NCBI GenBank assembly: GCA_002868905.1 | Contig: PKUA01000025.1 | Coordinates: forward strand, 1 to 64,000 | Reading direction: 5' to 3' | Length of the DNA stretch: 64,000 nt | Origin: Desulfuromonas sp. | GTDB taxonomy: Bacteria > Desulfobacterota > Desulfuromonadia > Desulfuromonadales > Geothermobacteraceae | In this document: positions 1 through 64,000 of the stretch, one piece after another | Layout: the number at the start of each line of letters is the position of its first letter | Position numbering within the stretch: position 1 is the first letter of the stretch | The notes under the pieces: generated by a model | What the model saw: only the letters and a program-made list of their open reading frames with translations | Told to the model about the DNA's origin: nothing | The model's database searches: none | Position numbers and translations under genes: made by a program

Positions 1-118
1 ACCAGTCCGGTGGCGATGACCAGTCCGGTGGCGATGACCAGTCCGGTGGCGATGACCAGTCCGGTGGCGATGACCAGTCCGGTGGTGATGACCAGTCCGG
101 TGGTGATGACCAGTCCGG
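1..118 (+). repeat. 18-bp in-frame tandem repeat, six full copies plus a partial
   Basis: The unit accagtccggtggcgatg is repeated six times head to tail, then 10 bases of a seventh copy follow. The array probably continues left of the window. The only change is a C-to-T that makes GGC into GGT in copies 5 and 6. In the frame that joins the downstream NHL protein it encodes the hexapeptide Q-S-G-G-D-D, an acidic glycine-rich linker. Near-identity at the DNA level suggests recent slippage expansion, so copy number may vary between strains. Confidence 0.95.
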
Positions 119-1286
119 GAATCCTCCATCAAACTCTCCCCCGACTGCCCATGGCGATCTTTTCTCCACGGTTCAAAACAATGGGCGTGTGATCGAAAAA
201 CGATATCTGCTGGCAAATGATTCCGATCTCGAAGATGGTGCGCCGGTATTTTCCAGGGTGCTGCTTTTCCCGGAGCACGGACAGCTTTCTGAAGGGGAGG
301 CTTATCTCAACTACAGGCCGGACCCCGGTTATACCGGAGATGACCGGTTCAATTACGAGGTGGTTGACAGCGAAGGGCTTGTGGCGAGTGCCACCGTCAC
401 CCTGCGCGTGACGCCCCCTCCTCCGCCTCTTCCACCCCCGGGGATCAATTTCACCACGCCCAACCGGATCAGCAAGGTCAAGTCGGCGAGTTCAAGGCTG
501 ATTCCTTCTGGCTCAATCCTCGTGTCCGACTACATGGCGAAGCAGGTGCTCGTGCTGCAGTGGTCTGAGCAATGGGGGCGTCTGGTTGAATACCAGCAGT
601 TCAAGATTTCGGGTCGGCCGAGCGGTGTCGGCTTCGCCGACGGGAAATTTTTCGTCGGGAACAAAACCAACGGTACCATCGACGTCTTTAACTACCATGG
701 AAAAATGCTTGATCGTTTCGGTGGTCGCCAGCGCCTGTTCGACCAACTCAACGATGTGGCCGTCGATGAGGATTCGCGGCTGGTCTACGGCTTGGACACA
801 CAGAAGGCGCTGGTTAAGGTGTTTCATTACGATGGATCGTCTGCAGGGCCCGATATCGGAACAGGAAAGCTGCGCCAACCGACGGCTCTGGGCGTTGATC
901 CCCGGAACGGCAATCTGCTCATCAGCGATTTCGGAAAGCCGGGAATCATCTCTCCAAGGGTCTGGATTTACAAGAAGAGTAGCGGCCAATTCAGTTACAT
1001 CGACGGCAAGGGGAACTGGTTCACCGGGGACAAGTTCTCGACTCCCCAGGGCCTCCATGTCAGCTCGACCGGGCAGCTTTTCATGGTCGACACCCGCTCT
1101 GGTGAAATCCAGGTTTACAACCTCGACACGAAACAGCAGGTCGATGCTTACGGGTTCCTCGGCAGGGGCGAGGGGGAACTCCTCAGTCCGCTTGATGTCG
1201 TGGCCGACGAGAACAGTGGTGCGCTTTATGTCGCCGACAAAGGGAATCGCCGGATAACGGTTTTCCCGGGAGGAGGTGCGCCATGA
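3..1286 (+). CDS. Secreted NHL-repeat protein with Ig/cadherin-like domain (5' truncated by window edge)
   Basis: The frame is open from the first bases of the window; the GTG at 189 is internal and not the start. Order of parts: a Q-S-G-G-D-D repeat linker; a proline/serine spacer; an Ig/cadherin-like domain of the type often repeated in bacterial surface proteins (N-D-S-D-L-E-D-G motif, then a Y-x-P-D-x-G-Y-x-G-x-D-x-F-x-Y core at about 300-370); a proline-rich hinge near 410-440; then about five NHL beta-propeller repeats to the C-terminus, ending in a typical Y-V-A-D-x-G-N-R-R-I blade. NHL propellers usually mediate binding. The stop overlaps the start of the cytochrome gene (ATGA), so the two are probably translationally coupled. 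Such pairs recur in Desulfuromonadales beside extracellular cytochromes, suggesting a surface role in electron transfer. Function is inferred from context only. Confidence 0.85.
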   Translation, partial: QSGGDDQSGGDDQSGGDDQSGGDDQSGGDDQSGGDDQSGNPPSNSPPTAHGDLFSTVQNNGRVIEKRYLLANDSDLEDGAPVFSRVLLFPEHGQLSEGEAYLNYRPDPGYTGDDRFNYEVVDSEGLVASATVTLRVTPPPPPLPPPGINFTTPNRISKVKSASSRLIPSGSILVSDYMAKQVLVLQWSEQWGRLVEYQQFKISGRPSGVGFADGKFFVGNKTNGTIDVFNYHGKMLDRFGGRQRLFDQLNDVAVDEDSRLVYGLDTQKALVKVFHYDGSSAGPDIGTGKLRQPTALGVDPRNGNLLISDFGKPGIISPRVWIYKKSSGQFSYIDGKGNWFTGDKFSTPQGLHVSSTGQLFMVDTRSGEIQVYNLDTKQQVDAYGFLGRGEGELLSPLDVVADENSGALYVADKGNRRITVFPGGGAP

Positions 1287-3415
1287 CCCGCTTCAGCTCT
1301 CTCTTTTTTGCTCTGATTCTTCTGCTCGGCGGAACACAGACGGCTCATGCTTTGCAGCCCGCTCATCTAAATTACAAGGGTTGTGACACGTGTCATGCCC
1401 TGCATGGCAGTCCGGGTGGCTTTTTGCTGGATGCCACGGGTGGACAGGCGACCTGTGAAGCATGCCACGGGGTGGACGGGGTCGCCACGGAGGCGGCCAA
1501 CCACACCCCGCCCGGTTACACCATCGAGTGTCGCGGCTGTCACGATGCCCACGAGTACGTCGGAACCCCGAATGAGAAAATGATCGGTTACAAGTGCGAT
1601 CCGGCCACGATGTACGGCTGTGATAACGGACCTGCCATGACTGGGACGCCGCCGGTCATCCGGGTGCAGAATGCTACCAGTGACATCAACAACCCTGTTT
1701 ATGTCACCGTGCAGTTTTATAATTCGGCGACCGATTTCAATATCGCCGGATCGGCAGTCGGCGTTTGCGAAGTCTGCCACAGTGGGAATCACAACGAAGG
1801 GCAGGATTGTACCGCTTGCCACTCCCATGCCACCGGATTCCAGCCTTCCGGATGCGATTCGGCAGGTTGTCACGACGGAAATGGTTCCGGCGGACTCGCT
1901 GTCGGCCCGAACAGCCCGCATTCGAGCAATACGACCCCCTACGGCTGCTCCGTATGTCACGGTGGGCACGGCGCGGGGACCATTATCGTTCCCAACAACT
2001 CCAACGTCGGGATCAATTACACGGCGGATAGCCGGACCGGTATCAACCTCGGCAGTAGCAGCGCACCCGGAGATACCGAGGCGGAGATTTGCTGGAATTG
2101 CCATGATGATCCCCTTAACGGGGTGTCGGAATGGGGAGTCAATTCCGACACCAACGGTTTAAGTTTTCCCAATTATGATTTTGGATCCCTCTCGTCCTCG
2201 GCCTGGGTTAATGCAGCTGGAACCTCAGGTGCCACTTGGACCAGTGCCAACTTCTCATATAAAACAGCGGCTATTCAATCGACACATTCAGTGAATCCGT
2301 ACAATAGTGCAACTGCACCAGGGCTCGACCCGGTTGCTTTTATCCGTTGCTCCTACTGTCATGACGTACATGACACATTCGGCGGCCCGAACGACGGCAA
2401 CCCACCCTACCTGCGTGGTACCTGGGTCGGGAACCCCTACCGGGAAGATGGTGCCCCGCGTAATGATTCCCCGGGTACATTGCCTGGTGACGTTGCTGAC
2501 TACTCGACTTATGATGTGACAGATAAGTTTGGAGCTGTGCCGCGTGGCGGAACAGCCTACACCGCGTTGGGCGGTTATTATATCGATCAGAACAGCGGCA
2601 GCCCGACAAGTGACGCGTCTATGGATTCACCGGATGAATTTGCCGGGATCTGTATTCTCTGCCACGAGGGGACGGCCGGGACGGCGGATGGGAATTGGCA
2701 ATCGGCCGAGATTGATTCCCTCAATAAATTTGACAGCCCTGGCACTCACTGGGTCAGTAACAGCAACAGTCACGCCCGGATCGTCAAGGGAGGAAGTGGC
2801 TCAAGTGCTGACAACCTGTTCACCATGGCCAAAAGGTTCCCGACAACCAGCTGGTCAGAATATTCAGGCGATGGCTCCAACGGTGGAGAGGGAGTCATGG
2901 CCTACCAGAATGCTTATGCCTATAATTCAAAGCGGGGAATATGGGAAAGTGTTTGGGGACAGGGTCTGCGCGGAACGGATACGACTGCCTTCCAGTATTC
3001 TCCCCAGGTCGATACATCCGGGCGGGGTTTCAACTATACCTTTTACGATTGGGGGGCCACCGTGGTCACCCTCGGTTCCGGGACTATGGCTGATAGCGGA
3101 ACAGATGCGAACTTCCACCAGTTCACCTGCTCCAAATGCCACAATCCGCACGCTTCGCGATTACCGCGCCTGCTGATCACCAACTGTCTCGACACAAACC
3201 ACAATACCTGGGATGATTCTTACGTGACACCGGCTTCGGATACCAATGGCTCCAGTTCGAGCCTGGTTTCGGAGAATCAGAGCGTTCCCATGTCGCAGGT
3301 GACATCGGCGCAGAATTGTCACCGGCTGGCCGACCCCCAATATAACGGTACGTCAGGTCCGCAGGGGACGACAACGGGCGGCTGGAACAGGGTCACTCCA
3401 TGGCAGGAATTCTGA
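1283..3415 (+). CDS. Multihaem c-type cytochrome, ten CXXCH motifs plus one CX4CH
   Basis: A 710-residue exported protein. Residues 1-23 form a signal peptide ending A-H-A. I count ten canonical haem motifs (CDTCH, CEACH, CRGCH, CEVCH, CTACH, CSVCH, CWNCH, CSYCH, CILCH, CSKCH) and one C-D-S-A-G-C-H, a CX4CH variant. The first seven and the variant lie in the N-terminal 40 percent; the rest is Ser/Gly/Asn/Thr-rich with widely spaced haems, as in large secreted or outer-membrane cytochromes of metal-reducing bacteria. The start is supported by a GGGAGGAGG Shine-Dalgarno sequence and by ATGA overlap with the NHL gene. Likely role: periplasmic or extracellular electron transfer. I cannot assign it to a named Omc protein, and whether CX4CH carries haem is open. 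Confidence 0.9.
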   Translation: MTRFSSLFFALILLLGGTQTAHALQPAHLNYKGCDTCHALHGSPGGFLLDATGGQATCEACHGVDGVATEAANHTPPGYTIECRGCHDAHEYVGTPNEKMIGYKCDPATMYGCDNGPAMTGTPPVIRVQNATSDINNPVYVTVQFYNSATDFNIAGSAVGVCEVCHSGNHNEGQDCTACHSHATGFQPSGCDSAGCHDGNGSGGLAVGPNSPHSSNTTPYGCSVCHGGHGAGTIIVPNNSNVGINYTADSRTGINLGSSSAPGDTEAEICWNCHDDPLNGVSEWGVNSDTNGLSFPNYDFGSLSSSAWVNAAGTSGATWTSANFSYKTAAIQSTHSVNPYNSATAPGLDPVAFIRCSYCHDVHDTFGGPNDGNPPYLRGTWVGNPYREDGAPRNDSPGTLPGDVADYSTYDVTDKFGAVPRGGTAYTALGGYYIDQNSGSPTSDASMDSPDEFAGICILCHEGTAGTADGNWQSAEIDSLNKFDSPGTHWVSNSNSHARIVKGGSGSSADNLFTMAKRFPTTSWSEYSGDGSNGGEGVMAYQNAYAYNSKRGIWESVWGQGLRGTDTTAFQYSPQVDTSGRGFNYTFYDWGATVVTLGSGTMADSGTDANFHQFTCSKCHNPHASRLPRLLITNCLDTNHNTWDDSYVTPASDTNGSSSSLVSENQSVPMSQVTSAQNCHRLADPQYNGTSGPQGTTTGGWNRVTPWQEF

Positions 3416-3442
3416 CCGGATCAGAAGGATAGGTACTGAAAA

Positions 3443-3471
3443 GGGCCGGCGAAAACGCCGGCCCTTTTTTT
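3443..3471 (+). terminator. Intrinsic terminator after the cytochrome gene
   Basis: A perfect 9-bp stem (gggccggcg / cgccggccc) with an AAAA loop is followed by seven T. An A-run precedes the stem, so it can also terminate the converging ftsK transcript from the minus strand. Confidence 0.93.
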
Positions 3472-3497
3472 ATGAATTGAAATCCTGCACGCAAAGA

Positions 3498-5774
3498 TTA
3501 TTCGGCGTCGATCCGGTTGATGAAGACTTCGCGCGGGCGACTGGTGCCATCCGACGGGCCGACGATCCCCTCCTGCTCCATCTTCTCGATCATCCGCGCC
3601 GCACGGTTGTAACCGAGGCGCAGGCGGCGCTGCAGCATCGAGATTGAAGCCTGGCGGGTATCGGCAATGATGGCGAGCGCCTCATCCCACTTTTCGTCGT
3701 ACTCTTCATCCTCGTCCGATGCCGTCGCTTCGGCCGGAGCAGGTTTGAGGATGGAAGGATCGTAGTTGGGATCTCCCTGTTTCTTGAGGAAGTCGACCAC
3801 GCGCTGAACCTCGATCTCGGTGACGAAGGCGCCGTGGATACGTTGCACCACGCCGGTGCCGGGCGGCAGAAACAGCATGTCCCCCTTGCCGAGCAGGTTC
3901 TCTGCACCGATCTGGTCGAGGATGGTACGCGAGTCGGTGCGCGACACCACCTGGAATGACATGCGGGTCGGGAAGTTCGCCTTGATCAGACCGGTGATGA
4001 CGTCGACGCTCGGTCGCTGGGTGGCGAGGATCAGGTGGATGCCACACGCACGGGCCTTCTGGGCCAATCGCGCCACCGATTCTTCGATCTCCCGGCCGGC
4101 GACCATCATCAGGTCGGCCAACTCGTCGACCATGACGACGATATACGGCAAGTGCTGGTGATCGAGCTCCGGTTCAATCTCCGCCAGGTCATCCGTGCCC
4201 TCGGGAGGCAGGGGCTCACTCTGGAGGACTTTGGCCGCGTTGCTCTGGACCTCCTTCTCCTCCTTGGCGATTTTCTTGTTGTACCCCTCGATATTCCGCA
4301 CCCCCTTGTCGGCCAGCAGGGTGTAGCGCCGTTCCATCTCCCGAACCGCCCAGGCAAGGGCCAGGGCAGCCTTCTTCGGATTGGTCACCACCGGCAGCAG
4401 CAGGTGCGGGATCCCCTCGTAGATCGACAGCTCGATCATCTTCGGGTCGATCATGATCATTCGGACATCATTCGGGCTGTGCCGGTAGACCAGGGAGAGG
4501 ATCATGGTGTTGACGGAGACTGATTTCCCGCTCCCGGTGGAGCCGGCGACCAGCAGATGCGGCATCTTCGCCAGGTCGGTGACGGTGGTGCGGCCGAAAA
4601 TATCCTTGCCGAGAGCGAGCGGCAGGATGCCACCGTTTTTGGCATACTCTTCCGCCTGTAGAATGTCCTTGAGGAATATGGTCTCCCGTTCCCGGTTCGG
4701 GATTTCGATGCCGATGACGCCCCGCCCCGGAATCGGCGCGACGATTCGGATCGAATGGGCCGACAGGGCCAGGGTCAGATCATCAACCAGTCCGGCGACC
4801 TTGTTAACTTTGACCCCGGGTGCCGGCAGAAATTCGTACATGGTCACCACCGGTCCCGGCTTGACCTCGACCACTTCCCCCTCGACCCCGAAATCTTTCA
4901 GCTTTTTCTCAAGCAGTCGGGCGTTCATGGTCAGCGATTCGCGATCGATCGGGTTCGCCTGCTCCTGTTCGTGATCGAGCAGGGTGAGGGTCGGTGCATG
5001 GTAGGTTCCGCTCGGCTCGAGGAAGTCGAAGGTCTCCTGGTCGGCAGCCTTCTCGTTCTCTTTTTTCTTTTTGTTCGCCGCTTTGCGGGCAGGCGGTGGG
5101 AGTTGCACCGGTTCGGGATGGACGATGATCGGTCCTTTTTTCTCTGACTTGCCGGTTTTGATCGCCAGTTGCTTTTTCTTCTCCAGGCGTTGTTCGCGCC
5201 GACGCTGGAGGTATCCTCCGAATCGGTCGACCGTCCCTTCGAGGAACAGCACCATGGAGAAGCGCGCTACCAGCATCGAGGTGACAACGAAGAAGACCAG
5301 CAGGATGAGGGTTGCGCCGGTCAAGTTGAAATAATGGAGTAAGGGATCCGCAATCAGTCGACCGACCGCCCCGCCGGCTTCACCGATTTCTTTCTGGCCG
5401 AGGTGCATTTTCTGCACCTGGAGGGCGATCAAGCCATCGAGGGAGAGGATCAGGCCGGCGAAGGCAAACATCTTGCCGAAGCGGACTTTGACATCGCGAA
5501 ATTTGAACAGCCGTAACGCGAACAGGAAACAGGCCAGGGGAAGCAGGATCGCCGGAAGACCGATCAGTTGAAGCAACAGATCGGCCAGATGGGCGCCGAC
5601 CACTCCGCCGTAGTTGTGAATTTCGCCCGGGTGGAGGTTGTTGTTGAAGGAAGGGTCGAAGTTGTTGAAGGAGATGAGGCAGAGAAGGGTATAGACACCG
5701 AAAGCCAGCAGAAAGACTCCGGCAATCTCCTTCTCAAGATGCTCACGAAACAGGGGTTTGGTCGTATCACTCAT
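3498..5774 (-). CDS. ftsK: DNA translocase FtsK/SpoIIIE family
   Basis: A 758-residue membrane-anchored DNA pump that clears chromosome dimers and septum-trapped DNA at division. The N-terminal ~200 residues hold four or five hydrophobic segments. A charged Lys/Glu linker follows, then the motor with Walker A G-S-T-G-S-G-K-S at about residues 409-416 and Walker B around V-M-V-D-E-L-A-D. The winged-helix gamma domain (Q-R-R-L-R-L-G-Y-N-R-A) lies at the C-terminus. I chose ATG 5774 (MSDTTKPL); a TTG at 5813 would add 13 unlikely residues and lacks a better ribosome site. The linker is short compared with E. coli FtsK and like that of many SpoIIIE/FtsK proteins outside enterobacteria. It is the last gene of a minus-strand run with uppP, rnj and plsC. 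Confidence 0.95.
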   Translation of the reverse strand: MSDTTKPLFREHLEKEIAGVFLLAFGVYTLLCLISFNNFDPSFNNNLHPGEIHNYGGVVGAHLADLLLQLIGLPAILLPLACFLFALRLFKFRDVKVRFGKMFAFAGLILSLDGLIALQVQKMHLGQKEIGEAGGAVGRLIADPLLHYFNLTGATLILLVFFVVTSMLVARFSMVLFLEGTVDRFGGYLQRRREQRLEKKKQLAIKTGKSEKKGPIIVHPEPVQLPPPARKAANKKKKENEKAADQETFDFLEPSGTYHAPTLTLLDHEQEQANPIDRESLTMNARLLEKKLKDFGVEGEVVEVKPGPVVTMYEFLPAPGVKVNKVAGLVDDLTLALSAHSIRIVAPIPGRGVIGIEIPNRERETIFLKDILQAEEYAKNGGILPLALGKDIFGRTTVTDLAKMPHLLVAGSTGSGKSVSVNTMILSLVYRHSPNDVRMIMIDPKMIELSIYEGIPHLLLPVVTNPKKAALALAWAVREMERRYTLLADKGVRNIEGYNKKIAKEEKEVQSNAAKVLQSEPLPPEGTDDLAEIEPELDHQHLPYIVVMVDELADLMMVAGREIEESVARLAQKARACGIHLILATQRPSVDVITGLIKANFPTRMSFQVVSRTDSRTILDQIGAENLLGKGDMLFLPPGTGVVQRIHGAFVTEIEVQRVVDFLKKQGDPNYDPSILKPAPAEATASDEDEEYDEKWDEALAIIADTRQASISMLQRRLRLGYNRAARMIEKMEQEGIVGPSDGTSRPREVFINRIDAE

Positions 5775-5827
5775 ACGGGGCACACTATATCTCAAAAAAC
5801 AGCGGATTGGCAATCTTCACTGGCGGT

Positions 5828-6610
5828 TCATCCGAAAAGCAGGAACAGGCCGCCAACTATCCAGCAATAAAAGGCAAACCAGCTCAAGCGTCGTTTGCGC
5901 AGGATTGACAGGAGCAGGCGGATGGCGCACAGCCCGGAGAAAAAAGCGATCCCGGCACCCGCGAGGTATGTTGGGATGATGTCCGACGGGATATCGCCAA
6001 GGTGGCGGGCTTCGAGCAGGGATGCTCCGAGGACGGCCGGAATTGAGAGCAGGAAGGAGAACCGCGCTGCTGTTTCGGCGTCGATGCCGCGTATCAGCAA
6101 CAGGGCGATGGTGCTGCCGGAGCGCGAAATCCCCGGGATGATGGCCAGCCCTTGCGCAATCCCGGTCAAAAAGGCGTCAACGCTCGAGATGGCAGGGCGG
6201 TTGCCAACACGTTGCCCAAGTTTTTCCGCACCTAACAGAATAGCGCCGGTGATCAGCAGCATGCAGGCAGCCACTGCCGGTCGGTCGAACAGGCTGGTCA
6301 GAAACGTGTTCCCAAGCAGGCCGATCACGGCGGTCGGCACGGAACCGATGACAATCAGGATCAGCATGCGACGATCTTCGCGAGCATCCGCCTGAAAAGG
6401 GGCCGCAAGCAGCCGGCCGATGTCGGCACGAAAATAGACCAGAACCGCCCCGATGGTTCCGAGGTGAAGAATGACGTCGAACAGGACACCCGGTTGTTCA
6501 AAGCTGTCGAGGAAGTGTTGCGCCAAAACCAGGTGCCCCGAGGACGAGACCGGCAGAAATTCGGTCAGGCCCTGTAGCAATCCGAGCAGAAGCGCTTCAA
6601 TAAATGTCAT
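5828..6610 (-). CDS. uppP: Undecaprenyl-diphosphatase UppP (BacA)
   Basis: A 260-residue integral membrane enzyme that dephosphorylates undecaprenyl diphosphate to recycle the peptidoglycan and O-antigen lipid carrier. The family motif L-T-E-F-L-P-V-S-S-S-G-H is at residues 15-26, and the second catalytic motif P-G-I-S-R-S-G-S-T lies near residue 160. Several hydrophobic helices span the protein, and length is normal for the family. A GGAG lies about 8 bases before the ATG. It sits between rnj (34-base gap) and ftsK (53-base gap), so envelope and division genes are probably cotranscribed. Confidence 0.96.
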   Translation of the reverse strand: MTFIEALLLGLLQGLTEFLPVSSSGHLVLAQHFLDSFEQPGVLFDVILHLGTIGAVLVYFRADIGRLLAAPFQADAREDRRMLILIVIGSVPTAVIGLLGNTFLTSLFDRPAVAACMLLITGAILLGAEKLGQRVGNRPAISSVDAFLTGIAQGLAIIPGISRSGSTIALLLIRGIDAETAARFSFLLSIPAVLGASLLEARHLGDIPSDIIPTYLAGAGIAFFSGLCAIRLLLSILRKRRLSWFAFYCWIVGGLFLLFG

Positions 6611-6644
6611 GATCTATTCTCCATCCGTTGGTCCTGTGTCAACA

Positions 6645-8330
6645 TCAAAGCTCGAGGATGACGGGGAGGATCAACGGTCGGCGGTCGATGGTGCGATTGA
6701 AGAAGCGCCGAAGGCCCTTGCGGACTTCCACACGGATTTCATCCCAATCGGCGACAGCTTCAAGGCTATGTTCGCTCAGGGTGGTCCGAACCACCTGGGC
6801 CGCCTGATCGAGGTAATCCGGAGCCATCTCCTCGGTCGCAAACCCGCGCGCGAACAGTTCCGGGCCGAAGATGATGGTTCCATTGGCCTGATTGATTGCA
6901 AGGACGACGGTGACGAGACCATGGTGGGCGAGATGACGCCGGTCGCGCAGTTCCATGTGGCCGACATCGCCGACCCCTTTGCCGTCGACAAAGATTTTCC
7001 CGGCTGCCAACTGACCTTCGGACTGGACACCGTTGCTGGATATGCGCAGAACCTCACCGTTTTCGATGACCCTCGTCTGGCTCGGCTCCAGGCCGACTTG
7101 TTGGGCAAGCTGACTATGTTTGACCAGGTGGCGGTATTCGCCGTGAATCGGGATGAAGAACTTCGGTTTGACAAGGCCGAGAACGATTTTCAGCTCTTCC
7201 TGACTGGCATGCCCGGAGACATGGATTTCGCTGGTTTTTTCATAATAGACTTCAGCTCCGCGACGGTAGAGATGGTTAATCAACTCGGCAATCGCCTTCT
7301 CGTTGCCCGGGATGAACTTCGAGGAGAGGATCACCGTATCCCCCGGCTCGATCTGCAACTGCTTGTGGTCATCCATGGCGATTCTCGTCAGGGCGGAAAG
7401 CGGCTCCCCCTGACTGCCGGTGGTCAGGATCATCGACTCCTCCGGTTCAAGATCGCGTAATTGACCCCGGGTGACAAAAGTCTCGTCCTGTACCTGCAAA
7501 TAACCGAGTTGGCGGGCAGTGGCGATGTTGGCGACCATGCTGCGGCCATTGACATGAACCTTGCGTCCTGCCGCGGTGCCCGCATCGATCAACTGTTGCA
7601 GTCTGTGGATGTTAGACGAGAAGGTCGCCGCGATCACTCGTCCCCGGCAACGGGGAAACAGGTCGCGCAAGCTCTCGCCGACCGAACGTTCGGACAGGGT
7701 GAACCCCTCCTTCTCGACATTGGTCGAATCGGACAAGAGGAGAAGGACCCCATCTTCACCGTATTCAGCCAAGCGGGCAAGATCAGTTTTTTCTCCATCG
7801 ACCGGGGTCTGGTCGAGCTTGAAATCGCCGGTATGGACGATCAGGCCGGCCGGGGTCCGGATGGCAAGGCCGGCACCATCCACGATAGAGTGGGCCGCAC
7901 GGAAGAATTCGATCTCGAAGTCGCCGAGCGAAAAAGGTTCGCGAACCCTTGTCGGGTGCAACATCGCCTGGCTGAGCAGTTGGTGTTCCTTCAGCTTCCC
8001 TTCCAGCAGGCCAAGGGTCAGAGTCGTGCCGTAGATGGGTGGAAATCCGAGGTTCTCAAGATGAAATGGGAGCGCTCCGATGTGATCTTCGTGGCCGTGG
8101 GTCAGCAGGATGGCCCGGATGTCGTCACGACGTTGTTCGAGGATGGAGATGTCTGGGATAACCAGGTCGATGCCGAGCATCGAAGCTTCTGGAAACATCA
8201 GGCCGCAGTCAATGATCAACAGTTCGCCGCCATGTTCCAGGACCAGCATGTTGAGACCGATTTCCCCCAGGCCCCCGAGCGGGAGCAGGCGGATCGACTG
8301 TGGATCAAGATGCGGGCTGAACTCGCTCAT
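6645..8330 (-). CDS. rnj: Ribonuclease J
   Basis: A 561-residue metallo-beta-lactamase/beta-CASP nuclease. The N-terminal zinc motif is T-H-G-H-E-D-H-I-G-A near residue 77; further ligands appear in H-T-G-D-F-K, and beta-CASP motifs in H-V-N-G-R-S and H-V-S-G-H-A-S. The C-terminal third is the usual RNase J tail. RNase J combines 5'-3' exonuclease and endonuclease activity in RNA decay and processing. The ATG overlaps the plsC stop by four bases, implying translational coupling. Start M-S-E-F-S-P matches the usual beginning before L-P-L-G-G-L-G-E-I-G. Confidence 0.95.
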   Translation of the reverse strand: MSEFSPHLDPQSIRLLPLGGLGEIGLNMLVLEHGGELLIIDCGLMFPEASMLGIDLVIPDISILEQRRDDIRAILLTHGHEDHIGALPFHLENLGFPPIYGTTLTLGLLEGKLKEHQLLSQAMLHPTRVREPFSLGDFEIEFFRAAHSIVDGAGLAIRTPAGLIVHTGDFKLDQTPVDGEKTDLARLAEYGEDGVLLLLSDSTNVEKEGFTLSERSVGESLRDLFPRCRGRVIAATFSSNIHRLQQLIDAGTAAGRKVHVNGRSMVANIATARQLGYLQVQDETFVTRGQLRDLEPEESMILTTGSQGEPLSALTRIAMDDHKQLQIEPGDTVILSSKFIPGNEKAIAELINHLYRRGAEVYYEKTSEIHVSGHASQEELKIVLGLVKPKFFIPIHGEYRHLVKHSQLAQQVGLEPSQTRVIENGEVLRISSNGVQSEGQLAAGKIFVDGKGVGDVGHMELRDRRHLAHHGLVTVVLAINQANGTIIFGPELFARGFATEEMAPDYLDQAAQVVRTTLSEHSLEAVADWDEIRVEVRKGLRRFFNRTIDRRPLILPVILEL

Positions 8331-9034
8331 GCGGCGGATCGGTTCGACAGGGTGGAGGCGAGTGGCTGGCGTACCTGCTCCATGACGTCGTCGATCGCCT
8401 TGCCGACCAGGTCTTCCCCCGGGAGCTCAGGGTGGAAGGTGACGCGGATACTCCCCTTGTCGATGCGGGTTCGGTGTTTCGGCATCATGGCGTAGCTGCC
8501 GTCGATGGTGACGGGAATGACCGAGACGCCGGCTTGCAGGGCGAGATGAAATCCCCCTTTTTTGAACAGCTGCAGTTTCCCGTCGCTGGTGCGGGTTCCT
8601 TCCGGGAAGATGACGACCGATGTGCCATTGGAGATCCTCTGTGCGGCGAGGCGGATACTCTCAAGCGATTTTCTCCGGTTGGAGCGGTCGATGGGAATAT
8701 AGCCGCTGCGGCGCATGGTCAGCCCGAATAACGGAACCTTGAACAGTTCCATTTTGGCCAACCAGCGGAATTGCCCGGGGATGGCGGAAAACAGGGCGGG
8801 AATGTCGAAATTGCTCTGGTGGTTCGGCATGAATATCACGGGCCGGTCGGTCGGGATATTTTCGATGCCGGTAACGTCCAGCTTCGCCCCTCCCAGCAGT
8901 AAACACCCTTTTCCCCAGAAACGCGCTACGTTGTGAAGATAGTCGGGAGAGAGAAAAGACAGAGGTATGCCGACGGACATTGACAGCAGAGTCCAGGGAC
9001 CGAACAGGGTGAAAAAAAACAGGGTACGCAACAC
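8327..9034 (-). CDS. plsC: 1-acyl-sn-glycerol-3-phosphate acyltransferase
   Basis: A 235-residue membrane-associated acyltransferase making phosphatidic acid from lysophosphatidic acid. The catalytic H-x4-D box is N-H-Q-S-N-F-D near residue 76, followed by the substrate-binding F-P-E-G-T-R motif near residue 144. The N-terminus has one hydrophobic segment. The start is a GTG; no strong Shine-Dalgarno sequence lies at ideal distance, so it is slightly uncertain. It appears to lead the operon plsC-rnj-uppP-ftsK. Confidence 0.93.
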   Translation of the reverse strand: MLRTLFFFTLFGPWTLLSMSVGIPLSFLSPDYLHNVARFWGKGCLLLGGAKLDVTGIENIPTDRPVIFMPNHQSNFDIPALFSAIPGQFRWLAKMELFKVPLFGLTMRRSGYIPIDRSNRRKSLESIRLAAQRISNGTSVVIFPEGTRTSDGKLQLFKKGGFHLALQAGVSVIPVTIDGSYAMMPKHRTRIDKGSIRVTFHPELPGEDLVGKAIDDVMEQVRQPLASTLSNRSAA

Positions 9035-9215
9035 GGATCAATCAGCTCCAATCGGAATTTTAAAACACGTCAGTTTACGTTTGGACCCGGGGGGAGTCAA
9101 ATCCTTTCGGAAAGCGCTTTACACCCCGCCCCTGTTTGGCTAAACTCAAACGGATTGATCCCCACCGGGTCACTGGCCCGATGTTTTCATTACATGTTTG
9201 TCAAAGGAGCGGACC

Positions 9216-9683
9216 ATGTCAGTCAACAAGGTGATCCTCGTCGGGAACCTCGGGAAAGATCCGGAACTGCGTTACACGGCTTCCGGGACCGCAGTTGCGA
9301 CGTTTTCGATTGCCACCTCGGAACGTTACAAGGACCGTGACGGCAACCAGCAGGAAAAAACCGAGTGGCACAATATTGTGGCCTGGCGGCAGTTGGCCGA
9401 GATCTGCGGGAAGTACCTGGTCAAGGGAAAGCAGGTCTATATCGAGGGAAAAATCCAGACGCGCAGTTACGATGATCGGGACGGCAACAAGCGCTACATT
9501 ACCGAGATCGTTGCCGATCAGATGCAGATGCTCGGAAGTCGCGGGGATGAAGGGGGATCGCGTGGCGGATATTCCGGCGGTTCATCCGGGTCCTCCGGAT
9601 CTTCTGGACAGCAAGGGGGTGGGCAGGGGTCAAGCGGATTTGAAGAACCCTCCTACAATGCGGACGACGATATCCCGTTCTGA
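9216..9683 (+). CDS. ssb: Single-stranded DNA-binding protein
   Basis: A 155-residue OB-fold protein that coats single-stranded DNA in replication, recombination and repair. It begins [17 protein letters not shown], typical of SSB. The OB fold occupies about residues 1-110, followed by a Gly/Ser/Gln-rich flexible linker and the acidic partner-binding tip D-D-D-I-P-F. An AAAGGAG ends 6 bases before ATG 9216, so the upstream TTG at 9198 is not the start. Confidence 0.97.
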
Positions 9684-9716
9684 TTTTTATATGGAATGAC
9701 TTAAAAAGGGTGACGC

Positions 9717-10295
9717 ATGTCGATTGCGACACGACAGGAAAATTTGCGCGAGGTTCTGCAGGATACCGACCCGACCGTCCGGGCGGCTGCGGCTGAAGCC
9801 CTCGAGAAGCTCGAGGCGCTCGGAGATCTCAAGCAGTTGCTTCAGGCCCTTGCGGGGGACGACCGGGGACGGAAGGTTCAGGCGTTGTTCAGCCTGGAGA
9901 AGGTAGAGGCTCCGGAGGTTATCGGCGCCCTGGTCAAGGCCCTGCAGGACGAAGATGCCGATGTGCGTGCTACGGCGGTGCAGGTGATCGGGCATAAACG
10001 TCACCCCAAGACCCTGGCGCCATTGGCCAAGCTTCTTAAAGATCCGCATCCTGCCGTCCGGGTTTACGTGATCGAGGCTCTTGGCGCCTTTGCCGATCCC
10101 CGCCTGGTGCCTTACTTGACAGCTGCGTTGCGTAGTCGTGATATCGCCCTGGTGACAGCTGCTGTCAAAGCACTCGGGGCGATTGGTGCCGCATCGGCCG
10201 AGTCTTCTCTGCTTCCGCTGCTGAAGCATCCGGACCATCGCGTCCGTCTTGCTACAGCCACAGCGCTGGGTAACCTCGGCGTCCGTTCCGAGTAA
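9717..10295 (+). CDS. HEAT-repeat protein
   Basis: A 192-residue soluble protein made almost entirely of HEAT/PBS-lyase-like helical repeats. The phrases D-x-D-x-x-V-R-A-x-A, D-P-H-P-A-V-R-V and H-P-D-H-R-V-R-L recur about every 31 residues, giving five or six repeats. No catalytic motif is seen, and such proteins usually act as scaffolds. It follows ssb by 33 bases and may be cotranscribed with it. A second HEAT protein lies 1.5 kb away on the other strand. Confidence 0.85.
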   Translation: MSIATRQENLREVLQDTDPTVRAAAAEALEKLEALGDLKQLLQALAGDDRGRKVQALFSLEKVEAPEVIGALVKALQDEDADVRATAVQVIGHKRHPKTLAPLAKLLKDPHPAVRVYVIEALGAFADPRLVPYLTAALRSRDIALVTAAVKALGAIGAASAESSLLPLLKHPDHRVRLATATALGNLGVRSE

Positions 10296-10397
10296 ACCAG
10301 TCGCATTTCCAAAGCCAGCACCTTGGCTGACTTTTTTCCCACGCGCCGATTCGAAGCCTCAGGCTTAATTCCTGGTCTTCCCGAACGCTTCGCGCCA

Positions 10398-10421
10398 CCC
10401 TCTCCCACATCGGGGAGAGGG
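10398..10421. repeat. Inverted repeat between convergent genes
   Basis: A perfect 9-bp inverted repeat (ccctctccc / gggagaggg) with a 6-base loop, between the convergent HEAT and HD-GYP genes. It lacks a T-tract on either strand, so it is a weak terminator candidate or a small interspersed palindrome. Similar C/T-G/A palindromes are common between convergent genes in proteobacteria. Confidence 0.6.
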
Positions 10422-10429
10422 GAAAGTGC

Positions 10430-11761
10430 TTACAGATAATCTGTGACCTTGATCCCTTTCAGGAAGGGGTCGACCTCGGCGATGATGCGTCTTATTTCAT
10501 CTTCAACGAGGTTAATGTCGTGCGGTTTCGCGAGGAGTCGCCCCGATGCATCGAACAGGATCTTCAGGGTGAGTTCCCGCTTTTTCGTAGCGCCGACCCA
10601 GGAGACCAGTCCGATTTCATTGCTGTCGAGACGGACCAGAGAACCGACCGGATACGGGCCGAGAAAACGGATGAAGTTTTCGACATACTCCGGGTTGAGC
10701 ATGGTTCCCGAGATCTCGCGCAACCTGTTGGTGGCCCCTCGCGGCGTCATGGGGCGTTGGTAGGAACGGAGCGTGGTCATGGCATCGTAGGTGTCGGCAA
10801 TCGCTGTCATGTCGACCAGGGGGGAGAGGCTTTTGGCTTGGGCTGCGACAGGGTAGCCCTGGCGATTGTGTCGCACGTGATGAGCGAGGACGATGTCGAC
10901 GATGACCGATTCGATCCCTTCCATCTGGCCGACGATAGTTGCTCCCAACTGGGGGTGTTTTTTGACCTGTTCAAACTCTTCATCGGTCAGGCTGCCGGGT
11001 TTGTTGATGATGTCCCAGTCGACTTCCAACTTTCCTATGTCATGCAGCAGGGCGCCGATGCCGATCTGACGTAACTGCGCTTCGCTCAGGTTGCAGGCCC
11101 GGCCGACGGTTAACGCCAGAACGGCGACATTGACCGAGTGGGTAAAGGTGTAATTGTCATAGTCTTTGAGCATGGACATGGCGAACATGGCATGCGGTTC
11201 GGTGAGGGTGACCTGGACCATGCTCTTGACCGTCTTGTCAACTTCATCCGAAGCCGGGATCTCCCCCATCCTCACATCGTTGAATATGCGGTCGACCACA
11301 TCGAGGGCGCGATTGTAGACTGCGCGTGGCGTTTCCTCGTCGTTGTCCTCGTCCTGGTTCCTGACCGGTCTGATGTGCTTGATCCCGTGGCTTTTTATCG
11401 CTTGCTCGAAAGCCGCCTGACCTGAACTCTGTTCGTTCAATATCTTGACAAGCGCAGCCAGCTCTTTCTCGTCGATGCCGTAGAGAAGCTCCATGCCGTC
11501 GAGTTCAAGGCGTTGTAAAATCTGCAACAAATCATCTGTGCCGGGGCAGTCCTCGACAAACAGATAGTCCTCGACGAACAGGGTCCCCTCCAGGTTGCCG
11601 ATCCGGATCAGGTCTCGCCCCCGGATCAATTCGGAAACGGCATCGACCAGGGTTTCGATCTGGCGGCGGAGCGCAGGGTGCTCAAGGGGATAGAGGCGCA
11701 GGCCCTTGATCGCTCCGGTCAGGCCCTGGACCAGTCGACGCGGGGATTCTTCATTCAGCAT
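10430..11761 (-). CDS. HD-GYP domain protein (probable cyclic-dinucleotide phosphodiesterase)
   Basis: A 443-residue cytoplasmic protein. Residues 1-110 form an N-terminal domain with K-G-L-x-x-Y-P-x-x-H-P-A, also present in the gene just upstream. The HD-GYP domain follows from about residue 190: H at T-H-S-V-N-V, the metal pair L-L-H-D-I-G-K-L, and H-H-V-R-H-N-R-Q-G-Y-P, a variant of the usual H-H-E-x-x-D-G-x-G-Y-P. A-D-T-Y-D-A-M-T follows. HD-GYP enzymes hydrolyse c-di-GMP and some hydrolyse cGAMP; the changed residues in the GYP loop leave activity and substrate open. The start overlaps the upstream HEAT gene by 11 bases, so the pair is coupled. Confidence 0.88.
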   Translation of the reverse strand: MLNEESPRRLVQGLTGAIKGLRLYPLEHPALRRQIETLVDAVSELIRGRDLIRIGNLEGTLFVEDYLFVEDCPGTDDLLQILQRLELDGMELLYGIDEKELAALVKILNEQSSGQAAFEQAIKSHGIKHIRPVRNQDEDNDEETPRAVYNRALDVVDRIFNDVRMGEIPASDEVDKTVKSMVQVTLTEPHAMFAMSMLKDYDNYTFTHSVNVAVLALTVGRACNLSEAQLRQIGIGALLHDIGKLEVDWDIINKPGSLTDEEFEQVKKHPQLGATIVGQMEGIESVIVDIVLAHHVRHNRQGYPVAAQAKSLSPLVDMTAIADTYDAMTTLRSYQRPMTPRGATNRLREISGTMLNPEYVENFIRFLGPYPVGSLVRLDSNEIGLVSWVGATKKRELTLKILFDASGRLLAKPHDINLVEDEIRRIIAEVDPFLKGIKVTDYL

Positions 11762-13307
11762 GTTCTGAGCCTTTCTTCAACTGCTTCAAGGCAAGTGCCG
11801 CCTGCCGTGCAACGCGGGCAAATTTATCGTCGACAGCAACTTCCAGGGCAGATCGGGCATCTTCATAACCAATCTCTCCAAGCGCCTGGGCTGCCGCAGC
11901 CCTGATCTCGGCAAATTGTGTACGTTTGATCAGTTTGTTCTGGCGGAGGATGGAGCATAATGCCGGTATCGCTTCCGGAGAGCCGATCTCCCCGATGGAG
12001 CGAATGGCGTCCTTGGTGAAACTGGATCGCTTCATAAACGGGTCCCTGATCTTGACGGTTCGGACGAGGGCCGGGACGGCCCTGTCGTCCTTCAAGGCGC
12101 CGAGTGAGAGCAGGGCCTGGCGTGCCATCTCCTCGTCACTTCCTTCCACCGTTTTGAGAAGAAGGTTCACCGCTTCCTGCCCACCGGTTTTCGCCAGGGC
12201 GCGTACGACTTCTCGCCTGACCCGGATCTCTTCATGTTGCAGCAGGGGCCCCAGAAAGTGAGATGAGTCGGGATGGCGGATTTCACCGATGACCGTAACC
12301 GCATTGCGTACGACAAACCAGCGGTCATCCTGCAGGTGCTCAGCCAGAACCGGAAGCGCATCGTGCCCCTGGCGGATGAGCGCTTCAACCAGAATTTTTC
12401 TTTTTCCGGCTGAATCTTCCAGGGATAATTTCTCCATCAGTTGCCCAATCGCCCTGTGTTTCAGGACAACCAGGATGTTTTTCAGGACATCTTTCAATCT
12501 GGGAGACGTGTCACGTTTGCACATGAAATCGATCAGGAAGCCGACCAGCTCGCGGGTGGCGACATGATTGATTGCCTGGGAGGTCAATTCCCGACGTTGC
12601 ATCGGGATGCGACGATTGGTTGCGAACTGGCAAAGAAGGGCCATTGCTTCAGTCAGGGCCAGTCGTTTATTCGGTTGAATCGCATCCGGGATCAGGGCGG
12701 TTGTCTCCTGCAGGAGTTCCCTGAAACGTTGATCGGTTTTGGCGGCACGAAGTTCTTTGAGAACGTCCCTGAGGTCACGGATGTCTTCAGGGGGTTGGAA
12801 CTGCAGCTGGTTGAAATCTTCCTCTTCCACTCCGGGTTGGGCCGATTCTTCCAGTTTCTCTTTTTCTGTCAGGATTTTGCTTAAGTCGGTTTCATTGAGC
12901 CAGATTGTCGTGATCCGCGCCTGCAGGAGGACTTCCTTGATGCCGCCGCGCGATCTGATTTCTTTTGTTTCGAGGGCCAGAGATTTGGAGAATTCGAGCA
13001 GGTCCTCCAGGCTCAGGTCGGGGAGGATGACGATTTGCTGGATTCTGCGGGCAAACAGGTAGGGAGCGAGCTTCTGTAACGGCTGGCTCTCTTTGCCGAA
13101 CTGCTTATCGTCCAGGAAAAAGCCTTCACGGCGGACGGTGAAATGGAGGTTCTCCCCGTCTTGCAACATGGGAAGAAAAGCATTGCGAGCAGACAATAGG
13201 GCGTTTTTGACTGCGGGATGGCCCGGGGGATAGTACTGGACCCCCTTAACCAGCTTGGCTAGATCGCGTAGTGCCAGGATCAATCGGTCGTGTGTTTGGG
13301 TGCTCAC
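11751..13307 (-). CDS. HEAT-repeat protein with HD-GYP-partner N-terminal domain
   Basis: A 518-residue soluble protein. The N-terminus (about 1-125) carries K-G-V-x-Y-Y-P-P-G-H-P-A and a hydrophobic pattern shared with the following HD-GYP protein, suggesting both dimerise or bind the same partner. From about residue 270 to the end there are HEAT repeats (W-F-V-V-R-N-A, E-E-I-R-V-R-R-E-V-V, Y-E-D-A-R-S-A-L). No catalytic residues are evident. The start is GTG at 13307. Coupling to the HD-GYP gene suggests a scaffold or adaptor for cyclic-dinucleotide signalling; this is inference. Confidence 0.82.
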   Translation of the reverse strand: MSTQTHDRLILALRDLAKLVKGVQYYPPGHPAVKNALLSARNAFLPMLQDGENLHFTVRREGFFLDDKQFGKESQPLQKLAPYLFARRIQQIVILPDLSLEDLLEFSKSLALETKEIRSRGGIKEVLLQARITTIWLNETDLSKILTEKEKLEESAQPGVEEEDFNQLQFQPPEDIRDLRDVLKELRAAKTDQRFRELLQETTALIPDAIQPNKRLALTEAMALLCQFATNRRIPMQRRELTSQAINHVATRELVGFLIDFMCKRDTSPRLKDVLKNILVVLKHRAIGQLMEKLSLEDSAGKRKILVEALIRQGHDALPVLAEHLQDDRWFVVRNAVTVIGEIRHPDSSHFLGPLLQHEEIRVRREVVRALAKTGGQEAVNLLLKTVEGSDEEMARQALLSLGALKDDRAVPALVRTVKIRDPFMKRSSFTKDAIRSIGEIGSPEAIPALCSILRQNKLIKRTQFAEIRAAAAQALGEIGYEDARSALEVAVDDKFARVARQAALALKQLKKGSEHAE

Positions 13308-13542
13308 AAATCAATTCCGGTGCTCTGCTGATGTCATGAAAACAGACTCCAGGGGAGATAAATAACAAAATTTCAGTTAAATTTATTCATGTCCATATAA
13401 CATAGCGTTTTTACCAAGGAAAGTAAATCGGTTCAGCTGACTTCATGGTCTGCGGGAGAAGAGATGGAGACTTGCATTGCCGAAAAACGGGAGAAGGGGG
13501 CGATGTCTGTGGCGACAAAGGGTTGTGTTAGGTTTGAAAACG

Positions 13543-14208
13543 ATGGAAGATGACGGAATGCTTACCGAATGCCAAGAGAGTTTAAATGAAACCGGTCGCT
13601 TTAGAAAACCGCTGGTCCTCGGGGTGACCGGGGGAATCGCCAGTGGGAAAAGCAGTGTCATCGACTATTTTGATCGACTCGGAGCAGACGTGCTCAGCGC
13701 AGACCAGTTAGCCAGGGAGGCGGTTCTGCCCGGGAGCTTGGCTCTGGCAGAAATCAGGGTTGTTTTCGGAGATGCGTTCCTCCTGGACGATGGCACCCTG
13801 GACCGGGAGAAGATGGCGGCAGAGGTCTTTGCCGATCCGGCTTCCAGGGAAAAACTCGAAAAGATCGTGCGTCCATCCATTGCCGTTCTCGCCGGAAAAC
13901 GGCTTGATGAATTGCGCCAAAAGGATATTGAACTCGTCGTCTACGAGGCCCCGTTATTATTTGAAGCTGCCGTTGAGGGGCGGGTCGATCGGGTTCTCAC
14001 TATCTGGGTCAGGCCGGATGTTCAATTGCAGCGCCTTTGCCGGCGCAACAACCTGACCGAGGATGAGGCACGACAACGCATCCTTGCCCAGTTCCCGCAG
14101 GAGGTCAAGGTGGTGAGGGCGGATGAGTTGCTTGATAATTCCGGATCGTTGGAGCAGACCTGGTCCGGGGTCGAGCTGCTTTTCAAGCGTCTGGTTGCCG
14201 ATCGGTAA
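13543..14208 (+). CDS. coaE: Dephospho-CoA kinase
   Basis: Catalyses the last step of coenzyme A synthesis, ATP-dependent phosphorylation of dephospho-CoA. The P-loop G-V-T-G-G-I-A-S-G-K-S and the L-S-A-D-Q-L-A-R-E motif follow a short N-terminal extension; Y-E-A-P-L-L-F-E-A marks the substrate region. Start choice is uncertain: ATG 13543 or ATG 13558 both fit, and neither has a strong Shine-Dalgarno sequence. A TTG at 13477 is less likely. The 3' end overlaps the converging hydrolase gene by 26 bases. Confidence 0.92.
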   Translation: MEDDGMLTECQESLNETGRFRKPLVLGVTGGIASGKSSVIDYFDRLGADVLSADQLAREAVLPGSLALAEIRVVFGDAFLLDDGTLDREKMAAEVFADPASREKLEKIVRPSIAVLAGKRLDELRQKDIELVVYEAPLLFEAAVEGRVDRVLTIWVRPDVQLQRLCRRNNLTEDEARQRILAQFPQEVKVVRADELLDNSGSLEQTWSGVELLFKRLVADR

Positions 14209-14995
14209 GCCGCAGCAGGAAATGTACGATTCTTTGCAGGGTGTCTTCCAGGCAGGGATTTTCCTCGGTACTCAGGACGTGGATGTTGTGAAGATCGTAG
14301 GTGTGAAGTTCCTTATCGGGGCTGCCGAGTCGCTCAAAGAGTTCCAAACCACTCTCTGATGAGACGGTTGGATCGTCTTTTGAACGGAGTGCCAGCACCG
14401 GTGTCGTCACCTGCCCCAGGCGGGAGGTCAGGCTTTGGCAGAGGCGGTTCAGTTGGTGGACGGCGTGTAGCGGTCTGTGCCGGTAATAATGCCGTGCCGC
14501 CTCGTCCGAAAGTGTCCGCTCCTGGAACCGTATCAGGTGGCGAAGCAGTCCGGTGAGCGGAGCCAGTCGGTGCCGCAGACGCAGAAATGGAGAGAGCAGG
14601 ACCAGGCCCGCAAGGTTTTGTCGGCTCAAGCTGTCAAGCAGAAGTAGTCCTCCAGTGCTCATCCCTATACCGAAAACCTGTGAAAATTCCGCGCGCAAGC
14701 CTTGAACCCCTGCTGCAACTGCGTCCCTCCACTCGGCGAGATCGCGTCTGGCGAGATCGTCGGCTGTCGTCCCATGTCCCGGCAGCAGCAGGCCGTAGCA
14801 ACAGAACCCCTCGGCCACCAATCTTTCGGCTAGTAAACGCATCTCCCAGGGGGTGGCAGTTAAGCCGTGAACCAGGACAATGCTGCCCCTGGCTTCCGTG
14901 TCGGGTCGTAGTAAAAAAGGTAAATTGTCGGGGTCGTCGACCCCGCAGCGGTGTGCGATGCTCCTGATCTCTTCAATGTCGAAACCGTGATCCAT
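14183..14995 (-). CDS. Alpha/beta hydrolase (carboxylesterase/lipase-like)
   Basis: A 270-residue serine hydrolase. The oxyanion-hole motif H-G-L-T-A-T-P is near residue 39, the nucleophile elbow G-M-S-T-G near residue 110, the acid in S-K-D-D-P-T near 210, and the histidine in N-I-H-V near 243. The pattern resembles small carboxylesterases and monoacylglycerol-lipase-like enzymes. No signal peptide is seen. Natural substrate unknown. It converges on coaE with a 26-base overlap. Confidence 0.85.
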   Translation of the reverse strand: MDHGFDIEEIRSIAHRCGVDDPDNLPFLLRPDTEARGSIVLVHGLTATPWEMRLLAERLVAEGFCCYGLLLPGHGTTADDLARRDLAEWRDAVAAGVQGLRAEFSQVFGIGMSTGGLLLLDSLSRQNLAGLVLLSPFLRLRHRLAPLTGLLRHLIRFQERTLSDEAARHYYRHRPLHAVHQLNRLCQSLTSRLGQVTTPVLALRSKDDPTVSSESGLELFERLGSPDKELHTYDLHNIHVLSTEENPCLEDTLQRIVHFLLRLTDRQPDA

Positions 14996-15052
14996 GGCCT
15001 GTTGCCATTCTCCGGAGTTGGTGGATTCTGTGTGAAGCTAAGATATTAACAG

Positions 15053-15084
15053 AAAAAGCCCTCCGGGTAACAGGAGGGCTTTTG
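15053..15084 (-). terminator. Terminator downstream of the IclR gene
   Basis: An 8-bp GC stem (agccctcc / ggagggct) is flanked by A4-5 on one side and T4 on the other. On the minus strand the stem is followed by TTTTT, fitting termination of the IclR transcript. It may work in both directions. Confidence 0.85.
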
Positions 15085-15108
15085 GGGGATAGTCATCGTT
15101 GGTGGTGT

Positions 15109-15888
15109 CTAGTTGTGGTATCCGAGGCGGGTGGAGAGATCGTTGCCGGCCGTGACCACCAGGTCGACAAGGCTGTCTTTGATCCGTTCATCGGACAGGC
15201 GCATGGAGGGCCCGGAGACACTGACGGCGCCGACAATTCGTCGGGTGTAATCGCGAATCGGTGCGGCGACACAGCGAACACCCGGGTCCATCTCTTCGTC
15301 ATCGATGGCGTATCCCTGCTCCGCGACGAGCTGCAGCTGTTTTTTCAGCTCCTGGCGGTTGCTGAGAGTCTGTGGAGTATAGGTCTGCAACTGGGCCGGG
15401 AGAGCCTCTTCAAGCTCTTCGTCGGAGAGGGCGGCGAGGTGGACCTTGCCGGCAGCCGTGCAGAAGGCGGGAAGTCGGGAACCGACCCTGGAGACAACCC
15501 GGACCGTCAGGTCGGTTTCGACGACGTCGAGGTAGACGATAAATCCGTCCTTGAAGATGGCGACGTAAGAGGTTTCGTTGCAGTCTTTGACCAGCCGCTC
15601 GAGAATCGGTTTGGCCTGCCTCAACAGTCCCATTTGTTTGATAAAGGTTTGTCCCAGTTCGAGGGACTTGAGCCCGAGGCGGTAGTTTTCAGTGGCCTTG
15701 TTCTGCTCGATGTAGCCACGTGACTCCAGGGTCGCCAGCAGACGGAAGACGTTGTTCTTGTGGAGCTTGAGTCGCTTGGAGAGCTCGGTAACACCGAGTT
15801 CGTCAACGTCGTCGTGAAATTGTTCGAGCAGGTCGAGGGCGTGGGATACGGCTTGGATGATATATTCCGATTTTTCTTTTTTGGCCAT
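15109..15888 (-). CDS. IclR-family transcriptional regulator
   Basis: A 259-residue regulator. The N-terminal winged helix (about 8-70) reads L-D-L-L-E-Q-F and L-S-K-R-L-K-L-H-K-N-N-V-F-R-L-L; the C-terminal effector domain (about 85-255) has Y-V-A-I-F-K-D-G and the R-C-V-A-A-P-I-R-D motif. IclR proteins sense small organic acids and often repress their own gene. The ATG has AGGGGA upstream. It stands alone, so its targets are not evident here. A perfect inverted repeat abuts its likely promoter (see 15932-15979). Confidence 0.92.
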   Translation of the reverse strand: MAKKEKSEYIIQAVSHALDLLEQFHDDVDELGVTELSKRLKLHKNNVFRLLATLESRGYIEQNKATENYRLGLKSLELGQTFIKQMGLLRQAKPILERLVKDCNETSYVAIFKDGFIVYLDVVETDLTVRVVSRVGSRLPAFCTAAGKVHLAALSDEELEEALPAQLQTYTPQTLSNRQELKKQLQLVAEQGYAIDDEEMDPGVRCVAAPIRDYTRRIVGAVSVSGPSMRLSDERIKDSLVDLVVTAGNDLSTRLGYHN

Positions 15889-15931
15889 GGGATTTCCCCT
15901 CTTTTTCCAGTTGGATCAATAAATGAATGTG

Positions 15932-15959
15932 ACTATTTAAAAGGTCTAATTTTTGTCAA
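15932..15959 (-). promoter_or_regulatory. Sigma-70-type promoter of the IclR gene
   Basis: Read on the minus strand: TTGACA, a 16-base spacer, then AATAGT, about 45 bases before the start codon. The -35 matches consensus fully and the -10 at four of six positions. Confidence 0.6.
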
Positions 15960-15979
15960 GGGGAAACCGGGGTTTCCCC
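15960..15979. promoter_or_regulatory. Perfect palindrome abutting the IclR promoter, candidate operator
   Basis: Arms ggggaaacc / ggtttcccc (9 bp each) are separated by two G and directly touch the -35 hexamer of the IclR gene. Position and symmetry suit autoregulation by a dimeric or tetrameric regulator. The remaining intergenic DNA to 16199 is AT-rich and holds no gene that I can see. Confidence 0.5.
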
Positions 15980-16199
15980 GGTCCCACGAATGTCTTGGTC
16001 TTTTTGCCTACCATGACAAATAATAAAATAGCGTTCTATTAATGTCAAATGGTCAAATGCCGAAATTTGTCGGTCGCTTTTTGTCCATCAGGGATACGAC
16101 CGCTTGCGGTGAAACCCCTATGTTTTTCAGGTTTGACGCAATTCCATGACATTCTAACAGAAAACCAGTTCGGAGAATAAGCAAAAACCGTGCAAAAAA

Positions 16200-17471
16200 C
16201 TATTCGGAGAGCGAGAAATGAGGTTCGGATTTCATGACTTCAAATAAAACAGACGTCGCGAAGCTGCCGGGGGGGAGCGAAAAACTCAGAATCAGATCAC
16301 CCTCGCAGCTCTGGGCCCCATGGTTGCCGAGGGGAACGCGCAACGGTCTCCGCTCGCCTTCCATGGCCAAGCCATGGTCGAGACGGAAGGTGTCAAGGCT
16401 GAGCCCCTCTTTGCTGAGTAGCCCCTCTTCAAGGATCCCGGCCGGACCGCTGGCGAGCTTGACCTTGTATCCGAACAGTGGCGCTGTCGGGCTGATCTCC
16501 AACCGGTCGGCACGCGGTTGCTCCGCTGCAGGGTCCGTAACACCGAAGCAGGCTCCCCGGTCATGCAGGAAGGCGAGGTCTCCGGCCCAGAGGCGCTCGA
16601 TGGTGGGGAGGCGCATCGATACCAGGCGGTCAAACAGTTCCGACTGGTAGGCGCTCAGGTAGAAGCGTAACTTTTTGCGCGGCATTGTCAGAATCGCCTG
16701 CCCCGGGTCTATTCCCTGATCGAGGGTTTGCAGCAGTTTTCGTTCATCGGCCATGCCTGATGGGAGGGTTTTCGCCGCCTCTTTGAAGGCGCCATTCTGA
16801 TAAAGTTCGGCTGCCTTTTTCCAGGAAGAATCGCGAATGGCCTGCGGGGCACCGATTATTTCGTCGATGGCGCCTTTCCAGTCGCCTCGCAGAATTTTTT
16901 GCCCAATTTGGTGAGAATTGCCGAGCAGCCCATAGCGTTGTTCGCCGAAAACATTTGGGACGCCAAGGTCCGCCAGGACCTGCAGGATGTCGAGGGCCCG
17001 GTCAAGGGCATCTTCGTGCGGTTGGCGAATTCTGATTTGAAAACGGTTTCCGGAAAGATGTCCGAGTCGGAGTTTGTTGCGATGGTAATCAGCCTGCAAG
17101 ACTGTGACGCCGGGAATGGAAACCCGGGAGAGTCGGTCCTTGTCGATGCGGGGGACCGATACAGTCTGTCGGGTGACGGCTTTTGCGTCCTTGAGGCCGG
17201 CGTAGCCGACGTCCCGCTCTTTGATGCCGAGTTGGCGGCTGAGTTTTTTGATCAGCTCCCAGGTGGTCAAGCCGGTTTTCTCGAGAGTGATGAAGAGGTG
17301 TTCACCCTCTCCGCAGGGGAGATAACGCGGAATCTCTTCGACGGAAAAGTCGTCGGGGTGCTGCTTAATCAATCCCCCGGTGCCGGGCAGGGCTGCGGTC
17401 AGATAGTTTCGTTGACTCGTCATCCCGGCAGGAACGGAACCGATATGTTCGTTGCTCGAACTGTGGGTCAT
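16200..17471 (-). CDS. truD: tRNA pseudouridine(13) synthase TruD
   Basis: A 423-residue enzyme that isomerises U13 of certain tRNAs. The catalytic aspartate lies in G-L-K-D-A-K-A-V-T-R-Q; the N-terminal signature D-F-x-V-E-E-I-P precedes it, and P-N-V-F-G-E-Q-R-Y-G is the conserved TRUD-domain segment. The ATG at 17471 overlaps the trmB stop (ATGA), which decides this start over the longer frame from 17501. Cotranscribed with trmB, making a tRNA-modification pair. Confidence 0.94.
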   Translation of the reverse strand: MTHSSSNEHIGSVPAGMTSQRNYLTAALPGTGGLIKQHPDDFSVEEIPRYLPCGEGEHLFITLEKTGLTTWELIKKLSRQLGIKERDVGYAGLKDAKAVTRQTVSVPRIDKDRLSRVSIPGVTVLQADYHRNKLRLGHLSGNRFQIRIRQPHEDALDRALDILQVLADLGVPNVFGEQRYGLLGNSHQIGQKILRGDWKGAIDEIIGAPQAIRDSSWKKAAELYQNGAFKEAAKTLPSGMADERKLLQTLDQGIDPGQAILTMPRKKLRFYLSAYQSELFDRLVSMRLPTIERLWAGDLAFLHDRGACFGVTDPAAEQPRADRLEISPTAPLFGYKVKLASGPAGILEEGLLSKEGLSLDTFRLDHGLAMEGERRPLRVPLGNHGAQSCEGDLILSFSLPPGSFATSVLFEVMKSEPHFSLSE

Positions 17472-18175
17472 GGTGACTTGGCTGCTTCTCTCTCCTCCCA
17501 ATTGATCCTGAACCCCCTGGATGAGGTCGGGGCGGGCGGGTCGCCGGGCAGGGCGTCGAGTTTTTTTTGCAAGTGGATATAGTGCAGGTTCTGACCGAGG
17601 TCGAGGAAGCGCTTCATGTATTTCGAAACCGGATAGTCGGGGAAATCGGTTGCGTAAGGGCTGTCCAGCTGGTTGTCGAATTCGTTCAGGGTCGGTAGAA
17701 GCTCCGCCACCTGTTCGGCATAGTCGCCAAAATCAGTGACAAAAAAGAATTCGCCGCCTGGTATCAGGGCGTGTTGCAGCAGAGGGAAGAAATCCCGATT
17801 GACCAGGCGACGATAGCGGTGACGTTTCTTTGGCCAGGGATCGGGACAGTTGACATAGATGGCATCCAGGCTCTCCGCGGGGAGCAGGCGGGTCAGCAGA
17901 TAACGTGCCTCGGTGCGCATGACCCGGATGTTTTCGAGTCCGGCTGCCGTTGTCTTGTTGCAGGTTTTGCTGCATCCCTTGTTGAAGATGTCGATGGCGA
18001 GGAAGTTGATCTCGGGGCTGCGTTGAGCCAACTCGACGACGAAATCACCGGTTCCGCAGCCGATTTCGAGGTGCAGGGGGCGTTCCGGTTGGGGAAACAC
18101 AGCTGGAATGCCGTATTGGATGGCAGCCGGCTCCCGTAAAAAAACGGGAGAAGTTATGTGGATCATGCGTTGCAT
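17468..18175 (-). CDS. trmB: tRNA (guanine-N7-)-methyltransferase TrmB
   Basis: Class I SAM methyltransferase making m7G46 in tRNA. Motif I is L-E-I-G-C-G-T-G-D-F near residue 35, and the family signature N-C-P-D-P-W-P-K-K-R-H lies near residue 110. Length of about 235 residues is typical. ATG 18175 is preferred; a TTG at 18190 would add five residues. It is coupled to truD downstream. Confidence 0.94.
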   Translation of the reverse strand: MQRMIHITSPVFLREPAAIQYGIPAVFPQPERPLHLEIGCGTGDFVVELAQRSPEINFLAIDIFNKGCSKTCNKTTAAGLENIRVMRTEARYLLTRLLPAESLDAIYVNCPDPWPKKRHRYRRLVNRDFFPLLQHALIPGGEFFFVTDFGDYAEQVAELLPTLNEFDNQLDSPYATDFPDYPVSKYMKRFLDLGQNLHYIHLQKKLDALPGDPPAPTSSRGFRINWEEREAAKSP

Positions 18176-18230
18176 CGGTATGTCTTTCAATGGAATTTCG
18201 GAATTGTTTTGCAGGCCGTAACCGGCACAT

Positions 18231-18281
18231 GCCGGAGCCGGAAGCCCCTGTTTTGCAGGGATTCTTCCGGCTCCGGCTTTT
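18231..18281. terminator. Long hairpin between trmB and the cytochrome gene
   Basis: 13-bp perfect arms (gccggagccggaa at 18231-18243, its complement at 18265-18277) enclose a second small stem (ccctg / caggg). A TTTT tract follows on the plus strand. The minus-strand cytochrome gene ends just upstream, but the T-tract is on the other side. It may act as an RNA 3'-end stabiliser for the cytochrome mRNA rather than a classical terminator. Confidence 0.55.
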
Positions 18282-18302
18282 GGTTTGTCATTGGCGGGCC
18301 GG

Positions 18303-18629
18303 TTATTTTCGCGTGGCGAGGAACTCGGACAATGCGGTCATTTCTTCGGGTTTGAGATGGGTGAAGGCCGGCATCATCGAGTTGGCATTGGTCCCCTTCG
18401 GGTTTCTCAGCTTATCGGTAATATCTTCCTGGGTCATCCGTTTCCCGACCTCGTCGAGCGCCGGACCGAGACTGCCGCCGGAGCCTTCAAACAGGTGGCA
18501 TCCCTTGCAGCCCTGGCTGCCAAGGAGTTGGCGGGCCAATGCTTCGTTGTCGCTGGCCGGTACGTTGCCGGCCGTGAACACTACGAGAAATATGGTTAAG
18601 CCGGCAGAGAGCAGGATGTTGCGCGTCAT
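18303..18629 (-). CDS. Small monohaem c-type cytochrome
   Basis: A 108-residue exported class I cytochrome c. A signal peptide ends near A-G-N-V-P-A-S; the haem motif is C-K-G-C-H near residue 41, and the distal methionine is in the S-M-M-P-A-F segment near residue 84. Probably a periplasmic electron carrier. ATG 18629 has AAAGGAG eight bases upstream, ruling out the longer frame. It stands alone between trmB and the DAHP synthase. Confidence 0.9.
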   Translation of the reverse strand: MTRNILLSAGLTIFLVVFTAGNVPASDNEALARQLLGSQGCKGCHLFEGSGGSLGPALDEVGKRMTQEDITDKLRNPKGTNANSMMPAFTHLKPEEMTALSEFLATRK

Positions 18630-18830
18630 CGGTCTGACTCCTTTCAACGGTTGATTGAACGCACATTATAGCGGATGGGAGGAGATTCGTCACCGTAAAC
18701 CTCATTCCGTTCATCCCGTTTTTTCGAGAGACAACCATGCCTGTCGGGAGAATTCGGCTTGATATGGGCTGCCCGGGGGGGTAAGCTGAGTTTTCTCAGA
18801 TTCTGTTTTAATGGACCAAGGAGACTTGTC

Positions 18831-19844
18831 ATGCTGATTGTCATGCATCATAGCGCCAGCGAGGAGCAAATCGACCAGGTGATCAGCGCCGTGCAGTCGA
18901 TGGGGCTGCAGGCTGAACCGATCCCTGGAAGTTTGCGGACCGCCATCGGCGTTCTTGGTAACCAGGGTTACGTGGATGATTCGACCATTCGCAATCTCCC
19001 TGGGGTACGGGAAACAATCCATGTCAGCAAACCGTACAAACTCGTATCGCGCGATTTTCACCCCGCCTCGACCGAGGTCACCGTCCGATCGGCCGTTTTC
19101 GGCGACAATCGCCCTCCGGTGATCATCGCCGGCCCCTGCTCCATCGAGAGCGAGGAGCAGATGCTCGAGGCGGCCCGCACAGTCAAAGCGGCCGGGGGCC
19201 AGATGCTGCGCGGCGGAGCTTTCAAGCCGCGCACCGGGCCGCATTCATTCCAGGGGCTCGGAGTTGAAGGGTTGAAGTACCTGCGCCTGGCCGGTGATGC
19301 CACGGAGTTGCCGGTTGTCACCGAGGTGATGCGGATCGAGCAACTCGATGCCGTCTGCAAGCACGCCGACATGCTGCAGATCGGAGCGCGCAACATGCAG
19401 AACTTCGACCTGCTCAAGGAGGTCGGACGGCTTGATCATCCGGTGCTTTTGAAGCGGGGGATGAGCGCGACTCTGGAAGAATTTCTCGCCGCGGCCGAGT
19501 ATATCGTGGCCGAGGGGAATGGCAACGTGGTGCTGTGCGAGCGGGGGATTCGGACCTTCGAACGTGCCACCCGGAACACTCTTGACCTTTCGGTCGTCCC
19601 GTTGATCCGTGACATGAGCCACCTGCCGATTATCGTCGATCCGAGTCATGCGACCGGCAAGCGTTCCCTGGTGCCGGTGATGGCCAAGGCCGCCCTGGTG
19701 GCCGGAGCCCATGGGTTGATGATCGAGGTGCATCCCGACCCGGCCACGGCCCTGTGTGATGGTGCCCAGAGTCTCGATGGCGACGGGTTCTCCGCGCTGA
19801 TGGGACAGATCGGTGGGCTGCAGGATTATCTGAGAACCCATTAA
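18831..19844 (+). CDS. aroF: 3-deoxy-7-phosphoheptulonate synthase (AroF, class I-beta)
   Basis: First committed step of aromatic amino acid synthesis: phosphoenolpyruvate plus erythrose 4-phosphate to DAHP. Residues 1-70 are the ferredoxin-like/ACT-like regulatory domain of Thermotoga-type enzymes (M-L-I-V-M-H-H start). The barrel follows with [18 protein letters not shown] and [10 protein letters not shown]. The N-terminal domain suggests feedback control by tyrosine or phenylalanine, as known in the family. CAAGGAG lies seven bases before ATG 18831. Confidence 0.95.
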
Positions 19845-19868
19845 GTGGTTCCGGGCGATCCTCGGGGG

Positions 19869-19900
19869 TTGCCCCGGGGAGCCTGCTCAACTATAGTTGA
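19869..19900 (+). promoter_or_regulatory. Promoter of fprA with overlapping palindrome
   Basis: TTGCCC, a 17-base spacer and TATAGT form a sigma-70-like promoter. The -10 lies inside a perfect 14-bp palindrome, tcaactatagttga (19887-19900), which could be an operator. No G+C-rich stem with T-tract is seen after aroF, so some read-through into fprA is possible. Confidence 0.5.
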
Positions 19901-19954
19901 CCTCAGTAGTTGTATTTTAGGTTTGAAATCAAGCGACGAAGGAGAATTAAGTCT

Positions 19955-21151
19955 ATGTCAAGCTCGGTGAACATTTGTAACCAGGTCGACTGGGTCGGTG
20001 TAAAGCATCCCGATCTGAAGGTGTTTGACGAACTTTTCCCAACCCATAACGGCACCACTTACAATTCCTACCTGATCCGCGGCAGCGAAAAAACCGCCCT
20101 GATCGATACGGTCAAGGCCCCGTTTGCCGATGAATTTTTCGGCAAGGTCGGTGAGCACGTCCCGCCGGAGAAGGTGGATCTGGTCGTGGTCAACCATACT
20201 GAACCGGATCACTCCGGCTCGATCGGTACGTTGTTGGAGAAGAATCCGGATATCATGGTCTACTGCACCAAGGCGGCGGAGAATTTTCTCAAGCAGCTGT
20301 TGAACCGTGAGTTCAACTGCCACGTTATCAGCGAGGGGGAAGAGGTCGATCTCGGCGGCAAGACCCTCCGTTTCATCCCGGCCCCCTACCTGCACTGGCC
20401 CGACACCATGTTCACCTACCTGGTGGAGGATGAGGTTTTATTCCCATGTGATGCATTCGGCGCCCACTACTGCGCCGAGAAGTTGTTCGATGACGAGATC
20501 GCCGATTTTTCCCACGATTTCCTGTTTTATTTCGACTGCATCATGCGCCCTTTCAAGGACAAAATCCGGGATGCCGTGAAGAAAATCGACGGTCTGCCGA
20601 TTAAGATGGTTTGCCCGTCCCATGGACCGATCCGGCGCAGCGGCGGCATGGCCGCCATCGATTCCTACCGGCGCTGGGCCGCGCCTCCGCCAGTGACGGA
20701 GAAGCCGAAGGCGGTCATGGCGGTCCTTTCAAGTCACGGCAACACCCGCGACATGGCCGCCGTGGTGAAAGACGAGTTGGAAAAGCAGGGGCTGGAGATC
20801 TCCACTTTCGCCCTCTGCGATATGCGCGACGATGATTACCGGAACGCCCTCGAGGTAGCCGATGTGTTGATTATCGGGACACCGACCATCCAGCGCGATG
20901 CGCCGCCCCATGTCTGGCACGCCTTGTCCCTGATCAGTTCGGTGACTCCCAAGGCCCGTCTCGGCGCCATTTTTGGTTCTTTCGGCTGGAGCGGAGAGGC
21001 GGTCAAGATGGTCGAGCAGCGGTTGCAGGGGCTGAAGTACAAATTGGCGGCGGAGAGCATCTCCTGTCGTTTCACCCCGACCGAGGAAAACCTGGACGCA
21101 TGTAAGCAGTTCGCCGAGCAGGTGGCGAGCGCCGTGCTGTGCGAGGAGTGA
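19955..21151 (+). CDS. fprA: Flavodiiron protein FprA (A-type flavoprotein)
   Basis: A 398-residue cytoplasmic O2 and/or NO reductase. The N-terminal metallo-beta-lactamase-like di-iron domain has H-T-E-P-D-H-S-G, the histidine in L-H-W-P-D-T, an aspartate in F-P-C-D-A-F, and P-S-H-G-P-I. The C-terminal flavodoxin domain starts near residue 250 with the FMN loop S-S-H-G-N-T-R. No rubredoxin domain is fused, so electrons must come from a separate donor. GAAGGAG lies 10 bases before ATG 19955. A role in protecting an anaerobe from oxygen fits the lineage. Confidence 0.94.
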   Translation: MSSSVNICNQVDWVGVKHPDLKVFDELFPTHNGTTYNSYLIRGSEKTALIDTVKAPFADEFFGKVGEHVPPEKVDLVVVNHTEPDHSGSIGTLLEKNPDIMVYCTKAAENFLKQLLNREFNCHVISEGEEVDLGGKTLRFIPAPYLHWPDTMFTYLVEDEVLFPCDAFGAHYCAEKLFDDEIADFSHDFLFYFDCIMRPFKDKIRDAVKKIDGLPIKMVCPSHGPIRRSGGMAAIDSYRRWAAPPPVTEKPKAVMAVLSSHGNTRDMAAVVKDELEKQGLEISTFALCDMRDDDYRNALEVADVLIIGTPTIQRDAPPHVWHALSLISSVTPKARLGAIFGSFGWSGEAVKMVEQRLQGLKYKLAAESISCRFTPTEENLDACKQFAEQVASAVLCEE

Positions 21152-21185
21152 TCGCCGGGTTGAATCGATTCAATCCTAGGACATG

Positions 21186-21231
21186 AAAACAAGAAAGCCG
21201 GCCCCAATTGGAGCCGGCTTTCTTGTTTTTT
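21186..21231. terminator. Bidirectional terminator between fprA and the DUF4019 gene
   Basis: Perfect 17-bp arms (21186-21202 and 21213-21229) carry a GC core (gccggc) and A/T flanks, with a 10-base loop. T-tracts occur on both strands, so one structure ends both convergent transcripts. Confidence 0.93.
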
Positions 21232-21246
21232 AGGGAGACAACTGAT

Positions 21247-21684
21247 CTATTTCAGGAAATATCCCGCCACCCGCCAGGTCTGGTCCTTGTCGAGCATGGT
21301 GGTGAGGGTCTCTTCAACGGCTCCTTTTTCGAACTTGGTCTTGTAGGTGATCAGGATATATTCGCCGTCCGGGCTGTCTTTGGCTGACCGTTCGAAGATC
21401 ATTTTGTCCTGTTCCCGGTTTTCGACTTTGCCCGCGTGTTTTTGAATCCCGGCCAGTTTCTCCGTCCATTCGGTCTTGGAGACCTTGGTTTTGAGCAGGG
21501 AAGCCGATCGTTCCCAACTCTTTTCGAACTCTCCCGCTTCGATCAAAGTGAAGAATTCCGCTGCCGCTTTCTTGGCCTCGTCGGCCTTCTCTTCCGGGGG
21601 GCGCTTGTTGAGCATCGGCAGGACGATAATCAGAATGACGATAAAAACCAGGAACAGATGAATACGCATTTTTCGTGAAATCAA
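21247..21684 (-). CDS. DUF4019-like exported or membrane-anchored protein
   Basis: A 145-residue protein with one N-terminal hydrophobic segment (about 8-26) then a soluble NTF2-like region. The spacing of A-A-A-E-F-F, W-x-x-x-x-x-L-L-K, D-G-E-Y-I-L-I-T-Y-K-T-K-F and the ending W-R-V-A-G-Y-F-L-K match DUF4019 proteins as I remember them. Function unknown. The TTG start at 21684 has GGAGG at good distance; the ATG at 21669 has no ribosome site. Confidence 0.75.
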   Translation of the reverse strand: MISRKMRIHLFLVFIVILIIVLPMLNKRPPEEKADEAKKAAAEFFTLIEAGEFEKSWERSASLLKTKVSKTEWTEKLAGIQKHAGKVENREQDKMIFERSAKDSPDGEYILITYKTKFEKGAVEETLTTMLDKDQTWRVAGYFLK

Positions 21685-21790
21685 GGCAGCCTCCGAAATG
21701 GCACAATAAGATTGAATGCAGGTTGTTACTATAAGGGGAATGCCGATTCAGGGCAATCCCCAGAGACCAATGGGCGATGCCTGCCCGAGT

Positions 21791-23374
21791 TCACGGTTTG
21801 CGCGGTCGGTCGCGGTGGTGATCGACGATGCAGTAGAAGCCGAACGGTTTCCCGCCGCGATTCTGCAATTGGTGAACTTCGAGCGGACGGACATAGGCGA
21901 TGTCGTTGGGGGCAACGGTGAATTCCTGGCCCCCTTTTACCATAACCCCTTCGCCGCGGACGCCGATGACGACATGCTCATGCAGGTGTTTCTCCAGGCT
22001 GGAATGCCCGCCCGGTTCGATTTCGAAGTAACGCAGATCGAAGGCGGTCTCCTCGCCGAAACGCCCGGTCAACTCCTGGCGCATGATTCCTTTGAAATCG
22101 TCCGTCTCATGCTTGTAGCTCTCTTTATCCCGGCCGCTCCAGGTGTAGTCGCTGAACCGGAGCAGGTCGCTGGGCACCGTCTGAGTCGTCGCGGGTTCGC
22201 GCCATTCGCAGGCGCTGATCGGCTGCTGCTGAGCCAGACGCTGTTCCGGCGCTGTGGCCCGCAGCGCGTCCATGAACTCCCGGGTTCCACTCTCGATATC
22301 GTCGCGCCTCAGAACGTCCCCGCCGACCAGGATGACCGTGTCGGGTCCGTAACGGGCGAAGAGTTCCGGAACCCGGCCGAGATGCAGACCGCCCGCCGGG
22401 CAGGGGAAGGCCGGATTCAATTCCCCCAGCGGGCTGCGCAGGGCCGCGCTGAGCGCCACGCACTCTTCATCGCTGAAATGGAAACGCCCTCCGGCGTTGG
22501 GGAAGATCGAGACGTCGGCCCCGATCAGCCGGAACAGGCTCCCCAGCAGCACGGCGGGGGTCATGCCGTGGTCCCGGTCATGGAAAAATGTCCCGGTCAG
22601 CGCCGGGTGGGCCATAACGGCCAGGTCGTACTCCCGGGCGAGGTGGCGCATGGCGTCGAGTCCGACCAGCATCGGGCCGACCAGGACGCCGCGAACCCCC
22701 TCGCGCACCGCGGTACGGACCTGCTGCTCAAGGATGTCGTAACCGCCGGAGACCATCGGGAAGTAGACCGCGTTGTTGCCGCTGGCGGCGTTGCCACGCG
22801 TGATCGCCTCCTGGCAGCGGGCGACCCTTTCCGCGAAGGGATGGAAGCTCTGGTTGCCGAGGCCGTGGTCATCCTTGATCAGGTCTGCTCCGCCGGCGGC
22901 ATAGGCCCCGGCGATGCGGGCCAGTTGCTCGACCTGAAGGCCGAGGGGCTTGATGGCGCAGCAGGCGAGGGGGCGGCCGCCGATGCCGACCAGTCTGCGA
23001 ATCCCCTCGATTCCGTAGAGCGGGCCGTTGAATGAGTCCAGCAGTGAGTGCGGCAGATCGAGACCGGTGATGCGGATGTTGTCTTTCAGGGAGATGTTGC
23101 CGTAGAGCAGGTTGAACAGCTGGGGGACGGAGAAATCGGCCAGATCGCAGCGGTAGCTGATGACTACGTCGAAACGCTCTTCGCCGAGCGGTGCGATCGA
23201 TTCGACCCGGCCGGGGATGCCGTTGGCAAAGTGTTCCTCCGGGATGACATCGACCGGGACCTCGACGGTCTGTTCAATGGTGATGTCCGCGGCGTGCTGC
23301 TCGATGCTTCGCTGGTCGCGCACGCGGATTTGGTAATGAACGTGGAATCTGTCCCGGACTGCTGGTGACGACAT
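21791..23374 (-). CDS. RuBisCO-like protein (form IV) fused to a C-terminal cupin
   Basis: A 527-residue fusion. Residues ~1-415 are a RuBisCO large-subunit-like fold: N-terminal ferredoxin-like domain, then a barrel with A-I-K-P-L-G-L (one residue shorter than the K-P-K-x-G-L of true RuBisCO, so the second lysine is absent), D-L-I-K-D-D-H-G-L (His where RuBisCO has Glu of K-D-D-E), C-P-A-G-G-L-H and L-V-G-G-D. It should not fix CO2. Residues ~425-527 are a cupin: E-K-H-L-H-E-H and R-P-L-E-V-H-Q-L-Q-N. In Rhodospirillum rubrum, a separate RuBisCO-like isomerase and a separate cupin methylsulfurylase act in turn on 5-methylthioribulose 1-phosphate; fusion here suggests a similar two-step enzyme, but other RLP reactions are possible. 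ATG 23374 has CAGGAG upstream. Confidence 0.85.
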   Translation of the reverse strand: MSSPAVRDRFHVHYQIRVRDQRSIEQHAADITIEQTVEVPVDVIPEEHFANGIPGRVESIAPLGEERFDVVISYRCDLADFSVPQLFNLLYGNISLKDNIRITGLDLPHSLLDSFNGPLYGIEGIRRLVGIGGRPLACCAIKPLGLQVEQLARIAGAYAAGGADLIKDDHGLGNQSFHPFAERVARCQEAITRGNAASGNNAVYFPMVSGGYDILEQQVRTAVREGVRGVLVGPMLVGLDAMRHLAREYDLAVMAHPALTGTFFHDRDHGMTPAVLLGSLFRLIGADVSIFPNAGGRFHFSDEECVALSAALRSPLGELNPAFPCPAGGLHLGRVPELFARYGPDTVILVGGDVLRRDDIESGTREFMDALRATAPEQRLAQQQPISACEWREPATTQTVPSDLLRFSDYTWSGRDKESYKHETDDFKGIMRQELTGRFGEETAFDLRYFEIEPGGHSSLEKHLHEHVVIGVRGEGVMVKGGQEFTVAPNDIAYVRPLEVHQLQNRGGKPFGFYCIVDHHRDRPRKP

Positions 23375-23515
23375 GCCGGCTCCTGTCAGGTTGTGCTGGG
23401 TGCTCAAATTACCATGTCGGCAGCACACGGACAAGAGAGATGGGACGACAACACAAATCGGTTTCGTCTGGTATGCTTCCACTGTGGAAACAACACTGAC
23501 GGAGACCAATTCCTC

Positions 23516-25534
23516 ATGAAAGTCGCCCTTGTCTTTCCGCCATTTTTTCATGCCTCAATGTACAACCTCCCGCCGCTGGGTCTGGTCCTGCTCGGGACCA
23601 TGTTGCAGCGGTCCGGGCATCAGCCGGTTCTGCTCGACCAGGTGTTGGAGGTGCGCAAGGGGCACCTGCCCCTCTCGAATGAGATTTACCGGCATGCGGC
23701 CAGGGAGATCCTCGCCACCCGACCGGACGTGGTCGCTTTCAGCGCCCAGTGCGCGACCTATCCGCCGACCCTGCAGATCGCCCGCCTGGTGAAACGGGAA
23801 TCGTCCGGAATTCGGGTGATCATTGGCGGACACAACGCGACGTTTGTTGCGCGCCAGACTCTGGAGCGTCACCCGTACGTCGATGCCGTCGTTCGGGGCG
23901 AGGGGGAGAAGACGTTGCCGGCCTTGATCGATGCCTGGCAGGATGGCGCCAGCGGCGCCGGTATCCTCGGTGTGACATGGCGAGATGGTGACCAGATCGT
24001 CGAGGAAGAGGATCGAGGCCTGATTCCGGATTTGGCAGATCTGCCGTTCCCCGATTATTCTCTCGCCCCCGATCTGGAAAGCTATCGCGAGGCGTGTCAA
24101 CTGCCGCGCAGCATCGCCATTTTGGAGGTCGGTCGCGGCTGCACGCACTCCTGCGTTTACTGCAGCGAGGCAGCTCTCTGGCGTCGGCGCTGTCGGACCT
24201 ACCCGGTCCCACGTCTGGTCAAGGAGATGCTGATGCTGCGCGACACCCAGGGGGCGGACTGTTTCCTGCTCGCCTACGATCAGTTCACTGCCGATCGCCG
24301 CTTCGTCAACGAGTTTTGCGAGTCGATGATCGAAGCCGGTCTGCAACGGCAGAGCTGGTACTGCATCTCCCGACTCGATACGGTCGATCGCGACCTGTTG
24401 AGGTTGATGCGTGAGGCCGGTTGCGAATCGATGTGCTACGGCATTGACTCGGGGTCGGAGCGGACCCTCGCATTTATCCGCAAGAAAATCGACGTCTCGA
24501 TATTGCAGCAAAGGGTGACGGAGACGACGGAGCAGGGGTTGGTGCCGACCCTCAGTTTCGTTGTCGGCTTCCCCGAGGAGGAACGAAGCGATGTCGATGC
24601 CACACTCGAACTGGCCTTGATGACCGGGGTGCGGGGGAACAGCAACCCGTTGCTGCAGATCCCGACCGTGCTGCCGGGGACCGAGTTGCACCACCGTTAT
24701 CTCCCTGACCTGGTGCGTCAGGTCGACTCCTACTTTGCCCTTGGCATTGAGTTTTCAGGGGAGGGAGAACGGCTGCCCGAGGACGAGGCAATGATTGATG
24801 CCGACCCGGAACTGTTCAGCTCCTTTTACAACCTGCCGTGTGCCGGCCTCGAACTCTATGAACTCGACCTGGTGGCAAACTATTTCCCCTTATTGATCAA
24901 CCTCTTCCCGAAATCGTTTCTCCTGCTCTGCAAGGCTCTCGACGAGTCCCCATCCCGCCTGTTCGAAGAATTCCTCGATGCTGCGGACGCCGCCGAGAGG
25001 AGCGGTCCGGAGCTGACACCGCAGGCTTGCTACCGGCATTTTCCGACCTTCGCCACCGAGCGATTTTATGCCGAGTCGACCTGGAGACACCTCCCTGATG
25101 TGGTGCGTTATGAAACCTGCTGCATCGAGGCTGCCCGCCCCGGGCCTCCCGCGGCGACCGGCAATGTCGATTTGAGTGAAAGCGCAAATGTCGGACCGCA
25201 GCGTCGCCCTTCGATCGTGCTGGATCGTTTCGACTTCGATCTGCCGTTCATCGTGACCGATATGCAGCAGGGGTATTTCCACGACAGATATGGCAGGCAG
25301 GAGAGCTGGCTGGTATTTCACCAGGTCGGCGAACAGCTTGAAGTCTCGGCCATCAATCAATTCGGACACGACCTGCTTGACCTTTGCGACGGCTCCGTTA
25401 AGCTTGACGCCATTGTTGACGCCCTTTATCGCCAATACGGTTCAGGAATGCCTTGCGGGGAATTTGCCGCCGATTGTCGTGAAGCGGTTGCAACCTTTGA
25501 GCAGATGCTGTTGTTGCAATCTTCAATATCTTGA
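23516..25534 (+). CDS. B12-binding radical SAM protein with PqqD-like C-terminal domain (putative RiPP maturase)
   Basis: A 672-residue enzyme. Residues 1-140 form a cobalamin-binding Rossmann domain (V-A-L-V-F-P-P start, L-P-P-L-G-L-V-L-L-G, I-G-G-H-N-A-T). The radical SAM core has the CX3CX2C cluster motif C-T-H-S-C-V-Y-C at residues 209-216 and Y-G-I-D-S-G-S-E near 310. The final ~100 residues (N-Q-F-G-H-D-L-L-D-L-C-D-G-S and the following helices) look like a PqqD/RRE fold, which binds leader peptides of ribosomal natural products. A 46-residue repeat peptide gene starts 26 bases downstream. B12-radical SAM enzymes commonly methylate unactivated carbons; the chemistry here is unproven. 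ATG 23516 is chosen for M-K-V-A-L-V-F-P-P; a GGAG lies about 11 bases upstream. Confidence 0.85.
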   Translation: MKVALVFPPFFHASMYNLPPLGLVLLGTMLQRSGHQPVLLDQVLEVRKGHLPLSNEIYRHAAREILATRPDVVAFSAQCATYPPTLQIARLVKRESSGIRVIIGGHNATFVARQTLERHPYVDAVVRGEGEKTLPALIDAWQDGASGAGILGVTWRDGDQIVEEEDRGLIPDLADLPFPDYSLAPDLESYREACQLPRSIAILEVGRGCTHSCVYCSEAALWRRRCRTYPVPRLVKEMLMLRDTQGADCFLLAYDQFTADRRFVNEFCESMIEAGLQRQSWYCISRLDTVDRDLLRLMREAGCESMCYGIDSGSERTLAFIRKKIDVSILQQRVTETTEQGLVPTLSFVVGFPEEERSDVDATLELALMTGVRGNSNPLLQIPTVLPGTELHHRYLPDLVRQVDSYFALGIEFSGEGERLPEDEAMIDADPELFSSFYNLPCAGLELYELDLVANYFPLLINLFPKSFLLLCKALDESPSRLFEEFLDAADAAERSGPELTPQACYRHFPTFATERFYAESTWRHLPDVVRYETCCIEAARPGPPAATGNVDLSESANVGPQRRPSIVLDRFDFDLPFIVTDMQQGYFHDRYGRQESWLVFHQVGEQLEVSAINQFGHDLLDLCDGSVKLDAIVDALYRQYGSGMPCGEFAADCREAVATFEQMLLLQSSIS

Positions 25535-25543
25535 TTCATAGAT

Positions 25544-25557
25544 GAAAGGAGGTGATC
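25544..25557 (+). promoter_or_regulatory. Near-full-length Shine-Dalgarno sequence of the repeat-peptide gene
   Basis: GAAAGGAGGTGATC can pair with 13-14 nucleotides of the 16S rRNA 3' tail, far more than neighbouring genes have. GGAGG ends 7 bases before ATG 25560, which decides that start over the in-frame ATG at 25542. It predicts very strong translation of the peptide relative to the enzymes, as expected for a substrate. Confidence 0.85.
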
Positions 25558-25559
25558 AG

Positions 25560-25700
25560 ATGCTGCAGATCAAGCGAGTCGAGAAACGTGTTTCGAGTGC
25601 CGCGCAATGCCACGGGCCATCCTGCCATGCGCCGAGTTGCCACGCCCCGGCCTGTCACGCGCCGGCGTGCCATGCACCGGCCTGCCACGGACCGGCCTGA
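25560..25700 (+). CDS. Putative RiPP precursor peptide with six Cys-His-x-Pro-x repeats
   Basis: A 46-residue peptide. Residues 1-16 are a short basic leader (contains I-K-R-V-E-K-R-V) and residues 17-46 are six uninterrupted pentapeptides: CHGPS, CHAPS, three CHAPA and CHGPA. Cysteines are at 17, 22, 27, 32, 37 and 42. The six 15-bp units differ at synonymous positions, so the protein pattern is kept by selection rather than by recent duplication. There is no signal peptide. It lies 25 bases after the B12-radical SAM gene, which ends in a peptide-recognition-like domain, and before a methyltransferase and a dipeptidase. I read it as the substrate of those enzymes. An alternative is an unmodified metal-binding peptide. 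I cannot match it to a named RiPP class. Confidence 0.8.
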   Translation: MLQIKRVEKRVSSAAQCHGPSCHAPSCHAPACHAPACHAPACHGPA

Positions 25701-25710
25701 TGCGAGCTGA

Positions 25711-25739
25711 TTGACAATTTTTCAGTTAAATTTTAGATT
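25711..25739 (+). promoter_or_regulatory. Possible promoter ahead of the methyltransferase gene
   Basis: TTGACA, a 17-base spacer and TAGATT lie in an AT-rich stretch just after the peptide gene. It could drive the methyltransferase and dipeptidase genes separately from the peptide. Confidence 0.4.
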
Positions 25740-25772
25740 CGGGCGATGATCATCAGGGTCATCGCCCGAATC
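25736..25772 (+). terminator. 14-bp hairpin between the peptide and methyltransferase genes
   Basis: Perfect 14-bp arms (gattcgggcgatga and complement) with a 9-base loop, followed only by TTAT. With no long T-tract it may be a partial terminator or a 3' stabiliser that sets a high ratio of peptide mRNA to downstream enzyme mRNA, as in many RiPP operons. Confidence 0.6.
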
Positions 25773-25805
25773 TTATGACCGTTCTGCCGGAGTTTGCCAA
25801 GGCGC

Positions 25806-26726
25806 ATGCGTAAAGAGATCGCAGAATTGTTGATTTGCCCTGCCTGTTTGCCGAAGGAGAAACCTCTGACGTTGCAGGTGAGCAAGGCGGTGGGTGACGA
25901 AGTGTTCGACGGACGGCTGGTCTGTCACGCCTGTCATCACCGCTATACGATCAGGGACGGAATCCCGATCCTGTTGCCGTGGCAGCAGTTGAGCCAGGCG
26001 AGTGACCAGCAGTATTCCGATGACCGGACCGTCTCATCCTACCTCTGGAGTCATTACGCTGACCTGTTCGGCGACAAGCATGCTCATGTCGCCTACCGCC
26101 GTTTCGCCGAGATGCTGCAGGACGGGCCGGGGATCGCCCTCGACCTCGGCTGTGCCGTCGGGAGGTTGACCTTCGAATTAGCCGCCCGTGGTGGTCATGC
26201 GTTCGGTATCGATCGATCTTTTGCCCTGCTGTCCCAGGCCCGGCATCTCGCCCGGGATGGTCACCTTGCGTTCGACATGACGGTGGAGGGAGAACTTACC
26301 GAACCTCGCCGTGTCGAACTCCCTCCCGAGTTGCGGCGCCGGCCGTGTGAATTCATGGTGGCCGATGCCATGTCACTGCCGTTTCCGGCTTCTGCAGTAC
26401 GCAAAGCCGCGTCGGTCAATCTGCTCGACAAACTCCCGTCTCCCCGACGTCACCTCGACGAACTGAATCGGGTCATGGCTGAATCTTTTGCCGAAGTCGT
26501 GCTTGCCGACCCGTTTTCCTGGTCAGAGGAGGTGGCCCCGCGCACCGCCTGGTTGAGCGGGACCGAAGAGACCGGTGTCGGACGCGAGGTTCTGCCGCGA
26601 ATATTCCGCGACGAGATGACACCCGCCTGGGAGGTGGTTCAGACCGGTGCCATCCCCTGGACCATCCGCACCCATCGCAATCACTACGAGCTGATCCAGA
26701 GTGACTTTTTCGTCGCCAGTCGTTGA
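25806..26726 (+). CDS. Zinc-ribbon (Trm112-like) class I SAM methyltransferase
   Basis: A 306-residue protein. The N-terminus has a zinc ribbon, C11-P-A-C14 and C40-H-A-C43, in a Trm112-like context (L-L-I-C-P-x-C ... R-D-G-I-P-I-L-L). A class I methyltransferase domain follows, with the SAM loop A-L-D-L-G-C-A-V-G-R near residue 113 and an acidic residue after G-I-D-R. It lies in the same direction as the repeat-peptide gene and overlaps the dipeptidase gene by 26 bases, so it probably belongs to the peptide pathway. Substrate unknown. ATG 25806 is chosen; a TTG at 25794 would add four residues. Confidence 0.8.
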   Translation: MRKEIAELLICPACLPKEKPLTLQVSKAVGDEVFDGRLVCHACHHRYTIRDGIPILLPWQQLSQASDQQYSDDRTVSSYLWSHYADLFGDKHAHVAYRRFAEMLQDGPGIALDLGCAVGRLTFELAARGGHAFGIDRSFALLSQARHLARDGHLAFDMTVEGELTEPRRVELPPELRRRPCEFMVADAMSLPFPASAVRKAASVNLLDKLPSPRRHLDELNRVMAESFAEVVLADPFSWSEEVAPRTAWLSGTEETGVGREVLPRIFRDEMTPAWEVVQTGAIPWTIRTHRNHYELIQSDFFVASR

Positions 26727-27669
26727 TAGCTCGCTGGTCGATGGCCATGTAGACCTGCCGTACGCATTGGAACGGATGTCTCTGCCCGCTTTCGCCGCCC
26801 TGCAGGACGGCCCTGTGACGACAGAGACTTTAAGCGGGAGCAGGGTGGAGCTGATCACCTGCGCGCTCTATTGTCCCGACCGGTTTAATGGCCCCGAATC
26901 CGCCTGGCCTCAGTTGAACCGTTTGTTAAACCTGGCCCAATCCGGGTTGGGTCCTCTCCGACCGCTGCCCGACGTCTCGTGTCTGACCAGGCCCTGGGCC
27001 GGGGGGGCGACGTCATACCAGCTTCTGGTGGAAAACGGTGATGGCTTGCTTGAGGCCGACCTCGACAGTCTGCAACAGCAGGGGGTTCGGATGGTTGGAT
27101 TAACCCATGCCGGGTGTAATCGCCTTGCCGATGGTAACGGGGTGGCAAAGCCCGGGGGGCTGCGACCGGAGGGGCGGAGCCTGCTGCGCGAGCTCGAGCG
27201 GCGTGGCTGGGTCGTCGATCTGGCCCATCTTGCGGAGCCGGGGTTTTGGGAAGTGTTGGATGGCTATGCCGGTCCGGTCATGACATCTCATACCGGTCTG
27301 CGGTCGTTCTGTGACCGGCCAAGGAACCTGAGCCGGGAGCAGCTCCGGGCTCTGGTCGAGCGGGGAGGCGTTGTCGGTCTGGCGCTCGCCCCGGAGATGT
27401 TGACCGGTGACGAAGCGGGAATCGACGATGTTGTGGGTCAGCTCGAATGGATGTTGGAGCAGATCCCTGCCGAGATGGTTGCCATCGGCTCTGATTACTG
27501 TGGGTTCGACGGTGCCTGCCGCGGACTGGAAGATTACCGCAATTGGCGGACTCTGGGAGAGATGCTGTCAGAAAGAGGGTTCTCCGAACAGGTCGTACGG
27601 GGTATTCTCGGCGGTAACTGGCTTAATTTTTACCGGCGTTGGCTCTCAGACAACGCCGGTGCGTGCTAG
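26701..27669 (+). CDS. Peptidase family M19 (membrane/renal dipeptidase-like)
   Basis: A 322-residue di-zinc peptidase. All expected metal-site motifs are seen: D-G-H-V-D-L-P near residue 14, the bridging glutamate in L-V-E-N-G, L-T-H-A-G-C-N-R-L-A-D-G, V-D-L-A-H, S-H-T-G-L-R and G-S-D-Y-C-G-F-D-G, plus G-G-N-W at the end. M19 enzymes cleave dipeptides, including some with unusual or D-residues. No signal peptide is seen, so it is likely cytoplasmic. GTG 26701 overlaps the methyltransferase gene by 26 bases. In this setting it could trim the modified peptide or hydrolyse small peptide products; this is inference. Confidence 0.88.
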   Translation: MTFSSPVVDSSLVDGHVDLPYALERMSLPAFAALQDGPVTTETLSGSRVELITCALYCPDRFNGPESAWPQLNRLLNLAQSGLGPLRPLPDVSCLTRPWAGGATSYQLLVENGDGLLEADLDSLQQQGVRMVGLTHAGCNRLADGNGVAKPGGLRPEGRSLLRELERRGWVVDLAHLAEPGFWEVLDGYAGPVMTSHTGLRSFCDRPRNLSREQLRALVERGGVVGLALAPEMLTGDEAGIDDVVGQLEWMLEQIPAEMVAIGSDYCGFDGACRGLEDYRNWRTLGEMLSERGFSEQVVRGILGGNWLNFYRRWLSDNAGAC

Positions 27670-28773
27670 AAGCTCAACCGTACGGTCGATCTCTTCATCC
27701 GTATTGTAAAAGTGGGGTGAAAACCGCAGTTTCCCATCCCGCAGAGAGTGGAAAACTCCCGCCTCCATCAAGGTTTGGTAACTCCTTTCGGGTTCCGGAA
27801 CCTCAACAGAATAAATTCCGGAGCGGTGCCCTCCCTCGATCGGAGTGGGCGATGCCAGACCGAGTTCGGTGCAGTGTCCCGCCAATTGATCGATGAGACC
27901 AAAAACCCTGTCGCGAATGTTTTCAACCCCGATGTCCAGAAGCAGTTCCAACGCTGCACCGACTCCGTAAATCCCTGGCAGGTTCAGCGTCCCCGGCTCG
28001 AAGCGGGCTGCGTCTTCCCGCAGTTCGAAATTGAGTTGGAAGTTTTCCGGCTCGACAACACTTTTCCAACCGACCAGCGGTGGACGGAGCCGGGCTCGTT
28101 GCCCCGGTTCGAGGTAGAGCAGCCCGATACCCATCGGACCGAGGAGCCATTTCTGGGCTCCGGCGGCCAGAAAGTGAATACCGCACTCTTTGACGTCCAG
28201 CGGCATGATCCCCAGACTCTGGATGGCGTCGACGGCGAAGCGGATGTCCCGTTGCGCGCACCAGCGACCGATAGCCGGCAGGTCGACAGCGAAGCCGGTG
28301 GCATAATCGACGCTGCTCAATGCCAGCATGCGAACGTTGGGCGTCCAGGCCGCCTCTAGTTGCTCCGGTTCGATACGACCATTTTGCCGGGAGACGGGGC
28401 AGAGTTGTACACCACGTTCCTTCAGGTGCATCCAGGGATAGACATTGGCCGGGTAGTCCGGAACGGCAAACATCACCGCGTCACCCTGCTGCCACGGGAA
28501 GGACTCGGCGATGGTGGCGAGACCGCTGGAGGTGTTACCGACGAAAGCGATGTCATCCACTCCGGCGCCGATTAAGGTCGCCGCCAGCTTTCGTACCTTG
28601 TTGATCTGCTTCAGCCAGCGGGGGTAGCCATGACTTGCCTCGGTGGCAACGTCTCGTACATGGGCGGCCATGGCGTCCGCCGCTTTGGTTGAAAGGGGAG
28701 CGATTGCCGCGTGATTGAGGAAGATATGCTGCTCCGTGACCGGAAACAGAGACCTCAGTTCATGCCAGTGCAT
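27646..28773 (-). CDS. Class V aminotransferase (cysteine desulfurase/isopenicillin epimerase-like PLP enzyme)
   Basis: About 375 residues. It begins M-H-W-H-E-L-R-S-L-F-P-V and has I-F-L-N-H-A-A-I-A-P-L-S, V-G-N-T-S-S-G-L for phosphate binding, V-D-A-I-Q-S-L-G with the PLP aspartate, and the Schiff-base lysine in A-A-G-A-Q-K-W-L-L-G-P. It lacks the C-terminal cysteine loop typical of IscS/SufS, so sulfur transfer is not certain. The 3' end overlaps the M19 gene by 24 bases on the opposite strand. ATG 28860, with AAAGGTGG upstream, would add 29 basic residues and is the main alternative start. Participation in the peptide pathway is possible but not shown. Confidence 0.82.
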   Translation of the reverse strand: MHWHELRSLFPVTEQHIFLNHAAIAPLSTKAADAMAAHVRDVATEASHGYPRWLKQINKVRKLAATLIGAGVDDIAFVGNTSSGLATIAESFPWQQGDAVMFAVPDYPANVYPWMHLKERGVQLCPVSRQNGRIEPEQLEAAWTPNVRMLALSSVDYATGFAVDLPAIGRWCAQRDIRFAVDAIQSLGIMPLDVKECGIHFLAAGAQKWLLGPMGIGLLYLEPGQRARLRPPLVGWKSVVEPENFQLNFELREDAARFEPGTLNLPGIYGVGAALELLLDIGVENIRDRVFGLIDQLAGHCTELGLASPTPIEGGHRSGIYSVEVPEPERSYQTLMEAGVFHSLRDGKLRFSPHFYNTDEEIDRTVELLARTGVV

Positions 28774-29172
28774 ACGGTTATCCTGTCCCGGGAGTCTTGA
28801 GAGGGGAGTTGGAGATAACTTCCTTTTCCTGTCGGTTTTTTGGCTGGTCATATGGTCCATTGTGCCACCTTTGCGCCAAATTGGCCATGAGTATGGCCAG
28901 ACCGGTTTTCCAAATTGTATTCGGATCATGGCAGGGGTGTCTTTTTTGCTTGGTTATTCGCTAGGGAATAAAATTGGGGTTGAATTGTAAGTCTTTGAAA
29001 ATGCGGATTGTTTTGGAAGGTTAGCGTATGCCAATCGTGATAAAAAACATGGTTATTGATACGGTGTTTGAAAAAAACTTGTTTGAAGTCAATGGTTTAT
29101 GGCCCGAATTTGGCAAGTTGAAAGCGGCGATCACCAAACAAGGCACAAACCTGTTCCAGAAAGGAGTCAGCA
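28774..29172. other. Intergenic region, no convincing gene
   Basis: AT-rich. It contains a 7-bp inverted repeat (tggccat / atggcca, 28882-28899) just upstream of the alternative PLP-enzyme start, and possible promoters in both directions. A 100-codon open frame from 29028 runs through it but loses coding character after about 50 codons and overlaps the small ORF at 29173 out of frame. Confidence 0.5.
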
Positions 29173-29265
29173 ATGTTTACAAGTTTTGTTTCCGGACTCG
29201 TGTTCTATGGTGGGATCGTTGTTGTTGCTCAGGTCGTCGGCGTGACCCGCAAACTGATCCGTTGA
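29173..29265 (+). CDS. Small single-span membrane protein, 30 residues
   Basis: The start has a good ribosome site (AAAGGAG, 6 bases before ATG). The protein is one hydrophobic helix (F-V-S-G-L-V-F-Y-G-G-I-V-V-V-A-Q-V-V-G-V) followed by a basic tail T-R-K-L-I-R, the form of small bitopic membrane proteins that tune larger membrane complexes. Hairpins at 29299 and 29338 may end the transcript. Partner unknown. Confidence 0.55.
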   Translation: MFTSFVSGLVFYGGIVVVAQVVGVTRKLIR

Positions 29266-29298
29266 TGTCGTCTTCCCTTGATGGAAGTCGGACATTTA

Positions 29299-29319
29299 TG
29301 CGCTCACCGAATGAGCGCA
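29299..29319 (+). terminator. Hairpin after the 30-residue ORF
   Basis: An 8-bp perfect stem (tgcgctca / tgagcgca) with a 5-base loop, followed by ATTATT. A weak terminator candidate for the small membrane protein gene. Confidence 0.45.
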
Positions 29320-29337
29320 ATTATTCATGAGAGCATG

Positions 29338-29366
29338 CAAGGGCTGCCCGATTCGGGTAGTCCTTG
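29338..29366 (+). terminator. 13-bp RNA hairpin with two G-U pairs
   Basis: Arms at 29338-29350 and 29354-29366 pair over 13 positions, two of them G-U when read as plus-strand RNA, with a 3-base loop, followed by TTGCTTT. The wobble pairs imply that the plus strand is the transcribed one. Confidence 0.45.
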
Positions 29367-29464
29367 TTGCTTTGCGGCAGCAGTTTCACAATATGTCGGG
29401 CGTTGCTGCTTTCTGATTGTCGTGGGAATTAGCCAAATCGGTGGGGAGGGATGTTGTCATAAAG

Positions 29465-29500
29465 GAGACCCGCGGCGCTGACCAGGCTACCGCGGGTCTC
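29465..29500 (-). terminator. 11-bp hairpin downstream of the PilZ gene
   Basis: Perfect arms gagacccgcgg / ccgcgggtctc with a 14-base loop. On the minus strand it is followed by CTTTAT, so it may end the PilZ transcript. Confidence 0.5.
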
Positions 29501-29609
29501 AAGATTCATTCTCTTCACGGAAGAAGAAAATGAAGAAGGTGAATTCAGATTAGCATCGTTTTGCGGAGTGTCAATCGGATAGGCTTGGCGCTAATAAACC
29601 CGGCAGCAG

Positions 29610-29987
29610 TTACCAGTCCGGTTCCAGTTCATTCTCGTCGATGAACTTATCGAGAGACTCCAAATCCTCCGGGGTAATATCAACGAACTGTACGCCGATT
29701 CCCGGGGGCAGGCTCTCTTTGATCCTGTTCCCTTTCTGGTTCGTCCAGGCAACTCTCGCTTTGCAGGAGATCAGCTTTTTGCTGTCTGACAGGATGAAAT
29801 TTAAAATGAGGTTGTCATCAACCTTGAACTGATTGTCGGTTTTCAGGAAAAGTCCCCCCGGACTCAAGTCAATGCTGAAGCCAGACAGTGCAGTCTTTGT
29901 ATTGGCCCCGTAATAGACGCGAAGTTGCGTCTTGGTTCTGGGGCCGGCTAAGACGGCTGGTTCGACCGATTCCTTGTTTTCCATCAT
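29610..29987 (-). CDS. PilZ-domain cyclic-dinucleotide-binding protein
   Basis: A 125-residue cytoplasmic protein consisting of one PilZ domain. The binding signature is present: arginines in R-T-K-T-Q-L-R near residue 20 and D-L-S-P-G-G-L-F near residue 38 (the D/N-x-S-x-x-G motif). The tail is acidic. PilZ domains bind c-di-GMP and act as effectors for motility, pili or exopolysaccharide. ATG 29987 follows AGGAGGAGG. The gene sits behind a GEMM-I riboswitch and terminator, so both its expression and its activity appear to answer to cyclic dinucleotides. Confidence 0.88.
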   Translation of the reverse strand: MMENKESVEPAVLAGPRTKTQLRVYYGANTKTALSGFSIDLSPGGLFLKTDNQFKVDDNLILNFILSDSKKLISCKARVAWTNQKGNRIKESLPPGIGVQFVDITPEDLESLDKFIDENELEPDW

Positions 29988-30120
29988 TTCCCTCCTCCTG
30001 AATTGCCAAACATGCATTCTAGGCCGAGTCTTGAAACCTGTCCTGCAATTATACCTGAATCTCCGGGGCTTGCAGTGCCAACGACTATTGCCTTCCCCTG
30101 TCCCCTTATTGAGATGTGCA

Positions 30121-30156
30121 AAATAAAAAAGTCTATCTCCGACGGCGAAGATAGAC
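30121..30156 (-). terminator. Riboswitch expression-platform terminator
   Basis: Minus strand: perfect 8-bp stem gtctatct / agatagac with a 10-base loop, then TTTTTTATTTT. It lies about 30 bases downstream of the aptamer and 130 bases before the PilZ start. Ligand binding presumably decides whether it forms. Confidence 0.85.
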
Positions 30157-30185
30157 CAAAGACCACATCCACATTTTCCGGATGA

Positions 30186-30276
30186 TCAATCTCTCTTCGG
30201 TAGCAGGGCTGTCTCCCGTGGAGACCCTTTGCTTTGCGTCCCCGGGTCGCCCCAGGTTTGCTTTTGTCGGAGAACT
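30186..30276 (-). ncRNA. GEMM-I riboswitch, cGAMP-type (GEMM-Ib)
   Basis: On the minus strand the conserved GEMM-I blocks occur in order: ACAAAAGCAAACC, a helix closed by a GCGA tetraloop, GGACGCAAAGC, a second helix (gtctc / gagac), then AGCC-N2-GCTACCG. Outer bases can pair as P1. The base before GCAAACC, equivalent to G20 of the Vibrio c-di-GMP riboswitch, is A; in the published GEMM-Ib class of Geobacter and relatives this change gives selectivity for 3',3'-cGAMP. It is followed by an intrinsic terminator and then the PilZ gene. The class call is by eye and should be checked with a covariance model. Confidence 0.85.
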
Positions 30277-30286
30277 ACTTCCGCAA

Positions 30287-30316
30287 ATATTAGTTCTTTC
30301 AAAGTATTTTTGTCAA
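30287..30316 (-). promoter_or_regulatory. Promoter of the riboswitch-PilZ transcript
   Basis: Minus strand: TTGACA (30316-30311), an 18-base spacer, TAATAT (30292-30287). The predicted start would lie a few bases before the aptamer. Confidence 0.65.
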
Positions 30317-30669
30317 CTTTTTTGCCGGTTGAGAACTGGTCTGGCAGATGTGTGGCCGGCAAACCGTGCCCCGGTCTTGCGAGAGGGCGCTGACAACCAG
30401 TGGATTTTTGCCTCATTTATTAAAACGGCGGTTAAAAGCAGGAAAAATGTGTTTTGTTAGGTTGTTAGAAGATTTTTATCCTTATTTGCGTCCAAAAGGG
30501 GTGTGAAGAAATAAACATCTTGTATGCAGTGTAGAACGAAAGTTGGCGTAAGTATTTAAAAAATAAAGAAAAAGAGATAGATTGGCCTTGCATTTCCTCT
30601 GGTTGCGTGCATAATAATACCCGTTGAGATATTAAATACCATAACGCGCGATCAAGAGAGGAGAGCATC
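30317..30669. other. AT-rich intergenic region
   Basis: No gene is seen. On the plus strand TTGCAT, 16 bases, CATAAT (30588-30615) is a possible promoter for the small zinc-ribbon gene at 30670. The rest shows no clear structure. Confidence 0.45.
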
Positions 30670-30849
30670 ATGGAATGCCCGGTTTGTCACAAGAAAGCTC
30701 ACATTGGAATCGATCTGCACGCTGACGGTTACGCTGAGAATCTCCAGGAGTGCGGGGACTGCGGTGCCATCTGGATGAGTAGGGAGGAGAAACAGATTCT
30801 GATCTACGATCCGAATCTGGCACATGGACATGCCACGTTTGTCTCCTGA
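30670..30849 (+). CDS. Small zinc-ribbon protein, 59 residues
   Basis: The start is supported by AGAGGAG upstream. Two CX2C pairs, C-P-V-C near the N-terminus and C-G-D-C near residue 30, form a likely zinc ribbon. The ending is G-H-A-T-F-V-S. There is no signal peptide, so the C-P-V-C-H string is not expected to bind haem. Function unknown; it is followed after 83 bases by another small gene. Confidence 0.65.
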   Translation: MECPVCHKKAHIGIDLHADGYAENLQECGDCGAIWMSREEKQILIYDPNLAHGHATFVS

Positions 30850-30932
30850 ACAGGTCATCGCATGTCCGTGCCGGTTCCCGGCCTGAAAGAAGGGGCCGGC
30901 TCATGTCATGTCGCAAGAAAAGGAGAGGCGTC

Positions 30933-31202
30933 ATGGAAAAGCGTTTGATGGAAGTCGGTCTTTGTCAAAAGGGCGAAGAGATCCTGCCGAATGGACAAAT
31001 CTCGTTTGCCTGGAAAATCCTTGCGAGGCTAGGTTATCCGGGGCGTTACTCGGGTCGGACCCAGGACGGCCTGCATGAGTTCCTGATCGTGGACCCCGCG
31101 ACAGGTAACCTGCTTGCCACAGGGAAGGGGAACTCTGTGGAGGATGCTATCTGCGAGGCGTCGATCGCGGCCAGACTTTTGGAGCAGCATGAGGTTGCCT
31201 GA
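30933..31202 (+). CDS. Conserved-looking hypothetical protein, 89 residues
   Basis: A soluble alpha/beta-like protein with I-S-F-A-W-K-I-L-A-R-L-G-Y-P-G-R-Y and E-F-L-I-V-D-P-A-T-G-N-L-L-A-T-G-K-G. I do not recognise a family. AAGGAG precedes ATG 30933, preferred to ATG 30903. A strong terminator follows. Confidence 0.7.
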   Translation: MEKRLMEVGLCQKGEEILPNGQISFAWKILARLGYPGRYSGRTQDGLHEFLIVDPATGNLLATGKGNSVEDAICEASIAARLLEQHEVA

Positions 31203-31230
31203 AAGTGTAGAGCCCCCATGACAGAATTTG

Positions 31231-31260
31231 AGCCCAACCGAATCAGGTTGGGCTTTTTTT
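31231..31260 (+). terminator. Intrinsic terminator
   Basis: Perfect 9-bp stem agcccaacc / ggttgggct with a 6-base loop, followed by a run of T. Ends the 30670-31202 transcript. Confidence 0.93.
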
Positions 31261-31420
31261 CTTGGGGGGTTCATCCTCTTTGCTAATCGGTCGCAGTTGG
31301 TAGCTTCACGAAAAGGACAAGCTTTTCGGCGCAGTCCGTGACATGGTTTTCATCATTGCTATAATCATCAAGTGGGTGCGTTATTTCAGTGATGTTGCAA
31401 TGACTCTGAAGGTGAACGGT

Positions 31421-32578
31421 ATGCCGGATCAAGAATTACGTAAATTTGTCGCTCCGGAGTATGTCTTTGGTGTTGGAGCCCGAAAGCTGGTCGGTCAGTA
31501 TGCCAAAAAACTCGGCGCCAGGAAGATTCTGGTGGTGACCGACCCAGGCGTGATAGCAACTGGTTGGACAGAGGATGTTACCACCGCCCTTGAACAGGAG
31601 CGGCTCTCGTTCGACATCTTCTCCGAGGTCTCTCCCAATCCTCGTGGGGAGGAGGTCATGCGGGGAGCCGAGTTTTATTCTGCCCATGGGTGCAATATGA
31701 TTGTCGCAGTCGGGGGGGGGAGTCCCATGGATTGCGCCAAAGGGATTGGTATTGTCAGCACCAACCCGGGGAATATTCTCGATTACGAAGGGGTGGACCA
31801 GGTGACGGCGCCGATCCCTCCCCTGATTTGCATCCCGACGACCGGCGGAACGTCGGCCGATGTCTCTCAGTTCGCGATTATTACGGATCTGCAGGAGAAG
31901 GTGAAAATTGCGATTGTCAGTAAGGCGGTCGTCCCCGACCTCGCTCTGATCGATCCCGAGACCCTTTTGAGTATGTCCCCTTATCTCACCGCCTGTACCG
32001 GCATGGACGCCCTGACGCATGCGATCGAGGCCTTTGTCTCCAACGCCAATTCGCCGATGACTGATATCCATGCCCTCGAGGCGATCAGGCTCTTGGCGAA
32101 GCATCTGGTTCATTCGGTCAAAGACCCCGCCGACCTGGCCCTGCGGAGCAAGGTGATGTTGGCAAGCCTTCAGGCGGGGCTCGCTTTTTCCAACGCTATT
32201 CTCGGCGCGACCCACGCCATGGCTCACAGCCTCGGTGGATATCTCGACCTGCCCCACGGTGAATGTAATGCCATTCTTCTTGATCACGTCTGTGCCTTCA
32301 ACATCTCTGCTGCCCCTGAGCGCTTCGATGCCATTACGGAAGCGCTCGGTGTGAATCTGGCCGGGATGGTCAGGCCCGAACGTGAGATCGCCCTGCTGGA
32401 GAAGCTGCGGCTGATCAAGCGGGAGGTCGGAATTGATCGTCACCTGTTGGAACTCGGGGTGCAGCGGACCGACCTGTCCCAACTGAGCCGACATGCGGTC
32501 GCTGATGCCTGTCTGGTCACCAATCCACGCGATGCCACGACAAGGGATATCGAGTCCATCTATGAAGAAGCCCTCTAG
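31421..32578 (+). CDS. ercA: Iron-containing alcohol dehydrogenase, ErcA-like
   Basis: A 385-residue group III (iron-dependent) alcohol dehydrogenase. The NAD-binding motif is V-G-G-G-S-P-M-D-C-A-K-G near residue 97, followed by P-T-T-G-G-T-S. Metal-site residues are seen in D-A-L-T-H-A-I-E-A-F, A-T-H-A-M-A-H-S-L-G-G and D-L-P-H-G-E-C-N-A. The call ErcA rests on similarity as recalled and on the sensor kinase encoded directly downstream; in Pseudomonas aeruginosa ErcA acts in the regulatory cascade for ethanol oxidation rather than bulk catabolism. ATG 31421 follows AAGGTG; ATG 31400 is an alternative. The 3' end overlaps the kinase gene by 17 bases. Confidence 0.82.
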   Translation: MPDQELRKFVAPEYVFGVGARKLVGQYAKKLGARKILVVTDPGVIATGWTEDVTTALEQERLSFDIFSEVSPNPRGEEVMRGAEFYSAHGCNMIVAVGGGSPMDCAKGIGIVSTNPGNILDYEGVDQVTAPIPPLICIPTTGGTSADVSQFAIITDLQEKVKIAIVSKAVVPDLALIDPETLLSMSPYLTACTGMDALTHAIEAFVSNANSPMTDIHALEAIRLLAKHLVHSVKDPADLALRSKVMLASLQAGLAFSNAILGATHAMAHSLGGYLDLPHGECNAILLDHVCAFNISAAPERFDAITEALGVNLAGMVRPEREIALLEKLRLIKREVGIDRHLLELGVQRTDLSQLSRHAVADACLVTNPRDATTRDIESIYEEAL

Positions 32579-34265
32579 GCCGGGTGCCGAAAAAGGCAAC
32601 CTCAGGGATAAGCTGATCGGCCTGGGAGAGGACTCGGTCCGGAAAAATTACTATCCAGAATTACAGAAGCAGCTGGGGATTCTCAACGAACGGGTAGCAC
32701 TGGCTGAACTGGTTGCCGAGATCAGCCAGGGGTTGACCGAGGAATCGGACCTGCGCCGCTCTTTGCAGCGTTGCAGCGATATTCTGGGACGAAGGACCGA
32801 TGCCGCCTTTGTCCGGATATGGACTTTTGACCCCGACGGGCAGGTGCTTGAGTTGCAGGCGAGTAGCGGTCTGCATACCCGCATCGACGGCAAACACAGC
32901 CGACTCGACATCAAAAGCTATCCTTACAAGATCGGGGCTATCGCCCGCGAGCGTAAACCGCTGCTGACCAACAATGTGGTCGGAAATCCCCAATTTCACA
33001 ACCAGGAATGGGTCAAGCAACAGCAGATCGTCGCCTTCGCCGGATACCCCCTGGTTTTGCAGCAGCGGCTGGTTGGCGTCATTGCCCTGTTTGCCCAGAA
33101 GCCGCTCAACCTGACGGTTTTGAGCGCATTGGCCAGCATTGCCAACCAGGTCGCTGTCGGGATCGAGAGGATCCAGGCGCTGGATGCGTACAAAGCGGCT
33201 CTGGCCCATGCCAAAGAGAGCCATGAAACGGTGCACGGGATTCTCCGTTCGGTCGCCGATGCTCTTCTGGTTATCGATGGTGATTTCCGGATCTTGCACA
33301 TGAACCAGGCGGCTGAAGCGCTGCTGGGAACCTCTCTCGTCAACGCATCCGGTCAGAAAATTGCGGAGGTGACCCGGCAGAAGGCATTGCTCGATTATCT
33401 CGGGGATATAGACAGGTTTGTCAGCACCGGGAATGAGATCGATCTCAATATGCTGGATATGTCACGTCACGAGCAGCGGGTTATCCAGGCTCGGGCCGCC
33501 CGCCTGACCGGGAGACGTCCCGGTTCCGGATGGGTGGTCAGCCTGCGGGACGTGACTGAGGACCGGGACATTGCCCGGCTGAAAACAGAATTTATTTCCA
33601 CCGCCGCGCACGAACTGCGAACCCCTCTCACCACCATCATGGGATTCGCCGAACTTCTGCATGACAGGGAGTGGGACGATGATACGAAACGGGAATATCT
33701 TTCCTATATCATCGACAAGTCAGAATCCCTCGGGGGGATCATCGACGACCTGCTCGATCTGAGCCGGATCGAGTCGGGGAGAGGCCTGTCGTTGAACTGT
33801 TCTGACTGGAACATCGTTACGACTCTTGAAAAACTGGTAACGCGTTACAGGACCGAATTCAAAAATTTCCGATTCAATATCGAACTCTCGGCCAGGTTGG
33901 GGATAATTCATGCCGACCATGGCAAAATCCTCCAGGTGCTCGATAATCTGTTCAGTAATGCCATCAAATATTCGGAAGAGGGGAGCGAAATCAAGCTCAA
34001 GGGCGACTATACCAAAACCGGGGTGACCATTACCGTCGCTGACCAGGGGATCGGGATGAGCGAGGATGAGCTGGCGAGATGTTGCGAAAAATTCTATCGG
34101 GCGGATTCGTCCATGACGGCGGTCGGCGGGCTTGGACTCGGGTTAAGTATCGCCAGGAATGTCATTGAATCCCACGGAGGGACGTTACAAGTCGACAGCA
34201 CCCTGGGAAAAGGGACGACCGTGACCTTTGTCCTGCCGCTTGAGGAATCGAGCGATGAAGGCTGA
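32562..34265 (+). CDS. Sensor histidine kinase with GAF and PAS domains
   Basis: A 567-residue cytoplasmic kinase with no membrane segment. An N-terminal GAF domain lies at about 45-205, then a PAS domain at about 225-320. HisKA has phosphoacceptor H in S-T-A-A-H-E-L-R-T-P-L near residue 350, and HATPase_c has N box D-N-L-F-S-N-A-I-K-Y-S, G1 D-Q-G-I-G-M and G2 G-L-G-L-G-L. All catalytic elements are present. Its start lies inside the ercA 3' end, so it is coupled to ercA. No response regulator is adjacent. The pair probably senses a redox or alcohol-linked cytoplasmic signal. Confidence 0.88.
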   Translation: MKKPSRPGAEKGNLRDKLIGLGEDSVRKNYYPELQKQLGILNERVALAELVAEISQGLTEESDLRRSLQRCSDILGRRTDAAFVRIWTFDPDGQVLELQASSGLHTRIDGKHSRLDIKSYPYKIGAIARERKPLLTNNVVGNPQFHNQEWVKQQQIVAFAGYPLVLQQRLVGVIALFAQKPLNLTVLSALASIANQVAVGIERIQALDAYKAALAHAKESHETVHGILRSVADALLVIDGDFRILHMNQAAEALLGTSLVNASGQKIAEVTRQKALLDYLGDIDRFVSTGNEIDLNMLDMSRHEQRVIQARAARLTGRRPGSGWVVSLRDVTEDRDIARLKTEFISTAAHELRTPLTTIMGFAELLHDREWDDDTKREYLSYIIDKSESLGGIIDDLLDLSRIESGRGLSLNCSDWNIVTTLEKLVTRYRTEFKNFRFNIELSARLGIIHADHGKILQVLDNLFSNAIKYSEEGSEIKLKGDYTKTGVTITVADQGIGMSEDELARCCEKFYRADSSMTAVGGLGLGLSIARNVIESHGGTLQVDSTLGKGTTVTFVLPLEESSDEG

Positions 34266-34270
34266 TCCGG

Positions 34271-34606
34271 TCAGCGTTCCGGTTTAATCTCGCTTTTTTT
34301 CAGGGTAAATGTCGTTTTGTGCCCCATTCCGGCGTCGAGGACGATCGACAGGTCTTTTGTTTTCGGGATGGGGAAGTTGAACAGACCATCCGGGTCGGTC
34401 TTCCCCTCAAGCAACAGCTGGTCGGCGCTGTCGAAAACCTTAACTTTTCCGTTTGAGACACTTCTCCCATCCGGGAAATACCCCTCGACATAGATCCGTC
34501 CCGCTTCCGCATAGGCGAACAGGTTGACCTTGTGACCCACGGCAAGTCCGGGGAGTAGAAGCAGAAGAAGCAATATGCCAGGTACGGTTATGCGGTAGGT
34601 TATCAT
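34271..34606 (-). CDS. NikL-like nickel-transport accessory protein
   Basis: About 111 residues with a clear signal peptide (a run of leucines ending L-A-V-G). The mature part is a small carboxypeptidase-regulatory-like beta domain: V-N-L-F-A-Y-A-E-A-G-R-I-Y-V-E-G-Y-F, then D-P-D-G-L-F-N-F. In ECF-type nickel transporters such a protein (NikL) accompanies NikK and NikMNQ. Here it follows a DUF4198 gene by 44 bases. The start is uncertain between ATG 34606 and GTG 34624. The core transporter is not in the window. Confidence 0.65.
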   Translation of the reverse strand: MITYRITVPGILLLLLLLPGLAVGHKVNLFAYAEAGRIYVEGYFPDGRSVSNGKVKVFDSADQLLLEGKTDPDGLFNFPIPKTKDLSIVLDAGMGHKTTFTLKKSEIKPER

Positions 34607-34650
34607 TCCTCCACTCGTGCTCACGCCGATCAGGGATTGGCGAGTGATCT

Positions 34651-35427
34651 CTAAGGGATGTCGATGGTGTGTACCCAGTATACAGCGCCGATCTCCACAT
34701 GTTTATCGACCCCGTTGCGGTGTATGGTCCAGTCGGCTTCCGACAGGGCGGAGAAACCCCACCAGCCGGATTTCGGCATGGCGTAATGAAAGACTCCATT
34801 GCTGTCAGCCTTGATCACCTGGGACACCAGGGGGCCATCGGGCGTTGGTATCGGTTGACCATCAGCCGATGACCCGTTCAAATACTCGATCTCGATTTCG
34901 GCGAACGGAAGCGGTTTTCCCTTGAGCAACACCTGGCCGCTGAAGAGATTCCCGGTCCAGAGTCCATAGGGGCGGGTCAGGGGAACAATCTCCGTTTCGA
35001 GGCCGACCGGTTCGTCCCACCCCTGTTCCAGCCCGAGGGCATTCACGCAAACTTTGCCGTAGTGGACAATGAACAAATCTTCGGCCGGTTCCCAATAGGG
35101 GACCGGTTCGACGAAGAAGGTGTAGTCGCCGGGACGGCGAAGCTTGAATTCGCTTATCCAGACGGTGCGCTCTTCCTCGCTCCTTTTGCTCGAAACGAGG
35201 GTGTCGTCAAGGTCTTTCTTGCGGCCGTTGTGGAGGACACCGAACCGTTTCGGTCGTGCCATCTCCATGGTGTGTCCTTCCATCGGGTGGATGAATTTGA
35301 CCTCCAGGGTCAGGGTCCTGGCATCTTCGGGTCCGACCATGTCGTCCGAGGGGATGATGGCGCCGAAATGGGCACTGGCCATTGTCGGGATGAGCAGAAA
35401 AAGGACGAGCGGGGTCAGCAGGCGCAT
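34651..35427 (-). CDS. DUF4198 periplasmic protein, NikK-like
   Basis: A 258-residue exported protein. The signal peptide ends A-S-A just before H-F-G-A-I-I-P-S, leaving a histidine at or near the mature N-terminus, typical for DUF4198. Later phrases [14 protein letters not shown] and Y-W-V-H-T-I-D-I are typical of NikK, the periplasmic component of nickel ECF systems. ATG 35427 has GGAG upstream. A NikR-type operator lies 68 bases upstream, strengthening the nickel link. Confidence 0.78.
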
Positions 35428-35494
35428 GGGATCTCCATTGAGGTTGTCTGGTGTGTTTTTCTTAACCTTTTGACGAGGGATGGTCAAGAAAAAA

Positions 35495-35521
35495 GTGTTA
35501 CGAAAATTACATTCGTAACAC
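35495..35521. promoter_or_regulatory. NikR-type operator
   Basis: GTGTTAC, 13 bases, GTAACAC: a perfect inverted repeat matching the NikR motif described for deltaproteobacteria (GTGTTAC-N13/14-GTAACAC). It lies about 8 bases upstream of a TTGACC -35 element for the NikK-like gene on the minus strand. The arms extend to 10 bp. NikR would repress in high nickel. Confidence 0.82.
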
Positions 35522-35562
35522 CGGAGGAGTGATCATATGTGTAAAATAATGCGACGATCTGC

Positions 35563-35591
35563 TTGCAAACTGTCCCGTCTGGGCTTATGAT
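35563..35591 (+). promoter_or_regulatory. Promoter of the hemerythrin gene
   Basis: TTGCAA, 17-base spacer, TATGAT: a good sigma-70-like promoter 38 bases before ATG 35630. The 11-base string ttatgattccg overlaps the -10 and is repeated directly downstream. Confidence 0.65.
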
Positions 35592-35629
35592 TCCGACCTC
35601 AAATTATGATTCCGTAGGGAGGGGATTCC

Positions 35630-36058
35630 ATGTACGTCCAGACAACCACTTTACGTCGGCAGCACGGTGACATCCGGCAGTTGCAGGAGCGATTGCAACC
35701 GATGCTCCGGAGTAGCGAGCTGAAACAGGATACCGAAGAGGTCAGGGCGCTTATCAGTCGGTTGGTCGGGGTTCTCAGTGTTCACCTGGCGATGGAGGAC
35801 GAAGTCCTGTATCGCGGGCTGGCTGGAAACGCTGATGAGCCATTGCAGGGGCTGCTCGCCTCCTGTCGGGAAGAGTGCGGCCATCTTTCAGAGGCGCTTA
35901 TCGCCTATCAGGGTCGCTGGCCGACGCCGAGGTCGGTCCAGGAAGCCCCGGAGCAATTCATCCTCGAAACCGGAGAGCTGTTTTCTATCATTGATCGACG
36001 GTTGGAACTCGAGGAGACCACGATATTCCCCGCAATCGACTCTATGAACCGAAGCTAG
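35630..36058 (+). CDS. Hemerythrin-like HHE domain protein
   Basis: A 142-residue four-helix protein. Di-iron ligands expected of hemerythrins are present: H12, H and E in V-H-L-A-M-E-D-E-V-L-Y near residue 50, H in C-G-H-L-S-E-A-L near 85, and E-L-E-E-T-T-I-F-P near 128. These proteins bind O2 or NO or store iron. Soluble, no signal peptide. Probably an oxygen or nitric oxide response protein in this anaerobe, complementing fprA. Confidence 0.88.
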   Translation: MYVQTTTLRRQHGDIRQLQERLQPMLRSSELKQDTEEVRALISRLVGVLSVHLAMEDEVLYRGLAGNADEPLQGLLASCREECGHLSEALIAYQGRWPTPRSVQEAPEQFILETGELFSIIDRRLELEETTIFPAIDSMNRS

Positions 36059-36157
36059 GAGCCTGTCGGACTATGCAGGTCGAATCATGGATAGTCCGCC
36101 AGGTTCCCAAGCCGGATCATCGGAAACTCGATGCTGGCGGCATCTCGTTTGTCGAGG

Positions 36158-36346
36158 CTAGTCGGTTGAGTCTTCGTCCTCCTCATCGTCAAAATCGAAG
36201 TCCTCATCGAGGAAATTCTCAATGAATTTCTGGTTGTCACGCAGTCGGCGCGACACCTGGTTTTGCAACTCATCCAGCTCGGGGAATTTCGATTCCGTTT
36301 CAGGGGCGTTATCCGTTTGATCCGGTTTTGTTTCCTCCATCTCCAT
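36158..36346 (-). CDS. Small acidic protein at the end of the glycogen operon
   Basis: A 62-residue protein with very acidic C-terminus (F-L-D-E-D-F-D-F-D-D-E-E-D-E-D) after a helical segment (L-D-E-L-Q-N-Q-V-S-R-R-L-R-D-N). The start lies inside the 3' end of the amylase/glycogen synthase gene (overlap 38 bases). ATG 36346 or 36340 are both possible. No family recognised. Confidence 0.6.
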   Translation of the reverse strand: MEMEETKPDQTDNAPETESKFPELDELQNQVSRRLRDNQKFIENFLDEDFDFDDEEDEDSTD

Positions 36347-39300
36347 TCTCCACGATTTGTTGATAGAGCGCGTCATACTCTTGCGCGCTTCGATTCCAGG
36401 AAAAATCATTCTGCATTCCCCGGCGCATGATGCCGAGCCAGGTGCGGCGCTGGCCGAATGCTTCCAGGGCGCGATCGATCGTTTCAAGCAGATCGGCTCC
36501 GCACGGTGCGTCAAACAGCCAGCCGTTACCTCCCCGCACCCGTTCGTCGCAGTCGATGATGGTGTCGGCCAGTCCCCCGGTGCGGCGTGCAATCGGGACG
36601 GTTCCGTAGCGGAGGGCGATCATCTGGCTCAAGCCGCACGGTTCATAGCGGCTCGGCATCAAGAACAGGTCACCCCCTCCGTAGATACGGTGGGCCAGCG
36701 GTTCGTTGAAGCCGTCGATGAACCGGGTTTGATTCGGTGTCTCTCGGCAGAGCTGTTGAAGCTGCAGCTCGACATCAGGATCGCCGCTTCCAAGGATAAC
36801 CAGTTGCAGGCCACGCTGCAACAGTTCCTGCCAGCAGGTTGTCACCAGGTCGACTCCTTTTTGCCGGTCGAGTCTGGTCACCATCACCGCCAGCGGGATG
36901 GTCGGGTCGACCTGGAGATCGAGTTCATGCTGGAGGCGTCGTTTGACGTGGGTCTTGCCGCGCAGGTTCTGCGGTGAGAAGTGATGGGACAGGTGGACAT
37001 CCTGGGCGGGGTCCCAGTATCCGATGTCGAGACCATTGAGGATCCCGTGCAGGTCATCACGTCGCTTTGCAAGAATCGTTTCGAAACCGTGGCCGAATTC
37101 CGGTGTCAGGATCTCCCGGGCGTAGGCGGGAGAGACGGTTGTTAGCTGGTCGGCGAACCGAATGCCACCTTTCAACAGCGAGAACTGGCCGTAATACTCG
37201 ATTCCTTCCACCCGGAACAGCTCATCCGGCAGCTGCAGCCTCTGGAAATTATCCGCCGGAAACAGCCCCTGGTAGCCGAGGTTGTGAATCGTCAGGTGGG
37301 TGGCGGTCATGGCAAAGAATGGGTCTGTTGCGTATTCGTTTGTCAACAGGAGCGGGATGAGAGCGGTCTGCCAGTCGTGGACGTGGATTATGTCGGGACG
37401 AAAGTCGATCGACTTGGCGAGCTCCAGAGTCGCGCGGCAGAAAAAGCCGTAACGCAAGTCATTGTCCGGGTAGTCCCGGCCATTTTCGGCATAAAGTCCC
37501 GGACGGTCGAACGCTGCCGGAAAGTCGATCATGTAGACCGGCACCGATCCGAGGGTTGTCTGCCGCAGCCCAGCCTTGCCCGTCAGTCCTCCCCTGGCCA
37601 CGGTAATCCTCCGCTTCCCCTCCGGGAGCTTATAGCCATTCTGGCGAACCAGGCGGTAGTAGGGCATAACGATCCGGACGTCGATACCGAGCTGTTGCAG
37701 TGCCTGCGGCAGGGACCCGGCGACGTCGGCGAGTCCCCCCGATTTGGCGAACGGCGTGACCTCCGGGGCGACAAAGAGCAGCTGCAGCGGTGTCTGGCGA
37801 GTGCGGTCGGGCCGGCGCTCCGGGGGGAAATCGAGACTCAGCAGGTCATCGAGCCGGTCGTCAATCCGGGCAGCCTGCCGCAGCAGGAAGGTGCCGCTAC
37901 GTCGCAAGGACTCGGTTTTGAACGGGATGTCCGCCTGGACGAGACAGTCGAGGTAGAGAGGGGCGGTGTGGACCAGTCTCTCCAGCGCCTCATGACAGAG
38001 ATAACTGTAGTCACCCCAGCGGTGGCAGCCCAGAAGTTCCAGGATCGATTGATCTGCCAGCAGGCGGACCCAGAGCCGTCCCGATACCAGCTCACGCGGA
38101 CGTGGGGTCAGTTTATACAGCTGCTTGAGGAGAGAGAGATCGAACTCTGTCAGCAGTTCCCGTAGCGGCAGGTCGAAACCGAATCGTCTGAGGACCCGAG
38201 AGAGGTCGCGGAGTGAGCCGAGTGTCGCCTGGAACAGGGCGGCGACCCGCAGCAAGCCACGGTTTGACGCTGTGATCTCTTCGGTCTCGATCTTTTTCAG
38301 CAGCGAAATCCAACGGGCCGAAACGGTTTTCGTATCGGATTCCGGATCGACATGGCAACGCCAGGCCTCGAACCATTCGGTGGCTGCTGCGGTGTTCGGG
38401 TTGCTCAGTGCCTTGCGTAAGGCCGTATGCAGGTCGGCATGGCGCATGGCGAGCAGTTCCAGGTCGAGGTCGGAGACGCCACGCCCTTCGAGGTGCCGGC
38501 AGAGTCGATTCCAGTCACCGTCCCTGTCATCGATGGCGCGTATTTCCAGGTAGACCTGGTGTGCGTAGGGTCCGAGGGCCAGCGGGAGCCCGTCGCGTTC
38601 CAGCCGGCGGCTGTGATGCAGGTGCCAGTGGCCATCCTGCTGATTGCGCAGGGCGTAGAGGCGATTCTCCGTGGTTGTCAGCCCAAGGGTGGCGAGCAGG
38701 CCGCGGCGCTCGAGCGGACCGTCTTCCCCATCGACCCGCTGCTCGGTGCTGTGCCGCAGGGTCCCCCGGACGGTGGCTTGTCGGTTGTGCACCACCACCA
38801 GCGCGGTCTCATCATTCCGGCGGTTGGCGAAAGCGATGACATCCTCGCAGACCGTTCCGTCCTGATCAAACTCCAGCAGCCAGAACTGTTCGGCGCCGCT
38901 GAACAGGCGGCGGTGGCGGAGCAACGGGAAGATCGCAGCCTCGTGGTGCTGCCAGAAGCCCCCGTCGATCTCTTCATCCAACTGCGCCCGGCGGAACTCC
39001 ATGCCGTATTTCTCCTCCAGCCCTTCGAGCTGACCGTGACCGATCAGCGGCAGGCCGGGAAGGGTCGCCAGCAGGGTCGCCACGGCGAAGTATTTGTCCC
39101 CCTTGCCGAACTGGGCGACGGCGGTCGCCTCGTCCGGGTTGTTCATGAAATTGACGAAACGTTGCAGAATGGCGGGGTTGAACCGGAGGATGTTCTGCAG
39201 GCTTTGGCGAAACTTGCCGTTGTCCTCCATCTTCAGCATGTTCATGAAGGAGGAATTGTAGACGCGGTGCATGCCGAGGGTGCGGACGAAAAAACCCTCC

Positions 39301-40973
39301 ATCAGCCAGAATGCCTCGGCGATCAACAGGGTTCCGGGGGCCTCGGCCGCTACCCGGTCGACCACCTCCCGCCAGAATTCGACCGGGTAGCGTTGTTCGA
39401 AGTCTTCTTTATCCATGGCATGGACACTGCGCGACGGGACGCCCGCCCCGCCACCCGGCTGTGGGTACCAGAGCCGCTGGAAGTGTTTTTTGGCCAGGGT
39501 CATGGCGGCATCGAACCGGATGATCGGAAACCGCCTGGCGACGTCGACGACGGTGCCGATCATCGCTTCCCGCACAGCAGGGTTGAGGTAGTCGAGCTGA
39601 GCTGTGTCGTTCCAGGGGAGGTGGGTCCCGTCGTTGCCGTGATAGATGTATCGGACCCGGTTGTCGCGCCGGTCGATGTGGCGGAAGACCACCGCAGCGT
39701 TGCTGTGGTTCCAATAGCCGTCCTCGATGGTCAGGCTCAGCTCGGGATCGGGGGAAAGTTCCGGACCGGTAAAGTGATAGTCGACATAGGGGGGGGCAGA
39801 AGTGTGGATAAACCAGTCAGGATGCTCTTTGATCCAGCGAGAGTAGAGCCCGGTGTGGTTCGGTACGACGTCTCCGCAAAGGCGGATACCATAGCGGGCC
39901 GCCTTGTGGCGCAGTTCGCGCAGGGCATCCTCCCCGCCGAGGTCGGCGGCGATACCGTAATCGTAGAGGGAATAGGCGCTCGCCAGGGCATCGGTCTTGC
40001 CCTGCAGTTGCTTCAGTCGGTCGGAGGCGGGTGACCGTTCCCATAGCCCGATCAGCCAGAGGGAATTGATTCCGCACTCCGCCAGTCGCTGCAGTTCGGT
40101 ATCGGGGATCTGATCGAGGCGTTCCACCGGTTTTGCATAGCGGCGGCTCAACTGGTCAAGCCAGACGTAGCACGATTTGGCTTGCAGCACCACGTCCGGC
40201 ATCCAGTCGGCATCGATGGAAAAAGCTTCCGGTTCGTCGTTTCCCCCTGCAAGTTCGATGGATCTGACCGGTCCCGGTCCCCCTCCGCGTACCTGCTGTT
40301 CTTCGAGCCAGAGGGCGGTGGTCAGCGGGATGGTCCGCAGCAGGTCCTCAGGTAGCAGGTGCTGCCAGTGGCTGGCGACCCAGGCGAGTTGATCGGCCAG
40401 TGATTCCGGGGCGGCCCGCAGCGGACGGGCAAGCTGTTCGAGCAGGCTCTGCCGGGGAGAAGCGGCGTGCGGATCGACGGTTCCCTTAACTCCGGCCAGG
40501 AACTGCCGGTAGCTGGTCATTTGCTGGAGCAGGGCATCGTTGTGCAGGAGGGCGAGGCTTCCGGCGGCCGGGTTGTCGTTCTGCAGGGCGAGGATGATCA
40601 ATTCCGCCAGCAACGTTCTTGATTTCGCATTTGTTTCTCCCCACCACGGTTCCAGGTCGACCGGTGTGCTCCTGGGATGGGGTGGAAATTGTCGAATGAA
40701 TGCTCCGGTAACGCGGCTCGGGGCATTGGCCCCCCGGGGGAGGTTGCGTTGCAATATGGTGCGAAAAACCTGGTTGAGCAGACCGAGCAGACCGAGGTGA
40801 CCTGCGCTTGCCCGACTTACTCCTCTTTGCCGCAGTTGCAGCGCGATATGCTGCAGGTCGAGCAGGTAGCTCTCTTCAGTCAACGGCAGGTGACGCAGGT
40901 TCAGGTCGGTCCAGGCCTGTTGACTGATCTGCAAAGGGAGGACGAAGTAGTTGGGTGCGTGTGGTCGGTTCAT
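36309..40973 (-). CDS. glgA: GH13 alpha-amylase-like / glycogen synthase fusion
   Basis: A 1554-residue protein. An N-terminal helical region (1-~280) precedes a GH13 barrel: region I D-V-V-P-N-H near residue 367, nucleophile region F-D-A-A-M near 487, acid/base A-E-A-F near 548, and region IV M-N-N-P-D-E near 609, where the usual His before Asp is Pro. After a long linker, a complete GT5 glycogen synthase starts near residue 1062 with A-P-E-V-T-P-F-A-K-S-G-G-L-A-D-V and ends with Y-E-P-C-G-L and R-R-T-G-G-L-A-D-T. The GT5 domain makes alpha-1,4-glucan from ADP- or UDP-glucose; the barrel may trim, branch or transfer glucan. Fusion couples degradation or transfer with synthesis. It starts 6 bases after galT ends. 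Confidence 0.9.
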   Translation of the reverse strand: MNRPHAPNYFVLPLQISQQAWTDLNLRHLPLTEESYLLDLQHIALQLRQRGVSRASAGHLGLLGLLNQVFRTILQRNLPRGANAPSRVTGAFIRQFPPHPRSTPVDLEPWWGETNAKSRTLLAELIILALQNDNPAAGSLALLHNDALLQQMTSYRQFLAGVKGTVDPHAASPRQSLLEQLARPLRAAPESLADQLAWVASHWQHLLPEDLLRTIPLTTALWLEEQQVRGGGPGPVRSIELAGGNDEPEAFSIDADWMPDVVLQAKSCYVWLDQLSRRYAKPVERLDQIPDTELQRLAECGINSLWLIGLWERSPASDRLKQLQGKTDALASAYSLYDYGIAADLGGEDALRELRHKAARYGIRLCGDVVPNHTGLYSRWIKEHPDWFIHTSAPPYVDYHFTGPELSPDPELSLTIEDGYWNHSNAAVVFRHIDRRDNRVRYIYHGNDGTHLPWNDTAQLDYLNPAVREAMIGTVVDVARRFPIIRFDAAMTLAKKHFQRLWYPQPGGGAGVPSRSVHAMDKEDFEQRYPVEFWREVVDRVAAEAPGTLLIAEAFWLMEGFFVRTLGMHRVYNSSFMNMLKMEDNGKFRQSLQNILRFNPAILQRFVNFMNNPDEATAVAQFGKGDKYFAVATLLATLPGLPLIGHGQLEGLEEKYGMEFRRAQLDEEIDGGFWQHHEAAIFPLLRHRRLFSGAEQFWLLEFDQDGTVCEDVIAFANRRNDETALVVVHNRQATVRGTLRHSTEQRVDGEDGPLERRGLLATLGLTTTENRLYALRNQQDGHWHLHHSRRLERDGLPLALGPYAHQVYLEIRAIDDRDGDWNRLCRHLEGRGVSDLDLELLAMRHADLHTALRKALSNPNTAAATEWFEAWRCHVDPESDTKTVSARWISLLKKIETEEITASNRGLLRVAALFQATLGSLRDLSRVLRRFGFDLPLRELLTEFDLSLLKQLYKLTPRPRELVSGRLWVRLLADQSILELLGCHRWGDYSYLCHEALERLVHTAPLYLDCLVQADIPFKTESLRRSGTFLLRQAARIDDRLDDLLSLDFPPERRPDRTRQTPLQLLFVAPEVTPFAKSGGLADVAGSLPQALQQLGIDVRIVMPYYRLVRQNGYKLPEGKRRITVARGGLTGKAGLRQTTLGSVPVYMIDFPAAFDRPGLYAENGRDYPDNDLRYGFFCRATLELAKSIDFRPDIIHVHDWQTALIPLLLTNEYATDPFFAMTATHLTIHNLGYQGLFPADNFQRLQLPDELFRVEGIEYYGQFSLLKGGIRFADQLTTVSPAYAREILTPEFGHGFETILAKRRDDLHGILNGLDIGYWDPAQDVHLSHHFSPQNLRGKTHVKRRLQHELDLQVDPTIPLAVMVTRLDRQKGVDLVTTCWQELLQRGLQLVILGSGDPDVELQLQQLCRETPNQTRFIDGFNEPLAHRIYGGGDLFLMPSRYEPCGLSQMIALRYGTVPIARRTGGLADTIIDCDERVRGGNGWLFDAPCGADLLETIDRALEAFGQRRTWLGIMRRGMQNDFSWNRSAQEYDALYQQIVENGDGGNKTGSNG

Positions 40974-40979
40974 ATCAGC

Positions 40980-42020
40980 TCAGCTGTCGATCTGGAGTTC
41001 AGCTTCTCGGAGAAACCGGGCGGCTTCGCTCGGCAGGGTTGAGTTGAGGTGGAACCCTGTCGAGCGTTCGAAACCGGCCATCCGTTTCAGACAGGGGACA
41101 ATCTCCAGGTACCAGTGGAAATCAAAATGCAGTGAATTCCAGAATTCCGGTCGGCCGACCCGAGGGTGTTCCGGCGGGGCGGTCACCAGCAGCAGGTTCA
41201 TAGGGGGATCGCGTAGCGCGCTCCGAATCCGTTGCAGGGTTTCGTGAATCGCTTCGCCGAGAGGGAGCAAGCGCTCGTCACCGATGATGGCAAAATCGTG
41301 CTGGTGACGGATCGGGACGATGCGAAGTTCGAACGGGTAGCGGGAAGCGAACGGAGAATAGACCAGGTATTGCCCGTCGTCGCGGACCACACCGTCACCG
41401 GTTTCCCTCTCCTGCAGGAGAAGGTCGCAGTGCAGGCAGCGTTCCTTGGCCAGGAAATGGTCGAGGTTGCTGTTCAGTTCCGTCGCCAGCAATGGCGGCA
41501 TAGTCGGAACCGCCATGATCTGGGAGTGGCTGTGCGGGATGACGGCTCCCGCTTCGAGTCCGTGGTTCTTGAAGACGAAGATGTCCCGGAAGCGGGTATC
41601 GCGCCGCAGGTCGAGCAGACGCGATCGCCAGGCGCGCAGAACATTGACCCAATCCTGGGGTGTCAGGTCGGCCGGGTGCCGGTCATGATCCGGGGTCTCG
41701 ACCACCACCTCGTGGGCGCCGATCCCCTGTTTGACGTCGTAGAGTCCCACACCGCGGTGGGCCTGGTCACCCTCAATGCCAAATGTCGGATACTTGTTCG
41801 GCATCACCCTGACCTGCCAACCGGGTCCGTTGGCGTGGCTGCCGGCGTCGCGTATCGCAAACAGTTCGGGGGGAGTTCGATGTTCCTGCCCGACACAGAA
41901 CGGGCAGAGGGTCATGGTTTGCTGAATCCGGTCGAGGAGAAATTCCCCAGGGCGGCTTCCTGGGTGGTCAGCTATCACTACCCAGGTCTGTTTCAGCGGA
42001 TCGTAGCGAAGTTCGGACAA
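40980..42020 (-). CDS. galT: Galactose-1-phosphate uridylyltransferase family protein
   Basis: A 346-residue HIT-superfamily enzyme. Zinc cysteines are in C-P-F-C-V-G near residue 38; V-M-P-N-K-Y-P and V-V-V-E-T-P-D-H follow. The catalytic H-x-H-x-Q motif is P-H-S-H-S-Q near residue 165. It swaps UMP between UDP-glucose and hexose 1-phosphate; in this glycan operon it may supply UDP-glucose or ADP-glucose-like precursors. TTG start at 42020 with AAGGGGG upstream. Cotranscribed with the amylase/glycogen synthase fusion. Confidence 0.88.
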   Translation of the reverse strand: MSELRYDPLKQTWVVIADHPGSRPGEFLLDRIQQTMTLCPFCVGQEHRTPPELFAIRDAGSHANGPGWQVRVMPNKYPTFGIEGDQAHRGVGLYDVKQGIGAHEVVVETPDHDRHPADLTPQDWVNVLRAWRSRLLDLRRDTRFRDIFVFKNHGLEAGAVIPHSHSQIMAVPTMPPLLATELNSNLDHFLAKERCLHCDLLLQERETGDGVVRDDGQYLVYSPFASRYPFELRIVPIRHQHDFAIIGDERLLPLGEAIHETLQRIRSALRDPPMNLLLVTAPPEHPRVGRPEFWNSLHFDFHWYLEIVPCLKRMAGFERSTGFHLNSTLPSEAARFLREAELQIDS

Positions 42021-42077
42021 GCTGTTCCCCCTTCTTCCGGTTGGTGAAAGTCTCTCCCACCTGGATGGACATGGCGA

Positions 42078-44192
42078 TCAGACATACCAGTCGTCATGGG
42101 CGAGGTCAGTTCCAAAAAATGGTAACCGGGCCGGTCCCTCGAGCGGCCACCGGCCCTGCTCCCCTTTGGCGGTCAGCAGGTGAACGCTGAGGCCGAAACG
42201 TTCTCCAGGTTTCAACTGCAATGGTTCAAGCGGAATGGCGAGTTCCACGACCCGGCGGTAAGCCCCTTGACAGGGGAGAGAGGAACCGTGGCTGTTGGCC
42301 AGCCTGAGTTCGGCCAATCCTTGTCCGGGGGTGAAGCGGCAGACCCAGTTTTTTTCAGTCTGCAGGTGAATTTCGAGCGCCCCTCTCTCGCCGGTTAACC
42401 CGAGAAGATCTTCGATCGGATCGAGGCGTAGAAACAGGTGTTGGTCATTGAAGCCGAAATGAAGCAGGGCAAAGGTGCCGTCGTGGGCGTGCATGGCTCC
42501 GCTGGCGGTCAAATCGACCCGACCGGCGGCAAGCCATTCAAAGTAGTCATTGATGACCCCGTCGATCTTCGGATTCAGCCAGTCGCGAGGCTCAACCACC
42601 TGCAGCGGTTTCTTCGGGGGTTTGATCGGCCGTTGCAGGTGGTTCGGAGGGGTTTGACCTCCGCTTTTGTAAAGGGCTTCGAGGTGGCGACGGAACAGGC
42701 GATCGAACATATCGGCCTGATCGGTGGCATGGTCGTCCCCGTACCACCAAAACCAGTCGCTCCCTTCTGCGTGCAGCGGGTGCTCGGTCTGGGGCGGCAG
42801 AGGTGTGCCGGGCTGCCAGTTTTCGTCATGCAGGGGGTGTTGGCTGTTGAAAATGTCGCGACGCCCCCGTTCCAGCCAGTCCCAGGCGGTGTTTTCTTCC
42901 GAGTGGCCGATCCAGATTTTGAAGTCGCCGTTGATCCAGGAGCCCGGGGCGAGTCGCTCAAGGGGGGACATGTCTGAGCCGGCCAGTGCTTCTTTGATGC
43001 CGACAACTTGCAGGGCCGGGTCCCGGGCCAATCCACGGTAGAAAGCGGTCAGAAACGGATAGCCGTTGTCTTCGTAACGCTCCCAGCAGTTTTCTCCATC
43101 GAGGATCAGGGATACCATCCCGTCGGGATTGCTCGCGGCGATAGCGTGAAGTCGCCTGAGCAGGTCCGCCGCGGCTTTTTCGGCCGGCCAGTGGGCATAG
43201 ACGAAGCCGATCCGGTCGGAGAGCTCGCGGTCCCGAAACAGCAGGGGGAGTTCTGCAAAATGATAGGGTCGGTAAAGTTGTTTGCGGTCTTTTATCCCGC
43301 CAACGAGGCTCTTGTCCAGAATCGCTTCATCACTGGCCGCCCAAAGCGCCCCTTCGGAGTGCATGATCCGAATAGCATCTTCACTGATCGCTCCTTCAGC
43401 CGGCCACATCCCTCTCGGCCTGGGGCCAAGCACCTTGTTGACCAGGGCGAGGCCGTGGCGAACCTGCAGGACTGCATCTTCGGTGTGCCTGAAGCTCGCT
43501 GCCGGCAATTGCATGCCGGGGGTCGCCACCCGGGCGATAGCGGTGCCGCAGAGCAGGGGGAGAATCGGGTGAGCATAGGGGGTGACCGAAATCTCGATCA
43601 GGCCCTCGCTTTCGAGTTTCCGGTATCGGTCGATGATCGAGGCGACTTCCCGGTCGTAACAGTTCAACAGCTCACGCTTGTCGACGGCGGTATAGTTCTC
43701 CCCTTTTCTCAGCAGGCCGGCAATCGGCTCCTCGTTTCTGAGAAAGTGCCCGGACCAGGCCAGGAGAAACCAGACCTGGAGATCCCCCAGCTCGGCATCG
43801 GAGAATTCTTCCCAGGCCCTGCTGCCGAGACGGTTGGCCTTGTGTGCCAGCTCGGCGTAGCGTCGGTGCGGCATGATGTGACGTTCGCCGTGCACCGAAA
43901 AGAAGTGCTGCAGCATGAAACGGCGCTGCTGTTCATCGAGGTCGGCCGGTTCGCGGCGGGCGAGATCGAGCCAGTAATCGCTGTTTTGTCCGGAGGCGTA
44001 GGCCTGCAACTGCTCGAGCATCACCGGAACCAGATTGAAGGTGAGGCGGTTTTCCGGGTGTTCCTCGGCAATACGGAGCATTTCTCCGTAGTCTTTGACC
44101 GCGTGGAGGTAGGTCCAGGGGAGCAGGGTCTGCCCGGAGACCGGATCCCGGTAGTCGGGCTGATGCATATGCCAGAGAATACAGACCTTCAA
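42078..44192 (-). CDS. Glycoside hydrolase family 57 (alpha-amylase or 4-alpha-glucanotransferase type)
   Basis: A 704-residue protein. The GH57 signature I-L-W-H-M-H-Q-P opens it; the nucleophile glutamate is in G-M-W-P-A-E-G-A near residue 275 and the acid/base aspartate in L-I-L-D-G-E-N-C near 370. A C-terminal beta-rich domain follows from about 540. Family members act on alpha-glucans inside cells. TTG start 44192 overlaps the upstream stop, so translation is coupled to the nucleotidyltransferase fusion. Confidence 0.9.
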   Translation of the reverse strand: MKVCILWHMHQPDYRDPVSGQTLLPWTYLHAVKDYGEMLRIAEEHPENRLTFNLVPVMLEQLQAYASGQNSDYWLDLARREPADLDEQQRRFMLQHFFSVHGERHIMPHRRYAELAHKANRLGSRAWEEFSDAELGDLQVWFLLAWSGHFLRNEEPIAGLLRKGENYTAVDKRELLNCYDREVASIIDRYRKLESEGLIEISVTPYAHPILPLLCGTAIARVATPGMQLPAASFRHTEDAVLQVRHGLALVNKVLGPRPRGMWPAEGAISEDAIRIMHSEGALWAASDEAILDKSLVGGIKDRKQLYRPYHFAELPLLFRDRELSDRIGFVYAHWPAEKAAADLLRRLHAIAASNPDGMVSLILDGENCWERYEDNGYPFLTAFYRGLARDPALQVVGIKEALAGSDMSPLERLAPGSWINGDFKIWIGHSEENTAWDWLERGRRDIFNSQHPLHDENWQPGTPLPPQTEHPLHAEGSDWFWWYGDDHATDQADMFDRLFRRHLEALYKSGGQTPPNHLQRPIKPPKKPLQVVEPRDWLNPKIDGVINDYFEWLAAGRVDLTASGAMHAHDGTFALLHFGFNDQHLFLRLDPIEDLLGLTGERGALEIHLQTEKNWVCRFTPGQGLAELRLANSHGSSLPCQGAYRRVVELAIPLEPLQLKPGERFGLSVHLLTAKGEQGRWPLEGPARLPFFGTDLAHDDWYV

Positions 44193-46711
44193 CTCGCCCC
44201 CTTATCCAGCTCCTTTTTCCACTGCTCCACTTTCCCACGGTAAGTGGCAATGATGGCATCGGCCCGATCCGGCTGGTCGGCTTCGGCGTAAATATGGGCG
44301 ACCGGGCGATGTTGGTCGGGAAGGACCAAAACCCACCCATCGCTGAAATCGACCAGAACGCCATCGATATAGGTGGTCTGCTGGTCGGCCGAGTCTTCGC
44401 TCATCTTCCGCATGATGCCACCTTTGAATTCGAAGGAACAGGGAATCTCGCAATGACGCCAGGTGCGCCGCTGGGCCAGGTCCCGCAAACTGCTGAGCGG
44501 GAGACCGCTTTTCGCAATCAGTTGCAGAATTCTGGCGGCGGCGTAGAGGGCGTCGAAGTTTGCTTGGAACTCGGGAAAAGCGTAACGACCGTTGAGGGTT
44601 GCGGCGAACCGGACCTGGCGCTGGCGAGCCTCGGCGACCAGTTCCCGGCCATCGGTCTTGGATCGCTTGACCGTCAGCCCCCCTTCCAGGGCGAGGTCTT
44701 CCAGAATGCGGGGAGCGGTGACCGGGACGAGCAGGTATCCTTCCTGGCCCGACCGGGAGACCAGGGCGGCGACAGCCGCCAACGCTTCAAGGTCGCTAAG
44801 GATATTCCCCTTTTCATCTATGATGCCAAGCCGCTCGCCGGAAGGTCCGAACCAGAAGCCTGCAGTTGCTTCGAGGGTGACGACGATCCTGGAGAGCTGG
44901 TCCATGGAATGAAGAGTCTGTTCTTCGGTCAGACCGAGGCCGCTGTCTTGGACATGGGCATTGAGTTCGATGATTTCGCAGCCGAGTTCGGTCAGAAGTT
45001 GCGGCAACAGGTCGGCGGCCGGCGAGTGGTTGAGGTCGATGACCACTTTCGGTCTGGCCCGTTTCAGTGTCTCGCTGTCGAGGCTGCGCAGGAACCCTTC
45101 GCGGTAGTAATCGTAGAGGCGGGGGAGTTCCGAGATGCCGCCCGGTTCGGCATGATGGACCCGGCGGAAGTTCTCTTTGAAAAATATACGTTCGACCCCT
45201 TTGGCCTGGGACGAGGAAAATTCGTCTCCTTCGGTGTCGAAGAAGATGATTTCGGTTGCCGCCGGATCGTCTGCGGCCTGGCGGAAGTGGACGCCGCCGA
45301 CTTCGCCAAACGTGGCGAGCTTGTAACGCAGGACAGGCAGGGGGGCCATGCGGATGTCGCGTACGTTGATGCCGGCCGACAGCAGGCCGCCGACGAAGGC
45401 TCGTTTGAGCATGCGCGACGAGCGGATGGCGTCACGTCCGGCCAGGACATGGCTGCCGCGCGGCAGGGTCGAACCGAAGGCGGCGCCGAGCTTGGCGACG
45501 AACTCGGGGGTCAGTTCGACGTTGGTCAGGCCCCGGACCTGGGCGCCCTGGAACAGACTCTTGCGCCATTTCTCCCCCCAGATCAGGTTGGTGGTGACGG
45601 TCGCGCCACCCTCGATCACCTTGCGCGGCCAGACCTTGACATCCCGTTTCAGCAGCGCTTCGTTGCCGATACGGGTTTCATCGCCGACCACAACTCCCGG
45701 TTCGATCGTCACGGATTGCCCGACGCGGACGCTGTGACCGAGAACCGCATTGCTGATTTTGGTCCCCGGTTTCAGGTGAACGTTGTCCCAGAGGACGGCA
45801 TTTTCCAGCTGGCAGCCGCTGTCGATGCTGCAGTTGCGGCCGACCAGGCAGTTCTTCAGGCTTGCATCGCCCAGAACCTGGCTGTTGTCACCGAGTATCG
45901 TGAAACCTTCCAGGGTGGCTTTCTCCGGTTGCTCGATGACCGCATCCTGGCCGAGGTAAAGTGATTTGTCCGGCTCCGGCCGCGATTCGGAGGTGTCGAT
46001 CAGGACCTTGCCCGACGTGATGTCGTTACATGCCTCCAGGTAGGCGTCGGTGTTGCCGATGTCGGCCCAGTAACCTTCGAGGCGGCACCCGAAAAGCGCC
46101 TGGTCCTCTGCCAGCATGGCGGGGAAAACATCTTTCGACCAGTCGCGGTTGGTCTCTTTCGGGATCATGTCGAGGACATCCGGTTCGATCACGTAAATGC
46201 CGGTGTTGATCGTGTCGGAAAAAACCTCACCCCAGCCCGGTTTCTCCAGGAATTTGGTGATTTTCCCCTCCTGGTCGGTGATAACCACGCCGAACTGCAA
46301 CGGATCACTGACCGGGGTCAGGGTGATGGTCGCCCTGGCCTGTTTCTCCTCATGGAAGGCAATGACTTTCGACAGGTCGAAGTCGGTGAGGAGATCGCCG
46401 CTGATGATCATGAACCGTTCGTCGAGGAATTTTGCCGCCGCCTTGACCGCCCCGGCGGTTCCGAAGTCCTCCAGCGGCGTCACGTAGCTGATATGAACGC
46501 CGAACTCGGAGCCGTCCCGGAAATAATTTTTGATGATTTCCGGCTGGTGATAAAGCAGCAGTACCAGCTCGGTGATGCCATGTTTTTTCAGCAGGCCGAT
46601 GATATGTCGCATGATCGGTCGGTTGGCCAGCGGAATCATCGGTTTCGGCAGGTTGATGGTCAACGGCTGAATCCGGGTGCCGAATCCGCCGGCCATGATA
46701 ACAGCTTTCAT
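44189..46711 (-). CDS. Sugar-phosphate nucleotidyltransferase / phosphomannomutase-like fusion with degenerate mutase site
   Basis: An 840-residue fusion. Residues 1-235 form the nucleotidyltransferase with A-G-G-F-G-T-R at 7-13 and L-P-K-P-M. A left-handed beta-helix (~255-360) follows, then a phosphohexomutase-like region (~380-750). In the mutase region the G-R-D-A-I-R-S-S loop is kept, but the phosphoserine loop T-A-S-H-N-P is replaced by Q-A-A-D-D-P, and the metal loop D-G-D-G-D-R by G-P-S-G-E-R. Mutase activity is therefore unlikely and the domain may be regulatory. The nucleotide and sugar used (GDP-mannose or NDP-glucose) cannot be fixed by eye. First gene of the glycan operon. Confidence 0.86.
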   Translation of the reverse strand: MKAVIMAGGFGTRIQPLTINLPKPMIPLANRPIMRHIIGLLKKHGITELVLLLYHQPEIIKNYFRDGSEFGVHISYVTPLEDFGTAGAVKAAAKFLDERFMIISGDLLTDFDLSKVIAFHEEKQARATITLTPVSDPLQFGVVITDQEGKITKFLEKPGWGEVFSDTINTGIYVIEPDVLDMIPKETNRDWSKDVFPAMLAEDQALFGCRLEGYWADIGNTDAYLEACNDITSGKVLIDTSESRPEPDKSLYLGQDAVIEQPEKATLEGFTILGDNSQVLGDASLKNCLVGRNCSIDSGCQLENAVLWDNVHLKPGTKISNAVLGHSVRVGQSVTIEPGVVVGDETRIGNEALLKRDVKVWPRKVIEGGATVTTNLIWGEKWRKSLFQGAQVRGLTNVELTPEFVAKLGAAFGSTLPRGSHVLAGRDAIRSSRMLKRAFVGGLLSAGINVRDIRMAPLPVLRYKLATFGEVGGVHFRQAADDPAATEIIFFDTEGDEFSSSQAKGVERIFFKENFRRVHHAEPGGISELPRLYDYYREGFLRSLDSETLKRARPKVVIDLNHSPAADLLPQLLTELGCEIIELNAHVQDSGLGLTEEQTLHSMDQLSRIVVTLEATAGFWFGPSGERLGIIDEKGNILSDLEALAAVAALVSRSGQEGYLLVPVTAPRILEDLALEGGLTVKRSKTDGRELVAEARQRQVRFAATLNGRYAFPEFQANFDALYAAARILQLIAKSGLPLSSLRDLAQRRTWRHCEIPCSFEFKGGIMRKMSEDSADQQTTYIDGVLVDFSDGWVLVLPDQHRPVAHIYAEADQPDRADAIIATYRGKVEQWKKELDKGAS

Positions 46712-46834
46712 AAGAGGCCTCTTTGTTTGAGTGGTCCAACCTTCGGCAGCATCACTCTGGAAGAGAAATGTCAGAAACGTATGAGCGTCAGGTGACGATG
46801 GAAAAAGTTGCCCGGCAGGAGCCGTTTGCGGGGG

Positions 46835-47203
46835 TCAGCCGGAAGACTTTCCCCGCGCAAGAACTTTATTGATTTCGCTCTTCAATTCATTGAGATCGGA
46901 GCTTTTCACCACATAGCCGTCGGCGAGCCAGGAGCTGAAATCGTCCTTGTAGCAGCTGAAAGCCGTGCAGAGGATGACCGGCAGGTCCGGAAACTCCTGG
47001 ACCACGTTCTGCAGGGTCTGCAGCCCGCTTTCCCCCTGGAGCTGAATATCGAGGACCATCAGGTCAATCGATTCCGAGCGCAGGTGATCGACGGCCTGTA
47101 GCGGATTGGCGGCCGTGGTTACCGTGTACCCTTCATCTTCCAACTCCGCGGCGTAGAGACGGCGAATTTCGGGTTCGTCATCAACAATCAACAAGTGGGG
47201 CAT
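46835..47203 (-). CDS. Single-domain response regulator (receiver)
   Basis: A 122-residue CheY-like receiver: acidic pair D-D-E at 9-11, phosphoacceptor in M-V-L-D-I-Q near residue 53, T in C-T-A-F near 82 and K in V-V-K-S-S near 102. It has no output domain, so it acts by protein contact or as a phosphate relay. AGGAG precedes ATG 47203, which lies inside the 3' end of the kinase gene. It sits 123 bases upstream of the glycan operon. Confidence 0.88.
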   Translation of the reverse strand: MPHLLIVDDEPEIRRLYAAELEDEGYTVTTAANPLQAVDHLRSESIDLMVLDIQLQGESGLQTLQNVVQEFPDLPVILCTAFSCYKDDFSSWLADGYVVKSSDLNELKSEINKVLARGKSSG

Positions 47204-48797
47204 GATCTCTCTCCTGTTGTGGGGTGAAGCGGATGACAAGGGCCGGCTCGGGGTCATTCAGCCGGTCGGTTTCCATGACAGCGTGTTGGGTTTCGAGAGC
47301 CCGGGCACAGAGAGTAAGTGCGAGCCCGTGACAATTTGCCTGATTCGGCTCGGCAACCAACCGTTGCAGCTCGGGGGCGCTGAAGGTCAGGATGACCTGA
47401 TCACGCTCCCAGTGGCTGCCGACCACAAGGCAACTCTTTGGATCAAGGACACCAAGCGTTTGCCGAAACAGGCTCTGCAGGCAGCTGCTGAGTTGACGAT
47501 AATCGACAAGAAGTTGTGGCAGTCCCGGTTGGAGGTCGAGATGACAGGAGACCTGGTCGAGATCTATATCACCCTGCAGGGAAGCATAGACCTGGGTCAG
47601 GGCCCGGTTGAGATCCCAGTTGTCAAGATTCGGGTGCTGTTCATCGACCAGTGCCAGCACATCCTGCAGCGCGGCATCGAGACGGCGGCACTCTTTCTGG
47701 ATCCCATTGAGGCTGCGTCGTTGGGAGCTGTCTGCCAGTTGATTCTGGGCGAGCTGTCGGGCGTGCGCGCTCAGAATCGTTAAAGGGTTGCGGATGGCGT
47801 GGGCCAGGTCGGCGCTCAGTTGTCCGACAAGGGAGTGCTTTTCCATCTTGACGATCTGTTCCTGCTGTTCCTGGAGCTGCCTGTTGGCCCGGGTTGTCCG
47901 GAGAAGTTCCCGCTGTAGTTTGGCGTAGAGGTTAGCACGTTCGATGGAGAAGGCAACCGGTACTGCGAAAGTTTCGAGCGCTTTCAGGTCTGCTTCGCTG
48001 ATCGGCCGGCGGGTAATCAGGTTGTCTGCCAACAGCAGGCCGATTTGAATCTCCCCGCTCACCAGTGGAACCAGGAGTAACTCTTCCGCCTGAAGTGCCT
48101 GTTTCTGCTCCGGAGGCAGGAAAGGTTCATTTGAAACGGAGTGAATATGTCGCGGCACTCTTTCTCGCAAAACCTTGTTGAACAGGTGTGTGCGTTGATC
48201 CAGCGGTGTTCGGAGGGTTTGCAACAGGTCCCCGAACTTGTTTTTTTCTTGCGCGCCGCGATCGCCGAGCAACCGGTGGGCCATTTCCCGCAAGGAGAAC
48301 TCACGTTGGTGGATCTCTCCCCAGATATTGCCCGCCTCGCTGCTGTCTCGTGGCCCGACCGCCATGTGTCCGTAGAGATTTTCGTCGTGGTCGTCAACCA
48401 GCAGCAAGATGGCGCGATTGAGACCGAATCCTTTCCCCGAGGTGATCGCCGTCATCGCCATGGCAAGGATTTCGTCGCGGTTGAGGGAGGTCTGTAGCCC
48501 CTGGCCGACCTCTCTCAGGAAGCTCCCCTGCTGTTCAAGGTGGCCAATCAACTGGTGCAAGGTGCGTACTTCTGCTCTTAGCTTCAAAGTCTCTTCGACC
48601 ATGATCGGCAACATCGGTCGAAGGTCCTCGATGGTTGTGTCAGGTTGAGCCAGGTCCTGAACAAACTGATGACATTCCAGGCAGCATTCGATGAACCGTT
48701 GCCGGCGGTCGTGTTGCAGGTAGGGTTTAGCCGGGTCGAGATTGGGGCAAATGTCAGGCGTTGCCTGTTCGAGTCGCCAGCAGCAATTCGGCTCCAT
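47181..48797 (-). CDS. Histidine-kinase-like protein with Cys-rich N-terminus, GAF domain and degenerate ATPase
   Basis: A 538-residue soluble protein. The first 45 residues hold six cysteines (C-C-W, I-C-P, C-C-L-E-C), suggesting a metal or redox centre. A GAF domain spans about 95-290, and a coiled coil leads to HisKA with H in D-L-A-H-A-I-R-N-P-L near residue 340. The C-terminal ATPase lacks a recognisable N box (S-L-F-R-Q-T where N-A-x-x-A is expected) and the D-x-G-x-G motif, keeping only H-G-L-A-L-T-L-C. Autophosphorylation is doubtful. It overlaps the receiver gene by 23 bases. ATG 48797 is the likely start, though GGAGG sits too close to it. Confidence 0.78.
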   Translation of the reverse strand: MEPNCCWRLEQATPDICPNLDPAKPYLQHDRRQRFIECCLECHQFVQDLAQPDTTIEDLRPMLPIMVEETLKLRAEVRTLHQLIGHLEQQGSFLREVGQGLQTSLNRDEILAMAMTAITSGKGFGLNRAILLLVDDHDENLYGHMAVGPRDSSEAGNIWGEIHQREFSLREMAHRLLGDRGAQEKNKFGDLLQTLRTPLDQRTHLFNKVLRERVPRHIHSVSNEPFLPPEQKQALQAEELLLVPLVSGEIQIGLLLADNLITRRPISEADLKALETFAVPVAFSIERANLYAKLQRELLRTTRANRQLQEQQEQIVKMEKHSLVGQLSADLAHAIRNPLTILSAHARQLAQNQLADSSQRRSLNGIQKECRRLDAALQDVLALVDEQHPNLDNWDLNRALTQVYASLQGDIDLDQVSCHLDLQPGLPQLLVDYRQLSSCLQSLFRQTLGVLDPKSCLVVGSHWERDQVILTFSAPELQRLVAEPNQANCHGLALTLCARALETQHAVMETDRLNDPEPALVIRFTPQQERDHAPLVDC

Positions 48798-48956
48798 CCA
48801 TCCTCCATGCCTGTTGTTTAACCAGAAAATTATAGCAGTCACCTGCTCTCTTGCAACTATTGAATCTTGGTATTTTGTAGCTTTTTCAGGAGGTTAAGAA
48901 GATCGTTTTTGTCTCTTCTTGCGTCCAGGTCTTAGGAGTGGCATAAATGCCGGGTT

Positions 48957-49880
48957 ATGATGAAGAAACGATACCGGTTGTTTTCAGAACACTTGAAAAG
49001 ACGTTTCGGCGGTCGGGTGCACAAAATCTCGATTGATGCCGGGTTCGGTTGCCCGAACCGTTCCGATGGCCGGGCGGGGAGTGGTTGTCTTTTTTGTGAC
49101 CCCGGCGGGTCCGGGGCGGTTGGGATCGAACGGGACCTGTCAATTACTGACCAACTTGCCGCCGGCCATGATGTCATGGTCCGGAAGTACAAGGCGAAAC
49201 GGTTCATGGCTTATTTTCAGCCGTTTTCCAACACCTTCGCCCCGGTTGCGAGGTTGATGAGGGATTATGACGAGGCCTTGCGTGCCCCTGACGTGGTCGG
49301 GTTGGCGATCGGCACACGACCCGACTGCCTTCCGGACGAGGTGCTCGAAATGTTGGCCGAGTACCACCGCCAGACCTACCTCTGGCTTGAGATCGGCCTG
49401 CAAAGCAGCCACGATGTGACGCTAGCTCGGTTGCGCCGCGGTCATGACTATGCCTGCTTTCTCGATGCCTACCGGCGCGCAAAGCAGCAAGGGTTGCGGG
49501 TTTGCGTTCATGTCATTATCGGTCTTCCCGGAGAGTCCCGGCGGCAGGTCCTGGAAACCGCCGACGAGATGGCCCGTCTCCGGATCGACGGTGTCAAGCT
49601 TCATCTGTTGCATGTCCTGCGGGGAACCCCTCTGGGTGACCTATACGAAAAAGGGGAAATCGACGTTCTTGCCATGCGGGATTATGTCACCCTGGTTTGT
49701 GACGTGATCGAACGATTGCATCCTGCAACACTGATTCATCGGTTGACCGGTGACGGTCCGCGAGACAGTTTGTTGGCTCCGCTCTGGTCGCTGAATAAAT
49801 GGGAGGTGCTCAACGCTATCGACGCCGAATTGGAACGGCGCGGGACGCAGCAGGGGGATCGATGCGAAAAGGGAAGCTAG
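48957..49880 (+). CDS. TIGR01212-family radical SAM protein (YhcC/YtqA-like)
   Basis: A 307-residue radical SAM enzyme of unassigned function found across bacteria. The cluster motif is the long form C-P-N-R-S-D-G-R-A-G-S-G-C-L-F-C near residues 32-47 (C-x11-C-x2-C). A-Y-F-Q-P-F-S-N-T and I-G-T-R-P-D-C-L-P follow, both typical of the family. No neighbour hints at a substrate. ATG 48957 is followed by a second ATG; either may start. Confidence 0.9.
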   Translation: MMKKRYRLFSEHLKRRFGGRVHKISIDAGFGCPNRSDGRAGSGCLFCDPGGSGAVGIERDLSITDQLAAGHDVMVRKYKAKRFMAYFQPFSNTFAPVARLMRDYDEALRAPDVVGLAIGTRPDCLPDEVLEMLAEYHRQTYLWLEIGLQSSHDVTLARLRRGHDYACFLDAYRRAKQQGLRVCVHVIIGLPGESRRQVLETADEMARLRIDGVKLHLLHVLRGTPLGDLYEKGEIDVLAMRDYVTLVCDVIERLHPATLIHRLTGDGPRDSLLAPLWSLNKWEVLNAIDAELERRGTQQGDRCEKGS

Positions 49881-49892
49881 GCCGGGTTTGAA

Positions 49893-50021
49893 TCAGCGGG
49901 TGTCGGAGGTCTGCTCATGAGTGGGATCCGAGGGGGCAGCAGGCGCAGATCCACCCCAGGAGACGAAGAGCAGCGAGGCCCAAATCAGACCGATCATGAC
50001 AACAATAAATCGCATTAACAT
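49893..50021 (-). CDS. Possible small membrane protein, 42 residues
   Basis: An open frame on the minus strand encodes M-L-M-R, a strong hydrophobic helix (F-I-V-V-M-I-G-L-I-W-A-S-L-L-F-V-S-W) and a short Pro/Ala/Ser/Asp tail. It fills the otherwise empty gap between two plus-strand genes. No clear ribosome site is seen upstream of ATG 50021 or ATG 50015, which lowers confidence. The rest of 49881-50205 shows only the approach to the helicase gene. Confidence 0.4.
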   Translation of the reverse strand: MLMRFIVVMIGLIWASLLFVSWGGSAPAAPSDPTHEQTSDTR

Positions 50022-50205
50022 GCCGCGTAATCTACCCAACCGGCTGGGAAAAATCAAGGATGAATATCAATCGCCGCCCGAATCGATGAAATTGCCTCTT
50101 GCTCGCTTGTCCCGCACCCGGTCGCTGTGATATTTTCCCACCATGAACCAGCCGGTCTGATCAGGCTACTGGTCGTTAGATCTCATTTTTCGGAGTTGTT
50201 TCCCT

Positions 50206-52233
50206 TTGAAGTTTCTGCGCGGGCTGAACCCCCAACAACGTGCCGCGGTCGAACACGGTGCCGGTCCCTTGCTGCTCCTGGCAGGCGCCGGTTCCGGCAA
50301 GACCCGTGTCATTACCTGCCGCATTGCCTATTTGCTGAAACTCACCGAGGTCCCGGCGGAGAGCCTTCTGGCGGTCACTTTTACCAATAAGGCTGCGCGC
50401 GAAATGCGCGAGCGGGTGCTGGAGCTGGCCGGCCGCAAGGCGGCTACGGGGGTTACGGTCTCCACCTTTCATTCCTTCTGTGTTCAGGTCCTCAAGGAAC
50501 ACATTCACCGGCTCGGCTATCGAAAACGGTTTTCCATTTACGCTGCGGCCGACCAGCTGCGATTGATCAAAGATCTGCTCGAGCGGCTCGATACCGGGGG
50601 TCGCCGCCTCGACGCCGATCGGATTCAATGGATTATTTCCGATGCCAAGAACCGCTTGATATCTCCGGAGCAGTTCACCGTACCGTATGCGGACGAATAC
50701 CAGTTGGCCGCTGCCGAACTTTATCCTCGCTACCAGAAGGCACTCAAGGGCTTTAACGCGGTCGATTTCGATGACCTGATCATGTTGACCGACAGGTTGT
50801 TCCGTGAGTGCCCCGACGTGCTCCGGCAGTATCAACAACGCTTTCAATATCTGTTGGTCGATGAATATCAGGATACCAACGCCGCGCAATACGGACTGCT
50901 GCGGCAGTTGGCCGCCGGCCACGGCAATCTCTGTGTCGTTGGCGACGATGATCAGTCGATCTACGGTTGGCGCGGTGCAGATCTCGGCAACATTCTTGAG
51001 TTCGAGCGGGATTTTCCCGGCACGACCGTCATTCGTCTCGAACAGAATTACCGTTCCAGCGGCAATATCCTCAACGCGGCCAATGCGGTTATTCAGAAAA
51101 ACCAGAAGCGGAAGGAGAAGCAACTCTGGACCAGCGACGGTCCCGGCGCATCGATCGAGTTGCTCGCCTGTGTCGACGAAGAGGACGAGGCCGAGCGGAT
51201 CATAGAACGGATCCGTCTGGAGCAATTCAAAGGACGTTCCTGGCGCGATTTTGCCATTCTTTACCGGACCAACGTCCAGTCACGTGTGTTTGAGCAGCAA
51301 CTGCGCTACAACGATATCCCTTTCGTCCTTGTCGGTGGGCAGCAGTTTTTTGACAGGAAAGAGGTCAAGGATGCCATCGCCTACCTGAAGGTGCTGGTGA
51401 ACCCTTTCGACGAGATCAATTTGTTGCGGATCCTCAACTATCCGCGACGCGGCATCGGAGCCACGTCGGCCGAGCGGCTGATTCAGTCGGCCAGCGAAAG
51501 AGGTTGTACGCTTTGGGAGGTGCTGCGCGATCCCGCCGTGGCCGGAGTCAACGATCAGGCCCGCGCTGCCCTGGCGTTATTCGTCCGCCTGCTCGATACC
51601 TATCGCTACCGCTTTCGGGAGAGCGGTGACCTGACGAGTTGCTGTCGCGAACTGTTTGTCGACCTCGATTTGGAGGGGGAAATCGAGAGGACGACCAACG
51701 ACCTCATCAAGGCTGCCCGCCGCAAGGAATTCGTGCGTGAAGTGATCAGTGCCCTCGAAGGCTATCAGCAGAGGGAGGGACGCCCCACGCTTGATGGTTT
51801 TTTGGATAAAGTGTCACTGCTTGATGACGAGCGGGAAGATGCCGAGAAAAAGCAGGATGAGCATGCCGTCACCCTGATGAGCCTGCATAGTAGCAAAGGG
51901 CTTGAGTTTCCGGTGGTCTTTCTGGTCGGGGTCGAGGAGGATTTCCTGCCGCATCGCAAGTCGATCGACGAGACGTTCGACATTGAGGAGGAGCGGCGCC
52001 TTTGTTATGTCGGCATCACCCGGGCGCGGGAACAATTGGTCCTGAGCCATGCCGGGGAGAGGTTGAAATACGGCAAGGCGTTGAAGCGGGAACCGAGCCG
52101 GTTCCTGGAGGAGATCCCGCCGGAATTGTTGGATCAGCTCGAAAGCGAGTCTTCGAACCCGGCCAGTGAAGAGCAGAAGGATGCAATAGCCGGCGATTTC
52201 TTCAGCAAGATGGGGAGTTTGCTCGACGATTGA
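50206..52233 (+). CDS. rep: ATP-dependent DNA helicase, Rep/UvrD/PcrA family
   Basis: A 675-residue superfamily 1A 3'-5' helicase. Motifs in order: Q motif L-N-P-Q-Q-R-A-A-V near residue 7, Walker A A-G-A-G-S-G-K-T near 26, Walker B V-D-E-Y-Q-D-T near 222, G-D-D-D-Q-S-I-Y-G-W-R-G, L-E-Q-N-Y-R-S-S, S-L-H-S-S-K-G-L-E-F and Y-V-G-I-T-R-A-R-E. The TTG start has CGGAG nine bases upstream. Rep versus UvrD/PcrA cannot be settled by eye; the short C-terminus favours Rep. Confidence 0.92.
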   Translation: MKFLRGLNPQQRAAVEHGAGPLLLLAGAGSGKTRVITCRIAYLLKLTEVPAESLLAVTFTNKAAREMRERVLELAGRKAATGVTVSTFHSFCVQVLKEHIHRLGYRKRFSIYAAADQLRLIKDLLERLDTGGRRLDADRIQWIISDAKNRLISPEQFTVPYADEYQLAAAELYPRYQKALKGFNAVDFDDLIMLTDRLFRECPDVLRQYQQRFQYLLVDEYQDTNAAQYGLLRQLAAGHGNLCVVGDDDQSIYGWRGADLGNILEFERDFPGTTVIRLEQNYRSSGNILNAANAVIQKNQKRKEKQLWTSDGPGASIELLACVDEEDEAERIIERIRLEQFKGRSWRDFAILYRTNVQSRVFEQQLRYNDIPFVLVGGQQFFDRKEVKDAIAYLKVLVNPFDEINLLRILNYPRRGIGATSAERLIQSASERGCTLWEVLRDPAVAGVNDQARAALALFVRLLDTYRYRFRESGDLTSCCRELFVDLDLEGEIERTTNDLIKAARRKEFVREVISALEGYQQREGRPTLDGFLDKVSLLDDEREDAEKKQDEHAVTLMSLHSSKGLEFPVVFLVGVEEDFLPHRKSIDETFDIEEERRLCYVGITRAREQLVLSHAGERLKYGKALKREPSRFLEEIPPELLDQLESESSNPASEEQKDAIAGDFFSKMGSLLDD

Positions 52234-52432
52234 CGCAGTTACATTGCTTGATTCGTCGATTTTGTCTACCCCCCCACATGAACCCATCTCTCGGCGGGGA
52301 TTTTTCGCTCTCGCCTCATTCCGAAGATCAATTTGGTTCCGCCTTGTTTGGGAGGCGTCGGTTGAGAAAATGGGGAAATTTTAAATGGACTTGCATCGGC
52401 AATGCTTATAGTCTGTATAGGAAAAGTAAAAT

Positions 52433-52446
52433 ATTCATAAATGAAT
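52433..52446. promoter_or_regulatory. Palindrome upstream of the transglutaminase-like gene
   Basis: attcataaatgaat is a perfect 14-bp palindrome 28 bases before ATG 52475, just after an AT-rich promoter-like stretch (TATAGT at 52407). Candidate operator. Confidence 0.35.
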
Positions 52447-52474
52447 TTACACGGGCTGGAATTGAGGTTATCTT

Positions 52475-53485
52475 ATGCGGAAGCTGTTGATTGTCACCAT
52501 TTTATTGTTATCGGTTGTCGAGGTGGCTTGGGCGGTGTCCCGATCAGGATCTTACACCATGACCTTCGACCTGAGCCACCATCCGGCCGGCGATGAAACC
52601 CGACTCTGGATTCCCTATCCGGTGTCGAACCTTAACCAGACGATCAGTTCGGTCAAATGGGAGGGGGATTATTCTGAGGCGGCCGTCTACACCGACCGGC
52701 AGAACGGAACACCGATGCTTTCAGTGCGTTGGGCATCCGGGACGAAACCACGATATTTGACCCTGTCCTTTGCCGCGACCCGTCTGGAACGGGTGCGGCG
52801 GGATTTTTCCAGCAAGGAATTGGCGGTCGATGACATGGGTTTCGCTTCCTACCTGGCACCGACCAGGTTGGGACCAACGGATGGCGCGGTGAAGGAGCTT
52901 TCTGACCAGATCACTGCCGGAAAAAGCGGGGTGTTAGCGAAAGCGCGGGCGATTTACGACTGGACTGTCGACCACACCTTCCGCGATCCGGCAACTCGTG
53001 GGTGCGGGCTGGGGGATGTCCCGAAGTTGCTGAACCGCCCGGGCGGGAAATGCGCCGACATCAGTTCAATTTACGTGGCGCTGGCTCGAAGCGCAGGTGT
53101 GCCTGCTCGTGAGATTCTCGGTCTGCGAAGCGGCAAAAACAGACTGACCGATGTGACCTCATGGCAGCACTGTTGGGTGGAATTCTACCAGCCCGGTTAC
53201 GGTTGGGTGCCGGTCGATCCGGCCGATGTCCGCAAGGCGATGCTCAAGCAGAATCTAAAATTGGACGACCCGGCCGTAGTTGCGCTGCGGGAAGATTTCT
53301 GGGGTCGGGTCGACGCCAACCGGATCAAGCTCTCTGAGGGGCGTGATCTCCATCTCAACCCGCCACAACGGGGTGAGGTGATCAATTACCTGATGTATCC
53401 GTATGCTGAGATCGGGTCCCGGGTGGTTGACTGGCTGGCACCGGAAGAGTTCAAATATAAGTTGACGTGGCAACCTGAGTCCTGA
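52475..53485 (+). CDS. Exported transglutaminase-like protein
   Basis: A 336-residue protein with a signal peptide (1-20, ending A-W-A). The transglutaminase/protease-like core has catalytic Cys in G-G-K-C-A-D-I near residue 192, His in W-Q-H-C-W-V-E-F near 229, and Asp in V-P-V-D-P-A-D near 248. Bacterial members are periplasmic peptidases or crosslinkers of unknown substrate. Stand-alone gene. Confidence 0.87.
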   Translation: MRKLLIVTILLLSVVEVAWAVSRSGSYTMTFDLSHHPAGDETRLWIPYPVSNLNQTISSVKWEGDYSEAAVYTDRQNGTPMLSVRWASGTKPRYLTLSFAATRLERVRRDFSSKELAVDDMGFASYLAPTRLGPTDGAVKELSDQITAGKSGVLAKARAIYDWTVDHTFRDPATRGCGLGDVPKLLNRPGGKCADISSIYVALARSAGVPAREILGLRSGKNRLTDVTSWQHCWVEFYQPGYGWVPVDPADVRKAMLKQNLKLDDPAVVALREDFWGRVDANRIKLSEGRDLHLNPPQRGEVINYLMYPYAEIGSRVVDWLAPEEFKYKLTWQPES

Positions 53486-53586
53486 GACGGAGATGGCCTC
53501 TGGAAGATTGTTTTGTATTGACGTCGAGGCGAATTGGAAGAGGCATCTAATCTGCCGACCGCTTCGAGGTCGGAAAGGAGAATGTT

Positions 53587-54498
53587 ATGGATCTGAAACG
53601 TCTGGAAATATTCTATCAGGTGGTCGAGCAAAAAAGTTTCAGTCGGGCAGCGGAAAAACTCAGGATATCGCAACCCTCGGTCTCTGAGCACATGCGGCTG
53701 CTCGAGGAGAGTCTGAACGAGAGATTGCTCGATCGTCTCGGACGTGAGGTCCAGCCGACACCGGCAGGACGAATTCTGCTGCCGTACGCTCGGCGTCTTC
53801 TCAGTCAACGGGACGAGGCCCTGCAGGCGTTAAAGCAGTTCCGCGGTGAATTGTGTGGTGATATAACCATTGGCGCCAGCACGATCCCCGGCAATTATCT
53901 TCTCCCATCCCTGTTGGCAAAATTCAAGCAACAGCATCCGGATGTGCATATAACCCTGCAGATTGCGGCGTCAGAAAAGATTCTGCAACGGGTACAGGAT
54001 GGTGAGTACGAAATTGGTGTCGTCGGGGTCGTGAAGGATGACCCCCGTCTCGTTTTTGAAACGCTGGTCGAAGATCGGTTGCTGCTTGCCATGCCGACAG
54101 GTCATCCGTTGGCCGGAAGCAAGAGCGTAACTCTCAAGGACCTCGCAGAGCATCCGCTCCTGGTCAGGGAGACGGGGTCCGGAACTCGGCGAACTCTCGA
54201 ATTGGCCTTGAAACAGGCCGGAATGTCGCTTGCGGATTTGGATGTGGTGGCAGAACTCGGTAGCCCGGAGGCAATTCGTCAAGGGGTCAGGGCCGGGATT
54301 GGGATCGCCGTTCTCTCGTCTCTTGCCATTGCCGAAGAGCTACAACGCCAAGAATTGACCACTGCCCCGGTTGCCAGCCTTGATTTGAGGCGGGTGTTTT
54401 CGTTGGTCAAGCACACCCGGCGGCAACTTTCACCGGTGGCCGCGACTTTGGTCGATTTTTTGGGGAGTCCTGGAGAGGCGGTTGCTAAGGCCGTATGA
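53587..54498 (+). CDS. LysR-family regulator, selenium-metabolism-associated type
   Basis: A 303-residue regulator. The N-terminal winged helix is L-E-I-F-Y-Q-V-V-E-Q-K-S-F-S-R-A-A with recognition helix S-Q-P-S-V-S-E-H; the periplasmic-binding-like effector domain starts near residue 90 (I-G-A-S-T-I-P-G-N-Y-L-L). It closely resembles CysL/CysB-like regulators. The convergent neighbour is yedF; LysR genes next to yedF are a recurrent selenium-linked pair as I recall, so that role is inferred. AAGGAG precedes ATG 53587. Confidence 0.88.
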   Translation: MDLKRLEIFYQVVEQKSFSRAAEKLRISQPSVSEHMRLLEESLNERLLDRLGREVQPTPAGRILLPYARRLLSQRDEALQALKQFRGELCGDITIGASTIPGNYLLPSLLAKFKQQHPDVHITLQIAASEKILQRVQDGEYEIGVVGVVKDDPRLVFETLVEDRLLLAMPTGHPLAGSKSVTLKDLAEHPLLVRETGSGTRRTLELALKQAGMSLADLDVVAELGSPEAIRQGVRAGIGIAVLSSLAIAEELQRQELTTAPVASLDLRRVFSLVKHTRRQLSPVAATLVDFLGSPGEAVAKAV

Positions 54499-55072
54499 TC
54501 CGTTCTGCCTGACTCAGGGTTTCAACGATGTCGAGCATGTTGGTGATTCGGCCGACCTTGAGCTGCTCTTTCAGCTCGTAAAATTCGAGACAGAGACCGC
54601 AACTGGCGATGTCGATTCCGGCGCATGCCAGATTCTCGAGTGCTTCGATGGTTTCCGCGCCGTTGGTGCAAAGTTTGACGCCGGCGTTGACGAACAGCAC
54701 CGCTTCCGGCGGTGCCGCCAGTTGGGTCAGGGTCAGCAGGAAATTCTGCATCAGGACCGTTCCGAGTTCGGCATCCCCTTCTCCCATCCGGTCAGAGGCG
54801 ACAAAAACCACCGTCTTGCCGGACACCGCCTTTGCGGCAGTCGTTTCCGTCCCATCAATTTTCCCCGGTTGCATCTTCAGGGAGAAGCCTCCACTTTCAG
54901 CTTCCACAGTGACCTGATAGCCGAGGGTGTGCGCGAGTCGTGAAACGTTGTCGCGGGCGACGTCGTCGGCGACGAGAACCTCCACGGCTTCACCGGGATT
55001 TCCCAGCAGGAGTTTCCGGGTTTCAATCACGGGGGCCGGGCAGCGTTGGGCTCGACAGTCAAGCCGGTTCAT
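54485..55072 (-). CDS. yedF: Sulfurtransferase-like selenium metabolism protein YedF
   Basis: A 195-residue two-domain protein. The N-terminal TusA/SirA-like domain has D-C-R-A-Q-R-C-P-A-P-V with the active-site cysteine kept; the C-terminal DsrE-like domain (~95-195) has M-G-E-G and C-G-L-C-L-E-F-Y near residue 165. The family is tied to selenium metabolism by phylogenetic profile, perhaps as a selenium carrier. Its 3' end overlaps the LysR gene by 14 bases, and its start overlaps the lipoprotein gene stop. Confidence 0.88.
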   Translation of the reverse strand: MNRLDCRAQRCPAPVIETRKLLLGNPGEAVEVLVADDVARDNVSRLAHTLGYQVTVEAESGGFSLKMQPGKIDGTETTAAKAVSGKTVVFVASDRMGEGDAELGTVLMQNFLLTLTQLAAPPEAVLFVNAGVKLCTNGAETIEALENLACAGIDIASCGLCLEFYELKEQLKVGRITNMLDIVETLSQAERIIRP

Positions 55073-55299
55073 CGGCTCTCTCCCTTGGATAATTCCTGCA
55101 GACGTTGCCGCGCCTGTTGGGCATAGGAGGAGTCTGGGAACTCTCGAACGATCCTCTGATAGAGTTTGATGGCATGTTCCTGATTGAATTGCTGCTCCTC
55201 GAAGCGCGCGGTCTGCATCAGGTCTTCGGGTTTGTCACCGCAGGCGGCCAGGGGAAGCAGCAGCAGTGAGCCGAGCAACAGTGTAACAATGTGACGCAT
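55069..55299 (-). CDS. Small lipoprotein with TPR-like segment
   Basis: A 76-residue protein with a lipoprotein signal peptide (lipobox L-P-L-A-A-C, Cys at 20) and a helical TPR-like stretch (A-I-K-L-Y-Q-R-I-V-R-E-F-P-D-S-S-Y-A) like those in BamD/YbgF proteins. Likely anchored in a membrane; function unknown. It overlaps yedF by four bases and follows rlmD by five, so the three form an operon. Confidence 0.75.
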   Translation of the reverse strand: MRHIVTLLLGSLLLLPLAACGDKPEDLMQTARFEEQQFNQEHAIKLYQRIVREFPDSSYAQQARQRLQELSKGESR

Positions 55300-55304
55300 G
55301 GTTC

Positions 55305-56711
55305 CTACCTCTGTTTCTGGGTGTTGGCCAACAGTCGAACGATGGTTTCGATATGTCCGGTCTGCGGGAACATGTCAACCGGTTGTACCGAATCGATGCG
55401 GTAGCCATGTTCCTGGAGGATGACCAGGTCGCGGGCCAGAGTCTCGGGGTTGCATGAGACATAGACCAGTCGGGTCGGTCGGAGTCGAGCCAGTGTAGCC
55501 AGGACCTCGTCTGCGCAGCCGCTCCGGGGAGGATTGACGACCGCAACTCCGCCTGGTTCAAGTTCCAGGGCGAGCTGGTGTAGTCGCTCGGCAGCATCTC
55601 CACTCAGAAAACGGCAGTTTTCGAGCTTATTGGTGCGGGCGTTGGCGGTCGCACTCGCCACGGCCTCCGGTGCTGATTCGATACCGATGACTTCAGCCGA
55701 CCGCGGTGCCAGATTCAGGGCGATACCGCCAATCCCGCAATAGACATCGAGGGCCCAGCGGTCTTTCAGGGGGGCTGCCCACTCTGTAACCTGGTGATAG
55801 ATTCGTTCGGCCTGTTGCTGGTTGACCTGGAAAAAGGCGCCGGGCGCGAGGTGAAGTGTTACGTCGCCGACCCGGTCGCGCAGGTCCCTGGCGCCGATCA
55901 ACTTGATGAATTCGCGGCCGATGATGACATTGCCGCTGCTCGCATTGACATTCTGATGCACCCCGATGACTTCGGGCAGCTTTTTCTTTAGCCACTTGGC
56001 CAGATGGGTGCAGTGCCGGTAATCACGTTCCGTTGTGACCAGGGTGACCAGGGCCTTTTCGTATGTCGGGCTGACCCGGACCAGCAGGTAGCGAAGCAGG
56101 CCGCGGCCGGTTCGCGGGTTGTAGACCGAGATGTTTTGCCGTTCAACCTCATCCCGCACCACGGCAATGACGCGGTTGATCAGCGGGTGGTGCAGCGGGC
56201 AATCATGAATGTCGACGACGCGATGTGTGCCACGGCGGTAGAGCCCGAGCATCAGCTTGCCGCGCGAGACGGCGAAGACAAGTTTGGCGCTGGTCCGGTA
56301 GCCGGTCGGCTGCTGGGCACCCCAGACGGGTGGGACTACGACCTCCTGCAACGATGGGTATGCATGCAGGGCGTCTCGTACCTGTTTCTGCTTCCAATCA
56401 AGCTGTGCCGGATAGGACATGCTGCCGAGGGTGCAGCCGCGACAACTGTCAAAGTAGCGGCAAATAGGAGGTTGGCGCTCCGGCGATGGTTCCAGTACCC
56501 GTCGGGTGGCGCAGATCAACCGCTGGCGCCCTTCATGCTCCACCGCAACGTCAACTTTCTCACCGGGTAAACCGTTCCAGACTAAAGCATTCTTGCCGGC
56601 GTGCCGGGCAACGCCGAGCCCGTCCCCGTCAAGTCGGTCGATGCTTAGGGTGAGCTTTGGGAGTGGTTTGCCGGCGGGCCGCTGTTTTTTCTGTCGTTTG
56701 TCTTGATTCAT
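55305..56711 (-). CDS. rlmD: 23S rRNA (uracil-C5)-methyltransferase, RlmD/RumA type
   Basis: A 468-residue TrmA-family enzyme. An N-terminal TRAM-like domain (~15-75) is followed by the iron-sulfur cluster site C-R-Y-F-D-S-C-R-G-C and a later C in H-D-C-P-L. The SAM motif L-D-V-Y-C-G-I-G-G is near residue 323, then N-P-P-R-S-G and the catalytic cysteine in V-Y-V-S-C-N-P near 420. The cluster supports an RlmD/RlmC-type rRNA target rather than tRNA. First gene of the rlmD-lipoprotein-yedF operon. Confidence 0.9.
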   Translation of the reverse strand: MNQDKRQKKQRPAGKPLPKLTLSIDRLDGDGLGVARHAGKNALVWNGLPGEKVDVAVEHEGRQRLICATRRVLEPSPERQPPICRYFDSCRGCTLGSMSYPAQLDWKQKQVRDALHAYPSLQEVVVPPVWGAQQPTGYRTSAKLVFAVSRGKLMLGLYRRGTHRVVDIHDCPLHHPLINRVIAVVRDEVERQNISVYNPRTGRGLLRYLLVRVSPTYEKALVTLVTTERDYRHCTHLAKWLKKKLPEVIGVHQNVNASSGNVIIGREFIKLIGARDLRDRVGDVTLHLAPGAFFQVNQQQAERIYHQVTEWAAPLKDRWALDVYCGIGGIALNLAPRSAEVIGIESAPEAVASATANARTNKLENCRFLSGDAAERLHQLALELEPGGVAVVNPPRSGCADEVLATLARLRPTRLVYVSCNPETLARDLVILQEHGYRIDSVQPVDMFPQTGHIETIVRLLANTQKQR

Positions 56712-56878
56712 TTAGGATATCCTGTCTCGGAAACCAGACCATACTTCCGCCTCGAGAGACTGTCAATCGGTTTTGGGTCAAGAGGTCGATGTTCTGGTTT
56801 GACTTCAACGAAATTGCTTCGTTAGACTTCGACCTGAATCGAGATGCGACGTACAAAGAAATTATTGGTCTCTTGGCA

Positions 56879-56906
56879 GTAGAGACACATTGCAATGTGT
56901 CTCTAC
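56879..56906. repeat. 28-bp perfect palindrome upstream of ispG
   Basis: The half-site GTAGAGACACATTG is followed directly by its exact complement, giving 14-bp arms with no loop. The form resembles short dispersed palindromes found in many genomes, or it could be an RNA hairpin in the ispG leader. The rest of 56712-56967 is AT-rich with no gene, plus a small inverted repeat (aacgaa / ttcgtt) near 56808. Confidence 0.8.
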
Positions 56907-56967
56907 AAGTTATGCTCGTGGCGTTTCGGCAACCAGAAAGTCTTCCTTTGCAAGGAGAATACAATAG

Positions 56968-58041
56968 ATGACAGCAACAACCCGACAGATCATCCTCGGC
57001 AATCTGCCGATTGGCGGAGGAGCTCCGGTCAGCGTGCAGTCTATGTGCAATACCGATACTCGGGATGTGACAGCGACAACCAGCCAGATTGCATCGCTGG
57101 TGGATGCAGGATGTGAAATTGTTCGTTGCGCGGTGCCCGACGCCGAGGCGGCCGTCGCTTTGCAACAGATCAAGCTGCGCTGTCCGATCCCCCTGATAGC
57201 GGATATCCATTTCGATTACCGGCTCGCTTTGGCTGCGATCGAAGCAGGTGTCGACGGTTTACGTATCAATCCGGGAAATATCGGCGAGCGCTGGAAAGTG
57301 GTCGAGGTGGTCAAAGCCTGTGCCGAGAGGGACGTACCGATTCGGATCGGCGTCAACGCCGGTTCCCTGGAAAAGGAGTTGCTGGAAAAGCATGGTCATC
57401 CCAACGCCGCAGCGATGGTTGAAAGCGCCCTCGGCCATATCAGGTTGTTGGAGGAGTTGAGCTTCCGTGAAATCAAGGTGAGTATGAAGGCGTCGGATAT
57501 TGCCCGGACCGTGGAGGCCTACCGCATGCTCTCCTCCAAGGTCGATTATCCACTGCATATCGGGATCACCGAGGCGGGGACGACGTTCAGCGGTACGGTG
57601 AAAAGTGCCGTCGGTCTCGGCGTCCTGCTTTACGGCGGGATAGGAGACACCTTGCGGGTGTCACTCACCGGCGATCCGGTCGAGGAAGTGCGGGTTGGCT
57701 TTGAAATCCTCAAGAGCCTCGGTCTGCGCAAGCGGGGGCCGGTGTTTGTCAGCTGCCCGACCTGCGGGCGGTGCCAGATCGACCTGATCTCCACTGCCGA
57801 GGAAGTGGAGCGGCGGCTGCACGACCTGCCGGTGCCGTTAACCATCGCCGTCATGGGGTGCGTGGTCAACGGGCCGGGGGAAGCGCGCGAAGCCGATCTC
57901 GGCATTGCCGGCGGCCAGGGACAAGGGCTGCTGTTCAGCCAGGGGGAGATCGTCAGGAAGGTGCCCCAGGCCGAGCTGGCCGACGTGCTGGTCGAAGAGG
58001 CGTGGCGCCTGGCTCGGGAACGCCAGAGCAAAACCTCATGA
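56968..58041 (+). CDS. ispG: 4-hydroxy-3-methylbut-2-enyl-diphosphate synthase IspG (GcpE)
   Basis: A 357-residue iron-sulfur enzyme of the MEP isoprenoid pathway, converting MEcPP to HMBPP. The N-terminal barrel has [11 protein letters not shown] near residue 23. The C-terminal cluster domain has C-P-T-C-G-R-C near residue 268 and G-C-V-V-N-G-P-G-E near 298, supplying the [4Fe-4S] ligands. CAAGGAG lies 10 bases before the ATG. Confidence 0.96.
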
Positions 58042-58124
58042 ATCCTTTGGGTGAAGCTGAGATTTTTCCCGTATCTGCTAATCTTGGTGTTGCGAACCAT
58101 TTTTAACCTGCCAAGGAGGCGGAA

Positions 58125-58976
58125 ATGAATATTGAACAGCTGATGTCGCCCGAAACCGTGCAGAACTTCATCATCCCCTGGGGAACCAACCTGGTTTTCG
58201 CCATCGTCATTTTCATGGTCGGACGTTGGCTCGCCCGGGGTGTGACAGGGCTGATCAAGCGATTGCTGAAGCGCTCCGATGTCGACGAAATTTTGATCGA
58301 CTTCATCGGGTCGATTGCCAATGCCGCCCTGCTGCTGGTGGTGATCGTCGCTTCGCTTGACCGGTTGGGCGTTGATACGACGTCCCTGATCGCCCTGCTC
58401 GGCGCTGCCGGCCTCGCCGTCGGCCTCGCGTTGCAGAACTCCCTCTCCAATTTTGCCGCCGGGGTGATGTTGATCATGTTCCGTCCGTTCAAGGCGGGTG
58501 ATTTTGTCGAGGCGGGCGGAACAACCGGGGTGGTGGAGAAGATCAGTATTTTCTCGACCACTATGCGGACTGGCGACAACCGGGAGGTGATCGTGCCGAA
58601 CGGAGGAATTTACGGCAGCAATATCATCAATTACTCGGCGCGGGAGACGCGCCGTATCGACCTGGTGTTCGGCGTCGGTTACGACGATGATCTGCGCAAG
58701 GCGCGTGATATCATGCTCGGGGTCATCGAGGCCGACGAGCGGATTCTCAAGGACCCGGCACCCGTGATTGCCGTCAGTGAACTTGGTGCCAGCAGTGTCG
58801 ATTTCGTCGTTCGCCCCTGGGTTAACTCCGCCGACTACTGGGCCGTGCGCTGGGATCTGCTCGAGAAGATCAAGGTCGCCTTCGACGACAACGGCATCAG
58901 TATCCCGTTCCCCCAGCGGGATGTGCATCACTATTATCCGCAGGAAGGGGCGCCCCAGCCGGGAGTTGCCGTGTGA
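58125..58976 (+). CDS. mscS: MscS-family mechanosensitive channel
   Basis: A 283-residue membrane protein. Three hydrophobic helices (about 20-40, 62-82, 88-118) are followed by the pore helix [19 protein letters not shown] near residue 98, the MscS signature, and then the cytoplasmic beta domain (D-F-V-E-A-G, I-V-P-N-G). It releases solutes on hypo-osmotic shock. AAGGAGG precedes the ATG. The next gene starts inside its stop. Confidence 0.94.
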
Positions 58977-59707
58977 ACGTTCTCGGGATCGATGTCGGCG
59001 GTTCCGGCATCAAGGCCGCTCCGGTCGATATGCTGACAGGCTCTCTCCTGGCAGACCGCGTTCGGGTTCTGACTCCGCAGCCGGCGACTCCCGGGGCGGT
59101 CGCCGAGGAGATATCCGGCCTGCAACAGTTGTTTGAGTGGGAGGGGGCGATCGGCTGCGGGTTCCCGGCTGTTATTCGCAACGGGGTGGCCCGTACGGCA
59201 GCCAACATTGATCCAAGCTGGGTCGGGGCGGATGTCGCTGGACTTATCTCCAGAGCGACCGGTTGTCCCGTTTCGGTGATCAACGATGCCGACGCTGCCG
59301 GACTGGCCGAGATGACCTTCGGTGCCGGCCAGGGGGAGAAGGGGACGGTGGTGTTGATCACCATCGGAACCGGTCTCGGCTCGGCGATCTTCCGCGACGG
59401 AAAGTTGCTACCAAACACCGAACTCGGACATCTCTGGCTGAAAGGCGAGGTCGCCGAAAAGTATGCCTCGGATGCAACGCGAAAACGTGAGGATCTTAGC
59501 TGGGAGCGCTGGGCGAAGAGGTTCAGCTGGCACCTGCAGCAGGTTGAACGCCTGTTTTCCCCGGATCTGTTTATCCTCGGTGGCGGGACCAGCAAGAAGC
59601 ACGAAAAATTTCTCCACCTGCTCGAAGTCGATACGCCGATTCGAATGGCACGTCTGTTTAACGACGCCGGAATCGTCGGCGCCGCACTGGCGACATCCTT
59701 GCCCTGA
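58973..59707 (+). CDS. ppgK: ROK-family kinase, polyphosphate-glucokinase-like
   Basis: A 244-residue sugar kinase. Phosphate-1 motif [10 protein letters not shown] at 5-14, catalytic base in V-I-N-D-A-D-A-A-G near residue 103, T-I-G-T-G-L-G-S near 125, and G-G-G-T-S-K near 203. The short length and sequence fit polyphosphate glucokinases, which use polyphosphate or ATP to make glucose 6-phosphate. GTG start overlaps the mscS stop. It would link glucan breakdown to central metabolism. Confidence 0.85.
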
Positions 59708-59740
59708 AAGACTCTGCTGATTTCAAGCAATCACAAGACC

Positions 59741-60100
59741 ATGAAAATTACCCGTCTCTACACTGGCGCCGACAACGAATCTCACTTCGAGGAGTTGGAG
59801 ATTTCGCTGACCGATGCCGGGGAGATCGGCCGCCTGTCGAGGTGCCACCCTGTTTCCGGGCTGCTTTTTCGCGAGACCCGCGGCGACTACCATTTTGAGT
59901 GGCACAATGCTCCCTGCCGACAGTATGTTGTCATGCTCGAAGGGGCGGTCGACATTGAAATCGGCAGTGGTGAAATACGACGCTTCGGTCCCGGCGACAT
60001 TCTGCTGGCGGAGGACACCACCGGACGCGGCCATATAAGTCGGGCGGTCGATGGTCAGCCACGTCGTTCTCTGTTTATCACCCTCGATTCGCTTAAATAG
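59741..60100 (+). CDS. Small cupin protein
   Basis: A 119-residue single-domain cupin: Y-H-F-E-W-H-N near residue 50 and the glycine/proline turn G-P-G-D-I-L-L-A-E-D near 84, then G-R-G-H near 95. Metal ligands are only partly conventional. No substrate can be assigned. It follows the kinase gene by 33 bases and may share its transcript. Confidence 0.72.
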   Translation: MKITRLYTGADNESHFEELEISLTDAGEIGRLSRCHPVSGLLFRETRGDYHFEWHNAPCRQYVVMLEGAVDIEIGSGEIRRFGPGDILLAEDTTGRGHISRAVDGQPRRSLFITLDSLK

Positions 60101-60155
60101 CCACGACTCATCCGACCGTTTCGAGAAACCGTCCAGCTGAATCGGGCCTCGCCAA

Positions 60156-60171
60156 TGGCATGGGAATTGCT
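60156..60171 (+). promoter_or_regulatory. Sigma-54 (-24/-12) promoter
   Basis: TGGCATGGGAATTGCT matches the RpoN consensus TGGCAY-R-N4-TTGCW with correct 12-base spacing between GG and GC. It lies about 58 bases before ATG 60229. No enhancer site is evident upstream. Confidence 0.8.
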
Positions 60172-60228
60172 CTATCTTCCAGGGAGCCGGGACAATGATG
60201 ACCCGGTCGCAGCCAATGGAGGTTGGAG

Positions 60229-60390
60229 ATGAATATGGGGCAGATGGTGTTTGAGCGTTGCCAGCTTGAGCAGAAGAAGGTTATCGAAGGATTGTGTCTC
60301 TCTTACGACATGATTCGCGGGATCTGCCTGGAGAACATGAAGCCCTGTCTGGCAAGCGTTGAAGATGCTGAAATTAAAGAGAAAATTTAA
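60229..60390 (+). CDS. Small Cys-rich protein under sigma-54 control
   Basis: A 53-residue soluble protein with four cysteines (residues 11, 23, 33, 40), largely helical (Q-L-E-Q-K-K-V-I-E-G-L and S-Y-D-M-I-R-G-I-C-L-E-N-M-K-P-C). GGAGG and GGAG lie just before the ATG. No family recognised; the cysteines may bind metal or form a redox switch. The preceding sigma-54 promoter suggests regulated, perhaps nitrogen- or metabolite-linked expression. Confidence 0.68.
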   Translation: MNMGQMVFERCQLEQKKVIEGLCLSYDMIRGICLENMKPCLASVEDAEIKEKI

Positions 60391-60787
60391 TATCCTGTTT
60401 GTGAAATCCCGTGTCCGCGGTCAGCTGTGAAAAGGGCCACCTTGCCCGGAGCGACCGCAAGGACTGTTCCTCCCTTTGTGTCTCGATAGGTCTTAAGATA
60501 GTTCCCCTTCCCATCTCAATTTATTCCCCGGCACTAAACCGACCTGTGAAAAATTTGCATGGTTCAGGGTGAAAAATTTGCGTGTTCCCATCAGGCAACC
60601 CTCGTCGACAGTCAATATGTCGCTCTTTGATGGGGGTTGGTGAGCAGAGAATCATCGGCTTTATCTCTTGGCTGTTCTCTTGCCTTGGGACGCAAAATAG
60701 TTTAGTTTCCCATCTGACCTTATTGAACCTTTCTGCCTCATCCCGGCCTGCCGGTCTGGGGCATATCCCGGATCGAAGGAATTTGTC
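60391..60787. other. Intergenic region upstream of proS with a direct repeat
   Basis: No convincing gene. The 13-base string gtgaaaaatttgc occurs at 60546-60558 and again at 60569-60581, two helical turns apart, which suits a pair of regulator sites. The rest holds no clear terminator or riboswitch. Confidence 0.5.
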
Positions 60788-62503
60788 ATGCGATACAGTC
60801 AATACCTGCTGAATACCGTCAAGGAGACCCCTGCCGACGCCGAGGTGGTCAGTCACAAGTTGATGCTCCGGACCGGCATGATCAAAAAAGTCGCCGCTGG
60901 CATCTACAGTTATCTCCCTTTCGGTTTGCGCGCCATCCGCAAGGTTGAACAGATCGTTCGTGAGGAGATGGACCGCGCCGGGGCGATTGAACTGCACATG
61001 CCGATGGTCACTCCGGCCGAACTCTGGGAGGAGTCTGGACGGTGGCAACAGTACGGTAAAGAGCTGCTTCGTCTTAAGGATCGTAAAGATGGCGGTTTCT
61101 GCCTCGGCCCGACTCACGAGGAGGTCATTACCGATATTGTGCGTCGCGAAGTGAAATCGTATCGGCAGCTGCCGCTTAACCTCTATCAAATCCAGACCAA
61201 GTTTCGTGATGAGATCCGTCCCCGGTTCGGTTTGATGCGGGGGAGGGAATTTATCATGAAGGATGCATACTCCTTCGATACGGATGACGCCGGAGCTGAT
61301 GCTGCCTACGAAAAGATGTACCAGGCCTACCGGCGGGTTTTCCAACGTTGCGGCCTGAAATTCCGCGCGGTCGAGGCCGACAGTGGCGCCATCGGCGGCA
61401 GTTTTTCCCACGAGTTCATGGTTTTGGCTGAATCGGGGGAGGATGCAATCGTCTCCTGTGACAGCTGCGAGTATGCAGCCAATGTCGAGAAGGCCGAATT
61501 GAAGGCTCCCGCAGGCGTGGCGCCGACCGCAGCTGCAGACGTTTCGGAGGTGGCAACCCCGAATCAGAAAACCATCGAGGATGTGGCAGTATTTCTCAAG
61601 CTCGAGCCGAGTCAATTGGTCAAGACGCTGCTGGTCGAGACTGACGAGGAGGAGGTTGTGGCGGTGCTGCTGCGAGGCGACCGGGAGCTCAACCCCATCA
61701 AGTTGGCCAATCTGCTCGGTTCCAACTGTGTCGAGATGGCGTCCGAGGAAACGGTGCTCAAGGTGACGGGCGCCCCGGTCGGGTTTGCCGGGCCGGTCGG
61801 TTTGAAGGTGCGGATCCTGGCGGATCACGAAATTGGGACAATGGGTAATTTCGTCGTCGGTGGCAATGCGGCCGATCTGCACCTGGCCGGAGTCAACCAT
61901 GGCCGGGACTTCAATGTTGAACAGTTCGCCGATCTGCGCGAGGCCGAAGCGGGTGACGACTGTCCCCGTTGCAACGGCAAGCTTGAAATCTGGCGCGGGA
62001 TCGAAGTCGGCCATGTTTTCAAGCTCGGCACCAAGTACTCGGCTGCCATGAACGCCGTTGTCCTCGATGACCAGGGAAAAGAACGGACTTTGATCATGGG
62101 GTGCTACGGCATCGGCATCGGTCGGACCGTGGCAGCCGCTATCGAGCAGAACAACGATGACAACGGCATCATCTGGCCGTTGCCGATCGCGCCTTTCCAG
62201 GTGCTGATTACTCTGGTTAACCCGAAGGATGAAGAGGTCTGCAAGGCCGGAGAACAAATCTACACCGATTTGCAGCAAGCCGGAGTCGAAGTGCTGCTCG
62301 ACGACCGTGACGAACGTCCCGGAAGCAAGTTCAAGGACGCCGACCTGATCGGCTTGCCGCTCCGCATCACGGTTGGTGCTCGCGGGCTGAAGGAGGGGAG
62401 CGTCGAATTGCAGTGGCGCAAGGATGGTGAGCGCCGGATGCTGCCGCTTGAGAGTGCGGTGGAAGACATGCTGAAGTTGGTACGCGAGGGGATGCAAGAC
62501 TAA
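60788..62503 (+). CDS. proS: Prolyl-tRNA synthetase, bacterial type with editing domain
   Basis: A 571-residue class II aminoacyl-tRNA synthetase. Motif 1 lies around residue 50-75, motif 2 in [17 protein letters not shown] near 140, the INS editing domain is inserted at about 225-400, motif 3 is G-I-G-I-G-R-T-V near 443, and the anticodon-binding domain closes the protein. GAAGGA precedes the ATG. Confidence 0.97.
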
Positions 62504-62506
62504 GCG

Positions 62507-63766
62507 ATGGGGGCCTGGTTCAACCGAAAGAAATTGCATCTGAGTGGCGGCGATTTGAAGTTGCCGGCGACGCTGGCCCGGGAACTCGGCAGCCGGCAGT
62601 TGACGGTCGTTTCTCACAGCCGGGACCATCTGCTGGTCGCCCCGGGCGATGGTGCGGGGGAGGTGACGTTGGCCGGGGATCTCGCCTCTTTTTCGGTGGT
62701 CGATCTTCTCTCCTTTCTGAATATGACCGGGCAGAGTGGTCTGTTGCGCTGTTCCCTGGAGGGCGGGGAGAAAGGACTTCACTTCGAGCAGGGAGAAGTT
62801 GTCGCTGCTGAAAGCGACATTCAGGAGGAGGGGTTAGCCGAAACACTTTTCCGCCTCGGCATCATTGACCGCAAGTTGCTGCGGGAGATCGTTAATGCAC
62901 CTCCGTCCCGTACCCCGCTTGGAAAACAGCTGGTCGACAAGCATTTGGTTGCTCCCAAGGATCTCTGGCGGGCGACACGTTGTCGCGCCGAGGAGATCAT
63001 TTACAACCTGTTTACGTATCAGTGTGGTGGCTTCTGCTTTTCCCGTCTGACAGACCCTGACCCGAAGCTGCTGCGGCTCAACCTGAACACGCGAGGGCTG
63101 ATTCTCGAAGGGTTACGCAGGGTCGATGAACGAAGCATGATCCTGAAGCAGATTGGGTCCCTCGATGTCGTGGTCTCCCTCTCAACCGAGGGGGGGGAGG
63201 CTGAAACGCCAGGCGAAAATGGCCTGCTCGATCTGATTCGCCCCCACCCGCTGCCGGTGCGCGAATTGCTGCGCAGCGCCGGAGTTGCCGAGTTTGATGG
63301 ATTGAAACAACTGCACCAGCTCTTCAGCAAGAAGTTGATCATTTTTCGCGAGCCGGTCGAGGAGGAAGTCGTCGGTGATTTCGGCGACCTGTTGCGCATT
63401 TTTAACGGTGCTTTGCGGGTGCTTTACATCGAGGTCTCCAAGGTCAATCCTGATTTTGGCACCGAAGTACGTCAATTTCTCGCCGAGCTGCCGGAGCCTT
63501 ACTGCTCAGTATTCCAGGATGCGATCTGGTGTGCTGATGGCTCCTTCGGCGGGGGTCGCATCAGGGAGAACCTGAGTGGTTTAGATGCATCGGATCAGCT
63601 GCGGCTGCTGGCAGATGCCATGAATGAACTGCTTTATATGGAGTGCCTGACCGCACGGCGGGACCTCGGGGTGGAACGGTCCACACCTCTGGTTGAGAGG
63701 GTCCAGGGAATTTCACGACGGGTCAAGTTGATTCTGGAGAAAAATGATGAAGCAAAAAGCGCGTGA
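62507..63766 (+). CDS. DUF4388 domain protein
   Basis: A 419-residue soluble protein. A DUF4388 segment (about 48-170) reads L-A-G-D-L-A-S-F-S-V-V-D-L-L-S-F-L-N-M-T-G-Q-S-G, then F-E-Q-G-E-V-V-A-A. It is common in deltaproteobacteria and linked loosely to gliding, signalling or cell polarity. The C-terminal part (from ~300) is helical, without recognised motifs. It starts 3 bases after proS and overlaps the start of pyrF, so the three are cotranscribed. Confidence 0.8.
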   Translation: MGAWFNRKKLHLSGGDLKLPATLARELGSRQLTVVSHSRDHLLVAPGDGAGEVTLAGDLASFSVVDLLSFLNMTGQSGLLRCSLEGGEKGLHFEQGEVVAAESDIQEEGLAETLFRLGIIDRKLLREIVNAPPSRTPLGKQLVDKHLVAPKDLWRATRCRAEEIIYNLFTYQCGGFCFSRLTDPDPKLLRLNLNTRGLILEGLRRVDERSMILKQIGSLDVVVSLSTEGGEAETPGENGLLDLIRPHPLPVRELLRSAGVAEFDGLKQLHQLFSKKLIIFREPVEEEVVGDFGDLLRIFNGALRVLYIEVSKVNPDFGTEVRQFLAELPEPYCSVFQDAIWCADGSFGGGRIRENLSGLDASDQLRLLADAMNELLYMECLTARRDLGVERSTPLVERVQGISRRVKLILEKNDEAKSA

Positions 63767-64000
63767 GAGGTTGATCTTTGCCCTCGATGTCGACAGTTTC
63801 GAAGAAGCGGAAAAGTGGGTCAAGTTGCTGCACGAAAAGGTCGGGGTGTTCAAGGTCGGTAAGCAGCTCTTCACCCGGTGCGGTCCGGATGTCGTGCGCA
63901 TGGTGCGGGCTGAAGGTGGGGATGTCTTTCTCGACCTGAAGTACCATGATATCCCCAACACCGTGGCCAAGGCGGGTCTGGAAGCGTGTCGGCTTGGCGT
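63744..64000 (+). CDS. pyrF: Orotidine 5'-phosphate decarboxylase (3' truncated by window edge)
   Basis: The first 85 residues of the last enzyme of UMP synthesis. I-F-A-L-D-V-D opens the barrel, and the catalytic signature L-D-L-K-Y-H-D-I-P-N-T-V lies near residue 64, which settles the family. ATG 63744 (followed by ATG 63747) has GGAG four bases upstream and overlaps the DUF4388 gene by 23 bases. Confidence 0.95.
   Translation, partial: MMKQKARERLIFALDVDSFEEAEKWVKLLHEKVGVFKVGKQLFTRCGPDVVRMVRAEGGDVFLDLKYHDIPNTVAKAGLEACRLG

Follow-up and report, generated by a model that had tools for sequence, protein, structure and literature searches.

What is made from a small gene whose product ends in six Cys-His pentapeptides, and what do the enzymes encoded around it contribute? 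In the window, that is, the entire 64,000-nucleotide stretch of Desulfuromonas sp. DNA analysed here, the gene lies at 25560..25700 (+) and, as read from its open reading frame and by comparison with relatives, encodes a 46-residue precursor, MLQIKRVEKRVSSAAQ(CHGPS)(CHAPS)(CHAPA)3(CHGPA), in which the N-terminal leader MLQIKRVEKRVSSAAQ (25560-25607, +) precedes a core of six CHxPx units making up the last 30 residues (25608-25697, +; stop codon 25698-25700). A Shine-Dalgarno sequence, AAAGGAGGTGA, can be read just upstream (25545..25555, +), and the start codon follows the stop codon of a B12-type radical SAM gene (25532-25534) by exactly 25 bases; both the 46-residue ORF with its six C-H pentapeptides and this spacing had been noticed in the first-pass annotation and are borne out. 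A chance origin of the repeat was set aside: no run longer than one CHxPx unit arose in 60 first-order Markov randomisations of the window, against six in the real sequence. On its 3′ side the peptide gene is followed by a hairpin with a 17-bp stem and no T run (25735..25773, +), and stems of at least nine pairs recur at this place in 37 of 48 loci versus 79 of 960 shuffles; an Rfam search of 23000-29500 returned no match, and the sole terminator-like site in a consensus terminator scan falls inside the radical SAM gene, not at the hairpin.

The pairing of peptide and enzyme extends well beyond this locus. Relatives of the radical SAM enzyme were collected by an alignment scan of genome contigs, which gave 45 loci where a single-protein scan gave none, and a peptide of this type lies beside the radical SAM gene in 48 of 51 distinct loci, 34 of them with the Cys type and 14 with an in-frame TGA at the core Cys. 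Among 395 genomes of the phylum the repeat is present in 11, all of which belong to the 13 that carry the radical SAM gene, and the remaining two of the 13 carry the TGA form. A precursor with leader and core is thus encoded beside a modifying enzyme, and the two are conserved jointly, so that assignment to a RiPP module is well supported. The adjacency of peptide homologues to this radical SAM family, proposed earlier as a check, therefore holds, and the suggestion of an undescribed RiPP system agrees with the linked peptide, B12-type radical SAM enzyme and RRE-like C terminus: no NCBIfam model describing the system was found, nor did a literature search, in which some candidates were judged by title or the start of the abstract, find a paper describing such a pathway.

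The TGA-containing relatives narrow down what the core may be for. Their core reads UHAP[TS]ESPVRR (UHGPS in one case), and 3′ of the TGA the variable sites are distributed over the three codon positions as 2/0/7, a pattern of synonymous drift that marks the downstream stretch as coding. A SECIS-like hairpin with the loop GGTNC lies 19-20 nt after the TGA; at one locus (L038) its stem differs yet stays paired through compensatory changes, and minimum-energy folds recover the hairpin in only part of the sequences. SelB, taken as the sole marker of the Sec machinery, scores above cut-off in 13 of the 14 TGA-form genomes (G013 and 12 of the 13 others), one MAG being without a match. Exchange between Cys and Sec at the core residue accounts for two label changes on the tree, which look like two independent switches. 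The features expected of a selenoprotein are found, namely an in-frame TGA at a conserved Cys with a downstream coding signal, a SECIS-like hairpin at the right distance and, by SelB, Sec machinery, and from the drift, the hairpin, SelB and the Cys/Sec switches the core TGA looks like a selenocysteine codon.

Downstream of the peptide, a methyltransferase (25806..26726, +) combines, according to profiles and structure, a Trm112-like zinc ribbon with a SAM domain of the OvoM/OvsM/OvoA-C type. Its nearest relatives by both profile and structure are OvoA-C, OvsM and OvoM (Z 24-25, next 18), which are thio-/selenohistidine N-methyltransferases; its score against TIGR04345 (OvoA C-terminal/4-mercaptohistidine N-methyltransferase) is 99.5 bits, below the cut-off of 170. 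It occurs in 13/13 system genomes, also where it is unlinked to the peptide, versus 32/382 others, and in two peptide-bearing genomes (G161 and G162) the methyltransferase homologues are distant ones only. In genomes without the system it often adjoins a molybdopterin oxidoreductase, an association that bears on the idea that the core imitates the active site of formate dehydrogenase, [CU]H[GAS]P[ST], in the service of Mo/W-enzyme maturation, or that the Sec form arose as a copy of part of an fdh gene. An FDH-like protein at locus L153 does read CHAPS at its cofactor site, but the oxidoreductases adjoining the methyltransferase read CF, CH or CY there, and the motif is therefore not kept; moreover, the conserved neighbours of the peptide include no FDH or molybdopterin gene, and the radical SAM enzyme, dipeptidase and PLP enzyme would be left without explanation. 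We consider such mimicry or copying highly improbable.

The methyltransferase gene shares its last 26 nt with the beginning of an M19 dipeptidase gene (26701..27669, +; Pfam PF01244, 9e-55, together with alignment and co-occurrence), in agreement with the overlap of a zinc-ribbon methyltransferase and an M19 dipeptidase described in the first-pass annotation. A single M19 subfamily is present in 13/13 system genomes versus 1/47 others. Convergent to it and part of the conserved block lies a PLP class-V gene of the SufS/EgtE-related kind (27646..28773, -; its likely start is the ATG at 28773, and the reading frame stays open to 28929), which family comparison and co-occurrence suggest to be a C-S lyase; at a threshold of at least 490 bits its subfamily is found in 10 of 13 system genomes versus 1 of 382 others, and not in the other three. 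The earlier description had included neither this convergent gene nor the Sec-containing peptides of relatives. Several Desulfobacterales peptide loci have no M19 or PLP gene nearby; in the Desulfobacterales genomes tested, the M19 gene lies elsewhere in all and the PLP gene elsewhere in most.

These genes bear directly on whether the modified repeat peptide is itself the product, as first proposed; on that reading it would act in metal binding or redox chemistry through its Cys-His pairs, and the peptidases would just trim the leader. Cys-His pairs are plausible metal ligands and the Cys-form peptides carry 4 to 12 near-identical CHxPx units, yet the core is single in 12 of the 14 Sec-type peptides, known M19 members act on dipeptides, and the conserved neighbours of the peptide include no conserved exporter. 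With a dedicated dipeptidase, a C-S-lyase-like PLP enzyme, a thio/selenohistidine-type methyltransferase and mostly single-core Sec relatives, the evidence favours a small amino acid containing sulfur or selenium over a repeat peptide that binds metal, and we regard the latter as distinctly unlikely.

The radical SAM enzyme itself (23516..25534, +; 672 residues, assigned by the Pfam B12-binding and Radical_SAM domains, a structure model and orthologues) carries its CxxxCxxC motif at residues 209-216. Its C-terminal region (residues about 446-671, window about 24851-25528, +) had been suggested to resemble PqqD/RRE domains, and comparison of this part of the structure model (446-671) gave matches to TglI of TglHI (Z 14.9) and to NGO1945 (Z 13); since the region folds like TglI, an RRE/PqqD-like leader-recognition domain is supported by the model. 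Pfam PqqD matches are obtained in 19 of 43 radical SAM members (best 1e-5), and, because a profile search of the PDB with the C terminus alone retrieved no RRE, where comparison of the whole model did match TglI, the support comes from structure together with weak Pfam scores. The solved relatives of the enzyme are mostly C-methylases (TokK, CysS, MgmA, TsrM) or OxsB/AprD4, and we know of none that joins sulfur to imidazole. The nearest NCBIfam model is ApyD (NF050148; 260.8 bits, cut-off 750), an enzyme that beta-methylates Tyr in a RiPP. The enzyme might be an ordinary cobalamin-dependent C-methylase acting on Cys or His of each unit, with the methyltransferase N-methylating His and a methylated peptide or dipeptide as the product, as these structural neighbours and ApyD would suggest. 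That account leaves aside the strict Cys/Sec-His pair with its S/Se exchange, as well as the thio/selenohistidine-type methyltransferase, the C-S-lyase-like enzyme and the dipeptidase, and we judge it rather unlikely.

We instead favour a RiPP-type scaffold pathway whose product would be a small amino acid containing sulfur or selenium and made without oxygen, most likely an antioxidant of the 5-thiohistidine/ovothiol or 5-selenohistidine/ovoselenol kind, a proposal whose prospects we weigh as evenly balanced. The sequences show a precursor with leader and core in which Cys or Sec directly precedes His, a radical SAM enzyme of the B12 type whose C terminus is RRE-like and, travelling with it, a thio/selenohistidine-type N-methyltransferase, an M19 dipeptidase and a PLP class-V enzyme. 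The bond chemistry we infer is as follows: the RRE would bind the leader (ML.I..VEKK); the radical SAM enzyme, as an anaerobic OvoA counterpart, would join each Cys sulfur (or Sec selenium) to a ring carbon of the His that follows it; the peptide would be cut to a cross-linked Cys-His dipeptide, which the M19 enzyme would split to S-(5-histidyl)cysteine; the PLP enzyme would cleave the Cys C-S bond to give 5-thio- or 5-selenohistidine; and the methyltransferase would N-methylate the ring. This fuller version, a ribosomally templated, O2-independent ovothiol/ovoselenol route in which an encoded Cys-His or Sec-His pair is cross-linked by the radical SAM enzyme and then harvested, we put forward tentatively, as a serious possibility a little short of an even chance.

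The coupling enzyme known from ovothiol synthesis, OvoA, is oxygen-dependent. If true, the proposed route would show how anaerobes could obtain the same imidazole thiol or selenol by way of a peptide encoded in the genome, would add a RiPP core in which, as a rare natural case, selenium takes the place of sulfur, and would be, to our knowledge, the first known case of a Sec codon supplying selenium for a small-molecule metabolite. Each role, from the peptide and the coupling enzyme to the dipeptidase, the lyase and the methyltransferase, now has a named candidate that can be tested individually.

Another radical SAM RiPP, SbtA/SbtM, is reportedly a thio(seleno)oxazole RiPP of Geobacter whose radical SAM enzyme acts on a Cys or Sec substrate. 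The present system shares that substrate choice and occurs in related bacteria but differs in its B12-type enzyme, Cys-His/Sec-His cores, OvoM-type methyltransferase, dipeptidase and PLP enzyme; SbtM (TIGR04167) gave no match among the matches listed, which cover 25 of 29 families. The SbtA/SbtM RiPP is cited as ref. 90 of PMC13188914. The aminopyruvatide cluster likewise has an RRE-containing B12-radical SAM enzyme, ApyD, whereas its precursor is unrelated and neither a P450 nor an MNIO was seen among the conserved neighbours here. CefA (NF038108) also places a Cys at every fifth residue, but the peptide scores 15.8 bits (relatives 14.9 and 16.3) against a cut-off of 30, and no paper on this Cys-every-fifth peptide was found. 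The 3-thiaglutamate pathway (TglA, TglHI) builds a sulfur amino acid on a peptide scaffold and releases it by cleavage as the last step (PMC9016710); the TglI-like fold of the radical SAM C terminus is shared, whereas here the residue is encoded rather than added from cysteinyl-tRNA and modification falls to a radical SAM enzyme rather than to an MNIO. No pearlin-type tRNA-dependent peptide aminoacyl ligase was recognised among the conserved neighbours.

The known ovothiol route proceeds by Cys-His coupling, a PLP beta-lyase and N-methylation (PMC12631010), steps that, in ovothiol and ovoselenol biosynthesis (OvoA, OvoB, OvoM; OvsA, OvsM), map onto parts of the present system, with the methyltransferase the nearest in sequence and fold. 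It differs in starting from free amino acids, which it couples with an enzyme that depends on O2, in place of the ribosomal peptide, radical SAM enzyme and dipeptidase found here in lineages of anaerobes. In 27 of 28 system genomes no OvoA sulfoxide synthase scores above cut-off; the one in which it does, and is full-length, is the window's own, where the new route would therefore be redundant under oxygen.

The window, from a genome of 3.3 Mb, carries a compact gene block headed by a B12-type radical SAM enzyme of 672 aa (23516-25534, + strand), which is followed after a 25-base gap by the gene for a 46-aa precursor peptide (25560-25700, +; Shine-Dalgarno AAAGGAGGTGA) reading MLQIKRVEKRVSSAAQ-CHGPS-CHAPS-CHAPA-CHAPA-CHAPA-CHGPA. 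A strong hairpin (25735-25773) separates it from a zinc-ribbon methyltransferase (25806-26726, +) and an overlapping M19 dipeptidase (26701-27669, +), with a PLP class-V enzyme encoded convergently to the block (27646-28773, -). None of 60 first-order Markov versions of the window contained a CHxPx run of more than one unit. We consider the system very probably a RiPP pathway. The peptide, radical SAM, methyltransferase and PLP genes score above the cut-off of no NCBIfam model (June 2026), and no description of the system was found in the open literature searched; the closest kinds are the SbtA/SbtM selenium RiPPs, 3-thiaglutamate and aminopyruvatide.

The peptide and the radical SAM enzyme are tightly linked among relatives. 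The radical SAM profile matches 13 of 395 phylum genomes, and a DNA-level pattern of three CH units is found in 11 of the 395, all among those 13; the remaining two carry a form of the peptide with in-frame TGA. The reversed control pattern was absent among the matches listed for the same 395. Radical SAM orthologues were found in 10 additional genomes of the window's order and at 45 loci of the GTDB collection (5 identical to loci from same-order genomes), with record titles naming Desulfuromonas, Geobacter, Desulfobacterales, Syntrophobacteraceae, Desulfarculales and other deltaproteobacterial MAGs, mostly anaerobic lineages. A CH- or UH-type peptide (U, putative selenocysteine) lies directly 3' of the enzyme in 48/51 distinct loci, including L063, which falls outside the final regex but has the peptide. 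At L052 the contig stops 81 bases past the radical SAM gene, at L049 no CH/UH peptide was found within the 1.7 kb searched, and L072 retains only a peptide remnant, ESPVRR terminating the radical SAM frame. There (L072:4470-4540) the frame continues into GPPESPVRR, a Sec-peptide tail, as if leader and core had been deleted, through either real deletion or assembly error. Cys-type peptides comprise 4 to 12 units each (CHAPA 105, CHAPS 60, CHGPA 16, also CHAPT, CHGPS and others) and the leader pattern ML.[IV]..VEKK is retained with few exceptions. An M3-oligopeptidase-like gene, called by eye from sequence, adjoins the block in L053, L063 and L066. Upstream in the window (21791-23372, -) lies a RuBisCO-like protein (MtnW-type enolase relatives) with a fused C-terminal cupin domain, which is not kept as a neighbour of the system.

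Thirteen loci, all from one clade of the radical SAM enzyme, have TGA at the position of the core Cys codon, usually as VVPT-TGA-HAP[TS]ESPVRR. L038, from the window's own order, has it independently, in PVPQ-TGA-HGPS-stop, and the tree of 43 radical SAM sequences requires two Cys-Sec changes. The ten codons past the TGA have 2, 0 and 7 variable sites at codon positions 1, 2 and 3, with only synonymous variation in the H, A and P codons. The clade has a hairpin, ATCTCC-GGTNC-GGAGAT, whose loop begins 20 nt past the TGA, and its L038 equivalent (AGGTCC-GGTTC-GGACCT, at 19 nt) differs by two compensatory pair changes in the stem and lies past the stop codon of that locus's peptide; because minimum-energy folding yields the SECIS-like hairpin in only part of the sequences, its assignment is comparison-based. 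SelB scores over its cut-off in genome G013 and in 12/13 Sec-clade genomes. At one locus (L070:9045-9700) a multi-Cys peptide (SPCHAPG...PCHAPG...) and a Sec peptide occur together.

The radical SAM structure model (pLDDT 92) shares its fold with CysS, AprD4, MgmA, OxsB, TsrM and TokK (Z 23-31). Residues 446-671 of the model resemble NGO1945 (Z 13) and a chain of the TglHI complex (Z 14.9), which we take from its length to be TglI; together with weak PqqD matches in 19/43 members, these similarities support a predicted RRE at the C-terminus. The methyltransferase model (pLDDT 92) is closest to the OvoA C-domain, OvsM and OvoM, both in structure (Z 24.3-24.8, the next being RlmA at 17.9 and carnosine N-methyltransferase at 17.5) and by profile (E 7e-33 to 2e-34, next match 1e-13). 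The M19 family keeps H16, D18, E111, H176, H197 and D265, the residues expected at the metal site of this family. The PLP family has an invariant Lys within a KWL motif, the proposed PLP Lys, and since its C-terminal end (R.SPHFYN) lacks a conserved Cys in the alignment, the sequence suggests a C-S lyase and not a desulfurase. In raw counts, whose contrast phylogenetic relatedness inflates, the methyltransferase occurs in 13/13 genomes holding the radical SAM enzyme versus 32/382 others, the M19 subfamily in 13/13 versus 1/47 chosen others, and the PLP subfamily (at least 490 bits) in 10/13 versus 1/382.

The methyltransferase is retained even in genomes where it lies far away from the peptide. 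One such case is the Sec clade, where a CysQ-like 3'(2'),5'-bisphosphate nucleotidase follows it at about +950 to +1050 in 10/10 loci (L122-L131; NCBIfam backs the assignment in one). In genomes without the radical SAM enzyme (L141-L159), a molybdopterin oxidoreductase of about 690-740 aa, thiosulfate reductase/formate dehydrogenase-like, lies about +950 from a Trm112+OvoM-like methyltransferase, an order seen in 16/20 inspected, and the pair possibly belongs to another thiol-related pathway. One such locus (L155, in G364, the sole system-less genome of the 47 with this M19 subfamily) has the methyltransferase and M19 dipeptidase adjacent, with the oxidoreductase; no radical SAM or CH peptide was found there.

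Gliotoxin biosynthesis releases thiols with a dipeptidase and a PLP C-S lyase (GliJ, GliI), the kind of pairing proposed here for the M19 and PLP enzymes. The known ovothiol route comprises O2-dependent Cys-His coupling (OvoA), a PLP beta-lyase (OvoB) and N-methylation (OvoA C-domain/OvoM) (PMC12631010), and each step has a candidate counterpart among the system genes. The analysis shows the genes, their linkage, the pattern of Cys/Sec exchange and the predicted folds, and from these we infer every chemical step of the corresponding route: the radical SAM enzyme would act on the encoded Cys-His pair in place of OvoA coupling, the M19 dipeptidase and PLP enzyme would release thiohistidine, and the OvoM-like methyltransferase would carry out N-methylation, with the Sec-His form yielding selenohistidine, the OvsM substrate. 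That the product is a small sulfur or selenium compound is probable; the thiohistidine route in this exact form we regard as an even bet. OvoA was not found over its cut-off in 27/28 system genomes. The window's own genome holds a full-length bifunctional OvoA (L092, G000:C39:16917-18233), so an aerobic ovothiol route might exist there beside an anaerobic one; the C-domain of this OvoA shares 30% identity with the system methyltransferase over 191 residues. As a separate observation, the active site of formate dehydrogenases has the same motif as the peptide core (window 25608-25697), [CU]H[AGS]P[AST], and a formate dehydrogenase-like protein at locus L153 reads CHAPS.
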